Positions 1-64,000 of a DNA stretch of 64,000 nucleotides are shown here, one piece after another. Position numbers and translations under genes: made by a program. The notes beneath the pieces are model-generated. The model saw nothing but the letters and a program-made list of their open reading frames with translations. It ran no database searches and was not told the origin of the DNA. Within the stretch, counting starts at the first letter, position 1; every line of letters starts with the position of its first letter. The stretch comes from Cellulosilyticum lentocellum DSM 5427. GTDB lineage: Bacteria; Bacillota; Clostridia; Lachnospirales; Cellulosilyticaceae. The stretch covers positions 1,819,001-1,883,000 of the forward strand of contig NC_015275.1 of the NCBI RefSeq assembly GCF_000178835.2, read 5' to 3'.

Positions 1-1
1 T

Positions 2-1804
2 TTTACGCCTAAAGATGAAGAAGGAAAGGCTATTTCAAAAAGTGAGTATAGTAATTTATCGATAGAAGAAAAAGAACAAATTCAAGCTAAACTAGAAAAA
101 CTTTATGAAGCGGCTGAATCTATCAATAAGAATATTGAAGAAGAAGAAGAAAAATATCTGCAACTTTTTAAAGATATTAATCAAGAAATTGTATTACAAG
201 AGATAGGAAGATTAATTAAATATTTACAAGAGAGGTATGGGGATACTCCAAAGCTCATAAGTTATTTTAATGGAATTGCCGAAGACTTACTAGGACATCT
301 GGAATTAATAAGTGGTACAGAGGAAGAAGAGAAAGATAGCCTTAAAGAAATGTTTCCTTGGCTGGGGGGGAATGGGATAGATAAATTAACAAAGAAGTAT
401 GTGTTTAACCTAATTGTCTCTCAAGAGAATATAAATGGTGCTCCTGTAATTGTAGATGATGAGTGGCCACACCTTAACCTAACAGGACGCTTGCTATTTG
501 ATACAGAGCTTAACACAGTTCATAGTGATTTTTCGCAAATAAGAGCAGGTCTACTTCACTATGCTAACGGAGGTTATTTAGTTTTGCATATGCAAAGGTT
601 AGTTGAGAATCCTAACATGTGGATTAGCTTAAAAAGAGCATTAAAAACAGAGAAGATACGTGTGGAAGGAAATGAAGAGTTAAATATTGCATTATCCAAT
701 CCTATAAGACCTGAGGCTACCTGGGCTAATGTTAAGGTTGTTTTATTAGGAAGTGAAGAACTTTATCATATGCTATATGAGGCGGATGATGATTTTAAAA
801 AGTTGTTTAAAGTGCATGCTTATTTTGAATCAGAATTATCTAGTGATATAGAAACTATTAAAAAATTAGCAGGCGCCATTAGCTATGTATGTAGAAAAGA
901 ACACTTACCAAAAGTAACGATTGAAGGAATACTCAAACTTGTAGAATATGGAAATAGACAGCAGGAAACTATAACTAAGTTACCAAGTGACATTGATAGT
1001 TTAGTGGATATCTTAAGAGAGGCAACCCTATATGCGCAAGAAGCTATTGATGATAAGTGTATACAAATGGCACTAAAAAGTCACAATAATTATTCTCTAA
1101 AAATACAAGAAAAAATAGATGAACAATTTAAAGATGAGTCGTATTTAATTACTACAGAAGGAGAACGAATAGGTCAAGTCAATGGTTTGGCAGTTTATCA
1201 TGTACTAAAATATAGCTTTGGGAGGCCGATCAAGATTACAGTAACCACTTATAGAGGAAAGCAAGGTATTGTAGATATAGAAAAGCAAGCTGAATTAAGT
1301 GGTGCTATTCATACCAAAGGCATTCATATTATAACAGGTTTTTTGGGGTATGAATTTGCTCAAGATATTCCCCTATCTTTAAGTTGTAATATTTGCTTTG
1401 AGCAGAGTTATGGACAGATAGATGGCGATAGTGCATCAAGTGCGGAATTATATGGTGTATTATCAAGTTTAGCAGAACTTCCTATTAAGCAAAGTTTAGC
1501 AACTACAGGTTCTATTAATCAATTTGGAGAGATACAGCCTATTGGTGGCGTTAATGAAAAAATAGAGGGATTTTTTAAGGTGTGTCAGCAAAGAGGCCTA
1601 AAGGGAAATGAGGGAGTCATTATTCCAAAACAAAATATTAAGGATTTACTATTAAAAGAAGAAATTATAGAAGCTGTTCACAAAGGAGAATTTCATATTT
1701 ATCCCATTAGCCATGTGTGGGAGGGAATGGAACTAATGACTGATAAAGAGAAGCAAGAAATTATTACTTTAGTAAAAAATAAATTAAAAAAATTTAATAA
1801 TTAA
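2..1804 (+). CDS. Lon-like ATP-dependent protease, C-terminal part (truncated by window start)
   Basis: The reading frame is open from base 2, so the gene begins before the window and about 600 residues are visible. The first 100 or so are highly charged and look like a coiled-coil insertion. They lead into an AAA-type segment with an NGGYLVL strand that resembles a Walker B region. The C-terminal third is a Lon protease domain: the nucleophile is the Ser of GDSAS (codon 1430-1432) and the general base is the Lys of GGVNEK (codon 1559-1561), giving the Ser-Lys dyad of this family. The order AAA plus inserted helical region plus Lon domain fits the LonB-like or AAA_32 group of clostridia rather than classical LonA, though the ATP-binding half is not visible. 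It should degrade misfolded proteins in the cytoplasm. A hairpin terminator follows, so it ends its transcript. Confidence 0.85.
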   Translation, partial: FTPKDEEGKAISKSEYSNLSIEEKEQIQAKLEKLYEAAESINKNIEEEEEKYLQLFKDINQEIVLQEIGRLIKYLQERYGDTPKLISYFNGIAEDLLGHLELISGTEEEEKDSLKEMFPWLGGNGIDKLTKKYVFNLIVSQENINGAPVIVDDEWPHLNLTGRLLFDTELNTVHSDFSQIRAGLLHYANGGYLVLHMQRLVENPNMWISLKRALKTEKIRVEGNEELNIALSNPIRPEATWANVKVVLLGSEELYHMLYEADDDFKKLFKVHAYFESELSSDIETIKKLAGAISYVCRKEHLPKVTIEGILKLVEYGNRQQETITKLPSDIDSLVDILREATLYAQEAIDDKCIQMALKSHNNYSLKIQEKIDEQFKDESYLITTEGERIGQVNGLAVYHVLKYSFGRPIKITVTTYRGKQGIVDIEKQAELSGAIHTKGIHIITGFLGYEFAQDIPLSLSCNICFEQSYGQIDGDSASSAELYGVLSSLAELPIKQSLATTGSINQFGEIQPIGGVNEKIEGFFKVCQQRGLKGNEGVIIPKQNIKDLLLKEEIIEAVHKGEFHIYPISHVWEGMELMTDKEKQEIITLVKNKLKKFNN

Positions 1805-1820
1805 TAAAGATTTGATGAGT

Positions 1821-1863
1821 AATAAAAGAGGGTTGTAAATATAACTACAACACCTCTTTTATT
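1821..1863 (+). terminator. Hairpin terminator after the Lon-like gene
   Basis: An inverted repeat pairs AATAAAAGAGG..GTTGTA with TACAAC..CCTCTTTTATT across an 8-base loop. The T-rich right arm serves as the release tract. The tract is interrupted, so strength is uncertain. Confidence 0.55.
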
Positions 1864-1918
1864 AATTGTTAAATTTTTAGTTAAAGCATTATAAAAACTA
1901 TTCCATTAATGTAAAACA

Positions 1919-1927
1919 TGATATAAT
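1919..1927 (+). promoter_or_regulatory. Extended -10 promoter of the EAL-domain gene
   Basis: TGATATAAT is a perfect extended -10 element 50 bases before the start codon. No good -35 hexamer lies 17 bases upstream. The same nonamer recurs before rpmE, uvrA and the YcxB-like gene. Confidence 0.6.
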
Positions 1928-1977
1928 TATTTAAAATATTATAAGGGTAAAGTTGGTATTGTACAGCGAGGTGAAGT

Positions 1978-3681
1978 ATGGGGCAGACACAAGAAGTTAA
2001 TAAAGCTGTTTTAGCAAAAATATTAGAAAAAGTTATTGGAGAAATTGAAGATTGGGTTATTATTGGAGATAAATATGGTAAGATTATTTATGCCAATCAA
2101 ACGGTCTATTTGGCATGCAATAGTGATAAGGATAAAGTATTAGGTGATGATATGTGTATGTTTGTAGGTGTAGATTTATCCGACGATGTAACTTTACAAC
2201 ATATACAAAACTTTATATATAACGGGGAACGCTTCGAGTTTGTCACCAATCGATTCGTAAAAGGAAATAAACGGATCTATCTCGCAAATACCTTAACGAC
2301 TATTTGGGATGAAAAGGGACTAGAATATTATGTTTGTTTATCAAAAGACATTACTAATACAGAGCAGTTAAAGGAAGAGGTATATAAGGCAAATTATTTT
2401 GACCCCTTAACACATTATCCTAATCAAAAAGTTTTTATTGAAAGTACGTTGAAACAAGTGAAAAAGTCAAAAAGTAATCATACACAATTCGCAGTTATCA
2501 TTATTGACATTAAAGGGGTAGGCGAAATTAATAATGTATATGGGATGAATATTGGTGATCGCATTATAAAAGAGGTAGGAAAACGTATTAAAGAACATCT
2601 TAATAATCATCAAGAAATCTTTAAATATAGTGGTAATAGCTTTGCCATTATCCAACAAGAGATTAGCAGTGAGCAGCAAGTGGCGGAATTTCTTCAACTA
2701 TTACAAGTAGCTATGGAAGAGCCTATCAAGATTCATAACAGCTCCATGTACGTTGAATTTAGAGCAGGAGTATCTCTTTATACAGATAGTTCACTATTAG
2801 GTTATCAAGTTATTGAACAAGCACAAATTGCTTTAGCTAAAGCTAAAAAGGAATTAGGTTATACAACATATACCTTTTATACAAAAGGAATACAGGAAGA
2901 AGTAAAGAACAGCTTTTTCTTTGAAAAGGAACTTCAATTAGCAGTACAAAATGATGAGTTTATAGTTTATTATCAGCCTTTTGTAGAATTAGCTAGTGAA
3001 AACTTAGTAGGTATGGAGGCACTGCTTAGAAGAAAAAAAAGAAATGGGGAGATCGTTTCTCCAGCTAGCTTTATCGGTGCTTTAGAGAAGATGAACTTGA
3101 TTGAAAAAGTAGGGATGAAAGTATTAGATAAAGTATGTCATCAGTTAAAGGAATGGATTGAACGCGGCTATAATGTTGTTCCCGTATCTGTTAATTTATC
3201 AGCGCTACAATTTAAAAATCCTCATTTAGCTAAAAATATTAAAAAGGTTTTAGAAAGCTATGGTATTCCACCACGATATATTGTATTAGAAATTACAGAG
3301 ACGATGGTTATGGAGGATATTGGGATTGCTCAATTGATTATTGAAGAACTTAAAAACTATGGGTTCGCTATTTCTATTGATGATTTTGGCACAGGATATG
3401 CTTCGATTGGATATTTAAAAAAGTTTATGTTTGACCATTTAAAAATTGATATTTCTTTTATTAGAGAAATAGTAGAAAATGCCGAGGATAGAGCAATTGT
3501 AGAAGCTATTATTGCGATTGCCAAGACCTTTAATTTACATACCATAGCAGAGGGGATTGAAAGTGAAGAACAACTTTATGTAATGAGTACTTTAGGTTGT
3601 GAGATGGGTCAAGGGTTCTTCTGGGATCGTCCTATTACAGCGCAGCAAATAGAAAACAAGTATCTAAAAGTTTGCTTATAG
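1978..3681 (+). CDS. PAS-GGDEF-EAL protein, probable c-di-GMP phosphodiesterase
   Basis: A 567-residue cytoplasmic protein with no membrane segment. A PAS-like sensor (about residues 15-130) precedes a GGDEF-fold domain (about 135-295) and an EAL domain (about 310-560). The GGDEF signature is replaced by SGNSF, so cyclase activity is unlikely. The EAL domain has every catalytic mark that can be read: MEALLR, VNLSA, EITET, IDDFGTGYAS, LKID, AEGIE and GQGFFWDRP. The prediction is therefore hydrolysis of cyclic di-GMP to pGpG, with the degenerate GGDEF domain possibly binding GTP as an allosteric input. The ATG start is preceded by GAGGTG at suitable distance. It stands alone between a terminator and rho. 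Its signal and target process (motility, adhesion or sporulation) cannot be read from the sequence. Confidence 0.88.
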   Translation: MGQTQEVNKAVLAKILEKVIGEIEDWVIIGDKYGKIIYANQTVYLACNSDKDKVLGDDMCMFVGVDLSDDVTLQHIQNFIYNGERFEFVTNRFVKGNKRIYLANTLTTIWDEKGLEYYVCLSKDITNTEQLKEEVYKANYFDPLTHYPNQKVFIESTLKQVKKSKSNHTQFAVIIIDIKGVGEINNVYGMNIGDRIIKEVGKRIKEHLNNHQEIFKYSGNSFAIIQQEISSEQQVAEFLQLLQVAMEEPIKIHNSSMYVEFRAGVSLYTDSSLLGYQVIEQAQIALAKAKKELGYTTYTFYTKGIQEEVKNSFFFEKELQLAVQNDEFIVYYQPFVELASENLVGMEALLRRKKRNGEIVSPASFIGALEKMNLIEKVGMKVLDKVCHQLKEWIERGYNVVPVSVNLSALQFKNPHLAKNIKKVLESYGIPPRYIVLEITETMVMEDIGIAQLIIEELKNYGFAISIDDFGTGYASIGYLKKFMFDHLKIDISFIREIVENAEDRAIVEAIIAIAKTFNLHTIAEGIESEEQLYVMSTLGCEMGQGFFWDRPITAQQIENKYLKVCL

Positions 3682-3700
3682 CTTGAGCAAGCTTTTTGTT
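3680..3700 (+). terminator. Possible short terminator overlapping a stop codon
   Basis: AGCTTGAGCAAGCT is a near-perfect palindrome that starts in the stop codon of the EAL gene and is followed by TTTTGTT. The loop is very tight, so this is a weak candidate. Confidence 0.35.
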
Positions 3701-3722
3701 AATCACTTTTTTCAGGGTGTGC

Positions 3723-3752
3723 TTGAAAAAAAACCTAGGGATATGATACACT
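3723..3752 (+). promoter_or_regulatory. Promoter of rho
   Basis: TTGAAA (3723-3728), an 18-base spacer, then TGA-TACACT with the -10 at 3747-3752. The extended TG motif supports it. The start codon follows 45 bases later. Confidence 0.5.
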
Positions 3753-3797
3753 AAGAAGAAAAGTGATAAATAGTTAAATCAAAGGAGTTATTAACGA

Positions 3798-5165
3798 ATG
3801 AGTGATTGGGAAGAAATGACCTTAGTTCAGCTTCGAACAAAGGCTAAGGAGCTAGGCATGAAAAATATAAATAAAATGCGCAAAAGTGAGTTAGTGGCTA
3901 GCTTAAATAATAATAACTCCTCTTTTGTTGAGCCAGAAGAAGTGATCGTCGAAGAGATTATAGAAGAGCAGATAATACCCACAGAAGAAACAGAAGAAAC
4001 CATGCTGACTCAAGATAACAATGAGGTTACCCACTTATCAAAAAGTGATCGTATGACAGGAGCAGGTATTTTGGAGATCATGGCAGATGGCTATGGCTTC
4101 TTAAGATCTCAAAACTTTATGCGCGGTGAAAATGATATTTATGTTTCAATTTCTCAAATCAGGCGTTTTAATTTAAAAACGGGTGATTGGATAGAAGGAG
4201 ATATGAGAAAGCCTAAAGAAGGCGAGAAAGCAGGGGCTTTATTGTATGTGCATAAAGTGAATGGAGACAGGCCTGAAAAGGCTAAGTATCGCCCTAACTT
4301 TGAAACACTTACACCTGTATTTCCTAAAGAGAGACTTCAATTAGAAGTAGAGTCAGATATTCTATCTACACGTATTATTGATTTAATGGCACCTATAGGA
4401 AAAGGGCAAAGAGGGCTTATAGTAGCACCACCTAAAGCAGGTAAAACCGTTTTGCTTAAGCAAATCGCTAATGCGATTACCTACAATCATACAGATGTAT
4501 CCTTGATTGTACTCCTGATAGATGAGAGGCCGGAAGAGGTAACGGATATTAGGCGTTCTATTCAAGGAAAAGATGTAGAAGTAATTGCGTCTACCTTTGA
4601 TGAACCACCAGAGCATCATAAACAAGTTATGGAAATGGTATTAGAACGTGCTAAAAGAATGGTGGAGCAAGGAAAAGATTTAGTCATTTTATTAGATAGT
4701 ATTACACGTATGGCAAGAGCTTATAATTTAACCATTCCACCAAGTGGAAGAACACTTTCAGGTGGACTTGATCCTGCAGCGCTTCATATGCCAAAAAAAT
4801 TCTTTGGGGCAGCTAGAAAGATTGAAAATGGTGGTAGCTTAACGATTTTGGGCACAGCTTTAGTGGAAACAGGAAGTAAAATGGATGATGTCATTTTCGA
4901 AGAGTTTAAAGGAACAGGTAATATGGAACTCGTACTAGATCGTTCTTTATCAGAAAGACGTATTTTTCCTGCTATTGATATCTACAAATCAGGAACACGC
5001 CGTGATGATTTACTTTTAACATCTGATGAAATGAATGTGGTTTATAATATTCGTAAAGATTTAAGTCGTAATCATACATCAGAGGTAATGGAGAATCTTA
5101 TTAATTCTATGCTACGTTATACAAGTAACAAAGAATTTGTAGAACGCATGAAAAAAAGTACGTAA
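3798..5165 (+). CDS. rho: Transcription termination factor Rho
   Basis: A 455-residue hexameric RNA helicase that releases nascent RNA at Rho-dependent sites. The N-terminal Rho_N/SAP-like helical domain (about 1-45) is followed by a short acidic and Glu-rich linker, a cold-shock-like primary RNA-binding domain with the motif DGYGFLRS (about 90-155), and the RecA-like motor. Visible ATPase marks are Walker A APPKAGKT (about residue 210), Walker [15 protein letters not shown], and the R-loop region [20 protein letters not shown] precedes the ATG. The order rho, rpmE, DUF1385, prmC, prfA is a conserved clostridial neighbourhood. Rho autoregulation by leader attenuation is known in other bacteria, but nothing in the short leader here shows it. 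Confidence 0.97.
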
Positions 5166-5192
5166 ATTTCCGGTGAATTATAGGTAAGCTAC

Positions 5193-5221
5193 TTGCAAAC
5201 AGATATGGGACATGATATAAT
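5193..5221 (+). promoter_or_regulatory. Strong promoter of rpmE
   Basis: TTGCAA (5193-5198), 17-base spacer, TATAAT (5216-5221) with an extended TGA just before it. It gives rpmE its own transcript with a leader of about 65 bases. Confidence 0.75.
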
Positions 5222-5291
5222 ACCCATGTTGTCACAAAATTGCTAGAGTTAAAATTAACATAGAACAGTGTCATGAAAGAGGTGAATTTTA

Positions 5292-5492
5292 GTGAATAAA
5301 GAAATCCAACCAAAATATGAAGCAGTAACTGTTACTTGCAACGGTTGTGGGACTGTTATTGAAACACGTTCAACAAAAGAATCTATCAACGTTGAAGTAT
5401 GTTCAAAATGTCATCCATTCTATACAGGTAAACAAAGAGCAGCAGCAGCTAAAGGTAGAATTGATAAATTCAACAAAAAATTCGGTATGTAA
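5292..5492 (+). CDS. rpmE: 50S ribosomal protein L31, zinc-binding type
   Basis: A 66-residue protein matching bacterial L31: the motifs [22 protein letters not shown] and a basic tail [11 protein letters not shown] are diagnostic. Two cysteine pairs (CNGC and CSKC) form the zinc site, so this is the zinc-containing paralogue rather than the zinc-free form made under zinc starvation. It joins the central protuberance of the large subunit and bridges to the small subunit. The start is GTG at 5292, set by AGAGGTG eight bases upstream. It has its own promoter and a strong terminator, so it is monocistronic. L31 leaders in Firmicutes can be autoregulated. The 65-base leader here is long enough, but I could not fold it into a convincing motif. 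Confidence 0.96.
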
Positions 5493-5504
5493 ATATCACG
5501 ATCA

Positions 5505-5536
5505 AGGGTTGAGAGGATGGTCTCAACCCTTTTTTT
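5505..5536 (+). terminator. Strong intrinsic terminator of rpmE
   Basis: Perfect 10-bp stem AGGGTTGAGA/TCTCAACCCT with a 6-base loop, followed by six T. Confidence 0.93.
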
Positions 5537-5663
5537 CTTTATCCAGCAACTAGTATCCATCATACACTATTTTTTCAGATAAGAGTAAAGGTTACTACGT
5601 CTAGGAATAAAGATTTCTGAATTTCAAATCGAAAATGACTATCGGAAATAAGAACTCTGTTTA

Positions 5664-5692
5664 TTTAAAAATCACAGGTATTCATGTATAAT
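5664..5692 (+). promoter_or_regulatory. Promoter of the DUF1385-prmC-prfA block
   Basis: TTTAAA (5664-5669), 17-base spacer, TATAAT (5687-5692), ending 50 bases before the start codon. It follows the rpmE terminator, so the downstream genes need it. Confidence 0.6.
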
Positions 5693-5742
5693 AGAGAATG
5701 CAATATAAATAGAAAGATATTTTAGGATAAGGAGGTAAGGTG

Positions 5743-6666
5743 ATGGCGAAAGTAAATATTGGTGGTCAAGCTGTATTAGAAGGCGTTATGATGAAAGGAA
5801 AAAGCTATTATGCAGTAGCTGTAAGAAAAGCCGACGGTGACATTGTTGTAGATTCTAAAAAATCAACAAGCATTATGGAACGTGTAAAGATTTTTAAATG
5901 GCCTCTTTTAAGAGGGGTAGCAGTTTTTATAGAATCCCTTATTTTAGGAGTAAAAACCCTGAACTATTCAGCAGAACTTTATGGTGATGAAGAAGTTGAG
6001 GAGACTCCTAGTAAGTTTGAAATATGGTTATCCAATAAATTAGGTGAAAAAGGTGAGAAAATCATCATGGCACTTGTGATGGTGCTTTCTTTTGCACTAT
6101 CTATTGGATTATTTATGGTATTACCTATGCTTTTAAGTGCATTACTTAAGCGTTTTATTGATATTAGCTTAGTGGTACAAAACTTAATTGAAGGTGCCAT
6201 TCGTATTACATTATTTTTAGGGTATATGAAACTTGTTAGCAAAATGAGAGATATTAGACGTACCTTTGAATATCATGGAGCAGAGCATAAATGCATTAAC
6301 TGCTTAGAACAAGATAAAGAACTTAATGTGGAAAATGTAAAAGGTTGTACAAGACTACATAAAAGCTGTGGAACCAGCTTTCTTTTTGTAGTAATGATTG
6401 TGAGTATTCTCGTGTATAGTGTTTTTACAACAGAAAGTGTATGGATAAGAACCGTTATTCGTGTTGGCATGTTGCCTGTTATTGCAGGTATTTCTTATGA
6501 ATTTATTAGATGGGCTAGATTAAAGCCTGAAAATAAATTGGCTAATTTACTAAGTAAGCCAGGTATGTGGCTTCAAAGAGAGTTTACAACAGCTGAACCA
6601 GATGATAAACAAATTGAAGTAGCTATTGCAGCTATAGAAGGAGTTTTTAAACATGAGCCTATGTAA
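5743..6666 (+). CDS. DUF1385 family membrane protein (YqhQ-like)
   Basis: About 307 residues. The N-terminal signature GGQAVLEGVMMKG and the internal EYHGAEHKCINC with GCTRLHKSCGTSF are hallmarks of DUF1385, known as YqhQ in Bacillus. At least four hydrophobic segments can be seen (around residues 105-130, 145-165, 210-230 and 240-255). The conserved His and Cys residues lie between the second and third and could bind a metal. The function is not established; its near-constant position between rpmE and prmC/prfA in clostridia suggests a housekeeping membrane role. A GTG at 5740 is possible, but the ATG at 5743 sits seven bases after GGAGG and is preferred. The stop overlaps the prmC start by 14 bases, which indicates translational coupling. 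Confidence 0.9.
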   Translation: MAKVNIGGQAVLEGVMMKGKSYYAVAVRKADGDIVVDSKKSTSIMERVKIFKWPLLRGVAVFIESLILGVKTLNYSAELYGDEEVEETPSKFEIWLSNKLGEKGEKIIMALVMVLSFALSIGLFMVLPMLLSALLKRFIDISLVVQNLIEGAIRITLFLGYMKLVSKMRDIRRTFEYHGAEHKCINCLEQDKELNVENVKGCTRLHKSCGTSFLFVVMIVSILVYSVFTTESVWIRTVIRVGMLPVIAGISYEFIRWARLKPENKLANLLSKPGMWLQREFTTAEPDDKQIEVAIAAIEGVFKHEPM

Positions 6667-7525
6667 CCCACAATCTATTTTTGAATGGATGAAGTGGGGC
6701 GAGGAAATTCTAGATGAAAAAGGTAGGCCAGATAGTGCTATAGATGCAAAGCTTTTAATGAAATATGTTCTGGCTTTTAATGAAACACAGCTGTTACTAG
6801 AAAGGCAAAAGAGGTTAGATGAGGGAATGCAGCAGATTTATAAATCACTTATTGAAAAGCGTAGTAGTGGCATTCCACTTCAACAACTTACTGGTACTCA
6901 AGAATTTATGGGATTAGAATTTCAGGTCAATGAGCATGTACTTATTCCTAGACAAGATACTGAGACTTTGATAGAAGAATTATTAGAGCAAAATAAGAAT
7001 TTTTCTTTTAAGAGAGGAATAGATATAGGTACAGGAAGCGGGTGTATTAGCATAACACTAGCTTATTATATTAAAGAACTAACCATGTGTGCTATTGATA
7101 TTTCAGAAGAAGCATTAAAGGTAGCCAGACATAATATTCAAAAGCATGATTTAGAAAAGCGTATATATACTTTAAAGAGTGACGTCTTAGAGAATTATGC
7201 CGAAGAAGAAAAGGTAGATTTAATTGTCTCTAATCCACCCTATATCTCAAAGGAAGAGGTAGAGACATTAATGATAGAAGTCATAGGTCATGAACCACGT
7301 GAGGCTTTAACAGATGAGGGTGATGGTTTGAGTTTTTATAAACGCATATCAAAAGCAGCTAAAAGCTATTTAAAAAAGGGTGGCGTTATTGCTTATGAAA
7401 TAGGATATAATCAAGGTAAAGCGGTAACAACTATACTCAAAGAAGAAGGTTATAGCGATGTTAAACTCTTACCAGATTTGTCTGGTAATGACCGGGTCAT
7501 TACAGCAAGATGGTTTATGAATTAA
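6653..7525 (+). CDS. prmC: Release factor glutamine methyltransferase PrmC
   Basis: A 290-residue SAM-dependent enzyme that N5-methylates the Gln of the GGQ motif in release factors RF1 and RF2, which speeds peptide release. The N-terminal helical substrate-recognition domain (about 1-85) is followed by a Rossmann methyltransferase fold with the SAM loop DIGTGSGCI (about 124-132) and the catalytic SNPPY motif (about 192-196) that holds the glutamine amide. The ATG lies inside the last codons of the preceding DUF1385 gene with GGAG eight bases upstream. The next gene is its substrate, prfA, 56 bases downstream, so enzyme and target are probably made from one transcript. Confidence 0.96.
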   Translation: MSLCNPQSIFEWMKWGEEILDEKGRPDSAIDAKLLMKYVLAFNETQLLLERQKRLDEGMQQIYKSLIEKRSSGIPLQQLTGTQEFMGLEFQVNEHVLIPRQDTETLIEELLEQNKNFSFKRGIDIGTGSGCISITLAYYIKELTMCAIDISEEALKVARHNIQKHDLEKRIYTLKSDVLENYAEEEKVDLIVSNPPYISKEEVETLMIEVIGHEPREALTDEGDGLSFYKRISKAAKSYLKKGGVIAYEIGYNQGKAVTTILKEEGYSDVKLLPDLSGNDRVITARWFMN

Positions 7526-7581
7526 TAGATAAATAATTTAAGGATATAAAAAGTAATCAATCAATAAAAAAGAGGTGTACT

Positions 7582-8655
7582 ATGTTTGATCAATTACAAG
7601 AATTAGTAGATAAATATCACATCATCGGAGACCAGATTAGTCAACCAGAAGTTATTGCAGATCAAGAGAGATGGCAAAAGCTTATGAAAGAGCATAGTGA
7701 TTTAAAAGAAATCGTTGAGAAATATGAAGAATATAAAGCAACTTTAGAAGCAATTGATGAAGCACTCATGATGCTAGATGATAACTTAGATGATGATTTT
7801 AGAGAACTTGTTAAAGAGGAGCTTGCAGAAAACAAAAAACGTGTAGAGCCTCTTGAAAATGAAATTAAGCTTTTACTTTTACCAAAGGATCCTAATGATG
7901 ACAAAAATGTCATTATGGAAATCCGTGGTGGTGCTGGTGGTGATGAAGCAGCGCTATTTGCAGCAGAGTTGTATCGTATGTATTGCTATTATGCAGAAAG
8001 CCATCGTTGGAAGACAGAACTTATGTCTTTAAATGAAAATGGAATTGGTGGTTTTAAAGAAGTTATTTTCATGGTTAAAGGGCAAGGTGCTTATTCTAAA
8101 CTAAAATACGAAAGTGGTGTACATCGTGTCCAACGTATCCCTGCAACTGAATCAGGTGGACGTATTCATACTTCAACAGTAACTGTAGCTGTTATGCCAG
8201 AAGCAGAAGAACTAGATGTACAATTAGATATGAATGATGTACGTATTGATGTATGTAGAGCTTCAGGAAATGGTGGACAATGCGTTAATACTACAGACTC
8301 AGCTGTACGTGCACTTCACGTACCAACAGGACTTATGGTTTACTGCCAAGATGAAAAATCTCAGCTTAAGAATAAAGAAAAAGCACTTAAAATTCTTCGT
8401 ACAAGACTTTTCGACTTAGAGCAAGCTAAAGCGCATGCTGAAATGGCGGCAGAGAAGAAAAGCTTAGTGGGCACAGGAGACCGTAGTGAACGTATTAGAA
8501 CGTATAACTTCCCACAAGGACGTGTAACAGACCACCGTGTAGGTTTGACACTTCATAAATTAGAGCAAGTTCTAGATGGTGACTTAGAAGAAATTATCTC
8601 TACTTTAACAACAGTAGACCAAACAGATAAATTAAAAGCAGTTACAAATGAATAA
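7582..8655 (+). CDS. prfA: Peptide chain release factor 1
   Basis: A 357-residue RF1 that reads UAA and UAG and triggers hydrolysis of peptidyl-tRNA. Stop-codon recognition is by the PAT tripeptide (residues 187-189 in [10 protein letters not shown]), the form expected for RF1 rather than the SPF of RF2. The catalytic GGQ is at residues 231-233 (SGNGGQCVN); its Gln is the PrmC target. Most RF1 proteins have GGQHVNKT here, so the Cys and Thr substitutions after GGQ are mild departures. The N-terminal domain is the usual acidic helical hairpin. AAGAGGTG precedes the ATG. A 19-bp terminator follows, ending the block. Confidence 0.97.
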
Positions 8656-8657
8656 CT

Positions 8658-8701
8658 AACAAAAAAGAACATTACTGTTAATAGTAATGTTCTTTTTTGT
8701 T
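8658..8701 (+). terminator. Intrinsic terminator of prfA
   Basis: Perfect 19-bp stem (8658-8676 with 8683-8701), 6-base loop GTTAAT. The stem carries an A-tract on one side and a T-tract on the other. Confidence 0.9.
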
Positions 8702-8869
8702 GGTATAAGTCTACTTTTACATATTATACAAGTATAAATGACATATGAGACATTTTGCAAGATGGAGCAAAAGAGTTTAGTTATAATGAGAAAAGAAGTA
8801 TGATATAGGGTCTTTATCTAAATAAAACAAGAAAAATAGCGTATGAGGAAGAAAGAGAGGAGAAAAGTT

Positions 8870-11374
8870 ATGAAAATGAAAAAGTTTTCAATGGCATTAG
8901 CTATAATGATGGGGATTAATGGAATAGTACCTCTTTATGCAGCTACAGACGATAAGATTAAATATGAAGCAGAAGAAGCAACGCTTCATAATGTAGGATT
9001 AGGGGATAATAGCTACAAAGGTTATTCTGGAGATGGATATGTAGCAGGTATGGATACATCTGATGCCTATATAGAGTTTACTGTTACTGTCCCTAAATCA
9101 GGTCGTTATAACTTGTATGTTAACTACTGTGCACCTTATGGTGAGAAACAAGAAACAATTACTGTTAATGGTGGACAATCTTTTAGTGGACTTTTTACAT
9201 CTAATAATGCATTTGAGCTTATGAATGTGGGAGCCATTAAGTTAAATGCAGGTGAAAATAAAATACGTATTTCTAGATTTTGGGGATGGACACTTTTCGA
9301 TTACATTGAATTAGAAGAAGCTGGAGCCATTAATATTAATACAGATGTATCAGATGAACTCATTAATCCTAATGCCACAGAAGCTACTAAAAGATTAATG
9401 ACATATCTGACAAGTATTTATGGTGAAAATATTTTATCCGGTCAATTTGCTTATACCACTAAATATACAGAAATTGATGCGATTTATAATCAAACTAAAA
9501 AATATCCTGCTATTATTGGGTTAGATTTTAGCGATTATTCTCCATCGCGAGTTGCTTTAGGATGTAATAAAGGACAGGATACAGAAAAAGCCATTGAGTG
9601 GTGGAAGCAAGGAGGATTAGTTACTTTTTGTTGGCATTGGCAATCTCCTATAGGAGCTTCTACAGATGAAGATAAGAAGTGGGGCGGTTTCTATACTAAG
9701 AATACAACTTATGATTTAGGTAAAGCAATGTCTAATCATAATTCAGAAGAGTACATAACTCTCATAAGAGATATTGATGCAATTGCGGTAGAACTTAAAA
9801 AACTTCAAGAAGCTAATGTACCTATACTTTGGAGACCTTTACACGAAGCATCAGGTGGTTGGTTCTGGTGGGGAGCTGCAGGTGCTGATAATTACAAAGA
9901 ATTATGGACATTAATGTATGACAGATTAACAAACTACCATGGTATTAATAATTTAATATGGGTTTGGAATGCACAAGATAAAGATTGGTACCCAGGTGAT
10001 GAATATGTGGATATTATTGGCGAAGATATTTATGCCAATAAGAAAGACTATGATTCACAAAGCAATGGGTTTTTAAAAGCTTATGATTATACAGGAATGA
10101 ATAAAATTATTACAATGTCTGAAAACGGTGTGCTGATGGATCCTGATACTTTAGTAGCGGATGGTATACCTTGGTTATGGAATTGTACTTGGGGAGGAGA
10201 ATTTGTTGTGCCTTGGGTAGGATCTTATGATTATACAGAACAATATACAAGTTTAGATATGTTAAAGAAATACTATGATCATAGTTATGTTTTAACAAGA
10301 GATGAATTACCAGCTTCTTTATTTGTGAATTCAGATGTCAAAGAAATGAAAGTATCAGTTACTACACCTAGCGCAGGTGATGTCTTTGATTGTAGTACAA
10401 GTTATTCACCTATACCATTAGCTGCTACTGTTGAAAATGCTAATACTTATACGGTTGAATTTTTTGTAGATGGTACAAGTATGGGGAAAGGTAATGAAGT
10501 AAGTTTCTTACCATCAGGGACAACGACTAATGCAGATGGTTTAGTTGATTATACGATAGTAGCGAAAGTGACAGATTCGGCAGGTAAGACTAAGACATCT
10601 GAACCTGTAATCATTCAAGTTAAATTACCTGTAGTAGAAAAGATGACTGTAAATGTAGTGAGTCCACAAAGTGGAGAAGTATTTGATTGTAGTGTATCAG
10701 GTACAAGTATTCCATTAAGTGCAGAAGTTAAAAATGAAGAAACGGCAACTATAGCATTTTATGTTGATGATAAGCTTGTAGGAACAGGTAATGATGTAAA
10801 TTGGGTTCCTACTGATACAGTAAGTTCATCGGAAGAATTAAAAACCTATTATGTTATAGCCAAAGCTACTAATGCTAAGGGTGAAGTTGCAGTTTCAGAA
10901 AAAGTAGCTGTTAAAGTAAAATTACCCGTTAAGGAAGTAACACAAACGGTTAAAGTCACACAAAACAAAACTGCGGCCATAGGAAACAGCGTCAATATGA
11001 ATTTAGAAGTAACCAATACAGGTGATGAAATGGATTTATCACAATTTGAGATTCGTTATTACTTCACAGAGCAAACAGCACTGTCACAAACGATTTGGTG
11101 TGATCATAGTGCGCTTCAAATGAATGTATCTCCATGGTATGTTACTTTAAATTCTGATTTAGATAAAAAGGTTGTGGATTTAGGTAATAGCGAATTTTAT
11201 ATTTCTATTAAACCAACAAGCCGTATCCCATTTGTAACCAATGGTAAATTCCTTTTACAAGCTCGTGTAACTAAATCTGACTGGTCAAATTATGATCAAA
11301 GTAATGATTTCTCTTATAATAATGGTGTTGCTATATACTATAAGGGAACTTTGATTGAAGGTATGGAACCTTAA
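8870..11374 (+). CDS. Secreted modular endo-mannanase CBM35-GH26-Ig-Ig-CBM3
   Basis: An 834-residue exoenzyme predicted to cut beta-1,4-mannan. A Sec signal peptide (about 1-25, cleaved after PLYA) precedes a CBM35-like module (about 28-150, starting YEAEEATLHN) and a GH26 catalytic domain (about 165-480). The acid/base is Glu326 in RPLHEASGGWFWWG and the nucleophile is Glu418 in TMSENG. Two Ig-like repeats of about 90 residues follow, each with a VFDCS and IPL core and ending in VKLPV. The C-terminus is a CBM3-like cellulose-binding module recognised by IRYYFT, WCDHSAL and KSDWSNYDQSNDFSYN. The ATG at 8870 is chosen over 8843 because GAGAGGAG sits just before it and the signal peptide then starts with basic residues. 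No dockerin is visible, so it is probably a free enzyme held to cellulose while it cuts mannan. Confidence 0.93.
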   Translation: MKMKKFSMALAIMMGINGIVPLYAATDDKIKYEAEEATLHNVGLGDNSYKGYSGDGYVAGMDTSDAYIEFTVTVPKSGRYNLYVNYCAPYGEKQETITVNGGQSFSGLFTSNNAFELMNVGAIKLNAGENKIRISRFWGWTLFDYIELEEAGAININTDVSDELINPNATEATKRLMTYLTSIYGENILSGQFAYTTKYTEIDAIYNQTKKYPAIIGLDFSDYSPSRVALGCNKGQDTEKAIEWWKQGGLVTFCWHWQSPIGASTDEDKKWGGFYTKNTTYDLGKAMSNHNSEEYITLIRDIDAIAVELKKLQEANVPILWRPLHEASGGWFWWGAAGADNYKELWTLMYDRLTNYHGINNLIWVWNAQDKDWYPGDEYVDIIGEDIYANKKDYDSQSNGFLKAYDYTGMNKIITMSENGVLMDPDTLVADGIPWLWNCTWGGEFVVPWVGSYDYTEQYTSLDMLKKYYDHSYVLTRDELPASLFVNSDVKEMKVSVTTPSAGDVFDCSTSYSPIPLAATVENANTYTVEFFVDGTSMGKGNEVSFLPSGTTTNADGLVDYTIVAKVTDSAGKTKTSEPVIIQVKLPVVEKMTVNVVSPQSGEVFDCSVSGTSIPLSAEVKNEETATIAFYVDDKLVGTGNDVNWVPTDTVSSSEELKTYYVIAKATNAKGEVAVSEKVAVKVKLPVKEVTQTVKVTQNKTAAIGNSVNMNLEVTNTGDEMDLSQFEIRYYFTEQTALSQTIWCDHSALQMNVSPWYVTLNSDLDKKVVDLGNSEFYISIKPTSRIPFVTNGKFLLQARVTKSDWSNYDQSNDFSYNNGVAIYYKGTLIEGMEP

Positions 11375-11412
11375 AATAGCTAGCATAGGTGTGTTCCTCA
11401 ACCATTTATGTG

Positions 11413-11451
11413 AAAGTGTATTAAGCTATATATTAGCTTAATACACTTTTT
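11413..11451 (+). terminator. Intrinsic terminator of the mannanase gene
   Basis: Perfect 16-bp stem (11413-11428 with 11434-11449), 5-base loop, right arm ending in five T. Confidence 0.88.
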
Positions 11452-11578
11452 ATATGTTATTCATTTTCAAAAATGAGTATAAAGATTTTGTTAAAAAGTC
11501 TAAATTTTATTAAAAAAATGCTTCACTATCTTTGGGATATGCTGTAATATATATGTATTAAAATTTTAGGAGGTAGTT

Positions 11579-12886
11579 ATGGATAGTGACCCGGAGTCCC
11601 TTTATATGACTTCACAGTTTATATTAATTGGTATTCTTATTTTATTAAATGCTTTTTTTGCCGCCGCAGAAATGGCCATGGTATCTTTAAATAAGAGCCG
11701 TATTAGTTTACAAGCAGAAAAAGGGGATAAAAAAGCAAAGTTATTATTAGATTTAATTGAAGAGCCGACAAAAGTATTATCGACTATTCAAGTGGGAATT
11801 ACTTTAGCAGGTTTCTTTAGTAGTGCATCAGCTGCTACAGGTATATCAGAAAGTTTAGGAGGCTATTTAACAGGACGTGGTATCTCATATGGAGAAGAAA
11901 TAGCATTAATAGGTGTGACTATTATTTTGTCATATATCACCTTAGTGCTAGGAGAATTGTTTCCTAAAAAAATTGCATTACAAAATGCAGAGGCAGTTGC
12001 CAGATTTACTGTAAGACCTATAGTATTCATGTCTAAAGTAGCAAGGCCTTTTATTAAGTTACTTTCAGGTTCCACTCATTTACTTGTTAAATTAGTTGGT
12101 ATGGAGCAATCAGAGGATGGAGAAACTCTGTCTAGAGCAGAAATTAGTTCTTTAGTAGAACAAGGACATGCTACAGGTGTTATTAATGAAACAGAAAATA
12201 AAATGATAAATAGTATTTTTAAATTAGAAGCTAAGCTAGCGAATGAAGTCATGACACCAAGAACAGAAGTTTACTTAATTAATAGTGAAATGCCACTTGA
12301 GAGCTATTTAGACGAATTATTGCAAGAGCGTTATTCGCGTATTCCTGTATATGAAGGTGATATTGATCATATTGTTGGTATCTTGTATATGAAAGATTTA
12401 ATAATAGAAGCTAAAAAGAGTGGTTTTGAACATATAGATATAAGGAGCATTTTAAGAGAGCCTTATTTTGTTCCAGAAACAAAGCATATTAATAAGTTAT
12501 TTAAAGAAATGCAGAGAAGTAAAAGACATCTAGCAGTTTTAATTGATGAATACGGCGGTTTTTCAGGTATTGTTTCTATTGAAGACCTAATTGAAGAAGT
12601 AATGGGTGATATTGAAGACGAGTATGATGAAGAAGAACCAGTTATTCAGCAAAAAGGAGAAAATACCTACTTAGTATCTGGTATGATAGCTATTAAAGAT
12701 TTAAATGATAAATTAAATTTAGAAATGGCTTGCGAAAATTATGAAACCTTAAGTGGTCTACTTGTAGATGCATTGGGTTATATTCCAGAAGAAATTCCTA
12801 AGGAACCCATTGTTTATGACGGCTTAACTTTTAGAATTCAAGAAATAAAAGAAAAGCGTATAGAAAAGGTCATGATTCAGATGTAG
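11579..12886 (+). CDS. CNNM/CorC-HlyC family membrane protein with CBS domains
   Basis: A 435-residue protein with three readable parts: an N-terminal DUF21/CNNM membrane domain (about 1-195, with hydrophobic helices near 12-35, 75-95 and 105-135), a tandem CBS pair (about 210-335, with VMTPRTEV and LAVLIDEYGG), and a C-terminal CorC_HlyC domain (about 350-430). Proteins of this group are linked to magnesium and cobalt homeostasis or efflux, with the CBS pair binding Mg-ATP. The old name hemolysin is not supported by function. The ATG follows AGGAGG by five bases. It stands alone between two terminators. Confidence 0.9.
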   Translation: MDSDPESLYMTSQFILIGILILLNAFFAAAEMAMVSLNKSRISLQAEKGDKKAKLLLDLIEEPTKVLSTIQVGITLAGFFSSASAATGISESLGGYLTGRGISYGEEIALIGVTIILSYITLVLGELFPKKIALQNAEAVARFTVRPIVFMSKVARPFIKLLSGSTHLLVKLVGMEQSEDGETLSRAEISSLVEQGHATGVINETENKMINSIFKLEAKLANEVMTPRTEVYLINSEMPLESYLDELLQERYSRIPVYEGDIDHIVGILYMKDLIIEAKKSGFEHIDIRSILREPYFVPETKHINKLFKEMQRSKRHLAVLIDEYGGFSGIVSIEDLIEEVMGDIEDEYDEEEPVIQQKGENTYLVSGMIAIKDLNDKLNLEMACENYETLSGLLVDALGYIPEEIPKEPIVYDGLTFRIQEIKEKRIEKVMIQM

Positions 12887-12945
12887 TAAGTGGTATACTT
12901 AAACAATCTAGAAAAGCATAAAGCTATTAAAAAGGATTATTAACA

Positions 12946-12979
12946 TAAAAAAAGTCTCTTATTTATAGAGACTTTTTTT
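12946..12979 (+). terminator. Intrinsic terminator of the CorC-type gene
   Basis: Stem AAAAAAAGTCTCT (12946-12958) pairs with AGAGACTTTTTTT across a 7-base loop, ending in eight T. Confidence 0.9.
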
Positions 12980-13142
12980 TATTGAGTAGAAAAAATGATC
13001 TATTGTTAATAAGGAGGCTAAGGAGAAGAGGTTATATCATATTTGGAAATTTATTTAAGTAAATCATTTTAAGGTCTTTTCAGTTCAGTATAAAAAGACT
13101 ACAATAAGATATTACGGGTAGATTAAAACAAAGGAGGCGAAT

Positions 13143-14024
13143 ATGAAGCGCTTTAAAAAGGTTTATATAGAAATTACAAATAGTTGTAACCTAAGCTGTG
13201 ATTTTTGTCCTAAAACAAAGAGAACTTTAAAATATAATGAAGTAAAAGAGTTTCAACATATTTTAAAGACTATTAAACCCTATACAGACTATATTTATTT
13301 GCATTTAATGGGAGAGCCAACTACTCATCCAGAATTAAGAACTTATTTAGAGCTAAGTAGGCAAGCAGGGCTTAAAGTCAATTTGACCACTAATGGTACT
13401 TTATTAAAGAAGGTTGAAAATATTCTTTTAGCATCACCTGCTTTAAGACAAATTAATATTTCACTTCATAGCTTTGAGGGAAATAAACAAGTAAGAAATA
13501 TAGATGAGTATTTAGATACAGTTATTCAGTTTATATTAAGGATGATAGCATCTACTAGGGTTATTTGTAGTATCCGTTTATGGAACATGGATGATGAATT
13601 ATTAAAAGGTAAAAATGAACTCAATCAACATATTTTAGATAAGCTTCAAGATGGTCTAGAAGCTGAAATAGATATTAAAGAAGCTTTAAAAGAAAAAAAC
13701 GGTATTAAATTAAGAAAACAAGTTTATTTAAATATGGCAAAGAAATTTGAGTGGCCAGATCAAGACAAAGAGCATTTGGGAGATGAGGTTTTTTGTTATG
13801 GACTTAGAGACCAAATAGGTATTTTAGTAGATGGAACAGTAGTACCTTGCTGTTTAGATAGTGAAGGTCATATTAACTTGGGGAATATTTTTGAAACATC
13901 TTTAGAAGATATTATTAATAGCCCTAGAGCAACAGCTCTTTATAAAGGGTTTTCGGAGAGAACGGCCGTGGAATCATTATGTAAAAAGTGTGGCTATGCC
14001 AGTAGATATCACCGAATAAAATAG
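13143..14024 (+). CDS. Radical SAM/SPASM domain protein
   Basis: A 293-residue protein. Cys15, Cys19 and Cys22 (CNLSCDFC) form the CX3CX2C site for the [4Fe-4S] cluster that cleaves S-adenosylmethionine, and HLMGEPTTHP matches the SAM-binding GGEP-like region. The C-terminus has a shortened SPASM-type cysteine set: a Cys in FCYGLRD, VPCC, and CKKC. The order suggests auxiliary Fe-S binding, as in peptide-modifying or dehydrogenating enzymes. No precursor peptide gene is visible next to it; the upstream 256-base gap has only a terminator, and the downstream gene is a convergent regulator. The substrate is unknown. AAAGGAGG precedes the ATG. Confidence 0.85.
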   Translation: MKRFKKVYIEITNSCNLSCDFCPKTKRTLKYNEVKEFQHILKTIKPYTDYIYLHLMGEPTTHPELRTYLELSRQAGLKVNLTTNGTLLKKVENILLASPALRQINISLHSFEGNKQVRNIDEYLDTVIQFILRMIASTRVICSIRLWNMDDELLKGKNELNQHILDKLQDGLEAEIDIKEALKEKNGIKLRKQVYLNMAKKFEWPDQDKEHLGDEVFCYGLRDQIGILVDGTVVPCCLDSEGHINLGNIFETSLEDIINSPRATALYKGFSERTAVESLCKKCGYASRYHRIK

Positions 14025-14067
14025 AAATGAGTGCTTACCTCAAATAAGGTAAGCACTCATTTTTTTT
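14025..14067. terminator. Bidirectional terminator between convergent genes
   Basis: Perfect 16-bp stem (14025-14040 with 14047-14062) followed by T7 on the plus strand. On the minus strand the hairpin overlaps the end of the DUF1836 gene, whose stop codon (14040-14042) sits at the edge of the loop, so the shared hairpin cannot form without involving coding sequence. Confidence 0.85.
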
Positions 14068-14597
14068 GTAATTATATATTGTTCATGATATTGAATAAAT
14101 TTTTGGATATAAAGTTTATTAGCAAAAGCTAAAACTGTACTACGTAAAAGACGTGTTTGGTCAGTTTCTTTAGTAGCAACAACTGGCATGAGCGCTTCTT
14201 TTTGTAAAAAGGTATTCCTTAAAGCATTTTCTAATTCGACACAAAAATAATCGTATGCTACCTCTATGGGATAAGTTTGAATTTGAATGCGGATTAAAGC
14301 GCAAATCTCAGGAATACTAAGCATTTTTTTAAACACACAAACTACAATTAAATACATTAAATGATGTGTTGTATATTTTTTGTTCTTAGATGGAGAAACA
14401 ATACCCTGTTTCACATAATTATTAATCATGGCAGGTGTCAAAATTTTATCATCTGCATCTAGATAGCAACAGTTTAAGGTTTCGCTAATAAAACTGATAA
14501 CTTGATCCATATAAAGATCAAGATGTGGTAATTCGCTAGAACGAGGACAATGAAAAAGAATCATATCCTGAACTAGATCAGAAGTTTCAAAATCCAT
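14040..14597 (-). CDS. DUF1836 family protein, putative MerR-like DNA-binding regulator
   Basis: A 185-residue protein. The signature LPHLDLYMDQVISFI, then TPAMINNYVKQGIVSPSK and KKYTTHHLMYLIVVCVFKK, matches DUF1836. The middle part resembles the winged helix-turn-helix of MerR regulators (TPAMINNYVKQG as the HTH and the following basic wing). It is therefore a likely cytoplasmic transcription factor, but no ligand or target is known. GGGAGG lies eight to thirteen bases before the ATG. It is transcribed divergently from a DegV gene 148 bases away with a promoter facing each way, so it could regulate that neighbour. Confidence 0.82.
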   Translation of the reverse strand: MDFETSDLVQDMILFHCPRSSELPHLDLYMDQVISFISETLNCCYLDADDKILTPAMINNYVKQGIVSPSKNKKYTTHHLMYLIVVCVFKKMLSIPEICALIRIQIQTYPIEVAYDYFCVELENALRNTFLQKEALMPVVATKETDQTRLLRSTVLAFANKLYIQKFIQYHEQYIITKKMSAYLI

Positions 14598-14624
14598 TAT
14601 TAATCCAGCCTCCCTAATAGGATG

Positions 14625-14653
14625 AATTTATCATAAAACTAAAGCAATGTCAA
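14625..14653 (-). promoter_or_regulatory. Promoter of the DUF1836 gene
   Basis: On the minus strand TTGACA (14653-14648), 17-base spacer, TAAATT (14630-14625). Confidence 0.55.
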
Positions 14654-14669
14654 TTGTATTAAAAATGGT

Positions 14670-14698
14670 TTGACATTATAAGTAATATAATTTAATAT
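14670..14698 (+). promoter_or_regulatory. Promoter of the DegV-family gene
   Basis: TTGACA (14670-14675), 17-base spacer, TAATAT (14693-14698). The region is very AT-rich and other -10 choices exist. It lies back to back with the DUF1836 promoter. Confidence 0.5.
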
Positions 14699-14745
14699 AG
14701 TATTAAAAACTAGATAAAATTATTTTTAGAATTAGAGGAGGAGCT

Positions 14746-15600
14746 ATGAATAAAATCGCACTTTTAGTTGACTCATGTACAGATGTACCAAAAGAATATC
14801 AAGAACGTTATCATATATATGTTATGCCACTTATGATTATTTACAAAGAAGGGGAATATTATGATGGAGTGAATATTACTCCGGAAGAAGTATATGAACG
14901 CTTTAATGAAGAAATACCTACAACCTCTTTACCTAGCCCAGAGACAGTAATGAATACTTTTAAACAAATTAAAGATGATGGTTATACTCATGTGATTGCT
15001 GTCACGATTTCCAGTGGCTTAAGTAATACATGGAGTATGGTATCGAGTGTTGCTAGAGAATTTGAGGGACTTACTATCACAGTGATTGATACTAAAAATA
15101 TTGGGATAGGTGCTGGTTTTAGTGCTATATTAGCGGGACAGCTTTTAGACCAAGGTTTGAGCTATGAAGAGGTTTGTAGGCGTTTAATGGAGAATGTAGA
15201 ACATACGAAGTTATTTTTCTGCGTTTCAACTTTGGAATATTTACAAAAGGGAGGCAGAATAGGTCTTGTAGCCTCTCTACTAGGAACAGCATTTGATCTT
15301 AAACCTATTATATCTTGTAATGAAGATGGCATTTATTATACTGTTACAAAAGTAAGAGGAAGAAATAAGTCTTTAAAGAAAGCAACAGAGCTAGCAGAGG
15401 CATTTGCTAAGAAGTATAAACGTTATAATTTAACGGTCATGCATGGTGGTGCAAAGGAAGAAGCTGATAAGATTGTCTTACAACTTAAAGCAGTACTACC
15501 GAATATTCAAATCATGGTAGAAGGGCAAATTACACCTGCACTTGTTGTACATACAGGACCAGGATTAATTGGTATAGGTGTACAAAAAATAGAAGAATAA
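14746..15600 (+). CDS. DegV family fatty-acid-binding protein
   Basis: A 284-residue cytoplasmic protein. The opening ALLVDSCTDVP, the segment TTSLPSPETV, the core LEYLQKGGRIG and the C-terminal HTGPGLIGIGV are family signatures. DegV/FakB proteins bind one fatty acid and can present it to the kinase FakA for phosphorylation. No fakA is in this window, so participation in exogenous fatty-acid use is inferred from the family. GGAGGAG precedes the ATG. A second, clearly diverged DegV protein is encoded at 24543-25388. Its divergence from that one, and its position opposite a DUF1836 regulator, suggest different ligands or control. Confidence 0.92.
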   Translation: MNKIALLVDSCTDVPKEYQERYHIYVMPLMIIYKEGEYYDGVNITPEEVYERFNEEIPTTSLPSPETVMNTFKQIKDDGYTHVIAVTISSGLSNTWSMVSSVAREFEGLTITVIDTKNIGIGAGFSAILAGQLLDQGLSYEEVCRRLMENVEHTKLFFCVSTLEYLQKGGRIGLVASLLGTAFDLKPIISCNEDGIYYTVTKVRGRNKSLKKATELAEAFAKKYKRYNLTVMHGGAKEEADKIVLQLKAVLPNIQIMVEGQITPALVVHTGPGLIGIGVQKIEE

Positions 15601-15646
15601 AAATAGTAGTTCTAAATAAGAGCTTGTTCCATAAAATGATTTTAGA

Positions 15647-15686
15647 GGGATTATCTAGTAGGGTATAAGGAAGATAATCCCCTTTT
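15647..15686 (+). terminator. Terminator after the first DegV gene
   Basis: GGGATTATCT (15647-15656) pairs with AGATAATCCC (15672-15681) across 15 bases, followed by CTTTT. Confidence 0.75.
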
Positions 15687-15706
15687 GCATATAAGGGGGA
15701 TAAGCT

Positions 15707-16435
15707 ATGGAATTAGTGAGAGTTGGCACTTTAGGGCTATTAGCAGAGGGTGGTGGTCTTAGCTTTGGGATTCTATTACTCTATTTATTTCACATTAAAA
15801 ACGAACGCTTAATAGGTATGCTTTTTGGTGGAACATCAGGTTTAATGTTAGCTATGATTTGTTTTGATATTTTACCAGAAGCTTTAGAAAAAGGTAGGAT
15901 TGATTTAGTATTTGTAGGGATTATAATGGGTGTATTATTAGGGACTCTACTAGATGATTTTGTACCAGAAATTCAAAAACGGCTAGGTAAAAAAAACAGT
16001 CCTTTAAGCAAAATGGGACTTATTCTAGCAGTTGGTATTGCTTTGCATAACTTGCCAGAAGGTTTTGCTTTAGGAACCATTAGCAATGTGGATAATGAAT
16101 CCATCTTTCATTTTACACTGATTTTAGCATTACATAGTGTGCCAGAAGGAATTGCACTATCTATTCCATTTAAACAAGGTGGAATACAGTTATCTAAAAT
16201 GCTATTTATTGCAATGGGATTAGGTATATGTATGGGGATTGGTGCCGTAGGTGGTTTTGTTTTAAGTAGTATGAGTGAAAATTTAGTAAGTACTGGATTA
16301 GGCATTGCAGCAGGTATTATTCTTTATATTATATGTGAAGAACTTTTGCCTGAATCTAAGAAAATATGGAATGGTCGTATGACAACCATTGCTACTATTT
16401 TAGGAATGATGTTAGGCTTACTTTTACTTTATTAG
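15707..16435 (+). CDS. ZIP family divalent metal transporter
   Basis: A 242-residue integral membrane protein with about eight hydrophobic helices. The metal-binding helices carry HNLPEG and HSVPEG, and a third helix has EELLPE; these are the conserved His, Pro and Glu positions of the ZIP binuclear metal centre. The family moves zinc, iron or manganese into the cytoplasm, and the ion preference cannot be read here. AAGGGGG precedes the ATG. It lies 21 bases after a terminator hairpin and no separate promoter is obvious, so it may depend partly on read-through. Confidence 0.92.
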   Translation: MELVRVGTLGLLAEGGGLSFGILLLYLFHIKNERLIGMLFGGTSGLMLAMICFDILPEALEKGRIDLVFVGIIMGVLLGTLLDDFVPEIQKRLGKKNSPLSKMGLILAVGIALHNLPEGFALGTISNVDNESIFHFTLILALHSVPEGIALSIPFKQGGIQLSKMLFIAMGLGICMGIGAVGGFVLSSMSENLVSTGLGIAAGIILYIICEELLPESKKIWNGRMTTIATILGMMLGLLLLY

Positions 16436-16495
16436 AATAGATTTTCTAGACGAGGATAAACTAAGTAAGAAAATCAGTAAATAAGGAGGCTTAAT

Positions 16496-16810
16496 ATGCC
16501 GCAATTAAGATGTAGTGCACAAAATTGTGCCCATAACTCAGAGCAATGTTGCTGTAGAGGTGAAATTAAGGTAGCAGGTAATGAGGCTCAGCATTCTGAA
16601 AATACTTTTTGTTCTAATTTTTATGAAGATCAAGGTGGTGCTAGAAATGCAGTAAGTCAGGAGCCAACTGTTCAAATGAATGTCGGCTGTGAAGCAACTA
16701 ACTGTACTCATAATAATAATTGCAATTGTGCAGCTGATTCTATTGATGTAAGTGGCTACAATGCATGCAACTGCGATGACACTTGTTGTTCGAGTTTTTA
16801 TCCTAAATAA
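16496..16810 (+). CDS. DUF1540 protein with two Cys-rich repeats
   Basis: A 104-residue protein with two DUF1540 units (about 4-46 and 61-102), each ordered CxxxxCxHNxxxxCxC..V.G..A..C..T.C..FY. The eight or so cysteines per unit and the spaced His and Asn suggest a small metal-binding or disulfide-rich fold. DUF1540 genes are common in sporulating clostridia but their role is not established. AAGGAGG lies seven bases before the ATG. It follows the ZIP transporter by 60 bases without an intervening terminator, so co-transcription with a metal importer is plausible and would fit a metal-binding role. Confidence 0.88.
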   Translation: MPQLRCSAQNCAHNSEQCCCRGEIKVAGNEAQHSENTFCSNFYEDQGGARNAVSQEPTVQMNVGCEATNCTHNNNCNCAADSIDVSGYNACNCDDTCCSSFYPK

Positions 16811-16821
16811 TGAAAGAAGTA

Positions 16822-16852
16822 TAAAAGAGCTATCCTGGATAGCTCTTTTATT
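16822..16852 (+). terminator. Terminator after the DUF1540 gene
   Basis: 12-bp stem TAAAAGAGCTAT/ATAGCTCTTTTA around a 5-base loop, with T-rich right arm. Confidence 0.82.
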
Positions 16853-16882
16853 ATTAATAGCAAAGTATATAATAAAAAACAC

Positions 16883-16896
16883 CAAACTTTTGTTCG
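16883..16896 (+). promoter_or_regulatory. LexA-like SOS box upstream of uvrB
   Basis: CAAACTTTTGTTCG matches the Gram-positive LexA operator CGAAC-N4-GTTCG with one half-site mismatch. It sits six bases before the -35 of the uvrB promoter. A better match precedes uvrA. Confidence 0.6.
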
Positions 16897-16901
16897 ACTC
16901 A

Positions 16902-16930
16902 TTGAATGAAAGAAAAACTAGTGATACAAT
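16902..16930 (+). promoter_or_regulatory. Promoter of uvrB
   Basis: TTGAAT (16902-16907), 17-base spacer, extended TGA-TACAAT (-10 at 16925-16930), 30 bases before the start codon. Confidence 0.7.
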
Positions 16931-16960
16931 AAGCCTAAACCATAAGAAAAGAGGGGAAAA

Positions 16961-18943
16961 ATGAGCAAATTTGAGATTGTTTCTGAATTTAAACCCACAG
17001 GAGATCAGCCCCAAGCCATTACTGAGCTTGTAACAAGTATTAATGAAGGGCATAAGTATCAAACTCTATTAGGAGTAACAGGGTCAGGTAAAACATTTAC
17101 TATGGCTAATATCATAGAAAAGGTACAAAAGCCAACGTTAATTTTAGCACATAACAAAACATTAGCAGCACAGCTCTACAGTGAGTTCAAGGAGTTCTTT
17201 CCCAATAATGCAGTAGAATACTTTGTGTCTTATTATGATTATTATCAGCCAGAAGCGTATGTTCCTTCTAGTGATACGTATATCGAGAAAGACTCAAGCG
17301 TTAATGAGGAAATAGATAAATTACGTCACTCGGCAACAGCTGCTTTATGCGAACGAGAGGATGTTATTGTCATAGCCAGTGTATCTTGTATTTATGGTTT
17401 AGGAGACCCTATTGATTATTCTGAGCAAGTTTTATCCATTCGTACGGGAATGGAAATGGATAGAGATGATGTATTAAGAAAGCTGATACAGATTCAATAT
17501 ACACGTAATGATATGGATTTCGTTAGAGCAAGTTTTCGTGTGCGAGGAGATACAGTAGAGATTATTCCTGCTGGAATGTCTGAGAAAGCCATTAGAATTG
17601 AGTTTTTTGGAGATGAAATTGATCGTATAGCAGAGATAGACCCTCTGACAGGTAGTGTTTTTGGCTATAGGGAACATGTAGTCATTTTCCCGGCTTCTTT
17701 TTATGCTATTTCAAGTGAGAAGATGGAAGTAGCTTTGCAGCGTATTGAGAAAGAATTAGAAGAAAGACTGAAAGAATTTAAAGAAGAAGATAAGCTTTTA
17801 GAAGCACAGCGCCTTTCACAACGTACGCAGTTTGATATGGAAATGTTAAGAGAAATGGGCTATTGTTCAGGGGTAGAAAACTATTCAAGGCATTTATCCG
17901 GTAGGGAAGAAGGAGAAACCCCCTTTACCTTACTAGACTATTTCCCTAAAGACTTTTTAATGATTATTGATGAATCTCATATGACTATTCCACAGGTAAG
18001 GGCTATGTATAATGGAGACAGAGCTAGAAAAACCGTATTGGTAGACTATGGTTTTAGACTACCATCGGCTCTTGATAATAGGCCTCTTAAATTCGATGAA
18101 TTTGAAAGTAAGATTAATCAGTTATTATTTGTTTCAGCTACACCTGCTCAATACGAATTAGAACATTCACTTGCCATTGCCGAGCAGCTTATTCGACCAA
18201 CAGGACTTTTAGATCCAGTGATTGAGTTAAGACCTGTTAAAGGACAGATTGATGATTTATTAGGAGAAATCAATCAAATTGTGGCTAAAGGTGAGAAAGT
18301 CATGATTACTACACTTACCAAGCGTATGGCAGAAGACTTAACAACTTACATGGGTGAATTAGGTGTTAAAATTAAGTACCTTCACTCAGATATTGATACG
18401 CTAGAGCGGATTGAAATTATTAGAGATTTACGTATGGATGTATTTGATGTATTAGTGGGAATTAACCTTTTAAGAGAAGGCTTAGATATTCCAGAGGTAT
18501 CTTTAATTGCTATTTTAGATGCAGATAAAGAAGGCTTTTTACGTTCAGAAACTTCACTGATTCAGACTATAGGACGTGCAGCACGTAATGCTAATGGTAG
18601 GGTTATTATGTATGCGGATCAAGTGACCAAATCTATGAAAAATGCTATTTCAGAAACAGCTAGAAGAAGACAAATCCAAGAAGAATATAATGAGGCTCAT
18701 GGTATTGTGCCTGAAACGATTAAGAAAAAAATTAGAGACCTTATCATTGCCACTAAGACAGCAGATAAGGAAAAAGGCTTGCTAGCCGAAAAAGACCCAG
18801 AGTCTATGAGTAAAGAAGAATTAGAAAAGACTATGAAAAAAGTTGAAAAAGACATGAAGAAAGCGGCAACTGAGTTGCAATTTGAAAAAGCAGCCGAGTT
18901 GAGAGATGTCTTAATTAAACTTAAGCAAACTTATTTAAAATAG
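16961..18943 (+). CDS. uvrB: Excinuclease ABC subunit B
   Basis: A 660-residue helicase-like damage verifier of nucleotide excision repair. Walker A is GVTGSGKT (about residues 39-46). The beta-hairpin region around [12 protein letters not shown] inserts between DNA strands. The DEAD-like box is IIDESH, motif V/VI read [10 protein letters not shown] and QTIGRAARN. The C-terminal UVR coiled coil ([13 protein letters not shown]) binds UvrC. Full length for the family. GAGGGG lies before the ATG. Its promoter is preceded by a LexA-like box, which predicts SOS induction. In many clostridia uvrB and uvrA are adjacent. Here they are 10 kb apart with glycosidase genes and an insertion sequence between, though each keeps an SOS-type site. 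Confidence 0.97.
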
Positions 18944-18973
18944 TGATTGAATGAATTTAATAATAAGAAGTGG

Positions 18974-19015
18974 TGGTTGTGCAAGCTATGTGGATTCATG
19001 GCACAACCATTATTT
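18974..19015 (+). terminator. Terminator of uvrB
   Basis: 9-bp stem TGGTTGTGC/GCACAACCA around an 18-base loop, followed by TTATTTTAA. The T-tract is imperfect. Confidence 0.65.
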
Positions 19016-19050
19016 TAAGTTATAATAGATGGATTTAAAGGTGAAGATTT

Positions 19051-19106
19051 TAATACTTCTTTGATGATATTCATATGTAAAATCATCAAAGAAGTATTAT
19101 TTTTTG
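19051..19106 (+). terminator. Second tandem terminator upstream of the GH3 gene
   Basis: Perfect 18-bp stem (19051-19068 with 19082-19099), 13-base loop, followed by six T. It is a much better terminator than the one just upstream. A TATAAT at 19021 could start a short RNA ending here, but its -35 is poor. Confidence 0.85.
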
Positions 19107-19226
19107 ATTTATAGAAATAAGTTAGTATAAGTAAAAATGATAGGGAAAATAGTAAGAAAAGTAAAGTGTTGTTTGTAGAAAAATTCATGTATTAAATAAA
19201 GAAACTATGTAGTAACATGATTTTAA

Positions 19227-19281
19227 ATACATATGAAAGTGATAGAGTAGTATGAACTTATTTTACAAACAATACATATGA
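19227..19281 (+). repeat. Direct repeat ATACATATGA in the GH3 upstream region
   Basis: The gene-less stretch 18944-19305 holds two terminators and then about 200 bases of AT-rich DNA. Within it ATACATATGA occurs at 19227-19236 and again at 19272-19281, 45 bases apart, the second 24 bases before the GH3 start codon. The 45-base spacing is roughly four helical turns, compatible with a regulator contacting both copies. No confident -35/-10 pair could be assigned. Confidence 0.4.
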
Positions 19282-19305
19282 GAATTGGGAAGGAATTCAT
19301 ATCTT

Positions 19306-21504
19306 ATGAGTGAGAAAGATGCAAGGTTAATAAACAAATTGTTAGAGAAACTAACATTAGAAGAAAAGATTGGAATGATTCATGGTGCAAGTTTATTTAG
19401 AACAAAGGGTGTAGAAAGACTTGGTATTCCATCACTTAAAATGTCAGATGGTCCTATGGGTGTTCGTATGGAATTTGCAGATACAGAGTGGAGAGCTGTT
19501 GGAAATACAGATGATTATGTCACTTATTTACCAAGTAATAGTGCTATTGCGGCTACTTGGAACCGAGAACTAGCAGGTAAAGCAGGAGAGGTGTTAGGTG
19601 AAGAAGCCAGAGGCAGAGGAAAAGATATTATATTGGCACCTGGTATTAATATAAAAAGGAGCCCCTTATGTGGGAGAAATTTTGAGTATATGAGTGAGGA
19701 TCCTTATCTGGTTAAAGAACTTACAGTACCTATGATTAGAGGTATTCAAAAATATGATGTGGCAGCTTGCGTAAAACACTTTATTGCTAATTCTCAAGAA
19801 ACGCAAAGATTATGGGTAGATACATTAGTTGATGAAAGGACATTGCAAGAAATTTATTATCCCGCATTTAAAGATGCTGTTAAAAGAGCAAATACCTATT
19901 CATTAATGGGTGCATATAATCTACTTAATGGTAAACATTGTTGTGAAAATGAAAAACTGCTAGATGAAGTTTTGCGTGAACAATGGGGGTATGATGGAAC
20001 GATTGTATCTGACTGGGGAGCAGTTCATAACACCCAAGCAGCAGCAGAATGTTCTTTAGATGTGGAAATGAATATAACTAATGATTTTGATGACTATTGT
20101 TTGGCTAAGCCATTACTGAAAAAAGTGAAATCTGGAGAAATTGATGAATTATGCATCGATAATAAAGTTAAAAATATCCTTAGAATGATGCTACGCCTTC
20201 ATATGATTGGAGATCAAGTGGAAGAAAGAAAGGCTGGAACTTACAATACAAAAACACATCAAGAAGCTGTATTGGAAGTAGCAAGAGAATCTGTTATTTT
20301 GCTAAAAAATGATAACAATGAACTACCACTTAAGAAAAAAGGATTAAAGAAAATAGCTGTGATTGGACAAAATGCAGTTCAAATTCATTCTAATGGAGGG
20401 GGAAGTGCAGAGGTTAAAGCACTCTATGAGATATCTCCACTTATGGGAATCAAAAAGATATTAGGTGGAAATGCAGAGGTTGTTTTTGCTGAGGGGTACT
20501 ATATTCCTAAAAGATGTGAAGAGAGTGACCAAAACTGGCAAGCAACTAGTATCTATGACAAGTCTTTGGAAATAGCAGATATTACAGGAGAGAATATTGG
20601 AGGTAATTCGGAAGATAGAATTGAAGAAAGAAGGAAGCAGATTCAAGATCAACTGAGAGAAGAAGCGGTAGCACTTGCTAAAGAAGTCGAAGTGGTTATT
20701 TTAATTGGTGGTCTTAATCATGATTATGATGTAGAGGGACTTGACAGAGAGCATATGAGATTACCTTATGAGCAAGATGCATTAATTCAGGCAGTTTTAG
20801 AAGCTAATCCTCATACAATAGTAGTGATTTATGCAGGAGCCCCAGTAGAAATGCCATGGATAGAACAAGCTGATTCTGTTGTGTGGAGTTATTATGCAGG
20901 AATGGAAGGTGGTACTGCATTAGCGGAAATATTATGGGGAGAAGTCAATCCCTCTAGTAAGCTTCCAGAAACATTCATAAAAAAAGAAATACAGTGCCCA
21001 GCACATTTTATTGGAGAATTTGGGAACAAGGATGTTGTTGCATATAAAGAAGGAATCATGGTAGGTTATCGTTATTACGATACGTATTGTACAGACATTC
21101 TATTCCCATTTGGATATGGATTATCTTATACGGAATTCTTATATGATGATTTAAAAGTACAATTATTAGAGAAAGAAAATGAGTTATCAGTTATTGTAGA
21201 AGCTAGTATAAAAAACATAGGAAATTTAGAAGGTGCAGAAGTGGTTCAGCTTTATATAGTTGATGTAGAAGCAAGTGTAGAACGTCCTTTACATGAATTA
21301 AAAGCTTTTGAAAAGATAAATCTTAAGCCGGAAGAAGTACATAAAATACAATTTGTTTTAAATGAAGAAGCGTTTAGTTTTTATAGTATTGAAGATAGGT
21401 GTTTTAGGATAGAAGATGGTGCATTTATGATACAAGTAGGAAGTTCTTCTAGAAATATTCACTTAGAAGAAGAAATAATAATTACCCGTAATTATTTTAA
21501 GTAA
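19306..21504 (+). CDS. Glycoside hydrolase family 3, beta-glucosidase-like
   Basis: A 732-residue enzyme without signal peptide, so it acts on imported oligosaccharides. The N-terminal GH3 barrel (about 10-300) contains the catalytic nucleophile Asp in TIVSDWGAVH, the substrate-binding VKHFIANSQE and GRNFEY segments. A GH3 C-terminal alpha/beta sandwich (about 345-590) and a fibronectin-III-like domain (about 630-730, NIGNLEGAEVVQLYI) complete the usual architecture. The sugar may be glucose or xylose; sequence reading cannot decide. ATG 19306 is chosen because the family N-terminus starts there. The AAGGA site is eleven bases upstream, a long spacing. A TTG at 19285 would add seven unlikely residues. 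The GH2 gene follows after 26 bases, forming an operon. Confidence 0.92.
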   Translation: MSEKDARLINKLLEKLTLEEKIGMIHGASLFRTKGVERLGIPSLKMSDGPMGVRMEFADTEWRAVGNTDDYVTYLPSNSAIAATWNRELAGKAGEVLGEEARGRGKDIILAPGINIKRSPLCGRNFEYMSEDPYLVKELTVPMIRGIQKYDVAACVKHFIANSQETQRLWVDTLVDERTLQEIYYPAFKDAVKRANTYSLMGAYNLLNGKHCCENEKLLDEVLREQWGYDGTIVSDWGAVHNTQAAAECSLDVEMNITNDFDDYCLAKPLLKKVKSGEIDELCIDNKVKNILRMMLRLHMIGDQVEERKAGTYNTKTHQEAVLEVARESVILLKNDNNELPLKKKGLKKIAVIGQNAVQIHSNGGGSAEVKALYEISPLMGIKKILGGNAEVVFAEGYYIPKRCEESDQNWQATSIYDKSLEIADITGENIGGNSEDRIEERRKQIQDQLREEAVALAKEVEVVILIGGLNHDYDVEGLDREHMRLPYEQDALIQAVLEANPHTIVVIYAGAPVEMPWIEQADSVVWSYYAGMEGGTALAEILWGEVNPSSKLPETFIKKEIQCPAHFIGEFGNKDVVAYKEGIMVGYRYYDTYCTDILFPFGYGLSYTEFLYDDLKVQLLEKENELSVIVEASIKNIGNLEGAEVVQLYIVDVEASVERPLHELKAFEKINLKPEEVHKIQFVLNEEAFSFYSIEDRCFRIEDGAFMIQVGSSSRNIHLEEEIIITRNYFK

Positions 21505-21530
21505 CTCTAGAAATGAAATGAGGAGGACTT

Positions 21531-24338
21531 ATGTTAGAAAAAATTGATTTAAAAGGGAAATGGCAATTCGAATTAGATCAGCAGATGAAGGGGATTGATG
21601 AGTGCTATTTTTCGAGAAATTTAAAAGATGAAATGATACTACCTACAACAACTTCAGAAGCCAAAAAGGGAGAGTATAAGCTGGAAGAAAATATGGGTTA
21701 TCTAACTGACCCTTACTTATTTGAGGGATATGCATGGTATGCAAAGGAAATAATAATACCTAAGCAGTATCTCAATAAGACGATAAAATTAACATTAGAA
21801 CGCACAAGAATTTCACATGTATGGATAGATGATCAATATGTAGGAAACTGTAATAGTCTTTGTTCAAAACATATTTATGAGTTGAGTAAATATATTATTA
21901 GAACTCATCATAAGATAACTATTATGACTGATAATACAGCTTATCCTACAAAGGGAGGGCATATGACGTCTCCCGATACGCAAACGAATTGGAATGGTAT
22001 AACAGGTGAGATAAGTCTAATCATTTATGATGATGTATACTTGTCAAATGTAAAGCTATATACAGACATTCATACTAAATCCGTAAGGATAAAAGGTGAT
22101 CTTAAGATAAAAGACACCCTCAAGCACAATAATGAGATGGTGCTTTGTGCGTATGTAATAGATGAAAAAGAGACTTTTGAAAAACAAAAAATGCAGATAA
22201 AAGATGAACGGCTTGACTGGTTATACTATCTAGGAGAAAAAGCGATTTTATGGAGTGAATACACCCCTAAAGTGTATTCTTTAGTTATAGAAATAGAAAA
22301 ACAAGGTGAGTGTATAGATAGAAGTGAATATCCCTTTGGATTACGAGAGTTTAAAGCTGAGAAAAATAGATTTACTATAAATGGAAATGATACTTTTCTC
22401 AGAGGAAAACATGATGGTCTTATTTTCCCACTGACTGGCTATGCTCCTACCGATGTAGAGAGTTGGCTACAAATAATGCAAACTGCTAAGTTGTATGGGA
22501 TTAATCATTATCGTTTTCATACATGCTGTCCACCAAAGGCTGCTTTTACTGCAGCAGACCAACTAGGTATTTATATGGAGCCGGAGTTACCATTCTGGGG
22601 AACAATAACTTCACCATTAGATGAGCAGCATGATGAAGAGATGCATCAGTATTTAGTTAATGAGGGATATAGAATTTTAGATGAATTTGGAGACCATCCC
22701 TCTTTTGTAATGATGTCATTAGGAAATGAACTATGGGGTAATAAAGAGGTACTCAACGCTATTCTTGGAGCTTATAAAAACTATGATAATAGACATCTTT
22801 ATACACAAGGATGTAATAACTTTCAATTTTCGCCTTGTATTCTAGAAAATGATGATTTTTTCTGTGGTGTTAGATTTTCAGAAGATAGATTGTTTAGAGG
22901 TTCATATGCTATGTGCGACGCACCACAAGGACATATTCAAGTGCAGCCACCTAGTACAACACATTGTTATGATGATAAGATACGTCCTACTATGGGGGTA
23001 TTTCATTCAAAAAATAAAGAAGGCTCTATAGAAATCCAATATGGTACAGGTATAAAAACGGTTAATTTGATAGAATCAGAAGAGCTTATTCCCAATGTAC
23101 CAGTGATCGCTCATGAAATTGGACAATATGAAGTGTTCCCCAATTTTAAAGAAATTCAGAAGTATAAAGGGGTATTAGAACCTCGGAATTTGCAAGTATT
23201 TGAGAAAAGGCTTAGTAAGTCAGGTATGTTACATAGGGCAGACGCTTATTTTAAGGCATCAGGGAAATTGGCAGCAGCATGCTACAAAAATGAAATAGAG
23301 ACAGCTTTTCGTAGTCATGAATTAGCAGGCTTTCAAATATTAGATTTACAAGATTTTACAGGTCAAGGCACCGCATTAGTAGGTATGCTAGATGCTTTTA
23401 TGGAAAGTAAAGAGCTTATAACGCCAGAAAAGTGGAAAAGTTTTTGTTCAGATGCAGTTCTTATGGCTAAGTTTCCAAGTTATGTTTGTGAATTAAATGA
23501 AGTTTTTAAGAGTACTATAGAAATAGCGTATTTTAGACCTGAAATAGTTCATGATGCAAGGCTAAAAATTAAATTACTTAGTCAAGAAGAGGAATTTTAT
23601 ACAGAAATAGTTACAGTGGGGGATATTGCAGCAGGGCATACGGTGTTGTATGAGTTGGCCATTCAATTCCCGAATACTCTAGAACCGAGAGCAATAACAT
23701 TAACAATAGAGATTAATAACACGGATATACAAAATAGCTATACATTGTGGGTTTATCCTAGTTTAATGGAAGAGATTAATAATGAAGATGAGATTGTTAC
23801 TACAAGCTTAGAGAAGGCGTGTGAAGCATTGCAAGTAGGAAAACGAGTACTGTACTTACCTGAAATAAAGAACAATACTCATTCAATAGAGGGGACCTAT
23901 TGTACGAATTTCTGGAATTATCCCATGTTTAGGTCTATTTCTGAGAGTGTGGGCAAACCAGTGCCTATTGGTACCATGGGTTTATTAATTGATTATAAAC
24001 ATCCAGCATTGAAATATTTCCCAAGTGAGTTTTATACGACACCTCAATGGTTTGATATAGTGTGCAGATCTAATTCTACTATATTAGATGGTATAATTTC
24101 GGCACCTATAGTACAAACAATAGATAATTTTGAGAGAAATCATATGCTAGGATTGATTTTTGAAGTCAAGATAGGGGAAGGGAAACTTTTAGTTTGCACC
24201 GCTGAACTGGATTACTTACAAGATAGCATATCAGCAAAATGGCTTTACTATAGCTTGAAAAAATACGTAAGTACAGAGACATTTGAACCTAAAGAGAAAA
24301 TGGCTCTAGAGGTATTTAAAAGACTTTATCAAAAATAG
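21531..24338 (+). CDS. Glycoside hydrolase family 2 enzyme
   Basis: A 935-residue cytoplasmic glycosidase. The N-terminal sugar-binding domain (about 1-165, with GYAWYAKEI and RTRISHVWID) is a GH2 jelly roll. The Ig-like domain (about 170-270) and the TIM barrel (about 275-580) follow. The acid/base Glu is in LGNELWG and the nucleophile is probably the Glu in IAHEIGQYEV. The last 350 residues are an accessory region ending in FEVKIGEGKLLVCT, seen in long GH2 proteins. Specificity could be beta-galactosidase, beta-mannosidase or another exo-activity. With a secreted GH26 mannanase nearby in the window, a beta-mannosidase or galactosidase role is attractive but unproven. AGGAGG lies just before the ATG, and the gene is co-transcribed with the GH3 gene. 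Confidence 0.88.
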   Translation: MLEKIDLKGKWQFELDQQMKGIDECYFSRNLKDEMILPTTTSEAKKGEYKLEENMGYLTDPYLFEGYAWYAKEIIIPKQYLNKTIKLTLERTRISHVWIDDQYVGNCNSLCSKHIYELSKYIIRTHHKITIMTDNTAYPTKGGHMTSPDTQTNWNGITGEISLIIYDDVYLSNVKLYTDIHTKSVRIKGDLKIKDTLKHNNEMVLCAYVIDEKETFEKQKMQIKDERLDWLYYLGEKAILWSEYTPKVYSLVIEIEKQGECIDRSEYPFGLREFKAEKNRFTINGNDTFLRGKHDGLIFPLTGYAPTDVESWLQIMQTAKLYGINHYRFHTCCPPKAAFTAADQLGIYMEPELPFWGTITSPLDEQHDEEMHQYLVNEGYRILDEFGDHPSFVMMSLGNELWGNKEVLNAILGAYKNYDNRHLYTQGCNNFQFSPCILENDDFFCGVRFSEDRLFRGSYAMCDAPQGHIQVQPPSTTHCYDDKIRPTMGVFHSKNKEGSIEIQYGTGIKTVNLIESEELIPNVPVIAHEIGQYEVFPNFKEIQKYKGVLEPRNLQVFEKRLSKSGMLHRADAYFKASGKLAAACYKNEIETAFRSHELAGFQILDLQDFTGQGTALVGMLDAFMESKELITPEKWKSFCSDAVLMAKFPSYVCELNEVFKSTIEIAYFRPEIVHDARLKIKLLSQEEEFYTEIVTVGDIAAGHTVLYELAIQFPNTLEPRAITLTIEINNTDIQNSYTLWVYPSLMEEINNEDEIVTTSLEKACEALQVGKRVLYLPEIKNNTHSIEGTYCTNFWNYPMFRSISESVGKPVPIGTMGLLIDYKHPALKYFPSEFYTTPQWFDIVCRSNSTILDGIISAPIVQTIDNFERNHMLGLIFEVKIGEGKLLVCTAELDYLQDSISAKWLYYSLKKYVSTETFEPKEKMALEVFKRLYQK

Positions 24339-24496
24339 TATTGATGCAAATTAACTAATGATATCAGATAAGTAAAGTAGTACAATGCTATTAAGTGACT
24401 TGAAAACTTTTGAATAAAACGTGGTATTAATATAGTTTTCACTTTTATGTCAAAAAAGGCTTAACGATATACTAGACGTTAGAAGCAATAAATGCA

Positions 24497-24531
24497 GGAA
24501 TTCCTCACCTAATGAAGATATAAGGAATTCC
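24497..24531 (-). terminator. Weak hairpin downstream of the second DegV gene
   Basis: Two EcoRI-containing GGAATTCC palindromes (24497-24504 and 24524-24531) can pair with each other as a 9-bp stem. The minus-strand 3' side reads TGCATTTATT, a poor T-tract. It may act for both the GH2 operon and the DegV gene. Confidence 0.4.
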
Positions 24532-24542
24532 ACTATATTAGT

Positions 24543-25388
24543 TTATTTAGTAAAATAAGCAAGACCGATGCTACCAGGACCAACATGAAGGCCAATAACA
24601 GGGCCAATAGATTGAATTTGGATTTTACGGCCTAGTTGGGTTTCTAGTGCTTTAGCTAATGCTAATCCTTCTTCTTCACAATTGATATGATGAACAATGA
24701 CATCACCTAAATCGCATTCAGCTAAATCACTCATAAAACCTTGAATAATAGCATCAATAGCTTTTTTCTTAGTACGAACTTTAGTAAAAACAGAGGTTTG
24801 TCCATCTTTAACGGTTAAGATAGGCTTTATTTGCAATAACGTTCCCAATAAAGCAGCAGCCCCCCCAATGCGACCTCCTTTTTTTAGATAAGTAAGGGTG
24901 TCGGGGGTGAATAGAAAGCGACTATGATTAATAACTGCTTGAGCAGCAGCAACTACTTCGCTTATGTTTTTACCTTCTGAAGCAGCTTTAGCAGCTTCAA
25001 GTGCAGTAAAACCAAGTTGCATACAGTTTGTGCGAGAGTCTAAAATTTCTATTTCTGCATGAGGGTATTTTTCTATAATCATATCTTTAGTAGAATGTGC
25101 ACTAGCGTAGGTACCACTCATTTCCGAAGAAAGAAAAATAGCTACAATACTATTCCCTTGTTTAATTAAATTTTCGAAGGTGTCATACATTTCACCAGGA
25201 GTAGGTTGAGAAGAAGTAGGAATTTCAGGAGATTTAGCCATTTCTTCATAAAAGGTTTCATTTTTGATATCTACTTCCCTTAATACTTGGTCATTTAAGT
25301 GTACACCTAAGGAAACAATAGAAATATCATATTTTAAACGTTCTTGTTCAGGAATGTAAGACGTACTGTCTGTAACAATTTTAATCAT
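24543..25388 (-). CDS. DegV family fatty-acid-binding protein (second copy)
   Basis: About 281 residues. Family marks are IVTDSTSYIP at the N-terminus, IPTSSQPTPGE, the fatty-acid loop SSEMSGTY, LTYLKKGGRIGG and HVGPGSIGLAYF at the end. The predicted role is binding a fatty acid for FakA-type phosphorylation. It diverges strongly from the DegV protein at 14746-15600, so the two are old paralogues rather than a recent duplication. ATG 25388 is preferred over a TTG two codons upstream because AAAGGAG is seven bases before it. It is transcribed divergently from udk. Confidence 0.92.
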   Translation of the reverse strand: MIKIVTDSTSYIPEQERLKYDISIVSLGVHLNDQVLREVDIKNETFYEEMAKSPEIPTSSQPTPGEMYDTFENLIKQGNSIVAIFLSSEMSGTYASAHSTKDMIIEKYPHAEIEILDSRTNCMQLGFTALEAAKAASEGKNISEVVAAAQAVINHSRFLFTPDTLTYLKKGGRIGGAAALLGTLLQIKPILTVKDGQTSVFTKVRTKKKAIDAIIQGFMSDLAECDLGDVIVHHINCEEEGLALAKALETQLGRKIQIQSIGPVIGLHVGPGSIGLAYFTK

Positions 25389-25571
25389 TTTCAAACTCCT
25401 TTATAGCATACTATAAGTTTATTAAAACAATTTCATATGTATTTTATATGTTTATAATATATTCCATCTAGTTTTTTAGATGAAATCCTAGCCAAGTATA
25501 GATCACTATGTTATGATGAAATATAGTGGCTATGAGCCAAGCAAACAGAATGTGACTAGATGGAGGATACT

Positions 25572-26195
25572 ATGAAAGAAATTTTAATCATAGGTATTGC
25601 AGGTGGAACGGGTTCTGGAAAAACAACTTTAACCCAAAAAATAAAAGAAGCGTTTAATGATGATGTTGTCGTTTTATCTCATGATTATTACTATAAATCT
25701 AATGCGCACTTAACATATGAGGAGCGTACAAAATTGAATTACGATCATCCTAATGCGTTTGATACAGATCTTTTAATTGAACATGTACGTAGACTCAAAC
25801 AGGGTGAGACTATTTCACACCCAGTTTATTCATTTGTAGAACATACACGTTTAGAAGAAGTTATGGAAGTACAACCTAGGAAAGTTATTATTGTTGAAGG
25901 CATTCTTATTTTTGAGAGTCAAGAACTTTGTGACTTAATGGATATCAAAGTATTTGTAGATACTGATGCAGATTTACGTATTATTAGAAGACTTTTACGT
26001 GATGTAAAAGAAAGAGGAAGAGACTTAGATTCAGTTATTAATCAATATATTGGAACGGTTAAACCAATGCATGAGCGTTTTGTAGACCCAACTAAAAAGC
26101 GTGCCGATGTCATTATTCCAGAAGGTGGCTTTAACTCAGTAGCACTTTCTATGTTATTAGAACAAATTCGTAACTTTATAGCTAATCAAAAATAA
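25572..26195 (+). CDS. udk: Uridine kinase
   Basis: A 207-residue P-loop kinase that phosphorylates uridine and cytidine to UMP and CMP in pyrimidine salvage. Walker A is GIAGGTGSGKTT at residues 7-18, SHDYYYK carries the substrate-binding Asp, and VEGILIFE is the second nucleotide-site strand. LRIIRRLLRDVKERGRD is the lid region with Arg residues for phosphate. An in-frame ATG at 25560 exists, but GGAGG ends five bases before 25572 and family proteins begin at this point. An insertion sequence starts six bases after the stop codon, apparently inside the gene's own terminator, so transcript ending is now provided by a hairpin inside the element. Confidence 0.95.
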   Translation: MKEILIIGIAGGTGSGKTTLTQKIKEAFNDDVVVLSHDYYYKSNAHLTYEERTKLNYDHPNAFDTDLLIEHVRRLKQGETISHPVYSFVEHTRLEEVMEVQPRKVIIVEGILIFESQELCDLMDIKVFVDTDADLRIIRRLLRDVKERGRDLDSVINQYIGTVKPMHERFVDPTKKRADVIIPEGGFNSVALSMLLEQIRNFIANQK

Positions 26196-26205
26196 ATTAA
26201 AGGGG
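26186..26205 (+). repeat. Left arm of a 20-bp inverted repeat flanking the insertion sequence
   Basis: TCAAAAATAAATTAAAGGGG is the exact reverse complement of 28020-28039. It begins in the last codons of udk and includes its stop. Joined without the element, the two arms would make a terminator with a T-rich 3' side, so they look like the former udk terminator. The last five bases may instead belong to the element ends. Confidence 0.8.
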
Positions 26206-26227
26206 ATGTAAAAAAACTCCCCTAACG

Positions 26228-26265
26228 AAAAAATCGCTGAGGTCGTAAGACTTCAGCGATTTTTT
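26228..26265 (+). terminator. Terminator inside the left end of the insertion sequence
   Basis: 17-bp stem with one G-T pair (26228-26244 with 26249-26265), GTAA tetraloop and T7. It stops udk transcription from entering the transposase gene and replaces the interrupted native terminator. Confidence 0.88.
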
Positions 26266-26268
26266 TGG

Positions 26269-26274
26269 TATAAT
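26269..26274 (+). promoter_or_regulatory. -10 box of the transposase gene
   Basis: TATAAT ends six bases before the ATG, which predicts a leaderless or nearly leaderless mRNA. No ribosome site is visible. A -35 would fall inside the terminator stem. Confidence 0.4.
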
Positions 26275-26280
26275 TTATTT

Positions 26281-26523
26281 ATGCTACTAAACAAAAATAC
26301 CAATGATAATTTTACACCAAGACAGCTAAAATTACCATTGGATATCGAAAAAATAATTGATATTTCAGATCCAGTATATACTTTATGCGAAGTAATGGAT
26401 CACATTGACCTAACACGATATTTTGTAGAGAAGGACTGCAAAACAGGTCGTCCAAGATGTGATTCAGATAAAATGCTTAAGATTATACTTTTACTTTTAT
26501 GGAGCATGGCATTAGTTCTTTAA
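26281..26523 (+). pseudogene. IS1182 transposase, N-terminal fragment before a frameshift
   Basis: 80 residues, of which about the first 70 (TPRQLKLPLDIEKII through GRPRCDSDKMLKIIL) are the DUF772-type N-terminal domain of IS1182 transposases. Around 26490 the frame is lost: the native order KIILF.FMEHGISSLR continues in the -1 frame, where the next fragment starts. The junction CTTTTACTTTTATGG has no canonical X-XXY-YYZ slip site, so loss of one T, or a sequencing error, is more likely than programmed frameshifting. Together the two parts make a normal-length transposase of about 530 residues. Confidence 0.8.
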
Positions 26524-27866
26524 GAAATATTGAAAAACTCTGCCGTACAGACATCAGATATATGTATCTTCTTGACGGAATGAAAGCTCCATCTTTTGCT
26601 ACTTTCGGCAACTTTATTCGTAATGAATTAACGACTTCAATTGAACAAATCTTCATTGATATCAATTCTTATATTTTTGATCAAGAGCATGTGGATTTAC
26701 ATCACACTTACATCGATGGAACAAAGATCGAAGCTAATGCTAATCGCTATACCTGGGTATGGAAGAAATCTTGCATCAAAAATAGAAACAAAGTGTTCGA
26801 AAAGATCTCATTACTCATCGATACAATGAATTCAGAGGTTCTTAGTTTTCTTAATGTGAAGTTAGAAAAAAGAGATGAATATGCGATTGATTACGTTGAG
26901 GCATTGCTTGAAAGTTATCAGAAGGCAATAAATCTAGAGGTTTCAAAATTTGTTTCTGGAGCTGGGCATAAGAAAAGTATCCATCAAAAACAGTATCAGG
27001 AAATGCAGGGGTATCTAGAACGCCTCAAGAAATATGCAAAGCACATCGAAGTATGTGGAGAGCGAAGAAATAGTTATTCAAAAACTGATCACGATGCAAC
27101 TTTTATGAGAATCAAACGTGATTATATGGGAAATGACCAGCTCCTTCCTGCTTACAATATGCAGGCTGCCATATGTGATGAATATATAGCTGTAATAGAC
27201 GCAAAACCTTATGCTTCAGACATGGAATGTTTTCAACCCTTAATGGAAAAGTTTAATGCTACTTATGGTCATTATCCAACGTATCCTGTTGCTGACGCAG
27301 GATATGGTTCTTATAACAATTATCTTTATTGTGAGGAACATGGCATGGAAAAATATATGAAATTTACTATGTTTGAGAGGGAAACTAAGAATCAAAAATA
27401 TCATTATGATCCATATCGTGCAGTAAATTTCAAAAGAGATGAACACGGAAACCTGATCTGTCCTAATAATAAAAAGTTTATATATAAATGTGATAGGCAT
27501 ATATATAAAAATCAATATGGTAGAACAGAAGAAATATATGAATGTGAAGACTGTGCAGGATGTCCATATCGTAGTGAATGTTGCAAAAGAGCACATGGAA
27601 ATAGAACAGTACGCCTTAATCGAGAATTAACAGAAATACATAAGGAAGTAATAAATAATCTAGAATCAATTCATGGTGCCTTATTGTGTATGAACAGAAG
27701 TATTCAATCAGAGGGGACATTTGGGATAATTAAGTGGGATAGATCTTATAAAAGATTATTTCGGCGAGGAGAAAAAGCTGTCCTTTTAGAATTCACGTTA
27801 ATTTCTTGTGGATACAACCTCTATAAGTATCATAACAAGAAACATCGGACATCCATAGTTGCATAA
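26499..27866 (+). CDS. IS1182 transposase, main fragment with DDE domain
   Basis: 455 residues reading MEHGISSLRNIEK onward in the -1 frame relative to the N-terminal piece. The catalytic acids are intact: first Asp in TYIDGTKIEAN, second Asp in VADAGYGSYNN, and Glu in QSEGTFGIIKWD. A cysteine cluster CEDCAGCPYRSECC before the last acid is typical of the DDE_Tnp_1_6 type and may bind zinc. The fragment has its own ATG, but no ribosome site is seen, and it lacks the DNA-binding N-terminus, so it is probably inactive unless the frameshift is bypassed. It is translated in the same direction as udk. Confidence 0.82.
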   Translation: MEHGISSLRNIEKLCRTDIRYMYLLDGMKAPSFATFGNFIRNELTTSIEQIFIDINSYIFDQEHVDLHHTYIDGTKIEANANRYTWVWKKSCIKNRNKVFEKISLLIDTMNSEVLSFLNVKLEKRDEYAIDYVEALLESYQKAINLEVSKFVSGAGHKKSIHQKQYQEMQGYLERLKKYAKHIEVCGERRNSYSKTDHDATFMRIKRDYMGNDQLLPAYNMQAAICDEYIAVIDAKPYASDMECFQPLMEKFNATYGHYPTYPVADAGYGSYNNYLYCEEHGMEKYMKFTMFERETKNQKYHYDPYRAVNFKRDEHGNLICPNNKKFIYKCDRHIYKNQYGRTEEIYECEDCAGCPYRSECCKRAHGNRTVRLNRELTEIHKEVINNLESIHGALLCMNRSIQSEGTFGIIKWDRSYKRLFRRGEKAVLLEFTLISCGYNLYKYHNKKHRTSIVA

Positions 27867-27959
27867 AAAACGGATATAATATCATCATTTAAAGCCTATA
27901 AAACCATAGGCTTAATAAGTGACTTCTAATTTTGTGATAATGATAATAAATCTATTAAA

Positions 27960-28000
27960 AAACAAGGAGCAGGTCGCTACAGGCGACCTGCTCCTTGTTT
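27960..28000. terminator. Strong hairpin inside the right end of the insertion sequence
   Basis: Perfect 18-bp GC-rich stem (27960-27977 with 27983-28000), TACAG loop. The plus-strand 3' side is TTTCGAGG and the minus-strand side TTTTAATAG, so it works best as a terminator on the minus strand or as a structural barrier. A weaker hairpin, AAGCCTAT/ATAGGCTT, lies at 27892-27913. Confidence 0.55.
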
Positions 28001-28019
28001 CGAGGCTGTTTTTTTACAG

Positions 28020-28039
28020 CCCCTTTAATTTATTTTTGA
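28020..28039 (+). repeat. Right arm of the 20-bp inverted repeat flanking the insertion sequence
   Basis: CCCCTTTAATTTATTTTTGA, exact reverse complement of 26186-26205. Its T-rich 3' part would be the release tract of the pre-insertion udk terminator. Confidence 0.8.
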
Positions 28040-28091
28040 GATAAAAAAGTATTTATACAAATGCTTTTTTTATTATTAATCCAATAGTATA

Positions 28092-28946
28092 TTATTTCTT
28101 GATAAACATTTGTGTCCAATAATGGCCATTATTATCGTAACCAATACCAATGTGTGTGAAATTGCTACTTAAAATATTAGCACGGTGACCTGAACTGTTC
28201 ATCCAACCTTTGACAACTGCTTCTGGTGTAGCATAGCCCTGAGCAATATTTTCACCAGCAGCTGTATAGCTGATACCAAATTGTTTCATCATATCAAAAG
28301 GGGAGCCATAAGTTGGACTTGTATGACTAAAGTAACCATTAGTACGCATATCCGTTGATTTAATGCGTGCTACGTTTCTAAGGCTTTCATCCATTGTAAG
28401 GGAAGTAAGACCAACAGCAATACGTTCTTTATTAACAAGGGCTAAAACCTGATCTTCAAAGCTTGTTTGCGTATTTGTAGTAGGTTCATTTATTTCAGGT
28501 TTATTTGTAACTGGAGGTGTAAGAGGTTTGGTAATATAAACACTTTTATTTTTCCAGTCTACGCTATAACCAAAAGCTTCTGCTAAAACTCTTAAAGTTA
28601 TGTAGCTACGTCCATCTTTAATTTCAATACACTGAGTTAGCAATTTGCCATTTACCCATAAACTTTGTGTTTTAGAATTGATACGAACAGTAAGCATTTT
28701 TTGTGTGGATTGATGTTTTCCCGTTAAGATAACCTCTGGTGACTTCCAATCTACTTGAAGGCCTAGAACTTCGCCCACTGCACGCACTGGAATCATTGTT
28801 CTTTGTGTACTAGAAATATAAGCTGGGGTACTAGAACTGTTAATTAATTTACCTTCTATATAAATAGGAATAGATGAAGCTGCAAATAGCGAAGAACATA
28901 AAAGTAAAAATGAGAGACATAAAATAGTAAGTTTTTTGTGTTTCAT
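28092..28946 (-). CDS. Secreted protein: copper-amine-oxidase-N domains plus CAP/SCP domain
   Basis: About 284 residues. A signal peptide (about 1-23, LSFLLLCSSLFAA) precedes a stalk-like region with two copies of the copper amine oxidase N-terminal motif (TMIPVRAVGEVLGLQVDWK and YITLRVLAEAFGYSVDWK, about 25-140). These small repeats are common on clostridial exoproteins, perhaps for wall attachment. After a Pro/Thr-rich linker the C-terminus is a CAP (SCP/PR1) domain (about 165-284) with YFSHTSP, AGENIAQG and SSGHRANIL, the conserved His and Glu set. Bacterial CAP proteins occur on spores and cell surfaces; their biochemical role is uncertain. ATG 28946 follows GAGG and the basic MKHKK start. 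A longer start at 28964 is unlikely. Confidence 0.9.
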   Translation of the reverse strand: MKHKKLTILCLSFLLLCSSLFAASSIPIYIEGKLINSSSTPAYISSTQRTMIPVRAVGEVLGLQVDWKSPEVILTGKHQSTQKMLTVRINSKTQSLWVNGKLLTQCIEIKDGRSYITLRVLAEAFGYSVDWKNKSVYITKPLTPPVTNKPEINEPTTNTQTSFEDQVLALVNKERIAVGLTSLTMDESLRNVARIKSTDMRTNGYFSHTSPTYGSPFDMMKQFGISYTAAGENIAQGYATPEAVVKGWMNSSGHRANILSSNFTHIGIGYDNNGHYWTQMFIKK

Positions 28947-29147
28947 AGTAAAACCTCTTTCCATTTGTAATGATGACTAATTGTTACGAAATGTTACATA
29001 ATTATTACAAAATTAGTCTAAGGGAATTTGACTAAAAAAACAAGACTAAAATAAAAATTACCATCAATTAACATACCTATATATCGGAATAAAATAGGAG
29101 TATAGAAAGGGGTTTTTCTATTAAAACTAATTAAAAGAAAAAACAAT

Positions 29148-29161
29148 CGAACAGATGTTTG
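29148..29161 (+). promoter_or_regulatory. LexA SOS box at the uvrA promoter
   Basis: CGAACAGATGTTTG fits the Gram-positive LexA/DinR operator CGAAC-N4-GTTYG at every defined position. Its last three bases overlap the -35 hexamer, so bound repressor would block polymerase. Confidence 0.8.
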
Positions 29162-29187
29162 AAAAAATAAATATTGCATGATATAAT
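29159..29187 (+). promoter_or_regulatory. Promoter of uvrA
   Basis: TTGAAA (29159-29164), 17-base spacer, extended TGA-TATAAT (-10 at 29182-29187), 37 bases before the start codon. Confidence 0.8.
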
Positions 29188-29224
29188 AAGCCATAAGAAA
29201 CTAAGGATAAGAGAAGGGGAATTT

Positions 29225-32053
29225 ATGAAGAATAAAATTGTCATTAAAGGTGCCAAAGAGCACAATTTAAAAAATGTAGATTTAGAATTAGAACGTGATC
29301 AGTTTATTGTATTTACAGGATTAAGTGGTTCGGGTAAATCCTCGTTGGCATTTGATACAATTTATGCAGAAGGTCAAAGACGCTATGTAGAATCTTTATC
29401 TGCTTACGCCAGACAGTTTTTAGGTCAGATGGAAAAGCCAGATGTAGAAAGTATATCAGGCCTTTCACCAGCCATTTCAATTGATCAAAAAACAACAAGT
29501 AAAAATCCACGTTCTACAGTAGGGACAGTAACAGAAATCTATGATTACCTACGTTTACTTTATGCAAGAGTAGGAATTCCACATTGTCCTAAATGTGGCA
29601 AAGAAATTAAAAAACAAACCATAGACCAAATGGTAGATGTCCTTATGGGACTTGAAGAAAGAACAAAGGTGCAACTTCTTGCTCCAGTTGTGAGAGCACG
29701 TAAAGGACTTCATGAAAAGGTACTCGAAAATGCTCGTAAACAAGGTTTCATACGTGCACGTATTGATGGAGAGATGTATGACTTATCAGAGGAAGAAATT
29801 AATTTAGACAAAAATAAAAAACATACCATTGATGTCATTGTGGATCGATTAGTGATTAAGCAAGGTATTGAAAAACGTTTAACAGATTCTATAGAGACAG
29901 TTATGAAGCTTTCAGGTGGGCTCATGTTAGTAGATATTGTAGATGGAAAAGAAATGCGATTTAGTGAAAGTTTTGCTTGTCCAGATTGTAATATCAGCAT
30001 TGAAGAACTAGAACCAAGATCCTTTTCTTTTAACAATCCTCAAGGAGCATGTCCTGCCTGTACTGGTTTAGGTGAACATTTAGAGGTGGATCCAGAATTA
30101 GTTGTTCCTAATCCGAGTTTAAGCCTAAGGCAAGGTGCTATTGCTGTAGTCGGTTGGGGATCAATAGGTAATCCAAGTAGTTATGCATATGCCCTTATGT
30201 CTGCTTTGATTAAAAAGTATAACTTTGACCTAGATACCCCATTTGAAGAATTACCAGAAAAGGTACAACATGTGATTTTATATGGAACAGGCAAGGAAAA
30301 AATTAAGTTTGTTTTTTCAGGGGAATATGGCACAAAAGAGTATGAATACGCCTTTGAAGGTGTACTTACCAACACTAAAAAGCGATATAATGAAACCAGT
30401 TCAGAATCAGCTAAACAGGAGTATGAGAGCTTAATGACAAGTATTCCTTGTAGTGTATGTAAGGGGGCAAGGCTAAAACCAGAGTCTTTAGCTGTAACAA
30501 TAGCAGATAAGAATATTGACGATTTAACGCATCTAGCTGTAGGAGAGTTAAAAATATTTTTTGATACTCTTCAGTTAACAGAGCGCCAAAATAAAATAGG
30601 GGAACTAATTTTTAAAGAAATTAAAGCGCGTTTAGGGTTTTTAGTAGATGTGGGACTTGATTATTTAAATCTAGCGCGTGCTTCAGGGACTCTTTCAGGA
30701 GGAGAAGCACAACGTATTCGTTTAGCTACCCAGATTGGATCTGGTTTAGTAGGCGTGCTTTATATTTTGGACGAACCAAGTATTGGTCTTCATCAAAGAG
30801 ATAATGATAAGCTCATTCAAACATTAATTAAGCTGAGAGACTTAGGAAATACTTTAATTGTCGTAGAACACGATGAAGATACTATGTATGCAGCAGATTG
30901 GATTGTTGATATTGGTCCTGGTGCGGGGGAGCATGGTGGAGAAATTATTGCTTCTGGGCCTATTGATACGATTTTAGCTTGTGAAAAATCTGAGACAGGT
31001 GCGTATTTAAGTGGGCGTAAATGTATTGAGATTCCCGAAGTAAGAAGAAAGGGAAATGGTCATAGTTTAACTTTAACAGGTGCAGCGGCTAATAATTTAA
31101 AAAATGTAACCTTAAAACTGCCATTAGGTACCTTAACTTGTATTACGGGGGTATCTGGTTCAGGAAAAAGTTCACTTATTAACGAGATTTTATTAAAACG
31201 TTTAGCTAGAGATTTAAACGGTGCACGTTTAAAGCCAGGTCAGCATAGGGACCTAAAAGGTATAGAATACTTAGATAAAGTCATTAGTATTGACCAGTCA
31301 CCTATCGGGCGTACACCACGTTCTAATCCAGCTACTTATACAGGTGTATTTGATCAAATCAGAGATTTATTTGCTCAAACTAATGAAGCTAAGATGAAAG
31401 GTTATCAAAAAGGACGTTTTAGTTTTAATGTCAAAGGTGGACGTTGTGAAGCCTGTCAAGGTGATGGGATGATTAAGATTGAAATGCATTTTTTACCTGA
31501 TGTATATGTGCCCTGTGAAGCTTGTAAAGGCAAACGTTACAATCGTGAAACCCTAGAGGTTAAATACAAAGATAAATCTATTGCAGAAGTTTTAAATATG
31601 ACAGTGGAAGAAGCACTTAAGTTCTTTGAAAATATTCCTACAATTTCACGTAAGCTCCAAACCATTGTAGATGTGGGACTTGGTTATATTCGTTTGGGAC
31701 AACCTTCTACGACTTTATCAGGAGGAGAGGCGCAACGTGTTAAATTAGCTACAGAACTTAGTAAGCGTAGTACAGGAAAAACAATTTACATTTTGGATGA
31801 ACCAACAACAGGTTTACATTTTGCTGATGTTCATAAATTAGTAGGTATTTTAGACAGACTTGTAGAAGGTGGTAATAGTGTGGTTGTTATTGAACATAAT
31901 TTAGAGGTTATCAAAACGGCAGACTATATCATTGATTTAGGGCCCGAAGGAGGCACTAGAGGCGGTCAGATTATAGCCCAGGGGACACCTGAACAGGTAG
32001 CTAAAAAGGAAGGGTCGTATACCGGCCAATTTTTAAAGAAAATACTAAAATAA
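29225..32053 (+). CDS. uvrA: Excinuclease ABC subunit A
   Basis: A 942-residue damage sensor with two ABC ATPase modules. Walker A motifs are GLSGSGKSS near residue 33 and GVSGSGKSS near 641. The ABC signatures TLSGGEAQR occur in both halves, and Walker B strands [11 protein letters not shown] and [11 protein letters not shown] follow. Zinc modules are CPKC with a missing-partner-like first site, CPDC..CPAC, and CEAC..CEAC. UvrA2 finds distortions and loads UvrB. ATG 29225 lies after AAGGGGA, and family proteins start with the motif [13 protein letters not shown]; an upstream ATG at 29174 is not supported. It is transcribed alone, behind a LexA-type operator, and a strong bidirectional terminator follows. 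Confidence 0.97.
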
Positions 32054-32077
32054 ATAGGAAAATCTATAGACAAACAT

Positions 32078-32117
32078 AAAAAAGGTATTAAAGCAAATTT
32101 GCTTTAATACCTTTTTG
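32078..32117. terminator. Bidirectional terminator between uvrA and a convergent gene
   Basis: Long palindrome centred near 32097-32098: AAAAAAGGTATTAAAGC pairs with GCTTTAATACCTTTTT. A-tract on one side and T-tract on the other allow use on both strands. Confidence 0.88.
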
Positions 32118-32174
32118 GCTAAGAAAAACAGTTAAACCTGTAAATATCAGTGTGCTTAATCACTAAAAGGCAGG

Positions 32175-33296
32175 TTATCTATAAGAGAAACGGCCATTTG
32201 TATCAATAGTTGCAATGATGTTACCAGTAGTTGTATCAACAACTTGACCTTCTACGTCTACACCATCATACTCTTTTTCAATATCAATTTGCATATCGTA
32301 AAGATCATCTTCGATAACTGTATCATTAGTTTGGATGCCTTTCCATTTTGTTTGAAGATCTACAGTTGAAAGTTTTACTTTTACAGTAAATAATAAAGAT
32401 CTAGAACCAGTAGCTAATTCAATACCGTCAATAGGTAAAGTGAATTTACCATTTTCAGTTGAGGTTGTATAAGCTATATTACTAAAGCTAGTATAGTAAC
32501 GAGAAAGGTCTCTAGCTGTATCATAGTAATTATCTGACATTAAGCTAAAACTAATTTTATTGGTTTTAGAGTATGTAAAAGTTGCTTTATCCCAATCAGA
32601 GCGACTGTCTGTAATAGAACCTACAATTTCGATATCCGAATGATTTTTACGAATAGCAGCACAAATATCTTGTGTGAAGAGTCTTAATTCACTTGAACTT
32701 AAACGATTAAATCTTGATTCATCATTTCTTGAATCATAGGAGATTTCTAACTCTAATTTTCCACTAGAATTTTGTGTTAAGTCGAATGTCCAATCAATAC
32801 GATTTTCTGTACCAAAAGTTTCTTGAATGCTAGCAAGCGTTTTATTAAGAGCAGAAGTAGAAATATTGGTACCAGTTGAAGCATTATTATTACCATTATT
32901 TTTATATGTAGCAAGTTCTGCTTTTAAAGTTTCAACTTCACGTTGTGCTATAGCAAGATTGTAATTTGCAGTAGCTAACTGTTGCTGTAATGAAGTAAGT
33001 TGAGAAGAATTGTCTGTGGTTTTAGTATCTGTAATTTTAACTGTTTTACTAGCACTTAACCAGTCTACATCAGCGCCCATAATTTGACTTACTGCACGAA
33101 GTGGTACATAAGTTACACCATCTACAGTAAAAGGTTCCTTATCTAGAGTTTTTATAACACCGTTATAGCTAACTTGAATATTATCATAAGCAGCTTTTAA
33201 AGATTTATAGTTAGCTGCATCTACAATGCCTGCACTGAAAACGGTGCTTAAACCAAGTACTAAACATAATTTTTTGTAATTATTACTTATTTTCAT
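32175..33296 (-). CDS. Secreted protein with copper-amine-oxidase-N domain and coiled coil
   Basis: About 373 residues. A signal peptide (LCLVLGLSTVFSAGIVDA) is followed by one copper amine oxidase N-terminal repeat (about 45-90, TYVPLRAVSQIMGADVDWL), a coiled coil (about 100-140, SLQQQLATANYNLAIAQREV) and an Asn-rich hinge. The C-terminal 220 residues, starting near TFGTENRIDW, are of no family I recognise; they alternate beta-like strands. It shares the exported repeat with the CAP protein on the other side of uvrA, so both probably use it for the same surface role. AGGAGG precedes ATG 33296; a longer start would place a hydrophobic leader before the signal peptide and is rejected. Confidence 0.8.
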   Translation of the reverse strand: MKISNNYKKLCLVLGLSTVFSAGIVDAANYKSLKAAYDNIQVSYNGVIKTLDKEPFTVDGVTYVPLRAVSQIMGADVDWLSASKTVKITDTKTTDNSSQLTSLQQQLATANYNLAIAQREVETLKAELATYKNNGNNNASTGTNISTSALNKTLASIQETFGTENRIDWTFDLTQNSSGKLELEISYDSRNDESRFNRLSSSELRLFTQDICAAIRKNHSDIEIVGSITDSRSDWDKATFTYSKTNKISFSLMSDNYYDTARDLSRYYTSFSNIAYTTSTENGKFTLPIDGIELATGSRSLLFTVKVKLSTVDLQTKWKGIQTNDTVIEDDLYDMQIDIEKEYDGVDVEGQVVDTTTGNIIATIDTNGRFSYR

Positions 33297-33434
33297 AATA
33301 GTCCTCCTATAAATAAAGAATTTATTAATTAACGTCAAACTAAGTATAAACAATATACCTCAAAATATCAATGAATACGAGTATAAAAATACTATTTTAA
33401 CTAAACTGAAATAATATGGTAATAAAACAGAATA

Positions 33435-33443
33435 TGCTATAAT
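33435..33443 (+). promoter_or_regulatory. Extended -10 promoter of uvrC
   Basis: TGC-TATAAT (-10 at 33438-33443), 40 bases before the start codon. No good -35 and no LexA box, unlike uvrA and uvrB. Confidence 0.6.
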
Positions 33444-33483
33444 AATCCTAAGACAAGTAAAGACTAGCAAGAAGGAGGCAGAT

Positions 33484-35318
33484 ATGTTTGTTATAGAAGA
33501 TGAGCTGAAACGACTGCCTGAAAAACCAGGCGTTTATTTGATGAAAAACGATTTAGGACAAATCATTTATGTAGGAAAAGCCATTAATCTAAAAAATCGT
33601 GTGAGGCAATATTTTCAAAGTTCAAAGAACCATTCTATTAAAGTTAAGAAGATGGTGCAGCATATTGTGAGCTTTGAATATATTATTACACGTTCAGAAG
33701 TAGAAGCACTTGTATTAGAATGTAATTTAATCAAAAAGTATGATCCTAAGTACAATATTCGATTAAAGGATGATAAACAGTATCCCTATATTAAAATAAA
33801 TACGCAAGATGCTTTTCCTCGCATGCGCGTTGTAAGGCAAATGAAAAAGGATGGCGCTAAGTATTTTGGCCCTTACACAGACGCTGCAGCTATGTGGGAG
33901 GTTGTTGACATTATTAAAAATACCTGGCCGTTACGTACTTGCACACGTAACTTGCCAAAAGACATAGGGAAAGAACGAGCTTGCCTCAATTATCATATTG
34001 GTAAATGTAATGCACCTTGTACTGGACTTATTGATGAACAAGCTTATGGTGAAATGATTGAGGAAGTCATCAGTTTCTTAAATGGTAAGTATAAAGAAGT
34101 TATTAAAAAGCTTCAAGCAGATATGATAGTTGCTTCAGAAAGTTTGCAATTTGAAAAGGCAGCTCAGTTAAGAGATCAAATACAAGCAGTTATGAAATTA
34201 GAACAAAAGCAAAATGCTACAATGAGTAGTATGTTAGACCAAGATGTTATTGCTTTTGCAAAAAGTCCACAAGATACCTTAGTGCAGGTTTACTTTGTAA
34301 GGAAGGGTAAAATGGTGGGAAGAGAACATTTTTATTTAAAAGATACAGAAGATGAGGTCATAGAAGAAGTTTTTCGTGATTTTATCGTGCAGTTTTATGC
34401 TAATGCAACCTTTATTCCAAAAGAGATTGTTATCGAAAGGATACCGAATGAAAAGGAAGTGTTAGAAAGCTATTTAGCAGAGAAGAAAGGAAGTAAAGTA
34501 CAACTGATTACACCTGTTAAAGGTACTAAACATGGTTTAATGGAGCTGGCAAGCAAGAATGCTGAATTAACATTAGGGCAATTTGGAGATCAGATGAAAA
34601 AGGAACAAGAGCGTACTGAAGGGGCTTTAGCTCAGCTTCAAGAAGCTATTGGATTAGAAAAACTGCCGTATCGTATGGAGGCTTACGATATTTCTAATAC
34701 ACAAGGAGTACAATCTGTAGGTGGTATGGTAGTTTTTGAAGGTGGCAAACCTAAGAAAAGTGATTATCGAAAGTTTAAAATTAAAAGTATACAGGGTCCT
34801 AATGATTATGGTAGTTTAGAAGAAGTATTAGACAGGCGATTCAATCGCCTTAAAGAAGAGCAAGAAGAAAACAGTTTCAGTAAGATGCCAGATTTATTGA
34901 TGATGGATGGTGGAAAGGGCCAAGTAAGCGTAGCTGAAAAAATGCTTGAGAAGTATGGGTTAGCTATACCAGTTTGTGGTATGGTTAAAGATGATCGACA
35001 TAGAACGAGAGGACTTCTTTTCCAAGGTGAAGAAATTGTACTACCTAGCGGTAGTGAAGGTTTTAAATTAATTACACGTTTACAAGATGAAGTTCATCGC
35101 TTCTCTATAGAATATCACAAAAAGCTTCGTAGTAAGGCTCAAGTACAATCCTTATTGGATGAGATTAAGGGTGTAGGGAAAGAACGAAAAAAATTATTTT
35201 GCAACATTTTAAAAGCATAGAGCACTTAAGACAGGCTACTCTTAGTGACATTGAACAAGTTCCCGGTATCCCTGCAGATGTTGCAAGCAATATATATAAT
35301 TATTTCCATAGGAATTAG
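33484..35318 (+). CDS. uvrC: Excinuclease ABC subunit C with a -1 frameshift near the 3' end
   Basis: The subunit that makes both incisions in nucleotide excision repair. The GIY-YIG nuclease domain is N-terminal (PGVYLMKND and IIYVGKAINLKNRVRQYF, about 15-50). A UVR motif (LQFEKAAQLRDQI, about 218-230) binds UvrB. The RNase H-like endonuclease is in the second half (YDISNTQGVQSVGGMVVFEGG). The zero frame stops at 35220 after GVGKERKK, giving 578 residues. The -1 frame from the A7 run at 35187-35193 continues ILLQ-type sequence as IILQHFKSIEHLRQATLSD to the stop at 35316-35318, restoring the second half of the helix-hairpin-helix domain and 611 residues in total. This may be a programmed slip, a real mutation or a homopolymer sequencing error. 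AAGGAGG precedes the ATG. Confidence 0.93.
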
Positions 35319-35351
35319 GCAATAAAGCTGATAGGAAAAAAAGGGAGAAAA

Positions 35352-35360
35352 TGTTATACT
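35352..35360 (+). promoter_or_regulatory. Extended -10 promoter of hprK
   Basis: TGT-TATACT (-10 at 35355-35360) with a poor -35. It lies between uvrC and hprK with no terminator, so read-through from uvrC is also possible. Confidence 0.5.
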
Positions 35361-35393
35361 AGATGGGTTAATGTGTGCCAAGGAGGAAAAAGC

Positions 35394-36329
35394 ATGTATT
35401 TTGTAACAGTAGCACAACTCAGAGAACAACTCAAATTAGAAAATCTTACACCACAAGTAGATTACAAAGAACGTAGAATCACGCAATGTGATGTCAATAG
35501 GCCCGCTTTACAATTAGCAGGTTTTTTTGACTACTTTGATTCTACACGTCTACAAATCATAGGAAAGGTTGAATATACCTATCTTGAAAAAATCGAAGAA
35601 GAAGAGCGTAATAAGAGAATTAAACGCTTATTAGATTATAAAGATATTCCTTGTATTGTTATTTGTCGTGAAGAAATTGAACCATTTCCATACTTATTGC
35701 AATGCGCGGAAGAAAACGGCATTCCTATTTTTAAAACAGATTTACCAACAACCACTTTTCTAGCTGAAGCAAATAGATGGCTTCATGTAGAATTAGCACC
35801 ACGTTTATCAATGCATGGTGTATTAGTAGATATCTATGGTGAAGGTGTTTTAATCACAGGTGAAAGTGGTATTGGAAAGAGTGAAACAGCACTAGAACTG
35901 ATTAGACGTGGTCATCGTTTAGTAGCAGATGATGCAGTAGAAATCAAAAAGGTATCCGCCAATACTTTATTAGGTTCAGCACCAGAAGTTATCAGACACT
36001 TTATCGAAGTAAGGGGAATTGGAATTGTAGATATCAAACAAATCTTTGGTGTAGGTTCTGTTAAAGAAATGAAAAATATCGATTTGATTGTACGTCTTGA
36101 AGCATGGGATCAAAATAAACAGTATGACCGTTTAGGACTAACTAATGAGTATACTGATATTATGGGTATCAAAGTAGTAACCAATGCAATACCTATTCGT
36201 CCAGGTAGAAATGTGGCCATTATTTGTGAAACAGCAGCGATTAACTTTAGACAAAAGAAAATGGGTTATAATGCGGCTGAGGCACTTAATGACCGTGTCA
36301 TGAATAATTTGCAGAAAGGTCAGTTTTAA
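35394..36329 (+). CDS. hprK: HPr kinase/phosphorylase
   Basis: A 311-residue bifunctional enzyme that phosphorylates Ser46 of HPr and removes the phosphate, linking carbon status to catabolite repression through CcpA in Firmicutes. The N-terminal domain (about 1-125) precedes the kinase core with P-loop GESGIGKSE (about residues 154-162), the catalytic DDAVEI region, and the HPrK signature EVRGIGIVDIKQIFG. ATG 35394 follows AAGGAGG; a GTG at 35373 is not credible. The next gene is a ROK glucokinase 28 bases away, so two carbon-control functions share one operon. Confidence 0.96.
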   Translation: MYFVTVAQLREQLKLENLTPQVDYKERRITQCDVNRPALQLAGFFDYFDSTRLQIIGKVEYTYLEKIEEEERNKRIKRLLDYKDIPCIVICREEIEPFPYLLQCAEENGIPIFKTDLPTTTFLAEANRWLHVELAPRLSMHGVLVDIYGEGVLITGESGIGKSETALELIRRGHRLVADDAVEIKKVSANTLLGSAPEVIRHFIEVRGIGIVDIKQIFGVGSVKEMKNIDLIVRLEAWDQNKQYDRLGLTNEYTDIMGIKVVTNAIPIRPGRNVAIICETAAINFRQKKMGYNAAEALNDRVMNNLQKGQF

Positions 36330-36357
36330 TAGCTAAAGAGATAAGGGAGGATACATC

Positions 36358-37317
36358 ATGTATTATTTAGGAGTGGATTTAGGTGGGACAACCATTAAAG
36401 TTGGTTTAGTAGATGAAAATTATCATATTTTACACAGTATAAGTGGTCCTACAGGTAGAGAAAGAAGTGCAGAGGAAGTTTTAAAAGATATGGCAATGTT
36501 ATGTCTTGAAGTTTTAAAAAGACAAGGAATTACAGAAAAGGATATCCATTCAATTGGAATTGGTAGTCCAGGAATTGCGTCACCAGAAGAAGGTGTTATT
36601 TTATCTTCAAGTAATCTTAACTTTAATCATGTTGATGTTAGAAAAGAAATTCAAAAATATATTCAAACAGACGTATATGTAGAAAATGATGCTAATGCAG
36701 CAGCATTAGGTGAAGTTATTTGTGGTGCAGCTCAAGGAGAAGATAATGTAGTAGTTGTGACACTTGGAACAGGTGTAGGTGGTGGACTTGTTTCAGAAGG
36801 GAAAATCAATAGAGGTAGCTTCTTTGGAGCGGGAGAAATCGGACATCAAGTCATTCGTTTTGGTGATGGAGAACCTTGTGGTTGTGGTAGAAAAGGTTGC
36901 TTTGAGCAATATGCTTCTGCAACAGCTCTCATTCGTCAAGCAAAAGCAGCTGCACACCTTTACCCAGATAGCAAATTAATAAGTTTAGCAAAAGAAGGTT
37001 TAATAGAAAATATTAATGCTAAAGTTGTATTTGATGCAGCACAAGCAGGAGATGAAACCGCAGAGCGAGTACTTGAAACCTATTTCAAATATATTGCATG
37101 TGGTATAACCAATATTATTAATGTTTTAGAACCAAGTATGATTGTTTTAGGTGGCGGTATGAGTGCACAAAAAGAATACCTTACAAATCCTGTTACAAAA
37201 TATGTTCAAGAAGAAATGTATGGTGGTTTAAGCCTTAAAACCAAAATAACAGCAGCAACTTTAGGAAATGATGCGGGGATTATTGGAGCAGCTTTCCTAG
37301 GCACAACTTTAAAATAA
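36358..37317 (+). CDS. glk: ROK family glucokinase
   Basis: A 319-residue sugar kinase that makes glucose-6-phosphate from glucose and ATP. The N-terminal phosphate loop is GVDLGGTTIKVGLV, followed by the catalytic VENDANAAALGE, the ATP-binding LGTGVGGGLV and the zinc motif CGCGRKGC with upstream His (EIGHQVIRF) that define ROK proteins. Full length. It directly follows hprK and is ended by a terminator, so the pair forms a two-gene operon. Other hexoses are possible for ROK enzymes, but the motif set and the neighbour favour glucose. Confidence 0.93.
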   Translation: MYYLGVDLGGTTIKVGLVDENYHILHSISGPTGRERSAEEVLKDMAMLCLEVLKRQGITEKDIHSIGIGSPGIASPEEGVILSSSNLNFNHVDVRKEIQKYIQTDVYVENDANAAALGEVICGAAQGEDNVVVVTLGTGVGGGLVSEGKINRGSFFGAGEIGHQVIRFGDGEPCGCGRKGCFEQYASATALIRQAKAAAHLYPDSKLISLAKEGLIENINAKVVFDAAQAGDETAERVLETYFKYIACGITNIINVLEPSMIVLGGGMSAQKEYLTNPVTKYVQEEMYGGLSLKTKITAATLGNDAGIIGAAFLGTTLK

Positions 37318-37324
37318 GTATTTG

Positions 37325-37357
37325 AAAGAGCTAACAACTTGGTGTTGGCTCTTTTTT
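37325..37357 (+). terminator. Terminator of the hprK-glk operon
   Basis: AAAGAGCTAACA pairs with TGTTGGCTCTTT (one G-T) across ACTTGG, followed by T6. Confidence 0.88.
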
Positions 37358-37378
37358 ATGGTATTAAAAGACAAATAA

Positions 37379-37387
37379 TGATATAAT
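37379..37387 (+). promoter_or_regulatory. Extended -10 promoter of the YcxB-like gene
   Basis: TGA-TATAAT (-10 at 37382-37387), 33 bases before the GTG start. No -35 is evident. Confidence 0.6.
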
Positions 37388-37419
37388 AGCACTATTACAA
37401 AAGACTGGAGGCAAAATAA

Positions 37420-37953
37420 GTGGAAAAACAACAAGAAAACAGTTTATCACTGGATGTGAAGTTTAAATTTAAAGATGTTTTACGTTATAACACATCTGTG
37501 GCTATAAAAAATATAGTCAATGATATTGTACTGGGGATAGGCTTAGCAGTCCTTATTTTCTTCTTTTATAAAATGTGTACAACAACTGAAAGACTAGATA
37601 TTTTTATTTCTAAAAATATCACCCTGCTGTTAGTACCTATTTTGATTTTTGTACTCATTCCTTGGCGAGTATGGCAGGTTACAGCTTCTCAAATGCAGAT
37701 GCCAGCTTTTGCTTATGGTGTGAAGTATGTTTTTTCAGAGAAGCATATACTGCTAGATATTGGAGAAGCATCTGAAGAAATGTCTTGGGATTTATTTGTG
37801 AATATTGTGGAAACAAAGTATGACTTTAGATTTTATGTGAATAAAGTGAGTGCACAAATTATACCAAAACATAACCTAACAGATCATCAATTATCAATAC
37901 TCAGAACAATGATTAAAACGGCTACTAAGTCAGGGGTTTGCCGATTAAAATAA
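37420..37953 (+). CDS. YcxB-like membrane protein
   Basis: A 177-residue protein. A short N-terminal strand region leads into two membrane helices (about 32-52, IVLGIGLAVLIFFFY, and 66-85, ITLLLVPILIFVLIPW). The C-terminal half, from FAYGVKYVFSEKHILLDI through YDFRFYVNKVSAQIIPKH, matches the YcxB-like C-terminal domain, a small beta-rich cytoplasmic domain of unknown function. The start is GTG at 37420 after CTGGAGG. The next gene begins 17 bases later, so the two are likely translated from one mRNA. No activity can be assigned. Confidence 0.75.
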   Translation: MEKQQENSLSLDVKFKFKDVLRYNTSVAIKNIVNDIVLGIGLAVLIFFFYKMCTTTERLDIFISKNITLLLVPILIFVLIPWRVWQVTASQMQMPAFAYGVKYVFSEKHILLDIGEASEEMSWDLFVNIVETKYDFRFYVNKVSAQIIPKHNLTDHQLSILRTMIKTATKSGVCRLK

Positions 37954-37969
37954 ATGAAAGTGGGCACAT

Positions 37970-38965
37970 ATGAAAAGATTATTTCATTTATCAACCACTT
38001 CTAAACAATTAGACTTGTTTGATAAAGACTGGGAACAAATAAAGGGGTTTATTGAAAAAAATCGTATGGATGGTATAGAGGTTGGATTGACCTTAGACTA
38101 TCCGTTAGAGCAAATACCAGCGGGTATTGTAGAAGGTGTTCACTTGAGTTTTTATCCGATGTGGCTAGATTTTTGGAGACAAGATCAAGTAAAGTTACAA
38201 CAATTATTTGAAGATGAAGAAGCTATTAAAAGTTATTATGGAGGCTTAGAACCAGCAGTACTCATTGAAAGTTATAAAAAACAGTATCGGCGTGCTAAAG
38301 CACTAGGAGCTAAATACATGGTTTTTCATGTAAGCCATGTATTGCCTGAAGATTCCTTTACCTGGCAGTTCGATTATACGGACCACGAAGTAATGGAAGC
38401 TACCTTAGAACTTGTTAACGCTGTTTTTGAAGCTGAGGAAGATGGGCCTATGCTTTTATTTGAAAACTTATGGTGGCCTGGGCTTACCTACTTAAATCCA
38501 GAACTCACACAGTGGTTTATTGAGGGGGTTCAGTATAAAAATAAAGGGTATTTAGTAGATGTTTCACACTTAACATTAACTAATGCTACTATTGGAAATG
38601 AGAAGCAGGCTTATGAATATATAAAAAAGGTGATTACTCAACTAGGCGAAACAAAAAAGTGGATTAAGGCGGTTCATTTAAATAAGGCGCTTCCCAAATT
38701 TTATATGGGACGAAGTCATCATTACTTATTAGAGCAATATCAAAAAGCAAAAGATAAAAAGCAACAATTAATGATTTTAAAAAAGCATATTAATGCTTTA
38801 GATGGACATGTACCTTTTGATCATCCATTAGCTGCGTCTATATTAGAATTAATGGATCCTATGTATTGTGTTTATGAAACAGCACCTAGCTCACGTTATG
38901 AATTAGCTTATTTTATTAAATGTCAGAATGAAGCTTTAAAAATGATGACAAATAAAAATGATTAA
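37970..38965 (+). CDS. Xylose-isomerase-like TIM barrel protein
   Basis: A 331-residue protein resembling the AP_endonuc_2 / sugar phosphate isomerase-epimerase superfamily. It has the expected alternation of strands and helices and acidic or His residues at strand ends: DGIEVGL, GVHLSF, YMVFHVSH, MLLFENLWW, GYLVDVSHL and IKAVHLNKA. These suggest a metal-dependent active site of the xylose isomerase type. Substrate is unknown. It may act on a sugar phosphate, but endonuclease IV-like or hydrolase roles also exist in this fold. AAGTGGG is a weak ribosome site before the ATG, consistent with translation coupled to the upstream membrane protein gene. Confidence 0.8.
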   Translation: MKRLFHLSTTSKQLDLFDKDWEQIKGFIEKNRMDGIEVGLTLDYPLEQIPAGIVEGVHLSFYPMWLDFWRQDQVKLQQLFEDEEAIKSYYGGLEPAVLIESYKKQYRRAKALGAKYMVFHVSHVLPEDSFTWQFDYTDHEVMEATLELVNAVFEAEEDGPMLLFENLWWPGLTYLNPELTQWFIEGVQYKNKGYLVDVSHLTLTNATIGNEKQAYEYIKKVITQLGETKKWIKAVHLNKALPKFYMGRSHHYLLEQYQKAKDKKQQLMILKKHINALDGHVPFDHPLAASILELMDPMYCVYETAPSSRYELAYFIKCQNEALKMMTNKND

Positions 38966-38998
38966 TAAAGGGACTATCATGAGGATAGTCCCTTTATA
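38965..38998 (+). terminator. Terminator of the YcxB/TIM-barrel operon
   Basis: 14-bp stem ATAAAGGGACTATC/GATAGTCCCTTTAT with a 5-base loop, starting at the last base of the stop codon. Followed by AATG, so its T-tract is within the arm. Confidence 0.8.
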
Positions 38999-39052
38999 AT
39001 GTTAAGTATTTTACAAAATACCAGATTTTATAAGATTAATAAGGACGATAAC

Positions 39053-39081
39053 TTGACAAAAACTTAAAAGTTTTTTATAAT
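39053..39081 (+). promoter_or_regulatory. Consensus sigma-A promoter with a palindrome in its spacer
   Basis: TTGACA (39053-39058), exactly 17 bases, TATAAT (39076-39081): both hexamers are consensus. The spacer holds AAAAACTT-AA-AAGTTTTT, an 8-bp inverted repeat (39058-39065 with 39068-39075), placed like an operator. An 80-base leader follows with a small hairpin CGATAAGGTTATCG. Confidence 0.85.
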
Positions 39082-39170
39082 ACTTTTGTAACAATTACTT
39101 AATAAATTGTAAAATGCGATAAGGTTATCGTTAATATAGTCGAACATAGTCAATCGAGGAGGATTAAAGC

Positions 39171-40205
39171 ATGAGATTAAAAAAGGTAGTATTGAGTACA
39201 CTAGTTGGCGTTGCAGCAATAATGGTGCCTAGTTTAGCTTATGGCCAAGCTTACGGAACAGTAGCAACACAAACACTTAATGTAAGAGATGGTGCTAAAT
39301 TAGAAGCTAGCATTGTAAAACAAGTCGGACTTGGTGAACCAGTTGAGATTGTATGCGAAGAGGGCGATTGGTTAAAATTGATTTTAGAGGACGATTCAAG
39401 AGCTTATGTTAAAGCTGAGTATATCAATGTACATAGAGTACTAGCAGTAGTCAATGTCAATGGCGGTTTAAATGTAAGAGATTATCCTTCTACAGAGAAT
39501 GGAAAAGTAATTGGTAGCTTTTCAAATGGAGATGAAATTTCTGTAAGCTATAGTGTAGGAGATTGGTATAAAGTAAGTCAAGAAGGATTTGAAGGTTATG
39601 TAAGTAAGGACTACGTTAAAAATAGCACAGAAGTAGACTTCTTAAGCTATTTGCCTAATAAACGTTTAACAGAAATTGAACGTATGACAGTAACTCAAGA
39701 AGAAGCACAAGCTATTATGGTAGAAACCGATAACAGTAGTTCTAGCAATGGAAGTACTTCAAGTAACAATGGTGCTTCAAGTAATAGTGGGTCTTCAAGT
39801 AACTCAAGTAATCAAAATTACACAAGCTCAGGATCAGGTGCAGGTGATGCAGTTGTAGCTTATGCAAAGCAATTCTTAGGTAATCCATACGTCTATGGTG
39901 GAAATAGCTTAACTAATGGGGTAGATTGTTCCGGCTTCACTTCTCAAATTATGAGAAACTTTGGCATTAGCTTAAACAGAAGCTCAAGTGCGCAATATGC
40001 TAATAATGGTTATTATGTAAGCAGTGATTCACTACAAAAAGGTGACCTAGTATTCTACGGTTATAACGGACATGTATCGCATGTTGCCATTTATATTGGT
40101 GGTGGGCAGGTGATTCATGCTAATGATGAAAGAACAGGTATTTGTATCAGTAATGTATTCCCAAGCGGTGGAAAACCATATATTGGTGCAAAACGCGTAT
40201 TATAA
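39171..40205 (+). CDS. Secreted SH3-SH3-NlpC/P60 peptidoglycan hydrolase
   Basis: A 344-residue exoprotein. Signal peptide (about 1-25, cleaved after SLAYG), two bacterial SH3 domains (about 28-85 and 90-150, each with LNVRDG/LNVRDYPS and GDW motifs), a Ser/Asn-rich linker (about 185-220), and an NlpC/P60 papain-like peptidase (about 220-344). The catalytic Cys is residue 253 in GVDCSGF; the catalytic His follows in GHVSHVAIYIG. It should cut gamma-D-glutamyl to diamino-acid bonds in stem peptides, with SH3 domains binding the wall. GAGGAGG precedes the ATG. It has a near-perfect promoter and an unusually long terminator, suggesting high, self-contained expression. Confidence 0.95.
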   Translation: MRLKKVVLSTLVGVAAIMVPSLAYGQAYGTVATQTLNVRDGAKLEASIVKQVGLGEPVEIVCEEGDWLKLILEDDSRAYVKAEYINVHRVLAVVNVNGGLNVRDYPSTENGKVIGSFSNGDEISVSYSVGDWYKVSQEGFEGYVSKDYVKNSTEVDFLSYLPNKRLTEIERMTVTQEEAQAIMVETDNSSSSNGSTSSNNGASSNSGSSSNSSNQNYTSSGSGAGDAVVAYAKQFLGNPYVYGGNSLTNGVDCSGFTSQIMRNFGISLNRSSSAQYANNGYYVSSDSLQKGDLVFYGYNGHVSHVAIYIGGGQVIHANDERTGICISNVFPSGGKPYIGAKRVL

Positions 40206-40212
40206 TAATAGA

Positions 40213-40274
40213 TAAAATAACAAAGGAAGTTATAAATGTATAGGTATACATTTATAACTTCCTTTGTTATTTTA
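40213..40274. terminator. Very long perfect hairpin after the NlpC/P60 gene
   Basis: A 30-bp perfect palindrome (40213-40242 with 40245-40274) with only GG between the arms; in RNA a few inner pairs would open to form the loop. The outer arms are A-rich on the left and T-rich on the right, so it can terminate on both strands. Confidence 0.85.
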
Positions 40275-40420
40275 ATTTATTGTAGGTCAAAGATTAAAGA
40301 AGGATTTAATTAAAGAGTAAAATCTTTTACTAAATCCATACAAACATGGACATTTAAGTAGTGATTTGATAGAATTATTTTAAAATACAAAAAAGTGGTT
40401 GATATTAGGGGGCATAAATA

Positions 40421-41764
40421 ATGAAGCATATCTCATTTAGAAGTAAAGTAATGGTGATTACATTTATTTTAGTGATTATAAGTTTTTCTATATCTGCTAT
40501 TAGAACAACTCAGGAATTAAAGCCTAGAATCACTCAAATTTTGCAAAATGATACGTTAAGTACAGAAACACAATTAGCTGAGATTATGAAGACCATAAAA
40601 ATTGGACAAGGTATAGGGTATACGGTTACAGGGATATTTGTATGTCTTTGTTTATTTTTATACTGCACCGTATTGTTTAAACATTTTAAACAATTGATTG
40701 ATTCATGTAGATGCATGAAAACAGGTGATTTTAGTAAATCACTAGATCCTATTCTTTTAAAACATAATGATGAAATAGGAACAATAGCTCAGGCTCTAGA
40801 AATGATGAGAGCCCATTTAAATCAATTAGTAGCTGCTACGGGACATCAAGCTAGAAGATTACTGGATTTATCATCAAAGCTTAATGAAGCAGCAATAGCC
40901 ACACAAACGGCTACAGTGGCTATTGCTAGTTCCATGGAAGCTATGGTGGCTGGAAGCCAGGAACAAACTCAGCTTACATCTGAAACAGCACAAATGACAG
41001 AACATATGCATACAGATGTAGCAGAAGTGGCAGATAGTATTCAAAGTATAACAGCTTCATCAAATCGTACGTTAAGGCATGCTAAAGAAGGTAATCAAAT
41101 TCTTCAAACAGTCATTGAACAAATGGCAACAATTGATCAAAAAGTTCAAAGTACTTCAAGTCAAATTCAGCTATTAAGTGATAAGTCATCTAGGATTCAA
41201 GATATTATTACACTCATTACAAGTATAGCTTCTCAAACTAATTTATTAGCGTTAAATGCAGCCATAGAAGCTGCTAGGGCAGGAGAAGCAGGAAAAGGTT
41301 TCTCGGTGGTGGCTGATGAAATTAGAAATTTAGCTACTCAATCAGCAGATGCTACTGCTAGAATTAGTCAAATTATAACAGAAATTAATGAGGAAATTAA
41401 TGAGGCAACAGCAGCTATGGACGAAAATACTATAGCTGTAAAAAAGGGATTAACTTTTGCCAGTGAAGCAGGTACAAGCTTTGAAGCTATTTTAAGTGAT
41501 ATTAAAGAAGTATCTACAGAATTTGAAGCAGTTAAAGCAGTGAATGAACAAGTGACAGAGGGAACTTCTCATGTACTTTATGCTATCCAAAATATTAATG
41601 ACATATCTCAAGCTAGTAGCACAAATACACAAGCAGTTGTTCTTGCTACTAAAAATCAAAATCAACTTATTAATGATGTTTCTCAGGGGGCGGATGAGTT
41701 AACAAGGCGTGTAGAGAAATTAATGATAGAAATTGACCATTTTATAATAGAAAAAGTACGATAA
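40421..41764 (+). CDS. Methyl-accepting chemotaxis protein with a minimal outer domain
   Basis: A 447-residue chemoreceptor. Two membrane helices (about 9-30 and 65-88) enclose an external segment of only about 35 residues, too small for a standard sensor domain, so it may sense membrane state, a partner protein, or act through the cytoplasmic part. A HAMP domain (about 88-140) precedes the coiled-coil signalling domain. The CheA/CheW-binding hairpin tip reads [21 protein letters not shown] and [16 protein letters not shown] lies before the ATG. The acetyltransferase of the arsenic-type cluster begins 23 bases after the stop, so this receptor could be co-transcribed with it. Confidence 0.92.
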
Positions 41765-41787
41765 TCAGTTCGTGAAGGAGATTAGAG

Positions 41788-42285
41788 ATGACAGTAATGA
41801 TGAGATGTATGACAGAAAAAGATTGGCCTAATGTAAGGTGTATTTATGAACAGGGGATAAGCTCAGGAATTGCTACTTTTCAAACAGAAGTTCCGAGTTA
41901 TGAAGTTTGGAATGCTGCACATCTTACTACAGGAAGATTAGTGGCAGTGGTTGATGAAGAAGTTGTTGGCTGGGTAGCTTTATCACCTACTTCAAGTAGA
42001 TGTGTTTATAAAGGTGTAGCAGAACTAAGTATTTACATAGTACAAAATGCTCAAAGAAAAGGTGTAGCCACTAAGCTTTTAAATGAATTAATTCAACTTT
42101 CAGAGCAAGAAGGTATATGGACCTTACAATCGAGTATTATTGAAGAAAATAAGGCTAGTTTGGCTTTGCATCAAAAGTGTGGTTTTAGGCAAGTTGGCTA
42201 TAGAGAGAAAATTGCAAGAGATCAAAAAGGTGATTGGCATAACACCATTCTAATGGAAAGACGAAGTCAAGTTGACAACTTTTAA
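41788..42285 (+). CDS. GNAT acetyltransferase, phosphinothricin/arsinothricin (ArsN1)-like
   Basis: A 165-residue GNAT enzyme close to the phosphinothricin N-acetyltransferase (PAT) group. Family marks are IATFQTEVPSYEVW, VVGWVALSPTSSRCVYKGVA, ELSIYI, the acetyl-CoA loop AQRKGVATKLL and GIWTLQSSI..NKASLALHQKCGF. The PAT group includes ArsN1, which acetylates the arsenic antibiotic arsinothricin. Lying directly before arsR, a MATE transporter and arsC makes that activity a reasonable inference over phosphinothricin resistance, though glutamate-analogue or methionine-sulfone detoxification is also possible. GAAGGAG precedes the ATG. The end of the gene contains the arsR promoter. Confidence 0.85.
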   Translation: MTVMMRCMTEKDWPNVRCIYEQGISSGIATFQTEVPSYEVWNAAHLTTGRLVAVVDEEVVGWVALSPTSSRCVYKGVAELSIYIVQNAQRKGVATKLLNELIQLSEQEGIWTLQSSIIEENKASLALHQKCGFRQVGYREKIARDQKGDWHNTILMERRSQVDNF

Positions 42286-42300
42286 AGGAGATTTTATACT
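42272..42300 (+). promoter_or_regulatory. Promoter of arsR inside the 3' end of the acetyltransferase gene
   Basis: TTGACA (42272-42277), 17-base spacer, TATACT (42295-42300), 27 bases before the arsR ATG. The -35 lies in the last codons of the acetyltransferase gene. Confidence 0.75.
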
Positions 42301-42326
42301 GAAACAAGAAGAGGAAGGTGTTTCGT

Positions 42327-42599
42327 ATGAATGAGGAATGTAGAGAAAAAGCACAGCTTTTTAAAGCACTTTCTGATAGTAATCGTGTGATGATTTTAGA
42401 GATGCTAAAGGATGGAGAAATGTGTGCATGTCACTTACTTGAAAGGTTTCAAATTACACAACCTACTTTATCTCATCATATGAGATTATTATGTGAATGT
42501 GATTTGGTTATAGCAAGACGTGAGGGTAAATGGATGCATTATTCACTTAATACTAAAACACTGGGAGCATTAAGTGATTATTTTAAAGAGATGATCTAA
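42327..42599 (+). CDS. arsR: ArsR-family As(III)-type repressor
   Basis: A 90-residue winged-helix repressor (DNA-recognition helix ITQPTLSHHMRLL, wing CDLVIARREGKWMHY). Cys33 and Cys35 in GEMCACHLL sit in helix alpha-3 at the place of the Cys32/Cys34 site of the plasmid R773 ArsR, so it probably releases DNA when As(III) or Sb(III) binds; a third Cys at residue 49-50 equivalent is not obvious, but Cys5 and CECD could help. ATG 42327 is preferred to a GTG at 42318 because the GAGGAAGG site lies about nine bases upstream of it. It is ended by its own terminator, so the transporter gene downstream relies on a second promoter. Confidence 0.9.
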   Translation: MNEECREKAQLFKALSDSNRVMILEMLKDGEMCACHLLERFQITQPTLSHHMRLLCECDLVIARREGKWMHYSLNTKTLGALSDYFKEMI

Positions 42600-42626
42600 A
42601 AGCTACTAATAAAGGTAGCTTTTTTA
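42598..42626 (+). terminator. Terminator of arsR
   Basis: AAAAGCTAC (42598-42606) pairs with GTAGCTTTT (42615-42623) around TAATAAAG, followed by TTT. Confidence 0.8.
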
Positions 42627-42689
42627 TTTTAAGTAATTTATTTGTGATACTGATAGATGAATATAGTAGAGAAGTACCCTTCTTATCTA

Positions 42690-42718
42690 TTGACGGTATT
42701 ATTAAAATCAATTAAAAT
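42690..42718 (+). promoter_or_regulatory. Promoter of the MATE-arsC operon
   Basis: TTGACG (42690-42695), 17-base spacer, TAAAAT (42713-42718). It predicts transcription from about 42725, so the MATE protein cannot start at the upstream ATG 42657. Confidence 0.7.
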
Positions 42719-42722
42719 ACAT

Positions 42723-42738
42723 ATAGATAATTATCTAT
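42723..42738 (+). promoter_or_regulatory. Perfect 16-bp palindrome at the transcription start, candidate ArsR operator
   Basis: ATAGATAATTATCTAT sits four bases after the -10 box. Its position and AT-rich palindromic form resemble ArsR/SmtB operators. Confidence 0.6.
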
Positions 42739-42755
42739 GTGAAATGGGTGACATT

Positions 42756-44078
42756 GTGAAGAAAGTTGATTTAACAAAGGGAAGTGTTGTTCGCGTTTTA
42801 TTAGCATTAGCCATTCCTATTATGGGAAGTTCGTTATTGCAATTTGCTTATAATATAGTAGATATGTTTTGGGTAGGAGGTTTAGGCAAGGATGCAGTAG
42901 CTAGTGTAGGTTCCTCTAGTTTTTTTGTTGGTTTAGGTTATGCTATTAATGCGTGTATTGTTATAGGAACTGGGATTAAGGTTGCTTACAGTATTGGAGA
43001 AAACAAAGAAATAGAAGCAAAAGAATATATACAAACAAGCATGCTTTTAAATTTATTGTTAGGAGGCATGTATGCTTTATTTCTAGTATTTGTAGGGCCT
43101 TATTTAATAGGCTTTTTAGGCATAGGAGATCAGGTCATTGAAAAACAAGCTTATGGTTACTTGTTGGGAAGTGCGCCTATGTTATTTTTTGCTTTTTTTA
43201 ATGCTACTTTTTCTAGAATTTTTAGTAGCCTCGGGCAGACAAAAAGTGCTCTTCAAATTAGTATAGTAGGTATTGTGCTCAATATGATATTAGATCCTAT
43301 TTTTATTTATAGTTTTAAATGGGGGGTATTAGGAGCTGCATTAGCCACTTTAGTAGCACAAATGATTATGTTTTTTCTTTATATGAAGATAGGTGGTAAG
43401 TGGTTTGAGTTTCACTGGAAAAAGGCCTTTCACAGTGAACGTATAAAAGCTATTGTAAATCTAGGTTGGGCTGTGGCTTTTCAAAGGATTTTGTTTACCC
43501 TTATTAATATTCTGCTAGCTAAACTGATTGCAAAATTTGGTCCGGAAGCTATAGCTGCTCAAAAGATAGGGCTTCAAATCGAATCAGTCACCTATATGGT
43601 AACAGGAGGGTTGAATGGTGCAGTAGCTAGTTTTACTGGTCAAAATTATGGAGCTCATTATTATAAGCGGATTAAAAAAGGGTATCAAGTAGCTATTGGT
43701 TTAAGTATAAGTTATGCAGTATTAACAACTACACTATTTATGATATTTGCAATACCTATGGCAAACATCTTTGTAAAAGATGCTACTACTATTCAAATGA
43801 CATCTGTTTATCTGCAAATTATTGCTTATTCCCAGCTTTTTAATGCTATAGAAATGGTCTCAAATGGTTGGTTTACGGGCATTCAAAAACCACAAATCCC
43901 AGCTACAATAAGTATCCTTTTTACTGCTCTTAGGTTGCCAATGGCATGGTTATTGGTTATACCTTTAGGCCTTGAAGGTATTTGGTGGAGTATTTCTATT
44001 TCCACTTTACTTAAGGGGAGTATTTTATATTTTTGTTATAAACATTATCAGGGAAAATTAAAAGAGCAAGAGATTTAA
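42756..44078 (+). CDS. MATE family efflux transporter
   Basis: About 440 residues and twelve hydrophobic helices, in two similar halves (first half around GSSLLQFAYNIVDMFWVG, second around VAFQRILFTLINILLAKLI), typical of MATE antiporters that expel drugs or cations using sodium or proton gradients. The family start KKVDLTKGSVVRVL fits GTG 42756, which has GGGTG five bases before it; ATG 42744 is possible, while ATG 42657 would lie before the predicted promoter. The gene sits between arsR and arsC where an arsenite pump (ArsB or Acr3) is normally found, and carries an operator-like palindrome, so an arsenic-related substrate (a conjugate, organoarsenical or arsinothricin) is a testable inference. 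Confidence 0.9.
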   Translation: MKKVDLTKGSVVRVLLALAIPIMGSSLLQFAYNIVDMFWVGGLGKDAVASVGSSSFFVGLGYAINACIVIGTGIKVAYSIGENKEIEAKEYIQTSMLLNLLLGGMYALFLVFVGPYLIGFLGIGDQVIEKQAYGYLLGSAPMLFFAFFNATFSRIFSSLGQTKSALQISIVGIVLNMILDPIFIYSFKWGVLGAALATLVAQMIMFFLYMKIGGKWFEFHWKKAFHSERIKAIVNLGWAVAFQRILFTLINILLAKLIAKFGPEAIAAQKIGLQIESVTYMVTGGLNGAVASFTGQNYGAHYYKRIKKGYQVAIGLSISYAVLTTTLFMIFAIPMANIFVKDATTIQMTSVYLQIIAYSQLFNAIEMVSNGWFTGIQKPQIPATISILFTALRLPMAWLLVIPLGLEGIWWSISISTLLKGSILYFCYKHYQGKLKEQEI

Positions 44079-44105
44079 CAACTTGCTATAAGGGAGGAAA
44101 TAATA

Positions 44106-44513
44106 ATGAATAAACCTAAAGTAGCTTTTATCTGTGTGCATAATTCTTGCCGTTCTCAAATGGCAGAAGCTTTAGGAAAACACTTGGCAGCAGAAGTATT
44201 TGAAAGTTATTCAGCTGGCACAGAACTTAGACCACAAATTAATCAAGATGCAGTAAGAATTATAGAGGATTTATATCATATCGATATGAATGAAACTCAA
44301 AAGAGTAAACTATTAAGTGATATTCCGGAAGTAGATATAGTCATTACAATGGGATGTAACGTGAGCTGCCCGAACTTACCTTGTAAACATTTAGAAGATT
44401 GGGGATTAGAAGATCCTTCTGGTAAAGAGGATGAAGCCTTTGTTTTAACAGCAAGAATAATAGAGGAAAAAATAATAGGTCTGAAGCAAAGAATTGAAAA
44501 GGGTATTTTATAG
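44106..44513 (+). CDS. arsC: Arsenate reductase, low-molecular-weight phosphatase type
   Basis: A 135-residue enzyme of the LMW protein tyrosine phosphatase fold. The P-loop is CVHNSCRSQ with nucleophile Cys10 and Arg16. The C-terminal redox cysteines lie in MGCNVSCPNLPCKH (Cys84, Cys88, Cys93), followed by EDWGLEDPSGK, the fingerprint that separates arsenate reductases from true phosphatases. It should reduce As(V) to As(III) with electrons from thioredoxin. GGGAGG lies about ten bases before the ATG. It is 27 bases after the MATE gene and shares its promoter. Without an arsenite exporter in the window, reduction alone would not detoxify, so the MATE protein or a distant pump must complete the pathway. 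Confidence 0.93.
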   Translation: MNKPKVAFICVHNSCRSQMAEALGKHLAAEVFESYSAGTELRPQINQDAVRIIEDLYHIDMNETQKSKLLSDIPEVDIVITMGCNVSCPNLPCKHLEDWGLEDPSGKEDEAFVLTARIIEEKIIGLKQRIEKGIL

Positions 44514-44517
44514 TGAG

Positions 44518-44549
44518 AAGAGTTAATGTCGTTAGGCGTTAACTCTTTT
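44518..44549 (+). terminator. Terminator of the MATE-arsC operon
   Basis: AAGAGTTAATG pairs with CGTTAACTCTT (one G-T pair) and is followed by TT and G. Confidence 0.75.
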
Positions 44550-44641
44550 GTGTTATTTAATAAGAAATACCATTATATTTATTTGCTATTAAATATAAAA
44601 AGGAAACATTTGCTGAGTTTAGCATACTATGATGTATGAAG

Positions 44642-44671
44642 CAGCTACTTGTAGAAAGTAGCTGTATTTTA
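44642..44671 (+). terminator. Hairpin in the gene-less gap before the 115-residue protein
   Basis: CAGCTACTT/AAGTAGCTG, 9-bp stem with GTAGA loop followed by TATTTTA. It could be a second terminator or the end of a short RNA. Confidence 0.4.
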
Positions 44672-44750
44672 GTGAGGAAATTATAGTAGTCATAAAAATA
44701 TAAATGATAAGAAACTTATATTAAACAGAGAAAGTCAAGGAGGTGACCTT

Positions 44751-45098
44751 ATGGTGGCAGAAATATCAGCTAATTGGTATGCAAGGCTAAATTTGGCTAG
44801 ACATTTAAAAGAAGAGGGGAATAAAGAACAGGCCTATTTATTATTTAAAGCAATTTTAAATGAAAAAGAAGCTTTTCGATTTGATAAATATGTTTATGGC
44901 ACATATGAGGATTATATTGTGGAGAAAACGAAATTTCTAATTGAAATTGCTTTATTAGAGCTAGAAGTCATTGGATGTTCTAAGGGAAGCATCAAATATC
45001 TAGATGATGCGCTTAATTTATTAGATGGCATGGAAAGTGTTTACCCTTATGTACGTATAGATGAAATCGAAGAACTTAGAAAGCGCTTATGTCAGTAA
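44751..45098 (+). CDS. Hypothetical protein, helical (TPR-like)
   Basis: A 115-residue acidic protein that I do not recognise. It is almost wholly helical by pattern: ANWYARLNLARHLKEEGNKEQAYLLFKAILNE looks like a TPR-style helix pair, and LIEIALLELEVIG with YLDDALNLLDGM continues in the same way. No signal, membrane segment or metal motif. AAGGAGGTGA is a very strong ribosome site nine bases before the ATG. It lies alone between the arsC operon and addB. Confidence 0.75.
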   Translation: MVAEISANWYARLNLARHLKEEGNKEQAYLLFKAILNEKEAFRFDKYVYGTYEDYIVEKTKFLIEIALLELEVIGCSKGSIKYLDDALNLLDGMESVYPYVRIDEIEELRKRLCQ

Positions 45099-45206
45099 AG
45101 TGGTATCGCTGTTTAGCAAAACTATGATAAAATAAGCAGGGATAGAATAGATATCATAAAACATTCACATAGAGATAAACTAATAATAGAAAAAAGGGGT
45201 GAACAA

Positions 45207-48200
45207 ATGAAGAAAGTACAATTTATTGTAGGTCGTTCGGGTGCAGGAAAGACGACCTATTGTTATGAAGCTATAGAAACAGCTTTAAAAGAAGAAAGTT
45301 TTGATCCACTACTTTTATTAGTGCCAGAACAATTCAACTTACAGACACAAAAAGACTTGGCCAAAAGGCTTTATCCAGGTCTCTTAAGAGCGGAGGTTAT
45401 TAGTTTTAATACGTTAGCTAGAGAAGTGTTTAAAGAAGTAGGAAAAGCTGAAGTGGCTGTTATTGAAGATTTAGAACGTATGATTATTTTAAAACGTGTG
45501 ATTGAAGCACATAAAAAAGAGATTATTTTCTACAAAAAAAATATGAATAATACAGGTTTTATTGAAGCTATTAACCGTTTTATTACAGTTTTAGAACAAG
45601 CAGGTGTGAGTAAGGAGCAATTAGGCGAACTTATAGAAAATAAGGAGGCGACCTTATTATTTAAAAGTAAATTAACAGACATTCATATGCTTTATGAAGC
45701 CTTCGAAGATTATTTGGGAAATCAGTTTGTGACTATTGAAAAAAATATGACGCTACTAGCAAGTAGTATCATGAAAAGTAAGAAACTAGAAAAAGCATGG
45801 CTTTGGATTGATGGCTTTTATGGCTTTACGTATAACCAATTGCTTATCATTAAAGAGTTAATGAAGAAGGTAAAGGGATTAACTATTACTTTACCTATGG
45901 ATAAATCTTACACGAGAACAGACAAGGTAAGAAATAGCTATCCTTTTTATGAAAGTATTCAAATGCTACAAAAACTTATGGGCATTTGTGAAGAACAGCA
46001 TTTAGCTTATGAAGTGAACTATGTTAAAGGCGCAGGAGAAAAAAATGAAGCTCTGGCTTATTTGGAGGGGCAGTACTTAAAACCTTATGCTAACCCTTAT
46101 GAAAAAGAAAATGAAGCTATTTATCTGCAGACCTATGGTTCTAGAGCAGAAGAAGTAGAACAAGTAGCTAAGCAGATTGTGACTTTAGTGATGGAAGAGG
46201 GCTATCGTTATCATGATATGGCAGTTATTGTAGGTGACTTAGCAGATTATAAGACTTTATTAGAGGGGGCTTTTAAAGAATATGAAATTCCTTATTTCTT
46301 AGATATGAAAAGAAATATTCATACTAATAGTTTAGTAGCAGCTTTAGAAGGTGTTTTAGAAGTATTAACCTCTAATTACAGCTATAAAAGTATTATGGGA
46401 CTTTTAAGAACACAAATACTCCCTATCTCAATTGAAGAGATAGATCTATTAGAAAATTATTTATTAGCCTATGGGATTAAGGGTAAGAAAAAATGGGCAC
46501 AGCCTTGGGGATTTGACCAAAAAGATGAAGAGAAACAGGCACGTATTAATATTACAAGAGAAGCTATTTTAGGACCTATTCAAAAACTAGAAATGACTAT
46601 TCAAATGACTAAATCATCGGGTAAAAACAAGGTTGTAGATCTTACAAAAGCTTTATATGGCTTTTTAGAAGATATTGGTGCTTATAGCAAGTTAAATGAA
46701 ATCATTGCCAAACATAAAGCAGAAGGTAATCGTTTATTAGAGATTGAAAACACCCAAATATGGGGAAAAATCATGGAAGTTTTCGAGCGCTTGGTAGATA
46801 TTTTAGGTGAAGAAGAACTTAGTCTAATGACCTATCGCCGTATTTTAGAAACCAGCTTTTCTTATGTAAAGATGGGAGTTATTCCACCAGCACAAGACCA
46901 AGTGTTAATTGGGTCTGTAGATAGGACGAGACTTCCTCGTTTAAAAGCGTGCTTTATACTAGGAACCAATGAAGGGGTTATTCCTAAAGTAGATGAAACG
47001 ACGCCTATTTTTTCTGATATGGATAAAGCTTCTCTTAGTCAGATGTGTAAGGAAGATAAAGGACCAAAAGGACGATTAAATGAGCTAATTATTGACCAGC
47101 CTCTTTATGGCGGACAGTTTAGTATTTATTCGATGCTAACAAGAGCTACGGAAAAGCTTTTTGTAAGTGCAGCCATGGCTGATGAAAATGGTAAGCCGCT
47201 AAGAACTTCTCTCGTTTATTACAAACTGAAAAAGTTATTTGGTGAAACACCAAAACCTCTACAAGGAGATTTTCTAAGTCAAATCTATCGTCCTCTGCCT
47301 ACTTTTGGTTATGTAGGGAATTTACTGAGGGAATACGTAGAAGGTAGATTAGAAGAAGAAGCCTGGAAAGACTTAGTGAGTTGGTATGCTACTAAAGACG
47401 AGTGGAAAGACCGTCTAAAGGGATTAACAGATTATTTGTTTTATACAAATCAACAGCACTATTTACAAGAAGAAACAACACATTTGCTTTATGGCAATAA
47501 GTTAGATACTAGTATTTCTAAGCTAGAAACTTTTAGGCAATGTGCTTGTTGCTATTTTATGCGTTATGGGATTAAAGCAGAAGAACGCCGTTTATTCCGT
47601 TTTGATAGAGCCAAGGTAGGAACACTATTTCATGCAGCTTTAGAGCAATATCCTAAAGAACTAAGCTTAATGAATACTACTTGGACTAAAGCTACCAGGG
47701 AAGAAATGCAGCAAGGTGTGAAAAAGGCTACAGCTTATGCGGTAGAGCAAGTAAATGAAGCCCAGAGAGAAACGGGACGTTTTCAGTTTACGGCAGCTAA
47801 GGTAGAAAAAATGACTTCTAGGGCAATTCATGCTTTAACAGCGCATTTAAAAAATGGTGAATTCGAACCTATGGGCTATGAGATTAATTTTGGAGAAGGT
47901 AAAGGCTTTCCTCCAATTGAAATTGCTATTGATGAAGTAAGAACGATATTAGTGACTGGGCAAATAGACCGTGTAGATGTGTATTATAAAGATGATAATC
48001 AGCAATATATTAAAATCTTAGATTACAAATCAGGGCAAAAGAACTTTAACTTATTAGAAGTGTATTATGGCTTACAGCTTCAATTGCTCCTTTATCTAGA
48101 TGCGTATTTAAAGAAACATCATAGTTATGAAGCAGGTGGAGTTTTCTACTTCCACATTAATAATCCTTATGTAAGCTACAAAGTAGGAATGGATGAAGTG

Positions 48201-48602
48201 CAGCTCCAAGAAAGCAGCTTAAAGCAATTTAAACTTTCTGGGTTAGCAGTAGATGAGCCGCAAATCATTGCTGCTCTTGATAAATCAGGGACAGGTAGTA
48301 CGATTCCCGTTAGTTTAAATAAGGATGGTAGTATTAAAAAAGGCTCTTCAGTAGCCACCCCAGAACAGTTTAAACTACTGGAAAATCATATTATTGACAC
48401 GATTAGAGGATTAGGACAAGAATTATTAGAAGGTAAAGTAAGTGCTAAACCTTACCGCTTAAAAGGCAAAAATCCTTGTGAATATTGCATTTATCATACC
48501 ATTTGTCAGTTCAGTGAAGAACAAGTAGATAACTGTTATGATACCTTAGAACAACTAAGTAAAGAGGAAATATGGGAAAAACTAGAGAAGGGGGGCTTAT
48601 AA
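45207..48602 (+). CDS. addB: ATP-dependent helicase/nuclease subunit B (AddB)
   Basis: An 1131-residue protein. An N-terminal P-loop-like motif IVGRSGAGKTT opens a helicase-like fold that is inactive for unwinding in AddB but needed for Chi recognition. The C-terminal RecB-family nuclease has LDYKSGQKNF and YYGLQLQLLLYLDAY. The [4Fe-4S] staple is visible as cysteines near residues 777-780 (FRQCACCYF) and near 1092 (CEYCIYHTIC). With AddA it resects double-strand breaks for recombination, the Firmicutes equivalent of RecBCD. GGGGTG precedes the ATG. A TGA-TAAAAT extended -10 lies at 45125-45133. The stop codon abuts the ATG of addA. Confidence 0.95.
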   Translation: MKKVQFIVGRSGAGKTTYCYEAIETALKEESFDPLLLLVPEQFNLQTQKDLAKRLYPGLLRAEVISFNTLAREVFKEVGKAEVAVIEDLERMIILKRVIEAHKKEIIFYKKNMNNTGFIEAINRFITVLEQAGVSKEQLGELIENKEATLLFKSKLTDIHMLYEAFEDYLGNQFVTIEKNMTLLASSIMKSKKLEKAWLWIDGFYGFTYNQLLIIKELMKKVKGLTITLPMDKSYTRTDKVRNSYPFYESIQMLQKLMGICEEQHLAYEVNYVKGAGEKNEALAYLEGQYLKPYANPYEKENEAIYLQTYGSRAEEVEQVAKQIVTLVMEEGYRYHDMAVIVGDLADYKTLLEGAFKEYEIPYFLDMKRNIHTNSLVAALEGVLEVLTSNYSYKSIMGLLRTQILPISIEEIDLLENYLLAYGIKGKKKWAQPWGFDQKDEEKQARINITREAILGPIQKLEMTIQMTKSSGKNKVVDLTKALYGFLEDIGAYSKLNEIIAKHKAEGNRLLEIENTQIWGKIMEVFERLVDILGEEELSLMTYRRILETSFSYVKMGVIPPAQDQVLIGSVDRTRLPRLKACFILGTNEGVIPKVDETTPIFSDMDKASLSQMCKEDKGPKGRLNELIIDQPLYGGQFSIYSMLTRATEKLFVSAAMADENGKPLRTSLVYYKLKKLFGETPKPLQGDFLSQIYRPLPTFGYVGNLLREYVEGRLEEEAWKDLVSWYATKDEWKDRLKGLTDYLFYTNQQHYLQEETTHLLYGNKLDTSISKLETFRQCACCYFMRYGIKAEERRLFRFDRAKVGTLFHAALEQYPKELSLMNTTWTKATREEMQQGVKKATAYAVEQVNEAQRETGRFQFTAAKVEKMTSRAIHALTAHLKNGEFEPMGYEINFGEGKGFPPIEIAIDEVRTILVTGQIDRVDVYYKDDNQQYIKILDYKSGQKNFNLLEVYYGLQLQLLLYLDAYLKKHHSYEAGGVFYFHINNPYVSYKVGMDEVQLQESSLKQFKLSGLAVDEPQIIAALDKSGTGSTIPVSLNKDGSIKKGSSVATPEQFKLLENHIIDTIRGLGQELLEGKVSAKPYRLKGKNPCEYCIYHTICQFSEEQVDNCYDTLEQLSKEEIWEKLEKGGL

Positions 48603-51600
48603 ATGGCATGGACACCAGCACAGCAGGCAGCTATTGATCAAAGAGAAGCCAATATTTTAGTTTCAGCAGCAGCAGGTTCAGGAAAAACAGCAGTTTTAAC
48701 AGAGCGTGTCATGAAGCGTATCATTGGAAGTGAGCAAGAAGTACCTATAGAAATTGATCGTTTTTTAATTGTAACCTTCACTAGTGCTGCAGCAGGAGAA
48801 ATGAAGGAACGTATCTTGCAAAAGCTTTCGGATTATATGAATGGTCTTCAAGAAAATCTAAATGAAGAAAATCTAAAGAAGATAGATTATATTGAACGTC
48901 AAATGGCCTTGGTGCCACAGGCTTCAATTTCAACGATTCATTCATTTTGTTTAAAAACGATTAGAGCGTATTTTAATCGCTTGGATATTGACCCTAATAT
49001 CAAAGTAGGTACACAAGCAGAGCTAGATGTGATGAAAAGTGAACTGTTAGATGAACTTTTAGAGGAATGTCTTGAAGACGGTGCATCTGACTTTATGGCA
49101 TTAGCAGAAGTTTATGGGGATGTACAAGGCTTAGACAGCTTAAAAAACTTGATTTTGGATGTTTCTACATTCTCTAAAAGTACACCTTTTCCAGAGGTAT
49201 GGCTTCATAACCAAGTGTCGCGTTTAAAAACAGTGTATACTAGTTTAAATGAAATGCCTTGGTCAGAAAGTATTCGTACCCATTTATTAAGTCAATTACA
49301 AGATGTACGCATTATTTATGATAAAGCTATAGCTTTATGTGAAAAGCCTAATGGACCAGAGCTTTACCTAGAAGCTATTCATAGTGATTTAGTTGAGATT
49401 AAAGATATTCACCAGGAGATGTCACTAGAAGAACTGATTAGACGCATTAAAAATACTCACTTTATTGCCCTCTCAAGAAAAAAGCAAGAATGTGATGTAG
49501 CTTTAAAGGAGCGTGTAAAAGCCTATCGTGACTTAGGTAAAGAAGTCATTAAGGGCTTACAAGATGATTTAGCATTTATTGAAGATCCTCTTTTAATGGC
49601 ACAGTTACCTCGGTTAGGAGATCTCATGGCTACTTTAGTAAAACTTATTGAGACCTTTGAAGAACGCTATCAATTAGAAAAGCAAAATGCAGGAGTTGTA
49701 GACTATAATGACTTAGAACATTTTTGTCTTCAACTTTTAGTAGAACCTATTTTTAACGAAGCGGGGGAATTGGTAGAGGTCAGCTATACGGATGTAGCTA
49801 AAGAACTAAGTAGTTTTTACAAAGAGATTTATATTGATGAGTATCAAGATAGTAATACAGTACAGGAAACTTTATTGAAAGCAGTAGCTGAGGCTAATAA
49901 AGAAGAAGGACCAACACGTTTTATGGTAGGCGATATGAAACAAAGTATTTATCGCTTTAGATTAGCCAATCCCCTTATTTTTGCGGAAAAGTACGGAAGC
50001 TGGGAAAAGCATCAGGTGACTTCATCTACTAAAGGTAATAACGTATGTATTGATTTATCTCAGAATTTCAGAAGTAGGGATAATATTCTTCAAGGTGTTA
50101 ATGACTTATTTCAGCAAGTGATGAGTGTCAGGGTAGGAGAACTTGAATATGATGAATATGCTGAGCTAAAGGTAGGCAATCATTATGAAGAAGGAAACCC
50201 AGAGTCTTTAGCAGAAGGAGCTTTATCAGAAGCGATTGAAGTACACATTTTAGAAACCAAAGAACCAGAAAATACAGAAGAAACGGGGCTTGAGGATTTA
50301 AAGAATGTGGAATGTGAAGCCATGCTAGTGGCTAACTTAGTAGATCAGCTCCTTAAAGGAGAAGGTAATCCAACCCATATTTTTGATAAGGCATTAGGGG
50401 CCTATCGTAAGGTAGAAGCAAAAGATATCGTCATTTTATTAAGAGCAACTAAAGAAAAGGCAGGCATCTTTGAAAATGCATTAATGCAAAAGGGGATAGG
50501 TGCTTACGCAGATATTGGTGGGAACTTCTTTGATGCACTGGAAATTCAAACAATGATGAGTTTGTTAAAGATTATTGATAATCCTTTACAGGACATCCCT
50601 TTGATTACGGTACTACGATCACCTATTGTAGGTGTGAGCTTAGATGAACTCGTTTACATTCGAAAAGCAGCAGAAACCGGTTGTTTTTATGAAGCGCTCT
50701 TAAAGTATTTAAAAACCTGCCAAGATAATCCTTTGTTAAATCGTTTTATGAGCATGCTAAATAACTACCGCAATATGAGTAGTGAACTAAGTCTAGAAGA
50801 ACTACTAGCAAGGCTTTATGTGGAAACCGGGTATTATCGTTATGTGGCTATGTTGCCAACAGGAGCTAAGAAAAAGGCGAATCTAGAGCTATTTAAAAAA
50901 TATGCAGAGGCCTATGAAAATAATCAAAATGGTAAGTTATTTGGGTTTATACAATATTTAGATCAATTAGCCCAAACACCAGATGGCTTGGCTGAGGCAA
51001 AATTAGTTGGTGAAAATGAGAATTTAGTTCAAATTATGAGTATTCATAAAAGTAAGGGTCTAGAGTTTAGTGTCGTTTTTTTATGTGATACCGGAAAGCG
51101 CTTTAATAACAATGATATGATGAAACCTGTGTTACTTCATAATGAGTTAGGCTTAGCGCCAGATTATTTAGATACTAGTAAGTATGTCAAATATCCTACG
51201 ATTCCTAAAATGGCTATTAAAAATCAAATTCTTTCTGAGAATATTTCTGAAGAAATGCGTGTGCTTTATGTGGCTCTAACGCGTGCTAAAGAAAAATTAT
51301 TTGTTACAGGAACACTTAGTGATGTCCAAGATGCTGCTTATAAATGGAGCTTATATGCAAGTAGAGAAGAAACAGCTATTTTACCATTAGGCGTTAAACG
51401 TGGGGGCTCATATTTAAATTGGATTGGTTTAAGCTTATACGCCCATAGTGATTTAGAAGATTTAAGGCTACTGACTCATGAAGCACCACCTTATTTATTT
51501 GAAGGACGTGGTAAATGGCAACTACGTGTATGGAGTAAAGAAGAATTGGGTAATTTACAGACTAGTAGAGAGCAAGGTATTGAAGAAAAAAGAGATTTGT

Positions 51601-52358
51601 TAGAAGAATGGGATACAGAAAAAATCTATGGACCTTATAAAGAAATCATCTTCAATCGCTTAAATGGTGAATACACTCATGAAGAAGCGGTATTATTACC
51701 TACAAAAGTGTCTGTTTCAGAGATTAAAAGAGACGCAATGGGTCAACTTATAGACGATGAAGTGTATGAAGTGAATTTATATCCAGTAGAAGAAGAGGTG
51801 CCAGTACCAAGCTTTATTAAAGGACAAGAGGAACTAAAGGGAGCTAAGAGAGGGACACTGATTCATAGTGTGTTTGAGCATCTGGATTTTCTAAAATTCA
51901 TAGAAGTGGCAGCTATAGAGGAAGAACTTATGCATCTAGTGAATTCTCATCAACTCTCGGCTGAAGTACTAGAGGTGGTTAGTAGTAAACGCCTTGCAGA
52001 AATGGCTAATTCTGAGGTAGTTAAGAAAATGAGAAGAGCACAATATGTAGAAAAGGAAAAAGCCTTTATTTATTTGGCTAATGCGAAGTTGGTAAACGAA
52101 GCTTATCCTGAAGGAGAAGAAATTTTAATTCAAGGCGTTATTGATAGTTTTTACATTGATGAAGAAGGCATTACTTTAATTGATTATAAAACAGACTATG
52201 TTGATAAAGAACAAAAGGAACTCAGCATTCAAAGGATAAAGGAAAAATATATTAAACAACTTGAACTATATAGTTTAGCGTTATCTGATATTACAAAGTT
52301 AACAGTTGCCCATAAGTATATCTACTTGTATAATGTAAATGAGTGGATACATCTATAA
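48603..52358 (+). CDS. addA: ATP-dependent helicase/nuclease subunit A (AddA)
   Basis: A 1251-residue UvrD-like superfamily 1 helicase with a C-terminal RecB-type nuclease. Walker A SAAAGSGKTAVL begins near residue 21, motif II is IYIDEYQDSN, motif III/IV reads GDMKQSIYRFR and SQNFRS, and motif VI is VALTRAKEKL. The nuclease motif LIDYKTDYVD lies near residue 1193. It starts at the base after the addB stop codon, so translation is coupled. It unwinds DNA 3' to 5' and cuts one strand. Full length; no changes to key residues were seen. Confidence 0.96.
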   Translation: MAWTPAQQAAIDQREANILVSAAAGSGKTAVLTERVMKRIIGSEQEVPIEIDRFLIVTFTSAAAGEMKERILQKLSDYMNGLQENLNEENLKKIDYIERQMALVPQASISTIHSFCLKTIRAYFNRLDIDPNIKVGTQAELDVMKSELLDELLEECLEDGASDFMALAEVYGDVQGLDSLKNLILDVSTFSKSTPFPEVWLHNQVSRLKTVYTSLNEMPWSESIRTHLLSQLQDVRIIYDKAIALCEKPNGPELYLEAIHSDLVEIKDIHQEMSLEELIRRIKNTHFIALSRKKQECDVALKERVKAYRDLGKEVIKGLQDDLAFIEDPLLMAQLPRLGDLMATLVKLIETFEERYQLEKQNAGVVDYNDLEHFCLQLLVEPIFNEAGELVEVSYTDVAKELSSFYKEIYIDEYQDSNTVQETLLKAVAEANKEEGPTRFMVGDMKQSIYRFRLANPLIFAEKYGSWEKHQVTSSTKGNNVCIDLSQNFRSRDNILQGVNDLFQQVMSVRVGELEYDEYAELKVGNHYEEGNPESLAEGALSEAIEVHILETKEPENTEETGLEDLKNVECEAMLVANLVDQLLKGEGNPTHIFDKALGAYRKVEAKDIVILLRATKEKAGIFENALMQKGIGAYADIGGNFFDALEIQTMMSLLKIIDNPLQDIPLITVLRSPIVGVSLDELVYIRKAAETGCFYEALLKYLKTCQDNPLLNRFMSMLNNYRNMSSELSLEELLARLYVETGYYRYVAMLPTGAKKKANLELFKKYAEAYENNQNGKLFGFIQYLDQLAQTPDGLAEAKLVGENENLVQIMSIHKSKGLEFSVVFLCDTGKRFNNNDMMKPVLLHNELGLAPDYLDTSKYVKYPTIPKMAIKNQILSENISEEMRVLYVALTRAKEKLFVTGTLSDVQDAAYKWSLYASREETAILPLGVKRGGSYLNWIGLSLYAHSDLEDLRLLTHEAPPYLFEGRGKWQLRVWSKEELGNLQTSREQGIEEKRDLLEEWDTEKIYGPYKEIIFNRLNGEYTHEEAVLLPTKVSVSEIKRDAMGQLIDDEVYEVNLYPVEEEVPVPSFIKGQEELKGAKRGTLIHSVFEHLDFLKFIEVAAIEEELMHLVNSHQLSAEVLEVVSSKRLAEMANSEVVKKMRRAQYVEKEKAFIYLANAKLVNEAYPEGEEILIQGVIDSFYIDEEGITLIDYKTDYVDKEQKELSIQRIKEKYIKQLELYSLALSDITKLTVAHKYIYLYNVNEWIHL

Positions 52359-52374
52359 GAGCCAGGAGGACAAC

Positions 52375-53175
52375 ATGATTAAGCTAATCGCAACAGATAT
52401 GGATGGCACTTTACTAAATAGTAGGGGAGAACTATCACCTAATTTCTACAATGTATTTAAGCAGTTAAAAGAAAAAAATATTATTTTTGCTGCGGCTAGT
52501 GGCAGACAGTATTTTACTTTAGTGGAAAACTTTAAGACAGTATCAGATGATATGTTGTTCATTGCCGAAAATGGTACCTACATTGCTTATCGTGGCAAAG
52601 AAATAGCTGTTCACCCATTAGATAGGAGAGTAGCTCATCAGCTGATTGAAAAAGGACGTACCATAGAAGACGTCTATATTGTATTAGCAACGAGCAAAGG
52701 TGCCTATATAGAAAACGCAGATGAAGACTTTGTAAGAGAAGTAAACAAATACTATGTAAAATGTCAATTAATTGATGATTTGCTAAGTGTTGAGGGAGAT
52801 ATTTTAAAGGTGACAATATGCGACTTTAAAGGCGCAGAACATAATAGCTATTTAGCTTATGAGGATTTACGTAGTAAGGCTCAAATGAGTGTAGCAGGAG
52901 ACATTTGGTTAGATATCATGGCTAATGGTGTTAATAAAGGAAAGGCTATTGAAGATATTCAGCAGCAGTTAGGCATCACCTATGAGGAAACCATGGTATT
53001 TGGTGACTACTTAAATGACTTTGAAATGCTTCAAAAAGCTCATCATAGCTACGCTATGGCCAATGCACATCCATCCTTAAAGAAAATAGCAAGATTTTCG
53101 GCAAAAAGTAATGATGAAGATGGGGTTATACAAAAAATAAAGGAGGTTGTATTAAAACAAGATGATGAATACTAA
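52375..53175 (+). CDS. Cof-type HAD-IIB sugar phosphatase-like hydrolase
   Basis: A 266-residue HAD phosphatase. Motif I is TDMDGTLL with nucleophile Asp8 and acid Asp10. Motif II is AASGR, the C2 cap lies around residues 85-190, motif III is the Lys in NGVNKGKAIEDI, and motif IV is FGDYLNDFEML. Cof-type enzymes dephosphorylate small sugars or cofactors such as pyridoxal phosphate with broad substrate range. The family start is ATG 52375, after AGGAGG; an upstream ATG inside addA (52339) is not used. The end overlaps the following lipoprotein gene by 14 bases. Confidence 0.93.
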   Translation: MIKLIATDMDGTLLNSRGELSPNFYNVFKQLKEKNIIFAAASGRQYFTLVENFKTVSDDMLFIAENGTYIAYRGKEIAVHPLDRRVAHQLIEKGRTIEDVYIVLATSKGAYIENADEDFVREVNKYYVKCQLIDDLLSVEGDILKVTICDFKGAEHNSYLAYEDLRSKAQMSVAGDIWLDIMANGVNKGKAIEDIQQQLGITYEETMVFGDYLNDFEMLQKAHHSYAMANAHPSLKKIARFSAKSNDEDGVIQKIKEVVLKQDDEY

Positions 53176-53863
53176 GAAATTTATAGTCGTAGGACTAATC
53201 AGTATGCTAGCCCTTACGGGATGTTTTAATCAAAATGCACCAGCAAATAGTGAAGCAGTAGAGCCAACCACTCAGGCGGTCGAAACCAAGTCTTTAGGTG
53301 AACAAGAAGCTAAAGAAGCAGAAGAAGCTGAAGTAAAAGCTGCAGCTGAAGTAGCAGAAAAAGAAGCTGAAGCAAAAGCAGCAGCTGAAGTAGCAGAAAA
53401 AGAAGCTGAAGCAAAAGCAGCAGCTGAAGTAGTTGAGAAAAACCAATCAGCCATTAAAGACCTAATTGCTTTAGGGAAACTGATAGGTAAGAAGCAAGCA
53501 GATGTTATTAATTTACTTGGAAAAGCAGAGTCTACTGAGAATTTAGAGGATACAAATATTCTTTTAGCAGACTACTATAAACAAACTATTTTAGACCAAG
53601 CTGTCAAAGTAGAGATTGTTTACAATGATAATAAGGGAGAAGTAAACTTTATTAATATGACTTGTAAGCAAACTGATGATGTAGAAGCTTTTGTAGAAGC
53701 TATTGCTAAGGAGCTAACGACAGAATTTGGTGAATCAAGTATTGAGAAAATTACTAATGTAAGAGGTACGAGAAGAAGACAATGGCAAGATAGTACTTTA
53801 ACTTATGTACTATCTTATGTAGAAGATACCGTTACATTTGACATGTATTCAACAGATAAATAG
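53162..53863 (+). CDS. Lipoprotein with a Lys/Ala/Glu repeat region
   Basis: A 233-residue lipoprotein of no family I recognise. The signal ends in the lipobox LALTGC, so the mature N-terminal Cys is lipidated at the outer face of the membrane. An Ala/Glu/Lys-rich stretch (about 45-95) follows, with a 13-residue unit EVAEKEAEAKAAA repeated, predicted to form one long helix that holds the folded domain away from the membrane. The C-terminal 135 residues (starting AIKDLIALGKLIG) include a motif IGKKQADVINLLGKAES that resembles small SmpA/BamE-like or PepSY-like repeats, but this is weak. The ribosome site AGGAGG is 15 bases before the ATG, unusually far; no closer start exists in this frame. 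It overlaps the HAD gene. Confidence 0.8.
   Translation: MMNTKKFIVVGLISMLALTGCFNQNAPANSEAVEPTTQAVETKSLGEQEAKEAEEAEVKAAAEVAEKEAEAKAAAEVAEKEAEAKAAAEVVEKNQSAIKDLIALGKLIGKKQADVINLLGKAESTENLEDTNILLADYYKQTILDQAVKVEIVYNDNKGEVNFINMTCKQTDDVEAFVEAIAKELTTEFGESSIEKITNVRGTRRRQWQDSTLTYVLSYVEDTVTFDMYSTDK
53342..53440 (+). repeat. 39-bp tandem repeat inside the lipoprotein gene
   Basis: Two exact 39-base copies start at 53342 and 53381 and a third, diverging copy at 53420. They encode the 13-residue Ala/Glu/Lys unit. Copy number could vary between strains. Confidence 0.88.
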
Positions 53864-53864
53864 A

Positions 53865-53908
53865 TATAAAAGGAGTCCATTCTTATTTTAGAATGGACTC
53901 CTTTTATA
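53865..53908 (+). terminator. Terminator of the addBA operon region
   Basis: Perfect 19-bp stem (53865-53883 with 53890-53908), TATTTT loop. T-rich right arm. Confidence 0.85.
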
Positions 53909-53919
53909 CCAGCTTATTT

Positions 53920-53976
53920 TTTTGATTCCCTATTATCCTACTTGTTTGCTACAAGAAGGATAATAGGGAATCAAAA
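53920..53976. repeat. 26-bp inverted repeat without a release tract
   Basis: Arms 53920-53945 and 53951-53976 match at 25 of 26 positions around a TTGCT loop, giving a very stable hairpin between convergent genes. The side that would be 3' lacks T on both strands: AAAATGG on plus, and A-rich on minus. It is therefore not an ordinary terminator. Confidence 0.75.
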
Positions 53977-54015
53977 TGGTGAGGTTAGTGTATCTTAAGC
54001 TAGGGGGTAAAATGA

Positions 54016-55584
54016 TTAAGTTTGTTGTTCCTGAGCTTCTAAAGCTTGATAATAAGCCTTTGCTAAAAGATCTTCTAATACTTCAGGGCTTCGGATGGCC
54101 TGTGACATACCTTGCGCTAGAATATTTGCTTTATCCATTCCAGATTGCCAAGCAAATAAACCACCTAGACAATTTTCGATAACATAAAGTCCTTTGAAGT
54201 AGATAGAAAGTAAATTATCATAAGAGTAAGCAAAATCACCATCTGGATCTACAATATAAGGGGCTTTAGCAATATTATCCCAACGTACAGTATAGCCATT
54301 TTTATTAATATAGTCTTTACGAAGCTCATCAAAAGTTCGTGTACTGGTAGCACCATAACGTCCATAGAAAGGTAAGCCCATAAGGATTTGTTCAGATGGC
54401 ATGCCTGCATTAATGAGATTTTGGACTTGATTATCTACACTAGTCATATTACTTAAAGAAAGATCAGAAGGATAGAGATTAGATTGATGCCTACCTGCAG
54501 TTGCGCCTGTTTCACCAGCAGTAAAATCATAAGCCATTAAATTGAAGTAATTAATGATAGGAGCAATCTCAGCAATTTGAACATTGTTGATGTAGCTTGC
54601 TTCTCCAGTACCTGCTACGCTAATCCAAGCTTCATCACCGAGTACATCTCTTAAAGCTGTTAGTAAGAGTGTGAAGTTTTCTTTATCTTCTCTTCTAGAT
54701 TTAATTCCCGCAGCACTACTACCAGGATATTCCCAATCAATATCTACCCCATCTAAAGTATATTCATTTACCCAACGTTGAACTTCTCTTGCGAAGGCAT
54801 AACGGGAAGATGGTGTTAGAGCTGCATCAGAAAAGCCATCAGCTCCCCATCCACCAATGCCTAGAATAACAAGAAGGTTAGGATTTTCTAGTTTTAAATT
54901 GACCAATTCTCTGAGATATCTTTCTGAGTAGACCTGTAGGGTACCATCTGCATTAATAAGGGCAAAAGCATAAATAACAAAATCTAGTAAAAGTGCATCT
55001 ACATTATTGGGGTTTCCAAGTACATATTCACCTACTATAGGGACATTGTCACACAGGGGATTAGTGCCAGGAGGCTGATTCTCAAGGCTCTGAATTTGAG
55101 GTCGATAGCCATCTTGAAGAGCTGTTAAATGAGTCATTAATTGACCAACTTGAGGAATTCCGAAGTTAGGAACAGTAAAGGATTTAGCAAGGGTTTGATC
55201 TGGGGTAATGATAAAAAGGTGGGTTTCTGTAGAGGCATTCTCACTTGTTTCAACACCATAAAGTTTGCCAATCTCACCTAAACGGTCATCTACAATAGGG
55301 AAAGGCATGGCATAAGAACCTAGCCTAGCTCCAGCATAAAACCATTGTAAGTGGGAAGCTTTTTTATCCATGCTTAATGTAATAAGTTCAGTGTTTTTTT
55401 CTTTAAAAGCTTTAGCATACTTAACTAAGCTAATAATTTCATTTTTTCTCCAATTATTAAACTCTGATGGATTACATAAAAGAATGACCCATTTTCCTTC
55501 GTAATTTTTTAGGTTTACAAGACCTTGGGTACTGGAAGCACTAAAGGACGGCGCTTTGTCACCTACTTTTAAACGACTACTCAT
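54016..55584 (-). CDS. Peroxiredoxin-like/GH18 chitinase fusion, CotE-like spore coat protein
   Basis: A 522-residue fusion with no signal peptide. The N-terminal part (about 1-165) has the AhpC/peroxiredoxin fold: VGDKAPSFSA, GKWVILLCNPSEF, ITLSMD, FPIVDD and HLFIITPDQT. The peroxidatic Cys of the usual VCPTE motif is absent (NNWRKNE instead), so peroxidase activity is doubtful. The C-terminal part (about 185-490) is a GH18 barrel with an intact catalytic motif DGVDIDWE near residue 283. The same fusion is known in CotE of Clostridioides difficile, an outer spore-coat protein. Lack of a secretion signal fits assembly from the mother cell. ATG follows AAGGAGTG. It is divergent from a Cys-rich small gene. 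Confidence 0.88.
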   Translation of the reverse strand: MSSRLKVGDKAPSFSASSTQGLVNLKNYEGKWVILLCNPSEFNNWRKNEIISLVKYAKAFKEKNTELITLSMDKKASHLQWFYAGARLGSYAMPFPIVDDRLGEIGKLYGVETSENASTETHLFIITPDQTLAKSFTVPNFGIPQVGQLMTHLTALQDGYRPQIQSLENQPPGTNPLCDNVPIVGEYVLGNPNNVDALLLDFVIYAFALINADGTLQVYSERYLRELVNLKLENPNLLVILGIGGWGADGFSDAALTPSSRYAFAREVQRWVNEYTLDGVDIDWEYPGSSAAGIKSRREDKENFTLLLTALRDVLGDEAWISVAGTGEASYINNVQIAEIAPIINYFNLMAYDFTAGETGATAGRHQSNLYPSDLSLSNMTSVDNQVQNLINAGMPSEQILMGLPFYGRYGATSTRTFDELRKDYINKNGYTVRWDNIAKAPYIVDPDGDFAYSYDNLLSIYFKGLYVIENCLGGLFAWQSGMDKANILAQGMSQAIRSPEVLEDLLAKAYYQALEAQEQQT

Positions 55585-55743
55585 AAAACCACTCCTTGTT
55601 AAATAAAATAAGGTTATATTGAATACATCCTATGTAACTGATTTAATCTATTATTCATTTTATCCTATTCGAATGAAGAGCTGAATATGATAGCTTTTGT
55701 AAATAAGCACAAGCAGTCATCAAAACAAGACAAAAGTTAATTA

Positions 55744-55771
55744 ACAAAAAATGGAATTTATTCATATGATA
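55744..55771 (+). promoter_or_regulatory. Sigma-K-like promoter of the Cys-rich small gene
   Basis: AC at 55744-55745 (context TAACA), 17 bases, then CATATGATA (55763-55771), which fits the mother-cell sigma-K pattern AC-N16/17-CATA-N3-TA. TATAGT nearby gives a sigma-A alternative. Confidence 0.5.
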
Positions 55772-55798
55772 TAGTATTAACGTGAAAGAGGTGAAGAG

Positions 55799-56020
55799 AT
55801 GTCTTGCTGTAATAACTTTTGTGGCGGATGTAGCCCTAGTCGCTCTCGAAAAATAATTATATGGGGTGCTTTACTAACCTTATTATTGAATGAAGCTTTA
55901 ACAGATGATGGAAAGCAATTAATAGGAGGGTTATTAACCAGTGTTGGGGATTTACTTATAGCAGCACAAACGGCAGATGCTGTTTGTACTGTTCAAACAA
56001 GAAATAATGATTTCTTATAA
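55799..56020 (+). CDS. Small Cys-rich protein, hypothetical
   Basis: A 73-residue protein not recognised. It begins MSCCNNFCGGCSP with four cysteines in the first eleven residues, then a basic patch SRSRK, one hydrophobic helix (about 19-32, IIIWGALLTLLLNEAL), and a second amphipathic segment (LIGGLLTSVGDLLIAA) before a last Cys. This resembles small coat-associated or membrane proteins of sporulating clostridia, but that is inference. Its promoter fits sigma-K, and it is divergent from the CotE-like gene, which supports a spore link. AGAGGTGAAG precedes the ATG. Confidence 0.75.
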   Translation: MSCCNNFCGGCSPSRSRKIIIWGALLTLLLNEALTDDGKQLIGGLLTSVGDLLIAAQTADAVCTVQTRNNDFL

Positions 56021-56058
56021 GATAGGAGAAGTTGAGATAGAGTTCATTTGTAAAATAT

Positions 56059-56113
56059 AAAAAAAAGAAGTGCTACAAACGGACTAAAGCGTTGTGTAGT
56101 ACTTCTTTTTTTA
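56059..56113. terminator. Bidirectional terminator between the Cys-rich gene and htpG
   Basis: AAAAAAGAAGTGCTACA pairs with TGTAGTACTTCTTTTTT (one G-T) around a 16-base loop. A- and T-tracts on the two sides allow both directions. Confidence 0.85.
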
Positions 56114-56122
56114 TAATTAACT

Positions 56123-58027
56123 TTAAAGAATCATACCTAGTAATTTATTACTACGTTCTAGGAAGTGATGCATATCTTCTGTACTTAAGCTATGATTAGC
56201 TAATTGGGCTAAATCATAAAGCTGTGCACAAAGTAATTCAGTAGTAGATTCATCTAAATCTTTATGAGCTAAAGTATCAATGAGTGGATGGTTTTGATTA
56301 AGAACCAAAGTCACCTCGTCTTCTGGAAGTGGCATATTCATACCTTGCATATTATACATTTTCATCATTTCTTGCATACGGCGACTTTCTTCAGAAATGA
56401 GAAGCATAGAAGCAACATCTTGAGATTTAAGATTTTCTACAGTAACTTTAAGCTTATCTTTGTGGAGAATAGTTTTAAATAAACCACTTAATTTTTCTTC
56501 ATAAGATTTATCAGCTTCAGCACCTTTTAAAGCAGCAGAGAGGTCTGAGTCGATGCGCATGAATTTGACATCTTTGTTTTGATATTCTAAATGAGAGATA
56601 AAAGGTGCATCGATAGAATGTTCTAAGTAAACAGCACAGAGTCCATTTTCCTTGAAGAGTTTAATATATTGAGACTGAGCAGCTTTGTCAGAAACATAAA
56701 AGACTGTATTAGCACCAGTGTCTTTAACACGTTCTAAGTACTCGCTTAATGTGACATAATCTTCATCTGTTGTTTTAAATAAAAGATAGTCTTTCATTTT
56801 ATCAAAGAATTTACTTTCTTTTAAACAGCCATATTTGATAAATGGTGCAATATCATCCCAGAATTTTTTATAACTATCATTTTCTTTTTTAGAAAGAGCA
56901 ATCAATTTATCAGCTACTTTTTTAGTAATGTAATCAGCAATTTTTTTCACAAAACCGTCATTTTGAAGTAAACTACGTGATACATTTAGTGGCAAATCAG
57001 GACAATCGATTAGACCTTTTAATAAAAGTAAAAATTCTGGAATAACTTCTTTAATGTTTTCAGCTACAAAGACTTGATTGTTATAAAGTTTAATACGCCC
57101 TTCAACAGTTTCTAACTCGTGTGAGAGTTTAGGGAAATAAAGAATACCTTTTAATCTAAATGGGTAGTCCATATTCAAATGAATCCAGAAAAGTGGTTCA
57201 TTAAAATCATGGAAGGTATCACGATAAAAAGTTTTATATTCTTCATCAGTGCAGTCATTAGGATTTTTTACATACAAAGGCTGAGAATCATTAATAGGAG
57301 TTGGTACTACTGGTGCAAGTTCCTCATCAGAAAGCTCTTCACCTTTAGCTTTGGCTTCCTCTATTTTTTTAGCCTTGGCAGCAGCATCTTCAGCTTCTTT
57401 TTCTTCATCAATCACATAAATAGGTACAGGCATAAAAGAACAGTATTTTTCGATAGCTTCTCTTAAATCATAAAAATTTAAGAAGGTATTACTTTCTTCT
57501 GTAATAAAGAGGGTAATACTTGTACCGCGTGTTGTTCTCGTACCTTCAGAAAGCTCATAAGTTGTACCACCATCACAAGTCCATTTAATGGCTTTTGTCT
57601 CTTTGTAAGATAAGGTATCAATGACCACTTGCTCTGCTACCATAAAGGCAGAATAGAAACCAAGGCCAAAGTGACCAATGATTTGGTCCTGATCCATTTT
57701 GTCTTTGTACTGAGCTAGAAAATCTTCAGCACCAGAGAAAGCGATTTGTGTAATATATTTCTCGATTTCTTCTTCAGTCATACCAATCCCGTTATCAGAG
57801 AAAGTAAGCGTTTTATTGGTTTTATTTAAAGTAACTGTTACTTTAAAAGGTTCACTTACGGTATCTGTTGCTTCACCAATATCACATAGCTTTTTAAATT
57901 TGAGAATAGCATCACAGCCATTCGAAATAAGTTCACGAGTGAAAATATCGTGGTCTGAATAAAGCCATTTTTTGATAATAGGGAAGATATTCTCACTATG
58001 AATAGATAAATTACCTTGCTTAGACAT
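56123..58027 (-). CDS. htpG: Molecular chaperone HtpG (Hsp90)
   Basis: A 634-residue Hsp90. The GHKL ATPase domain (about 1-220) has ELISNGCDAILKF, TFSDNGIGMT and GHFGLGFYSAFMVA. The middle domain (about 235-500) has FWIHLNMDYPFRLKGILYFP and CPDLPLNVSRSLLQ. The C-terminal dimerisation domain ends at the short helix KLLGM. A charged 30-residue insertion (EKEAEDAAAKAKKIEEAKAK, about 212-232) between N and middle domains is longer than in E. coli HtpG. AAGGAGG precedes the ATG. No CIRCE element is seen upstream, so HrcA control is not supported. Confidence 0.96.
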   Translation of the reverse strand: MSKQGNLSIHSENIFPIIKKWLYSDHDIFTRELISNGCDAILKFKKLCDIGEATDTVSEPFKVTVTLNKTNKTLTFSDNGIGMTEEEIEKYITQIAFSGAEDFLAQYKDKMDQDQIIGHFGLGFYSAFMVAEQVVIDTLSYKETKAIKWTCDGGTTYELSEGTRTTRGTSITLFITEESNTFLNFYDLREAIEKYCSFMPVPIYVIDEEKEAEDAAAKAKKIEEAKAKGEELSDEELAPVVPTPINDSQPLYVKNPNDCTDEEYKTFYRDTFHDFNEPLFWIHLNMDYPFRLKGILYFPKLSHELETVEGRIKLYNNQVFVAENIKEVIPEFLLLLKGLIDCPDLPLNVSRSLLQNDGFVKKIADYITKKVADKLIALSKKENDSYKKFWDDIAPFIKYGCLKESKFFDKMKDYLLFKTTDEDYVTLSEYLERVKDTGANTVFYVSDKAAQSQYIKLFKENGLCAVYLEHSIDAPFISHLEYQNKDVKFMRIDSDLSAALKGAEADKSYEEKLSGLFKTILHKDKLKVTVENLKSQDVASMLLISEESRRMQEMMKMYNMQGMNMPLPEDEVTLVLNQNHPLIDTLAHKDLDESTTELLCAQLYDLAQLANHSLSTEDMHHFLERSNKLLGMIL

Positions 58028-58143
58028 AGGTATTCCTCCTTAAAAATATAAATTTTATTTTTAACATTATATTGCAAACATTTAAAGAAAATATAATGCA
58101 AATATAATATGAAATAAATCTAATCGGATGTCAAGAGCTACGT

Positions 58144-58314
58144 TTAGTGCATTTTGTGTTGGATAAAAATAAGTCCAATGATACAAAGTATAGCAGCAAT
58201 GATTGATAAAATAGTAATGAGCATATGGTGAAGTACAAGGACTGCTACTAAAAACTGTAATATGGTCATAATGAGTAATAAAATAAAACTAAGTTGTAGT
58301 TTTCCATAATTCAT
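58144..58314 (-). CDS. Small two-helix membrane protein, hypothetical
   Basis: 56 residues, beginning MNYGKLQLSF. Two hydrophobic helices (about 9-27, FILLLIMTILQFLVAVLVL, and 32-49, LITILSIIAAILCIIGLI) joined by the turn HHM, with a basic tail IQHKMH. AAAGGGGA lies eight bases before the ATG, a good ribosome site. It sits 38 bases after the DUF5721-like gene on the same strand, so it is probably the last gene of a truA operon. Function unknown. It was found by reading the gap between htpG and the DUF5721-like gene. Confidence 0.7.
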   Translation of the reverse strand: MNYGKLQLSFILLLIMTILQFLVAVLVLHHMLITILSIIAAILCIIGLIFIQHKMH

Positions 58315-58352
58315 TATTAAAATCCCCTTTATTAAACGAGTTAAGTGAAAAT

Positions 58353-58814
58353 CTAAATAAATTGATATTTAAATAAAAAGTTTTTGATTTTTTCATCCCA
58401 AAGTTGCTCACTACTTTTATCTAGGGTAAAGGTTTTATAGGCCATACCTGTACTACAACTAATTTGATTATCTTTAAAAGTAATATTCAAATAAAAGGTA
58501 GAGGCATCAGGGGATAAGCTAGCTGTTTTTTCACTATTAGTAGAAAGTATTATTTTAAAATAGGTAGGCAACTTGTTTCCTGACATCAGCTCATATACAT
58601 GTTTACGTATGTCGCCCCAAGCAAGAAAATCAGAAAGAGCAGGTGTTGTATCTTCATCTATATCATTAAAATAATCTTTATTACGCTCACCAGAAAGTAT
58701 CATTTTAAAAGCCATATGTGCTACAACCTCTCTTGCTTCGAAGGTATCAAATAAATCAGATTTAAGTAATTTTGCCATGAATTCCTTGCGATTAGTAATA
58801 TCGAAGATTTGCAT
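58353..58814 (-). CDS. DUF5721-like hypothetical protein
   Basis: 153 residues. MQIFDITNRKEFMAKLLKSDLFDTFEAREV with the later LSDFLAWGDIRKHVYELMSGNKLPTYFKIILS resembles DUF5721 proteins of Lachnospiraceae: a short start motif KxFMxKLL.xDxFD and a W.DIR..V....KG...P..FKI core. Beta-rich in the second half, with no signal peptide or membrane helix. The function is unknown. GGGAG precedes the ATG. It is 27 bases after truA on the same strand, indicating an operon. Confidence 0.75.
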   Translation of the reverse strand: MQIFDITNRKEFMAKLLKSDLFDTFEAREVVAHMAFKMILSGERNKDYFNDIDEDTTPALSDFLAWGDIRKHVYELMSGNKLPTYFKIILSTNSEKTASLSPDASTFYLNITFKDNQISCSTGMAYKTFTLDKSSEQLWDEKIKNFLFKYQFI

Positions 58815-58841
58815 TGTAAACTCCCTTCACTAAAATAAATT

Positions 58842-59582
58842 TTAATAATCTACACGTTGCATACATAAACCATGTGCAGGTGCGGTAAAGCCAGCCTCAC
58901 TTCGAATTTGATTGTTTAATAAAACAAGCATTTCTTCTGGAGAACGTTCACCAAGACCAACTTCTATTAAAGTACCAGTTAAAATGCGAACCATATGTTG
59001 TAAAAAGCCATTACCTTCATAGGTCAATTTAATCATTGATCCTTCCTGTGTAATATCTATATTAAATAAATGACGCGTAGTAGATTTAGTTTTTGATTTT
59101 AAAGAGGTAAAGGCTTTGAAATCATGAGTACCTAGTAAATAGTTAGCTGCAGCTTGCATACGACTAATGTCTAATGGAGATGCTAGATGATAGGCATACT
59201 TTAAAGTAAATGGATTAGCAAATAAACCATTGTCTATAGTATACGTATAACACTTACGAAGGACATTATAGCGTGCATGAAAACGAGGAGAAGCAATGCT
59301 TAATTCTAATATAGCAATGTCTTGTGGCAAGTAATTGCTTAAATAATTTAAAACAGTTGTAGGTTCCAAATAATGTTCGGCATGAAAGTTACAAACTTGG
59401 CCTTTTGAATGAACACCAGCATCAGTTCTACCAGAGGCGATAATTTGAATATCTTCCTCAAAGCATTGGGTAAGAACATTTTCAAGTCGTCCTTGAATTG
59501 TTTTTTCAGGATGCTTACTTTGTTTTTGAAAACCATTATATTTAGAGCCGTCATAGGCTATTGTTAATTTATAATTTGTCAT
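58842..59582 (-). CDS. truA: tRNA pseudouridine synthase A
   Basis: A 246-residue enzyme that converts uridines 38-40 in the anticodon stem-loop to pseudouridine. The catalytic Asp54 lies in SGRTDAGVHSKGQ, and YDGSKYNGFQ, FHARYNVLRKCYTYTI and FLQHMVRILTGTLIEVG are family motifs. Full length. AGAGG precedes the ATG. It heads a minus-strand operon with the DUF5721-like and small membrane genes. Confidence 0.96.
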   Translation of the reverse strand: MTNYKLTIAYDGSKYNGFQKQSKHPEKTIQGRLENVLTQCFEEDIQIIASGRTDAGVHSKGQVCNFHAEHYLEPTTVLNYLSNYLPQDIAILELSIASPRFHARYNVLRKCYTYTIDNGLFANPFTLKYAYHLASPLDISRMQAAANYLLGTHDFKAFTSLKSKTKSTTRHLFNIDITQEGSMIKLTYEGNGFLQHMVRILTGTLIEVGLGERSPEEMLVLLNNQIRSEAGFTAPAHGLCMQRVDY

Positions 59583-59751
59583 AGTAACCTCTTTTTGTCA
59601 TTAGTATTTAGCCTAGTATAGCACAAAACAAGTAGGTATGCATGTGCTACAACATAAGGAAAGCGTAAAATCTTTTAAAGCATCAACTAAAAATCGATAA
59701 ATTATACGTTTGTATTAGGAGAAAAGTAGAATTAGCCTATAAAAACAGTTA

Positions 59752-59793
59752 AAATCGAACGAAAAAGATACTTGACATAAAAATGTTCGAAAA
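59752..59793 (+). promoter_or_regulatory. PurR-type box pair upstream of the purine permease
   Basis: Inverted sites AATCGAACGAA (CGAAC at 59756-59760) and AATGTTCGAAA (GTTCG at 59785-59789). The 24 bases between the CGAAC and GTTCG cores equal the spacing of the tandem PurBoxes of Bacillus PurR (two 14-bp boxes with 16-17 bases between). Confidence 0.7.
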
Positions 59794-59798
59794 AACTA

Positions 59799-59827
59799 TT
59801 GACCTTACTTATAAATTTAGGTATGAT
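59799..59827 (+). promoter_or_regulatory. Promoter of the purine permease gene
   Basis: TTGACC (59799-59804), 17-base spacer, TATGAT (59822-59827). It begins ten bases after the second PurBox core. A second TTGACA at 59772 has no matching -10. Confidence 0.75.
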
Positions 59828-59873
59828 AAGCGAGGACAAACCGGTTGACATAAACGATATTTCAGGAGGCAAC

Positions 59874-61235
59874 ATGGAATTCTTTAAATTAAAACAAAAT
59901 CATACGACAGTTAAAAAAGAGATTGTAGCAGGAATTACTACATTCATGACTATGGCATATATTTTAGCCGTTAATCCCGATATTCTAAGTGCAGCAGGGA
60001 TGAATAAACAAGGTGTGTTTGTGGCCACTGTGTTAGCATCTGTATTAGCTACTGTACTAATGGGGTTATGTGCTAATTATCCTTTTGGGTTAGCACCAGG
60101 TATGGGACTAAATGCCTTTTTTGCTTACACGGTTGTTATTAAAATGGGTTACTCATGGCAGTTTGCATTAGCAGCAGTATTTGTAGAAGGTTTGATTTTT
60201 ATTTTGCTTACATTATGTAATGTAAGAGAGGCACTTTTCAATGCCATTCCAAAATGTATGAAATACTCTGTAAGTGCAGGGATTGGGTTATTTATTGCTT
60301 TTATTGGACTTAAAAATGCAGGCGTAGTAGTAGCAGATGACTCTACATTTGTAGCCTTAGGAAGTATGATTACACCACAAACAGTATTATGTATGTTAGG
60401 TGTAGTATTAACAGTAGTTTTAATGAAGCGTAATATAAAAGGGGCTATGCTCATTGGTATTTTAGGTACATGGGTACTAGGAATTTTAGCACAATTAATA
60501 GGATGGTATGTGGTAGACCCAGCTATTGGGCAATATTCGCTTATTCCGAGCTTCTCATCACAAGGTTCATTATTTGCAGGTTTTGGTGAAGTAGCTTTTA
60601 AATTTCCTAGAATGACAGAAATCTTTGGTAGTGCAGAAAGTATTTTTAATTTTATTATCGTTGTATTCTCATTTTTATTCGTAGATTTATTTGATACTTT
60701 AGGTACGCTTATGGGTGTAGCTACTAAAGCTGGCTATTTAAATGAAAAAGGAGAATTACCTCGTATTAAACAAGCATTCTTTGCAGATGCTATTGGAACA
60801 TCAGTTGGAGCACTTTTAGGAACATCAACAGTCACTACATTTGTTGAAAGTACAGCAGGCGTTATGGAGGGTGGACGTACAGGACTTACGGCAATCTCTA
60901 CAGGCGTATGCTTTGCATTAGCGCTCTTCTTATCACCTATTTTCTTAGCGATTCCAAGCTTTGCTACAGCACCAGCTTTAATTGTAGTAGGTGTCCTTAT
61001 GTTAGATGGTATTTTAAAAGTAGATTTCTCAGACATCACAGAAGCACTTCCAGCATTCTTAACAATGGCAATGATGCCATTTACAGCTAGCATTGCAGAA
61101 GGAATTATTTTTGGTGGTATTTCTTATGTGCTTATCAAGATGTTTACAGGTAGAAGAAAAGAAATTAGTGTGATGATGTATATCTTAGCTATCTTATTTG
61201 TATTAAAATTAGTGCTTACTTCAGTAGTGCATTAA
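59874..61235 (+). CDS. NCS2/AzgA-type guanine-hypoxanthine permease
   Basis: A 453-residue transporter with about 12-14 hydrophobic helices. FFKLKQNHTTVKKEIVAGITTFMTMAYILAVNP is the AzgA/PbuG-type start. LAPGMGLNAFFAYTVV and LFDTLGTLMGVATKAG with VTTFVESTAGVMEGGRTGL are purine-binding helices. It imports hypoxanthine, guanine or adenine by proton symport. The start is ATG 59874, with AGGAGG four bases before it; an upstream TTG at 59799 is the promoter -35. A PurR-type box pair places it under control of purine/PRPP status, with no purine riboswitch visible. Confidence 0.93.
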   Translation: MEFFKLKQNHTTVKKEIVAGITTFMTMAYILAVNPDILSAAGMNKQGVFVATVLASVLATVLMGLCANYPFGLAPGMGLNAFFAYTVVIKMGYSWQFALAAVFVEGLIFILLTLCNVREALFNAIPKCMKYSVSAGIGLFIAFIGLKNAGVVVADDSTFVALGSMITPQTVLCMLGVVLTVVLMKRNIKGAMLIGILGTWVLGILAQLIGWYVVDPAIGQYSLIPSFSSQGSLFAGFGEVAFKFPRMTEIFGSAESIFNFIIVVFSFLFVDLFDTLGTLMGVATKAGYLNEKGELPRIKQAFFADAIGTSVGALLGTSTVTTFVESTAGVMEGGRTGLTAISTGVCFALALFLSPIFLAIPSFATAPALIVVGVLMLDGILKVDFSDITEALPAFLTMAMMPFTASIAEGIIFGGISYVLIKMFTGRRKEISVMMYILAILFVLKLVLTSVVH

Positions 61236-61254
61236 AAGATCTTTTTACTCTAAG

Positions 61255-61299
61255 AAAAATAACTGTTTAAATTTTTGAAATTTAAACAGTTATTTTTTT
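61255..61299 (+). terminator. Terminator of the purine permease gene
   Basis: 20-bp stem (61255-61274 with 61278-61297) followed by T. Small loop TTG, so inner pairs open. Confidence 0.88.
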
Positions 61300-61384
61300 A
61301 GTTTAATTGATTTAAGTAAAATGATAGTTAAACCGATATAAATAAGGAATATATGATAACAGTACATAGTAAACTAAAAGAAAT

Positions 61385-61413
61385 TTGTATTTTTATAGTT
61401 ATCATGATAAAAT
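61385..61413 (+). promoter_or_regulatory. Promoter of the MazF-like gene
   Basis: TTGTAT (61385-61390), 17-base spacer, extended TGA-TAAAAT (-10 at 61408-61413). An inverted repeat ATGATAAC (61353-61360) / GTTATCAT (61398-61405) overlaps the spacer and could bind a looping regulator. Confidence 0.6.
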
Positions 61414-61452
61414 ATAGAAGATTGGCAATATAAAGCGAGAAGGGGGATGGCT

Positions 61453-61974
61453 GTGAGTAATGAGGAGTTTATGCTAAGAATTATGGAAGAATTTAATAGC
61501 ATAAAGAATTACGAGCAAAAGAGGGGGTTTTTAGAAGATCTTAATTATCATGTAGGACAAATCAAGTATTTTTATGACGAACTAACACCAAATCAAACAG
61601 GGGATCCTTCTACAACCTTTTATAGACCAAAGCAATTGCCCAAGGTACATCAAATTGCATATTTTAATTTAACGAGAGGATTTCCAAAAGAATTATATGG
61701 TGGACATTGGTGTTATATTTTTAAATATTTTAAAACTAAATTTGTAATTATACCAACTACATCAGTTAAAGCAGATTCATTACCACCAGATAAAGAATTT
61801 CAGATGGATATTGAGGTAAAAAATTTTACGAATCATTACATAACGAGGTTACAAATAGGTGATATGAGAACAGTAGATATTCAAAGGCTTTATCCAGCAA
61901 AAGGGTTTTATGATGTTATTACAGACCAAGAACTTATTATAGACAACATAAGTAGAATCTTATTAGAAGAGTAA
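61453..61974 (+). CDS. PemK/MazF-fold protein without visible antitoxin
   Basis: About 173 residues. A helical N-terminal 45 residues precede a segment resembling MazF/PemK: VHQIAYFNLTRGFPKELYGGHW, FVIIPTTS and RLQIGDMRTVDIQRL match the G-loop, PLTS and the C-terminal strand of the toxin fold, with changes (LYGGHW for the usual EQ.G.RP). Whether it still cuts RNA is unknown. No small antitoxin gene lies upstream or downstream, so it may be a solitary enzyme or a diverged nucleic-acid-binding protein. GTG 61453 is chosen because AGGGGG is at ideal distance; ATG 61447 overlaps the site, and ATG 61471 is also possible. Confidence 0.6.
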   Translation: MSNEEFMLRIMEEFNSIKNYEQKRGFLEDLNYHVGQIKYFYDELTPNQTGDPSTTFYRPKQLPKVHQIAYFNLTRGFPKELYGGHWCYIFKYFKTKFVIIPTTSVKADSLPPDKEFQMDIEVKNFTNHYITRLQIGDMRTVDIQRLYPAKGFYDVITDQELIIDNISRILLEE

Positions 61975-62145
61975 TACTTCAATATAAAAGTAAGAACATA
62001 CTAATATACTGTAAAATGATACTGCTATGCACTTAAAGTGTATGGCAGTTATTTTTATCATGAAATCAGAAGAAATGGTTAGTCTTTATTTTGATAAAGT
62101 ATTGTATTATAATTTAAATATTACAGAATAAATGGAGGAAGCTAA

Positions 62146-62781
62146 ATGATTAATACTACTATCGTAGGATATGGAGAAGTTACATCCCCCAGCATTAAAA
62201 CTTACATAGATCGATTGGAACAGTATCTAGCAACCTATTATCCAGCTATTTCTTGGCGTATCTACGACATAAGCTTAAAGAAATGCACATTGGGTGATTT
62301 AAAACAACATTTAAAGGAAAAAGTCTTGAACTATCATCCTAATATTATTTTTATTAGACTTTCTTCTCAAGATATAGATATTGAGCGTACTGATTTTGTA
62401 GGTAAAGAGCGTTTAGAGATTTATTTAAGGGATTTATTAGAGGAAATTGTAACTCATAATAATAGGACAGGTTTAAATAATTGTGTACCAATTCCAGTTA
62501 TCATTACACCACCACTTATTCATGAAAAACCAGGTAAAAAAGGACGTACTAATAACCGTTTAAAGCAATATATTTATGCACTTAAGAGTGTTACTTTAGC
62601 AAAAGGTGGTATTGTGATTGATCTATGTGAGGAAATTAGCAAAAAGGTGAATAAAGAAAAGTATATTTTAGAAGAAGGGTATGGATTAACACAAGAAGGT
62701 GAAAACTTATTATATGATTTAGTTTTTGTAGAATTAACTAAGCTCATTGATTATCAAGGTGTATTAAAAAACAGACGGTAA
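62146..62781 (+). CDS. SGNH-like hydrolase-fold protein, active site degenerate
   Basis: 211 residues, cytoplasmic, no signal peptide. The order of blocks resembles SGNH/GDSL proteins: first strand TTIVGYGE where GDS is expected, PNIIFIRLSSQDID in place of the GxND block, VIITPPLIH, and the last block YGLTQEGENLLYDLV where DxxH is normal. Ser in the first block and the C-terminal Asp/His pair are not found, so classical esterase activity is unlikely. It may be a non-catalytic or altered relative. GGAGG lies before the ATG. It stands alone between the MazF-like gene and htrA. Confidence 0.55.
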   Translation: MINTTIVGYGEVTSPSIKTYIDRLEQYLATYYPAISWRIYDISLKKCTLGDLKQHLKEKVLNYHPNIIFIRLSSQDIDIERTDFVGKERLEIYLRDLLEEIVTHNNRTGLNNCVPIPVIITPPLIHEKPGKKGRTNNRLKQYIYALKSVTLAKGGIVIDLCEEISKKVNKEKYILEEGYGLTQEGENLLYDLVFVELTKLIDYQGVLKNRR

Positions 62782-62880
62782 ATTCAATATTTTTTCAGTG
62801 AATCTTCAAAAAACCTATCACTTAAGACCTTTATCATGTACTTAAATAAAACATAAGCAAGACCTAAGGAGGTTTTAAAA

Positions 62881-64000
62881 ATGAGTGAATGGAACAATGA
62901 TTATGAAGAACAAGTTAATGAACAAATAATAGAAGAAACTAAAGAAAGTAGTGAGAAAGTAAAAGAAGAGGTACCATTAAGTGAAGCTATTCCAGTAATG
63001 CCTAGTTCTAAAGAGGAAAAACCTAAAAAGAAACATAAAGTAGGCAAAGGCATTTTACTAACTACAATAGTAGCACTAGCTTCTTTTGGAGGTGGTAGTT
63101 TATATACTTCATACCAATGGATGGAAAAATATGAAGCATCTAATGCAGCTAGTAAAGAACAATCAAACGCAGGTACTCAGACGACTATTGTACCAACTTC
63201 TGTTACAAGTGCTGGGGTAAGTGTTTCTGATGTGGCTAAGAAAGCTGCTGATTCAGTAGTAGAGATTTCAACAGAAGTAGTAGCAACAGACCAATTCTTT
63301 GGACAGTTCGTTACACAAGGAGCTGGAAGTGGCGTTGTTTTAACAGAAGATGGATATATTATTACTAATAATCATGTGATTGATGGTGCTAAGAAAATTA
63401 CTGTGCGTTTAACAAATGGTAATGAATATACTGCTAAGCTTATTGGAACGGACACACAAACAGATGTAGCAGTTATTAAAATTGATACACAAAATGAAAA
63501 ACTTCAAGCTGCCGAGTTGGGAGATTCAGATCAACTTATTGTAGGGGAGCCAGCAATAGCTATTGGTAATCCTTTAGGAGAATTAGGTGGTACGGTAACA
63601 AATGGTATTATTAGTGCTTTAGACAGAGAAATTACTATTAGTGGACGTAGTATGAGATTATTACAAACCAACGCAGCTATTAATCCTGGTAACTCTGGTG
63701 GTGGCTTATTTAATAGTCAAGGTCAATTAGTAGGACTAGTAGTGGCTAAATCTTCAGGTTCTGATGTAGAAGGATTAGGGTTTGCTATTCCTGTTAATAA
63801 GGTAAAAGAAATAGCAGACTCACTCGTTCAGAATGGTTATGTATCAGGTCGTCCAGCTTTAGGTGTTAAAGTAGTAGATGTAGATTCATGGCAAACAGCA
63901 ATGCAATATAACTTAAATCAAACAGGTGTATATGTTGCAGAACTTACAGAAGGTGGTAATGCAGCAGCAGCAGGACTTAAGGTAGGGGATTTCATTGTAG
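62881..64000 (+). CDS. HtrA/DegP-like trypsin-fold serine protease, 3' part beyond window
   Basis: 373 codons are visible before the window ends. A charged cytoplasmic N-terminus (about 1-58, rich in Glu and Lys) precedes a single membrane anchor (about 60-78, GILLTTIVALASFGGGSLY), then a linker and the trypsin-fold protease (about 110-330). The catalytic triad is His165 (TNNHVIDGA), Asp195 (TDVAVIKID) and Ser272 (NPGNSGG). A PDZ domain begins around residue 325 (SGRPALGVKV). It should be an outward-facing quality-control protease like HtrA of Bacillus. AAGGAGG precedes the ATG. No CssR site was seen. Confidence 0.93.
   Translation, partial: MSEWNNDYEEQVNEQIIEETKESSEKVKEEVPLSEAIPVMPSSKEEKPKKKHKVGKGILLTTIVALASFGGGSLYTSYQWMEKYEASNAASKEQSNAGTQTTIVPTSVTSAGVSVSDVAKKAADSVVEISTEVVATDQFFGQFVTQGAGSGVVLTEDGYIITNNHVIDGAKKITVRLTNGNEYTAKLIGTDTQTDVAVIKIDTQNEKLQAAELGDSDQLIVGEPAIAIGNPLGELGGTVTNGIISALDREITISGRSMRLLQTNAAINPGNSGGGLFNSQGQLVGLVVAKSSGSDVEGLGFAIPVNKVKEIADSLVQNGYVSGRPALGVKVVDVDSWQTAMQYNLNQTGVYVAELTEGGNAAAAGLKVGDFIV

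Follow-up and report, generated by a model that had tools for sequence, protein, structure and literature searches.

The uvrC gene of Cellulosilyticum lentocellum DSM 5427 is broken by one base at an A7 run, very probably through an assembly error or a recent mutation

Results

In the deposited genome of Cellulosilyticum lentocellum DSM 5427, uvrC lies one base away from its in-frame state within an A-rich Arg-Lys-Lys stretch, and we consider it very probable that the break is an assembly error or a recent mutation, since relatives carry an intact gene, several of them have an in-frame A8 at the same codons, and the tail beyond the break is conserved. The window analyzed here is a stretch of 64,000 nucleotides from a single contig of 4,714,237 bases, and its features are collected in Table 1. 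All likelihoods given below are our judgments.

Table 1 Features of uvrC and of the frame break in the window
Feature	Position	Strand	Description	Basis
uvrC zero frame, 578 aa	33484..35220	+	GIY-YIG, UVR motif and UvrC RNase H domains; ends within (HhH)2	Pfam; TIGR00194 5.9e-178
SD-like GTAGGGA	35173..35179	+	seven bases before the A7 run; GTA GGG, coding for Val-Gly in the HhH hairpin, and one further base	
A7 run	35187..35193	+	zero-frame phase A_AAA_AAA; one-base frame break	sequence; comparison with relatives
-1 frame tail	35193..35318	+	41 codons plus TAG (35316-35318); remaining (HhH)2 domain	Pfam HHH_2
9-bp perfect inverted repeat, 5' arm	35199..35207	+	begins 5 nt past the A7 run	
9-bp perfect inverted repeat, 3' arm	35278..35286	+	70 nt between the arms	

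The uvrC reading passes from the zero frame into the -1 frame

The gene is preceded by an ORF that we take to be uvrA-like and followed by one that is presumably hprK-like, and its product scores 593.1 bits against TIGR00194 (cut-off 285.45). Across the break, the zero-frame codons are CGA (35185), AAA (35188), AAA (35191), and TTA (35194), and the frame closes at a TAG (35218-35220). The initial annotation had placed this stop inside the (HhH)2 domain and had proposed that the -1 frame, entered at the A7 run, encodes 41 further residues fitting the UvrC C terminus; both points were borne out. Read via the -1 frame, the protein has 570 + 41 = 611 residues and its end matches Pfam HHH_2 (1.4e-11) and HHH_5 (7.8e-9), while the zero-frame end has no Pfam match. 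In Pfam terms the UvrC domain set is complete: the GIY-YIG, UVR, and RNase H domains lie in the zero frame, and the (HhH)2 domain is restored only by the -1 frame. According to the portion of PMC7835731 available to us, this domain is required for single-strand binding and 5' incision.

A hexamer coding score, expressed as log-odds per codon and with long ORFs from this genome (uvrC among them) as training set, was 0.79 for the uvrC core, 0.45 for the -1 tail, -0.06 for the zero frame past the run, and -1.50 for the +1 tail. Together with the Pfam matches, the score of the -1 tail shows that the deposited sequence does contain the frame break and that the tail is no chance open frame. Nonsynonymous differences, compared as a tail-to-core ratio, gave 2.08 over the 11 pairs that include the window and 1.89 over the 55 pairs among 11 relatives. 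The tail is thus without visible decay and under about the same constraint as in relatives, which argues for a break that is either recent or not real; the undecayed tail is compatible with an error, with a very recent mutation, and with continued translation, and does not discriminate among the three.

No judgeable relative shares the out-of-frame uvrC end

The genus search covered seven genomes, one per species, and the family search 24 genomes, the own genome included. All six congeners have an intact uvrC of 610 to 614 residues, and one of them (G001) has exactly 611. Among the other family genomes, uvrC is present in 22 of 23, the exception (G018) having only a shorter GIY-YIG match, and the HhH end lies in one frame in 19 of these 22. 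In the remaining three, the gene ends at a contig edge (G016), is split (G008), or stops just before the HhH domain (G022). Of the other family genomes, 21 could be judged, and the out-of-frame layout of the window was absent from all of them. The same holds for loci taken from genome contigs, a set that overlaps the congener set because some of the genomes are the same: the uvrC end is in one frame in 79 of 80, at 610 to 642 residues, and the last (L017) leaves its record.

An order-wide search gave uvrC matches in 142 of 146 genomes, and among the matches listed only the own genome has its main uvrC end split over two frames. Seven order genomes with partial cover or a listed stop were inspected: in three (G047, G150, and G153) a contig end truncates the gene, two (G043 and G071) have a normal end, one (G107) has extra in-frame segments, and one (G137) has a divergent in-frame end. 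The initial annotation had proposed searching related genomes for the same layout, and no judgeable relative had it; an intact 611-residue frame in a close relative, which the annotation had named as a refuting outcome, was found in G001. Its suggestion of programmed frameshifting is unsupported. A conserved programmed frameshift is rejected on the same ground, the judgeable relatives being without the layout.

Other uvrC arrangements were observed in these genomes. The UvrC frame of G107 (L168) spans 807 codons and includes extra in-frame residues, some 75 of which cluster around UvrC position 462. The G012 genome has an intact uvrC and, elsewhere, another uvrC-like stretch (C104:5564-7343, minus strand), which is riddled with stop codons and is a decayed copy. 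The G008 gene is in two pieces, and its HhH portion lies on a different contig, where it is in one frame; one contig end matches the 5' part of Rfam RF02004 (1.3e-15; L114:2380-2482, plus strand), RF00029 is matched near the other (8.2e-11; L115:1404-1488, minus strand), and the gene appears to be interrupted by a group II intron between its pieces. The UvrC of G022 (L113:1134-2759) has 541 residues, ends just before (HhH)2, and is followed about 70 bases past its stop by an hprK-like ORF; it is a natural HhH-less UvrC. The own genome also holds a shorter UvrC relative (G000:C1:2450937-2452215; 360-codon frame, 34% identity), which from its size would be Cho-like, and beside it, on the opposite strand, a frame of 72 codons that gives a GIY-YIG-like match.

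The same codons form an in-frame A8 in seven relatives

In family relatives, the motif encoded at the break site is Gly-Val/Ile-Gly-x-x-Arg-Lys. The same codons form an in-frame A8 in seven relatives (L004, L115, L116, L124, L125, L126, and L128, of which L125 and L126 are close relatives with an identical end), so that the window, with A7, differs from them by one base of homopolymer length. Three others (L008, L119, and L120) have an A7 heptamer in the same phase, and there the zero frame is the full-length frame; the other family relatives have shorter runs or a run interrupted by AAG or other codons. The simplest history is that an in-frame A8 contracted by one base, a direction of change that we infer. 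A mutation and a homopolymer error, both named as alternatives in the initial annotation, fit the intact relatives and the seven cases of in-frame A8.

Candidate stimulators near the A7 run

The SD-like sequence seen by the initial annotation is present upstream of the run, and its dnaX-like arrangement is explained by the codons for the conserved Gly-Val-Gly, so that its presence needs no regulatory cause. When folded, three downstream stretches (z-scores 1.17, -0.10, and -0.54) and the stretch across the slip site (z -0.24) were no better than shuffles. On these four stretches, a downstream stimulatory structure finds no support.

The 9-bp inverted repeat that begins shortly after the run extends to 12 bp when G-U pairs are counted. 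Among 6000 sampled coding positions, 0.35% have a stem of such length at an equivalent location (0.67% if 12 bp including G-U are required), a rarity that is post hoc, as the stem was spotted after folding. The uvrC genes of 18 relatives, examined for an equal stem, reached at most 7 bp (9 with G-U). The repeat is probably due to chance.

A runs and frame switches elsewhere in the genome

As background, we sampled 864 kb of the 4.71 Mb, made up of the window and 40 stretches of 20 kb. The sample holds 421 long ORFs (at least 250 codons, both strands), which are open frames rather than confirmed genes and include the uvrC zero frame. These contain 175 A runs of at least seven (155 A7, 18 A8, and 2 A9), the uvrC A7 among them, and 63 in-phase A_AAA_AAA windows, uvrC included. 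ORFs with 150 or more aa contain 69 in-phase heptamers, 11 of them with an SD-like 4-mer upstream (uvrC is counted in both figures). A heptamer with an SD-like neighbor is thus not rare in this genome.

Frame switches were scanned in a first pass over 464 kb (runs of at least six) and a full pass over 864 kb (runs of at least five). The full pass gave 63 candidates, which a script rule divided into 36 that have, close to the break, a start preceded by an SD-like sequence and 27 that lack one. We inspected 17 candidates from the first pass and 11 from the group of 27 by eye; most were starts of the next gene, open frames in antisense, or IS elements. Under the scan filter, one other non-IS candidate break falls at an A run of at least seven. 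With 175 long A runs and one other such break, the assembly copes well with A runs elsewhere, which speaks against a sequence full of errors in general.

That other candidate is an A7 (L108:19279-19285, minus strand) between two open frames of 222 and 1661 codons, which seem to be parts of one large secreted protein; no homolog was found in the 23 other family genomes. The A7 with a -1 layout is also seen in an orfA/orfB pair present at two places (L111:9393-9399, plus strand, and L144:17713-17719, minus strand) that are identical at 1182 of 1195 positions. We take this element to be IS3-like, and its orfA/orfB pair is likely a genuine programmed frameshift.

Discussion

As to the cause of the break, a wrong homopolymer length in the assembly as deposited has about an even chance of being the right answer, and a genuine slippage mutation that arose recently in the A tract is a serious contender whose probability falls somewhat below even. 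Frame breaks that occur in one genome and are validated by BLAST are expected to be sequencing errors, although breaks close to the 3' end have a relatively higher chance of being real indels, according to the available part of PMC3711429. In the accessible text of PMC3812077, indel formation and partial bypass both grow with repeat length, and an 8A repeat is among those bypassed. Our literature search returned no paper combining uvrC with a frameshift mutation, a pseudogene, and a homopolymer; the word uvrC is absent from the main text of PMC3711429 and from the first 300,000 characters of PMC5009743, and the available portions of PMC3416734, PMC3156400, and PMC5313616 did not reveal which sequencing technology had produced the assembly. 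Two points weigh against an error or a recent mutation: the good handling of A runs elsewhere in the assembly and the rare inverted repeat just downstream.

Transcriptional slippage on the A run would yield mixed mRNAs and both UvrC lengths, and we regard it as quite unlikely. There is a precedent in Citrobacter rodentium, where an A11 run gives two TssM1 lengths (PMC4256274, in the part available), and some slippage is plausible if the A7 is real (PMC3812077, likewise), but the uvrC run is shorter than that of tssM1, long ORFs in this genome contain A8 and A9 runs, and the uvrC layout is not conserved.

Programmed -1 ribosomal frameshifting at A_AAA_AAA, with the SD-like sequence upstream and with or without the stem downstream, would give two UvrC forms in this species alone; we hold this to be very unlikely. 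It can draw on a heptamer of the form X_XXY_YYZ in the zero-frame phase, the SD-like sequence at its distance of seven bases, the rare stem that the 18 relatives do not equal, and the A7 -1 layout of what we assume to be IS3-like elements in the same genome. In the consulted portion of PMC4066793, A_AAA_AAG or A_AAA_AAA makes up 72% of the heptamers found in IS elements, and A_AAA_AAA is among the motifs that shift at more than 0.10% in Escherichia coli without stimulators. However, the layout is absent from every judgeable relative, in-phase heptamers are common in this genome, the folds are unremarkable, and the stem was noticed only after the fact. Furthermore, in the three relatives with the same heptamer in the same phase, slipping would leave the full-length frame. 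A recent, lineage-specific recoding, in which the A7, the SD-like sequence, and the stem would set the ratio of full-length to (HhH)2-defective UvrC and so tune 5' incision in nucleotide excision repair, is equally improbable in our judgment; the 9-bp stem is the best point for such a signal, yet we give it little weight. In an A-rich genome, an in-phase heptamer and an SD-like sequence can arise by chance where Gly-Val-Gly and Arg-Lys-Lys dictate the codons.

Phase variation, in which replication slippage would toggle the tract between A7 and A8 and UvrC between truncated and full-length forms, is hardly credible: several relatives have A8 where the window has A7 and the tail is still intact, but the tract is short, and other relatives have shorter or broken runs.

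Under the reading that we prefer, an assembly error or a recent mutation, the consequences depend on whether the A7 is real. If it is, the main product would be a UvrC of 578 residues whose (HhH)2 domain is truncated, and occasional slippage of the ribosome or RNA polymerase on the A7 may produce some full-length UvrC as a by-product rather than through a programmed signal. The strain would then be a natural case of a UvrC with a damaged DNA-binding tail, to be compared with the HhH-less UvrC of G022. The practical consequence is small: the uvrC of the window deserves a flag that marks it as probably a sequence error or a recent inactivating mutation.

The uvrC site shares with the dnaX -1 programmed frameshift an A-rich heptamer in the XXY YYZ phase and an SD-like sequence upstream. 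It differs from dnaX in that the layout was not found in relatives, the SD-like sequence is explained by Gly-Val-Gly codons, the downstream stretches fold no more stably than shuffles, and the shift lengthens the product instead of shortening it. The A7 with a -1 shift is likewise shared with the orfA/orfB frameshift of what we presume to be the IS3 family, represented by the two copies in the same genome; there, however, the gene belongs to a mobile element, while no judgeable uvrC relative has such a layout. With Citrobacter rodentium tssM1 (PMC4256274, in the part available), uvrC has in common a premature stop past an A run in a gene that needs its C-terminal domain, but tssM1 has an A11 run with frameshifting proven by experiment, whereas uvrC has an A7 run at which slippage would be hypothetical. 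The closest match is with the GeneTack "singletons" of PMC3711429: like them, as that source describes them in its available text, the uvrC break occurs in one genome only, is supported by homologs, and affects an A run in a conserved gene, close to its 3' end, with no material difference between the two.
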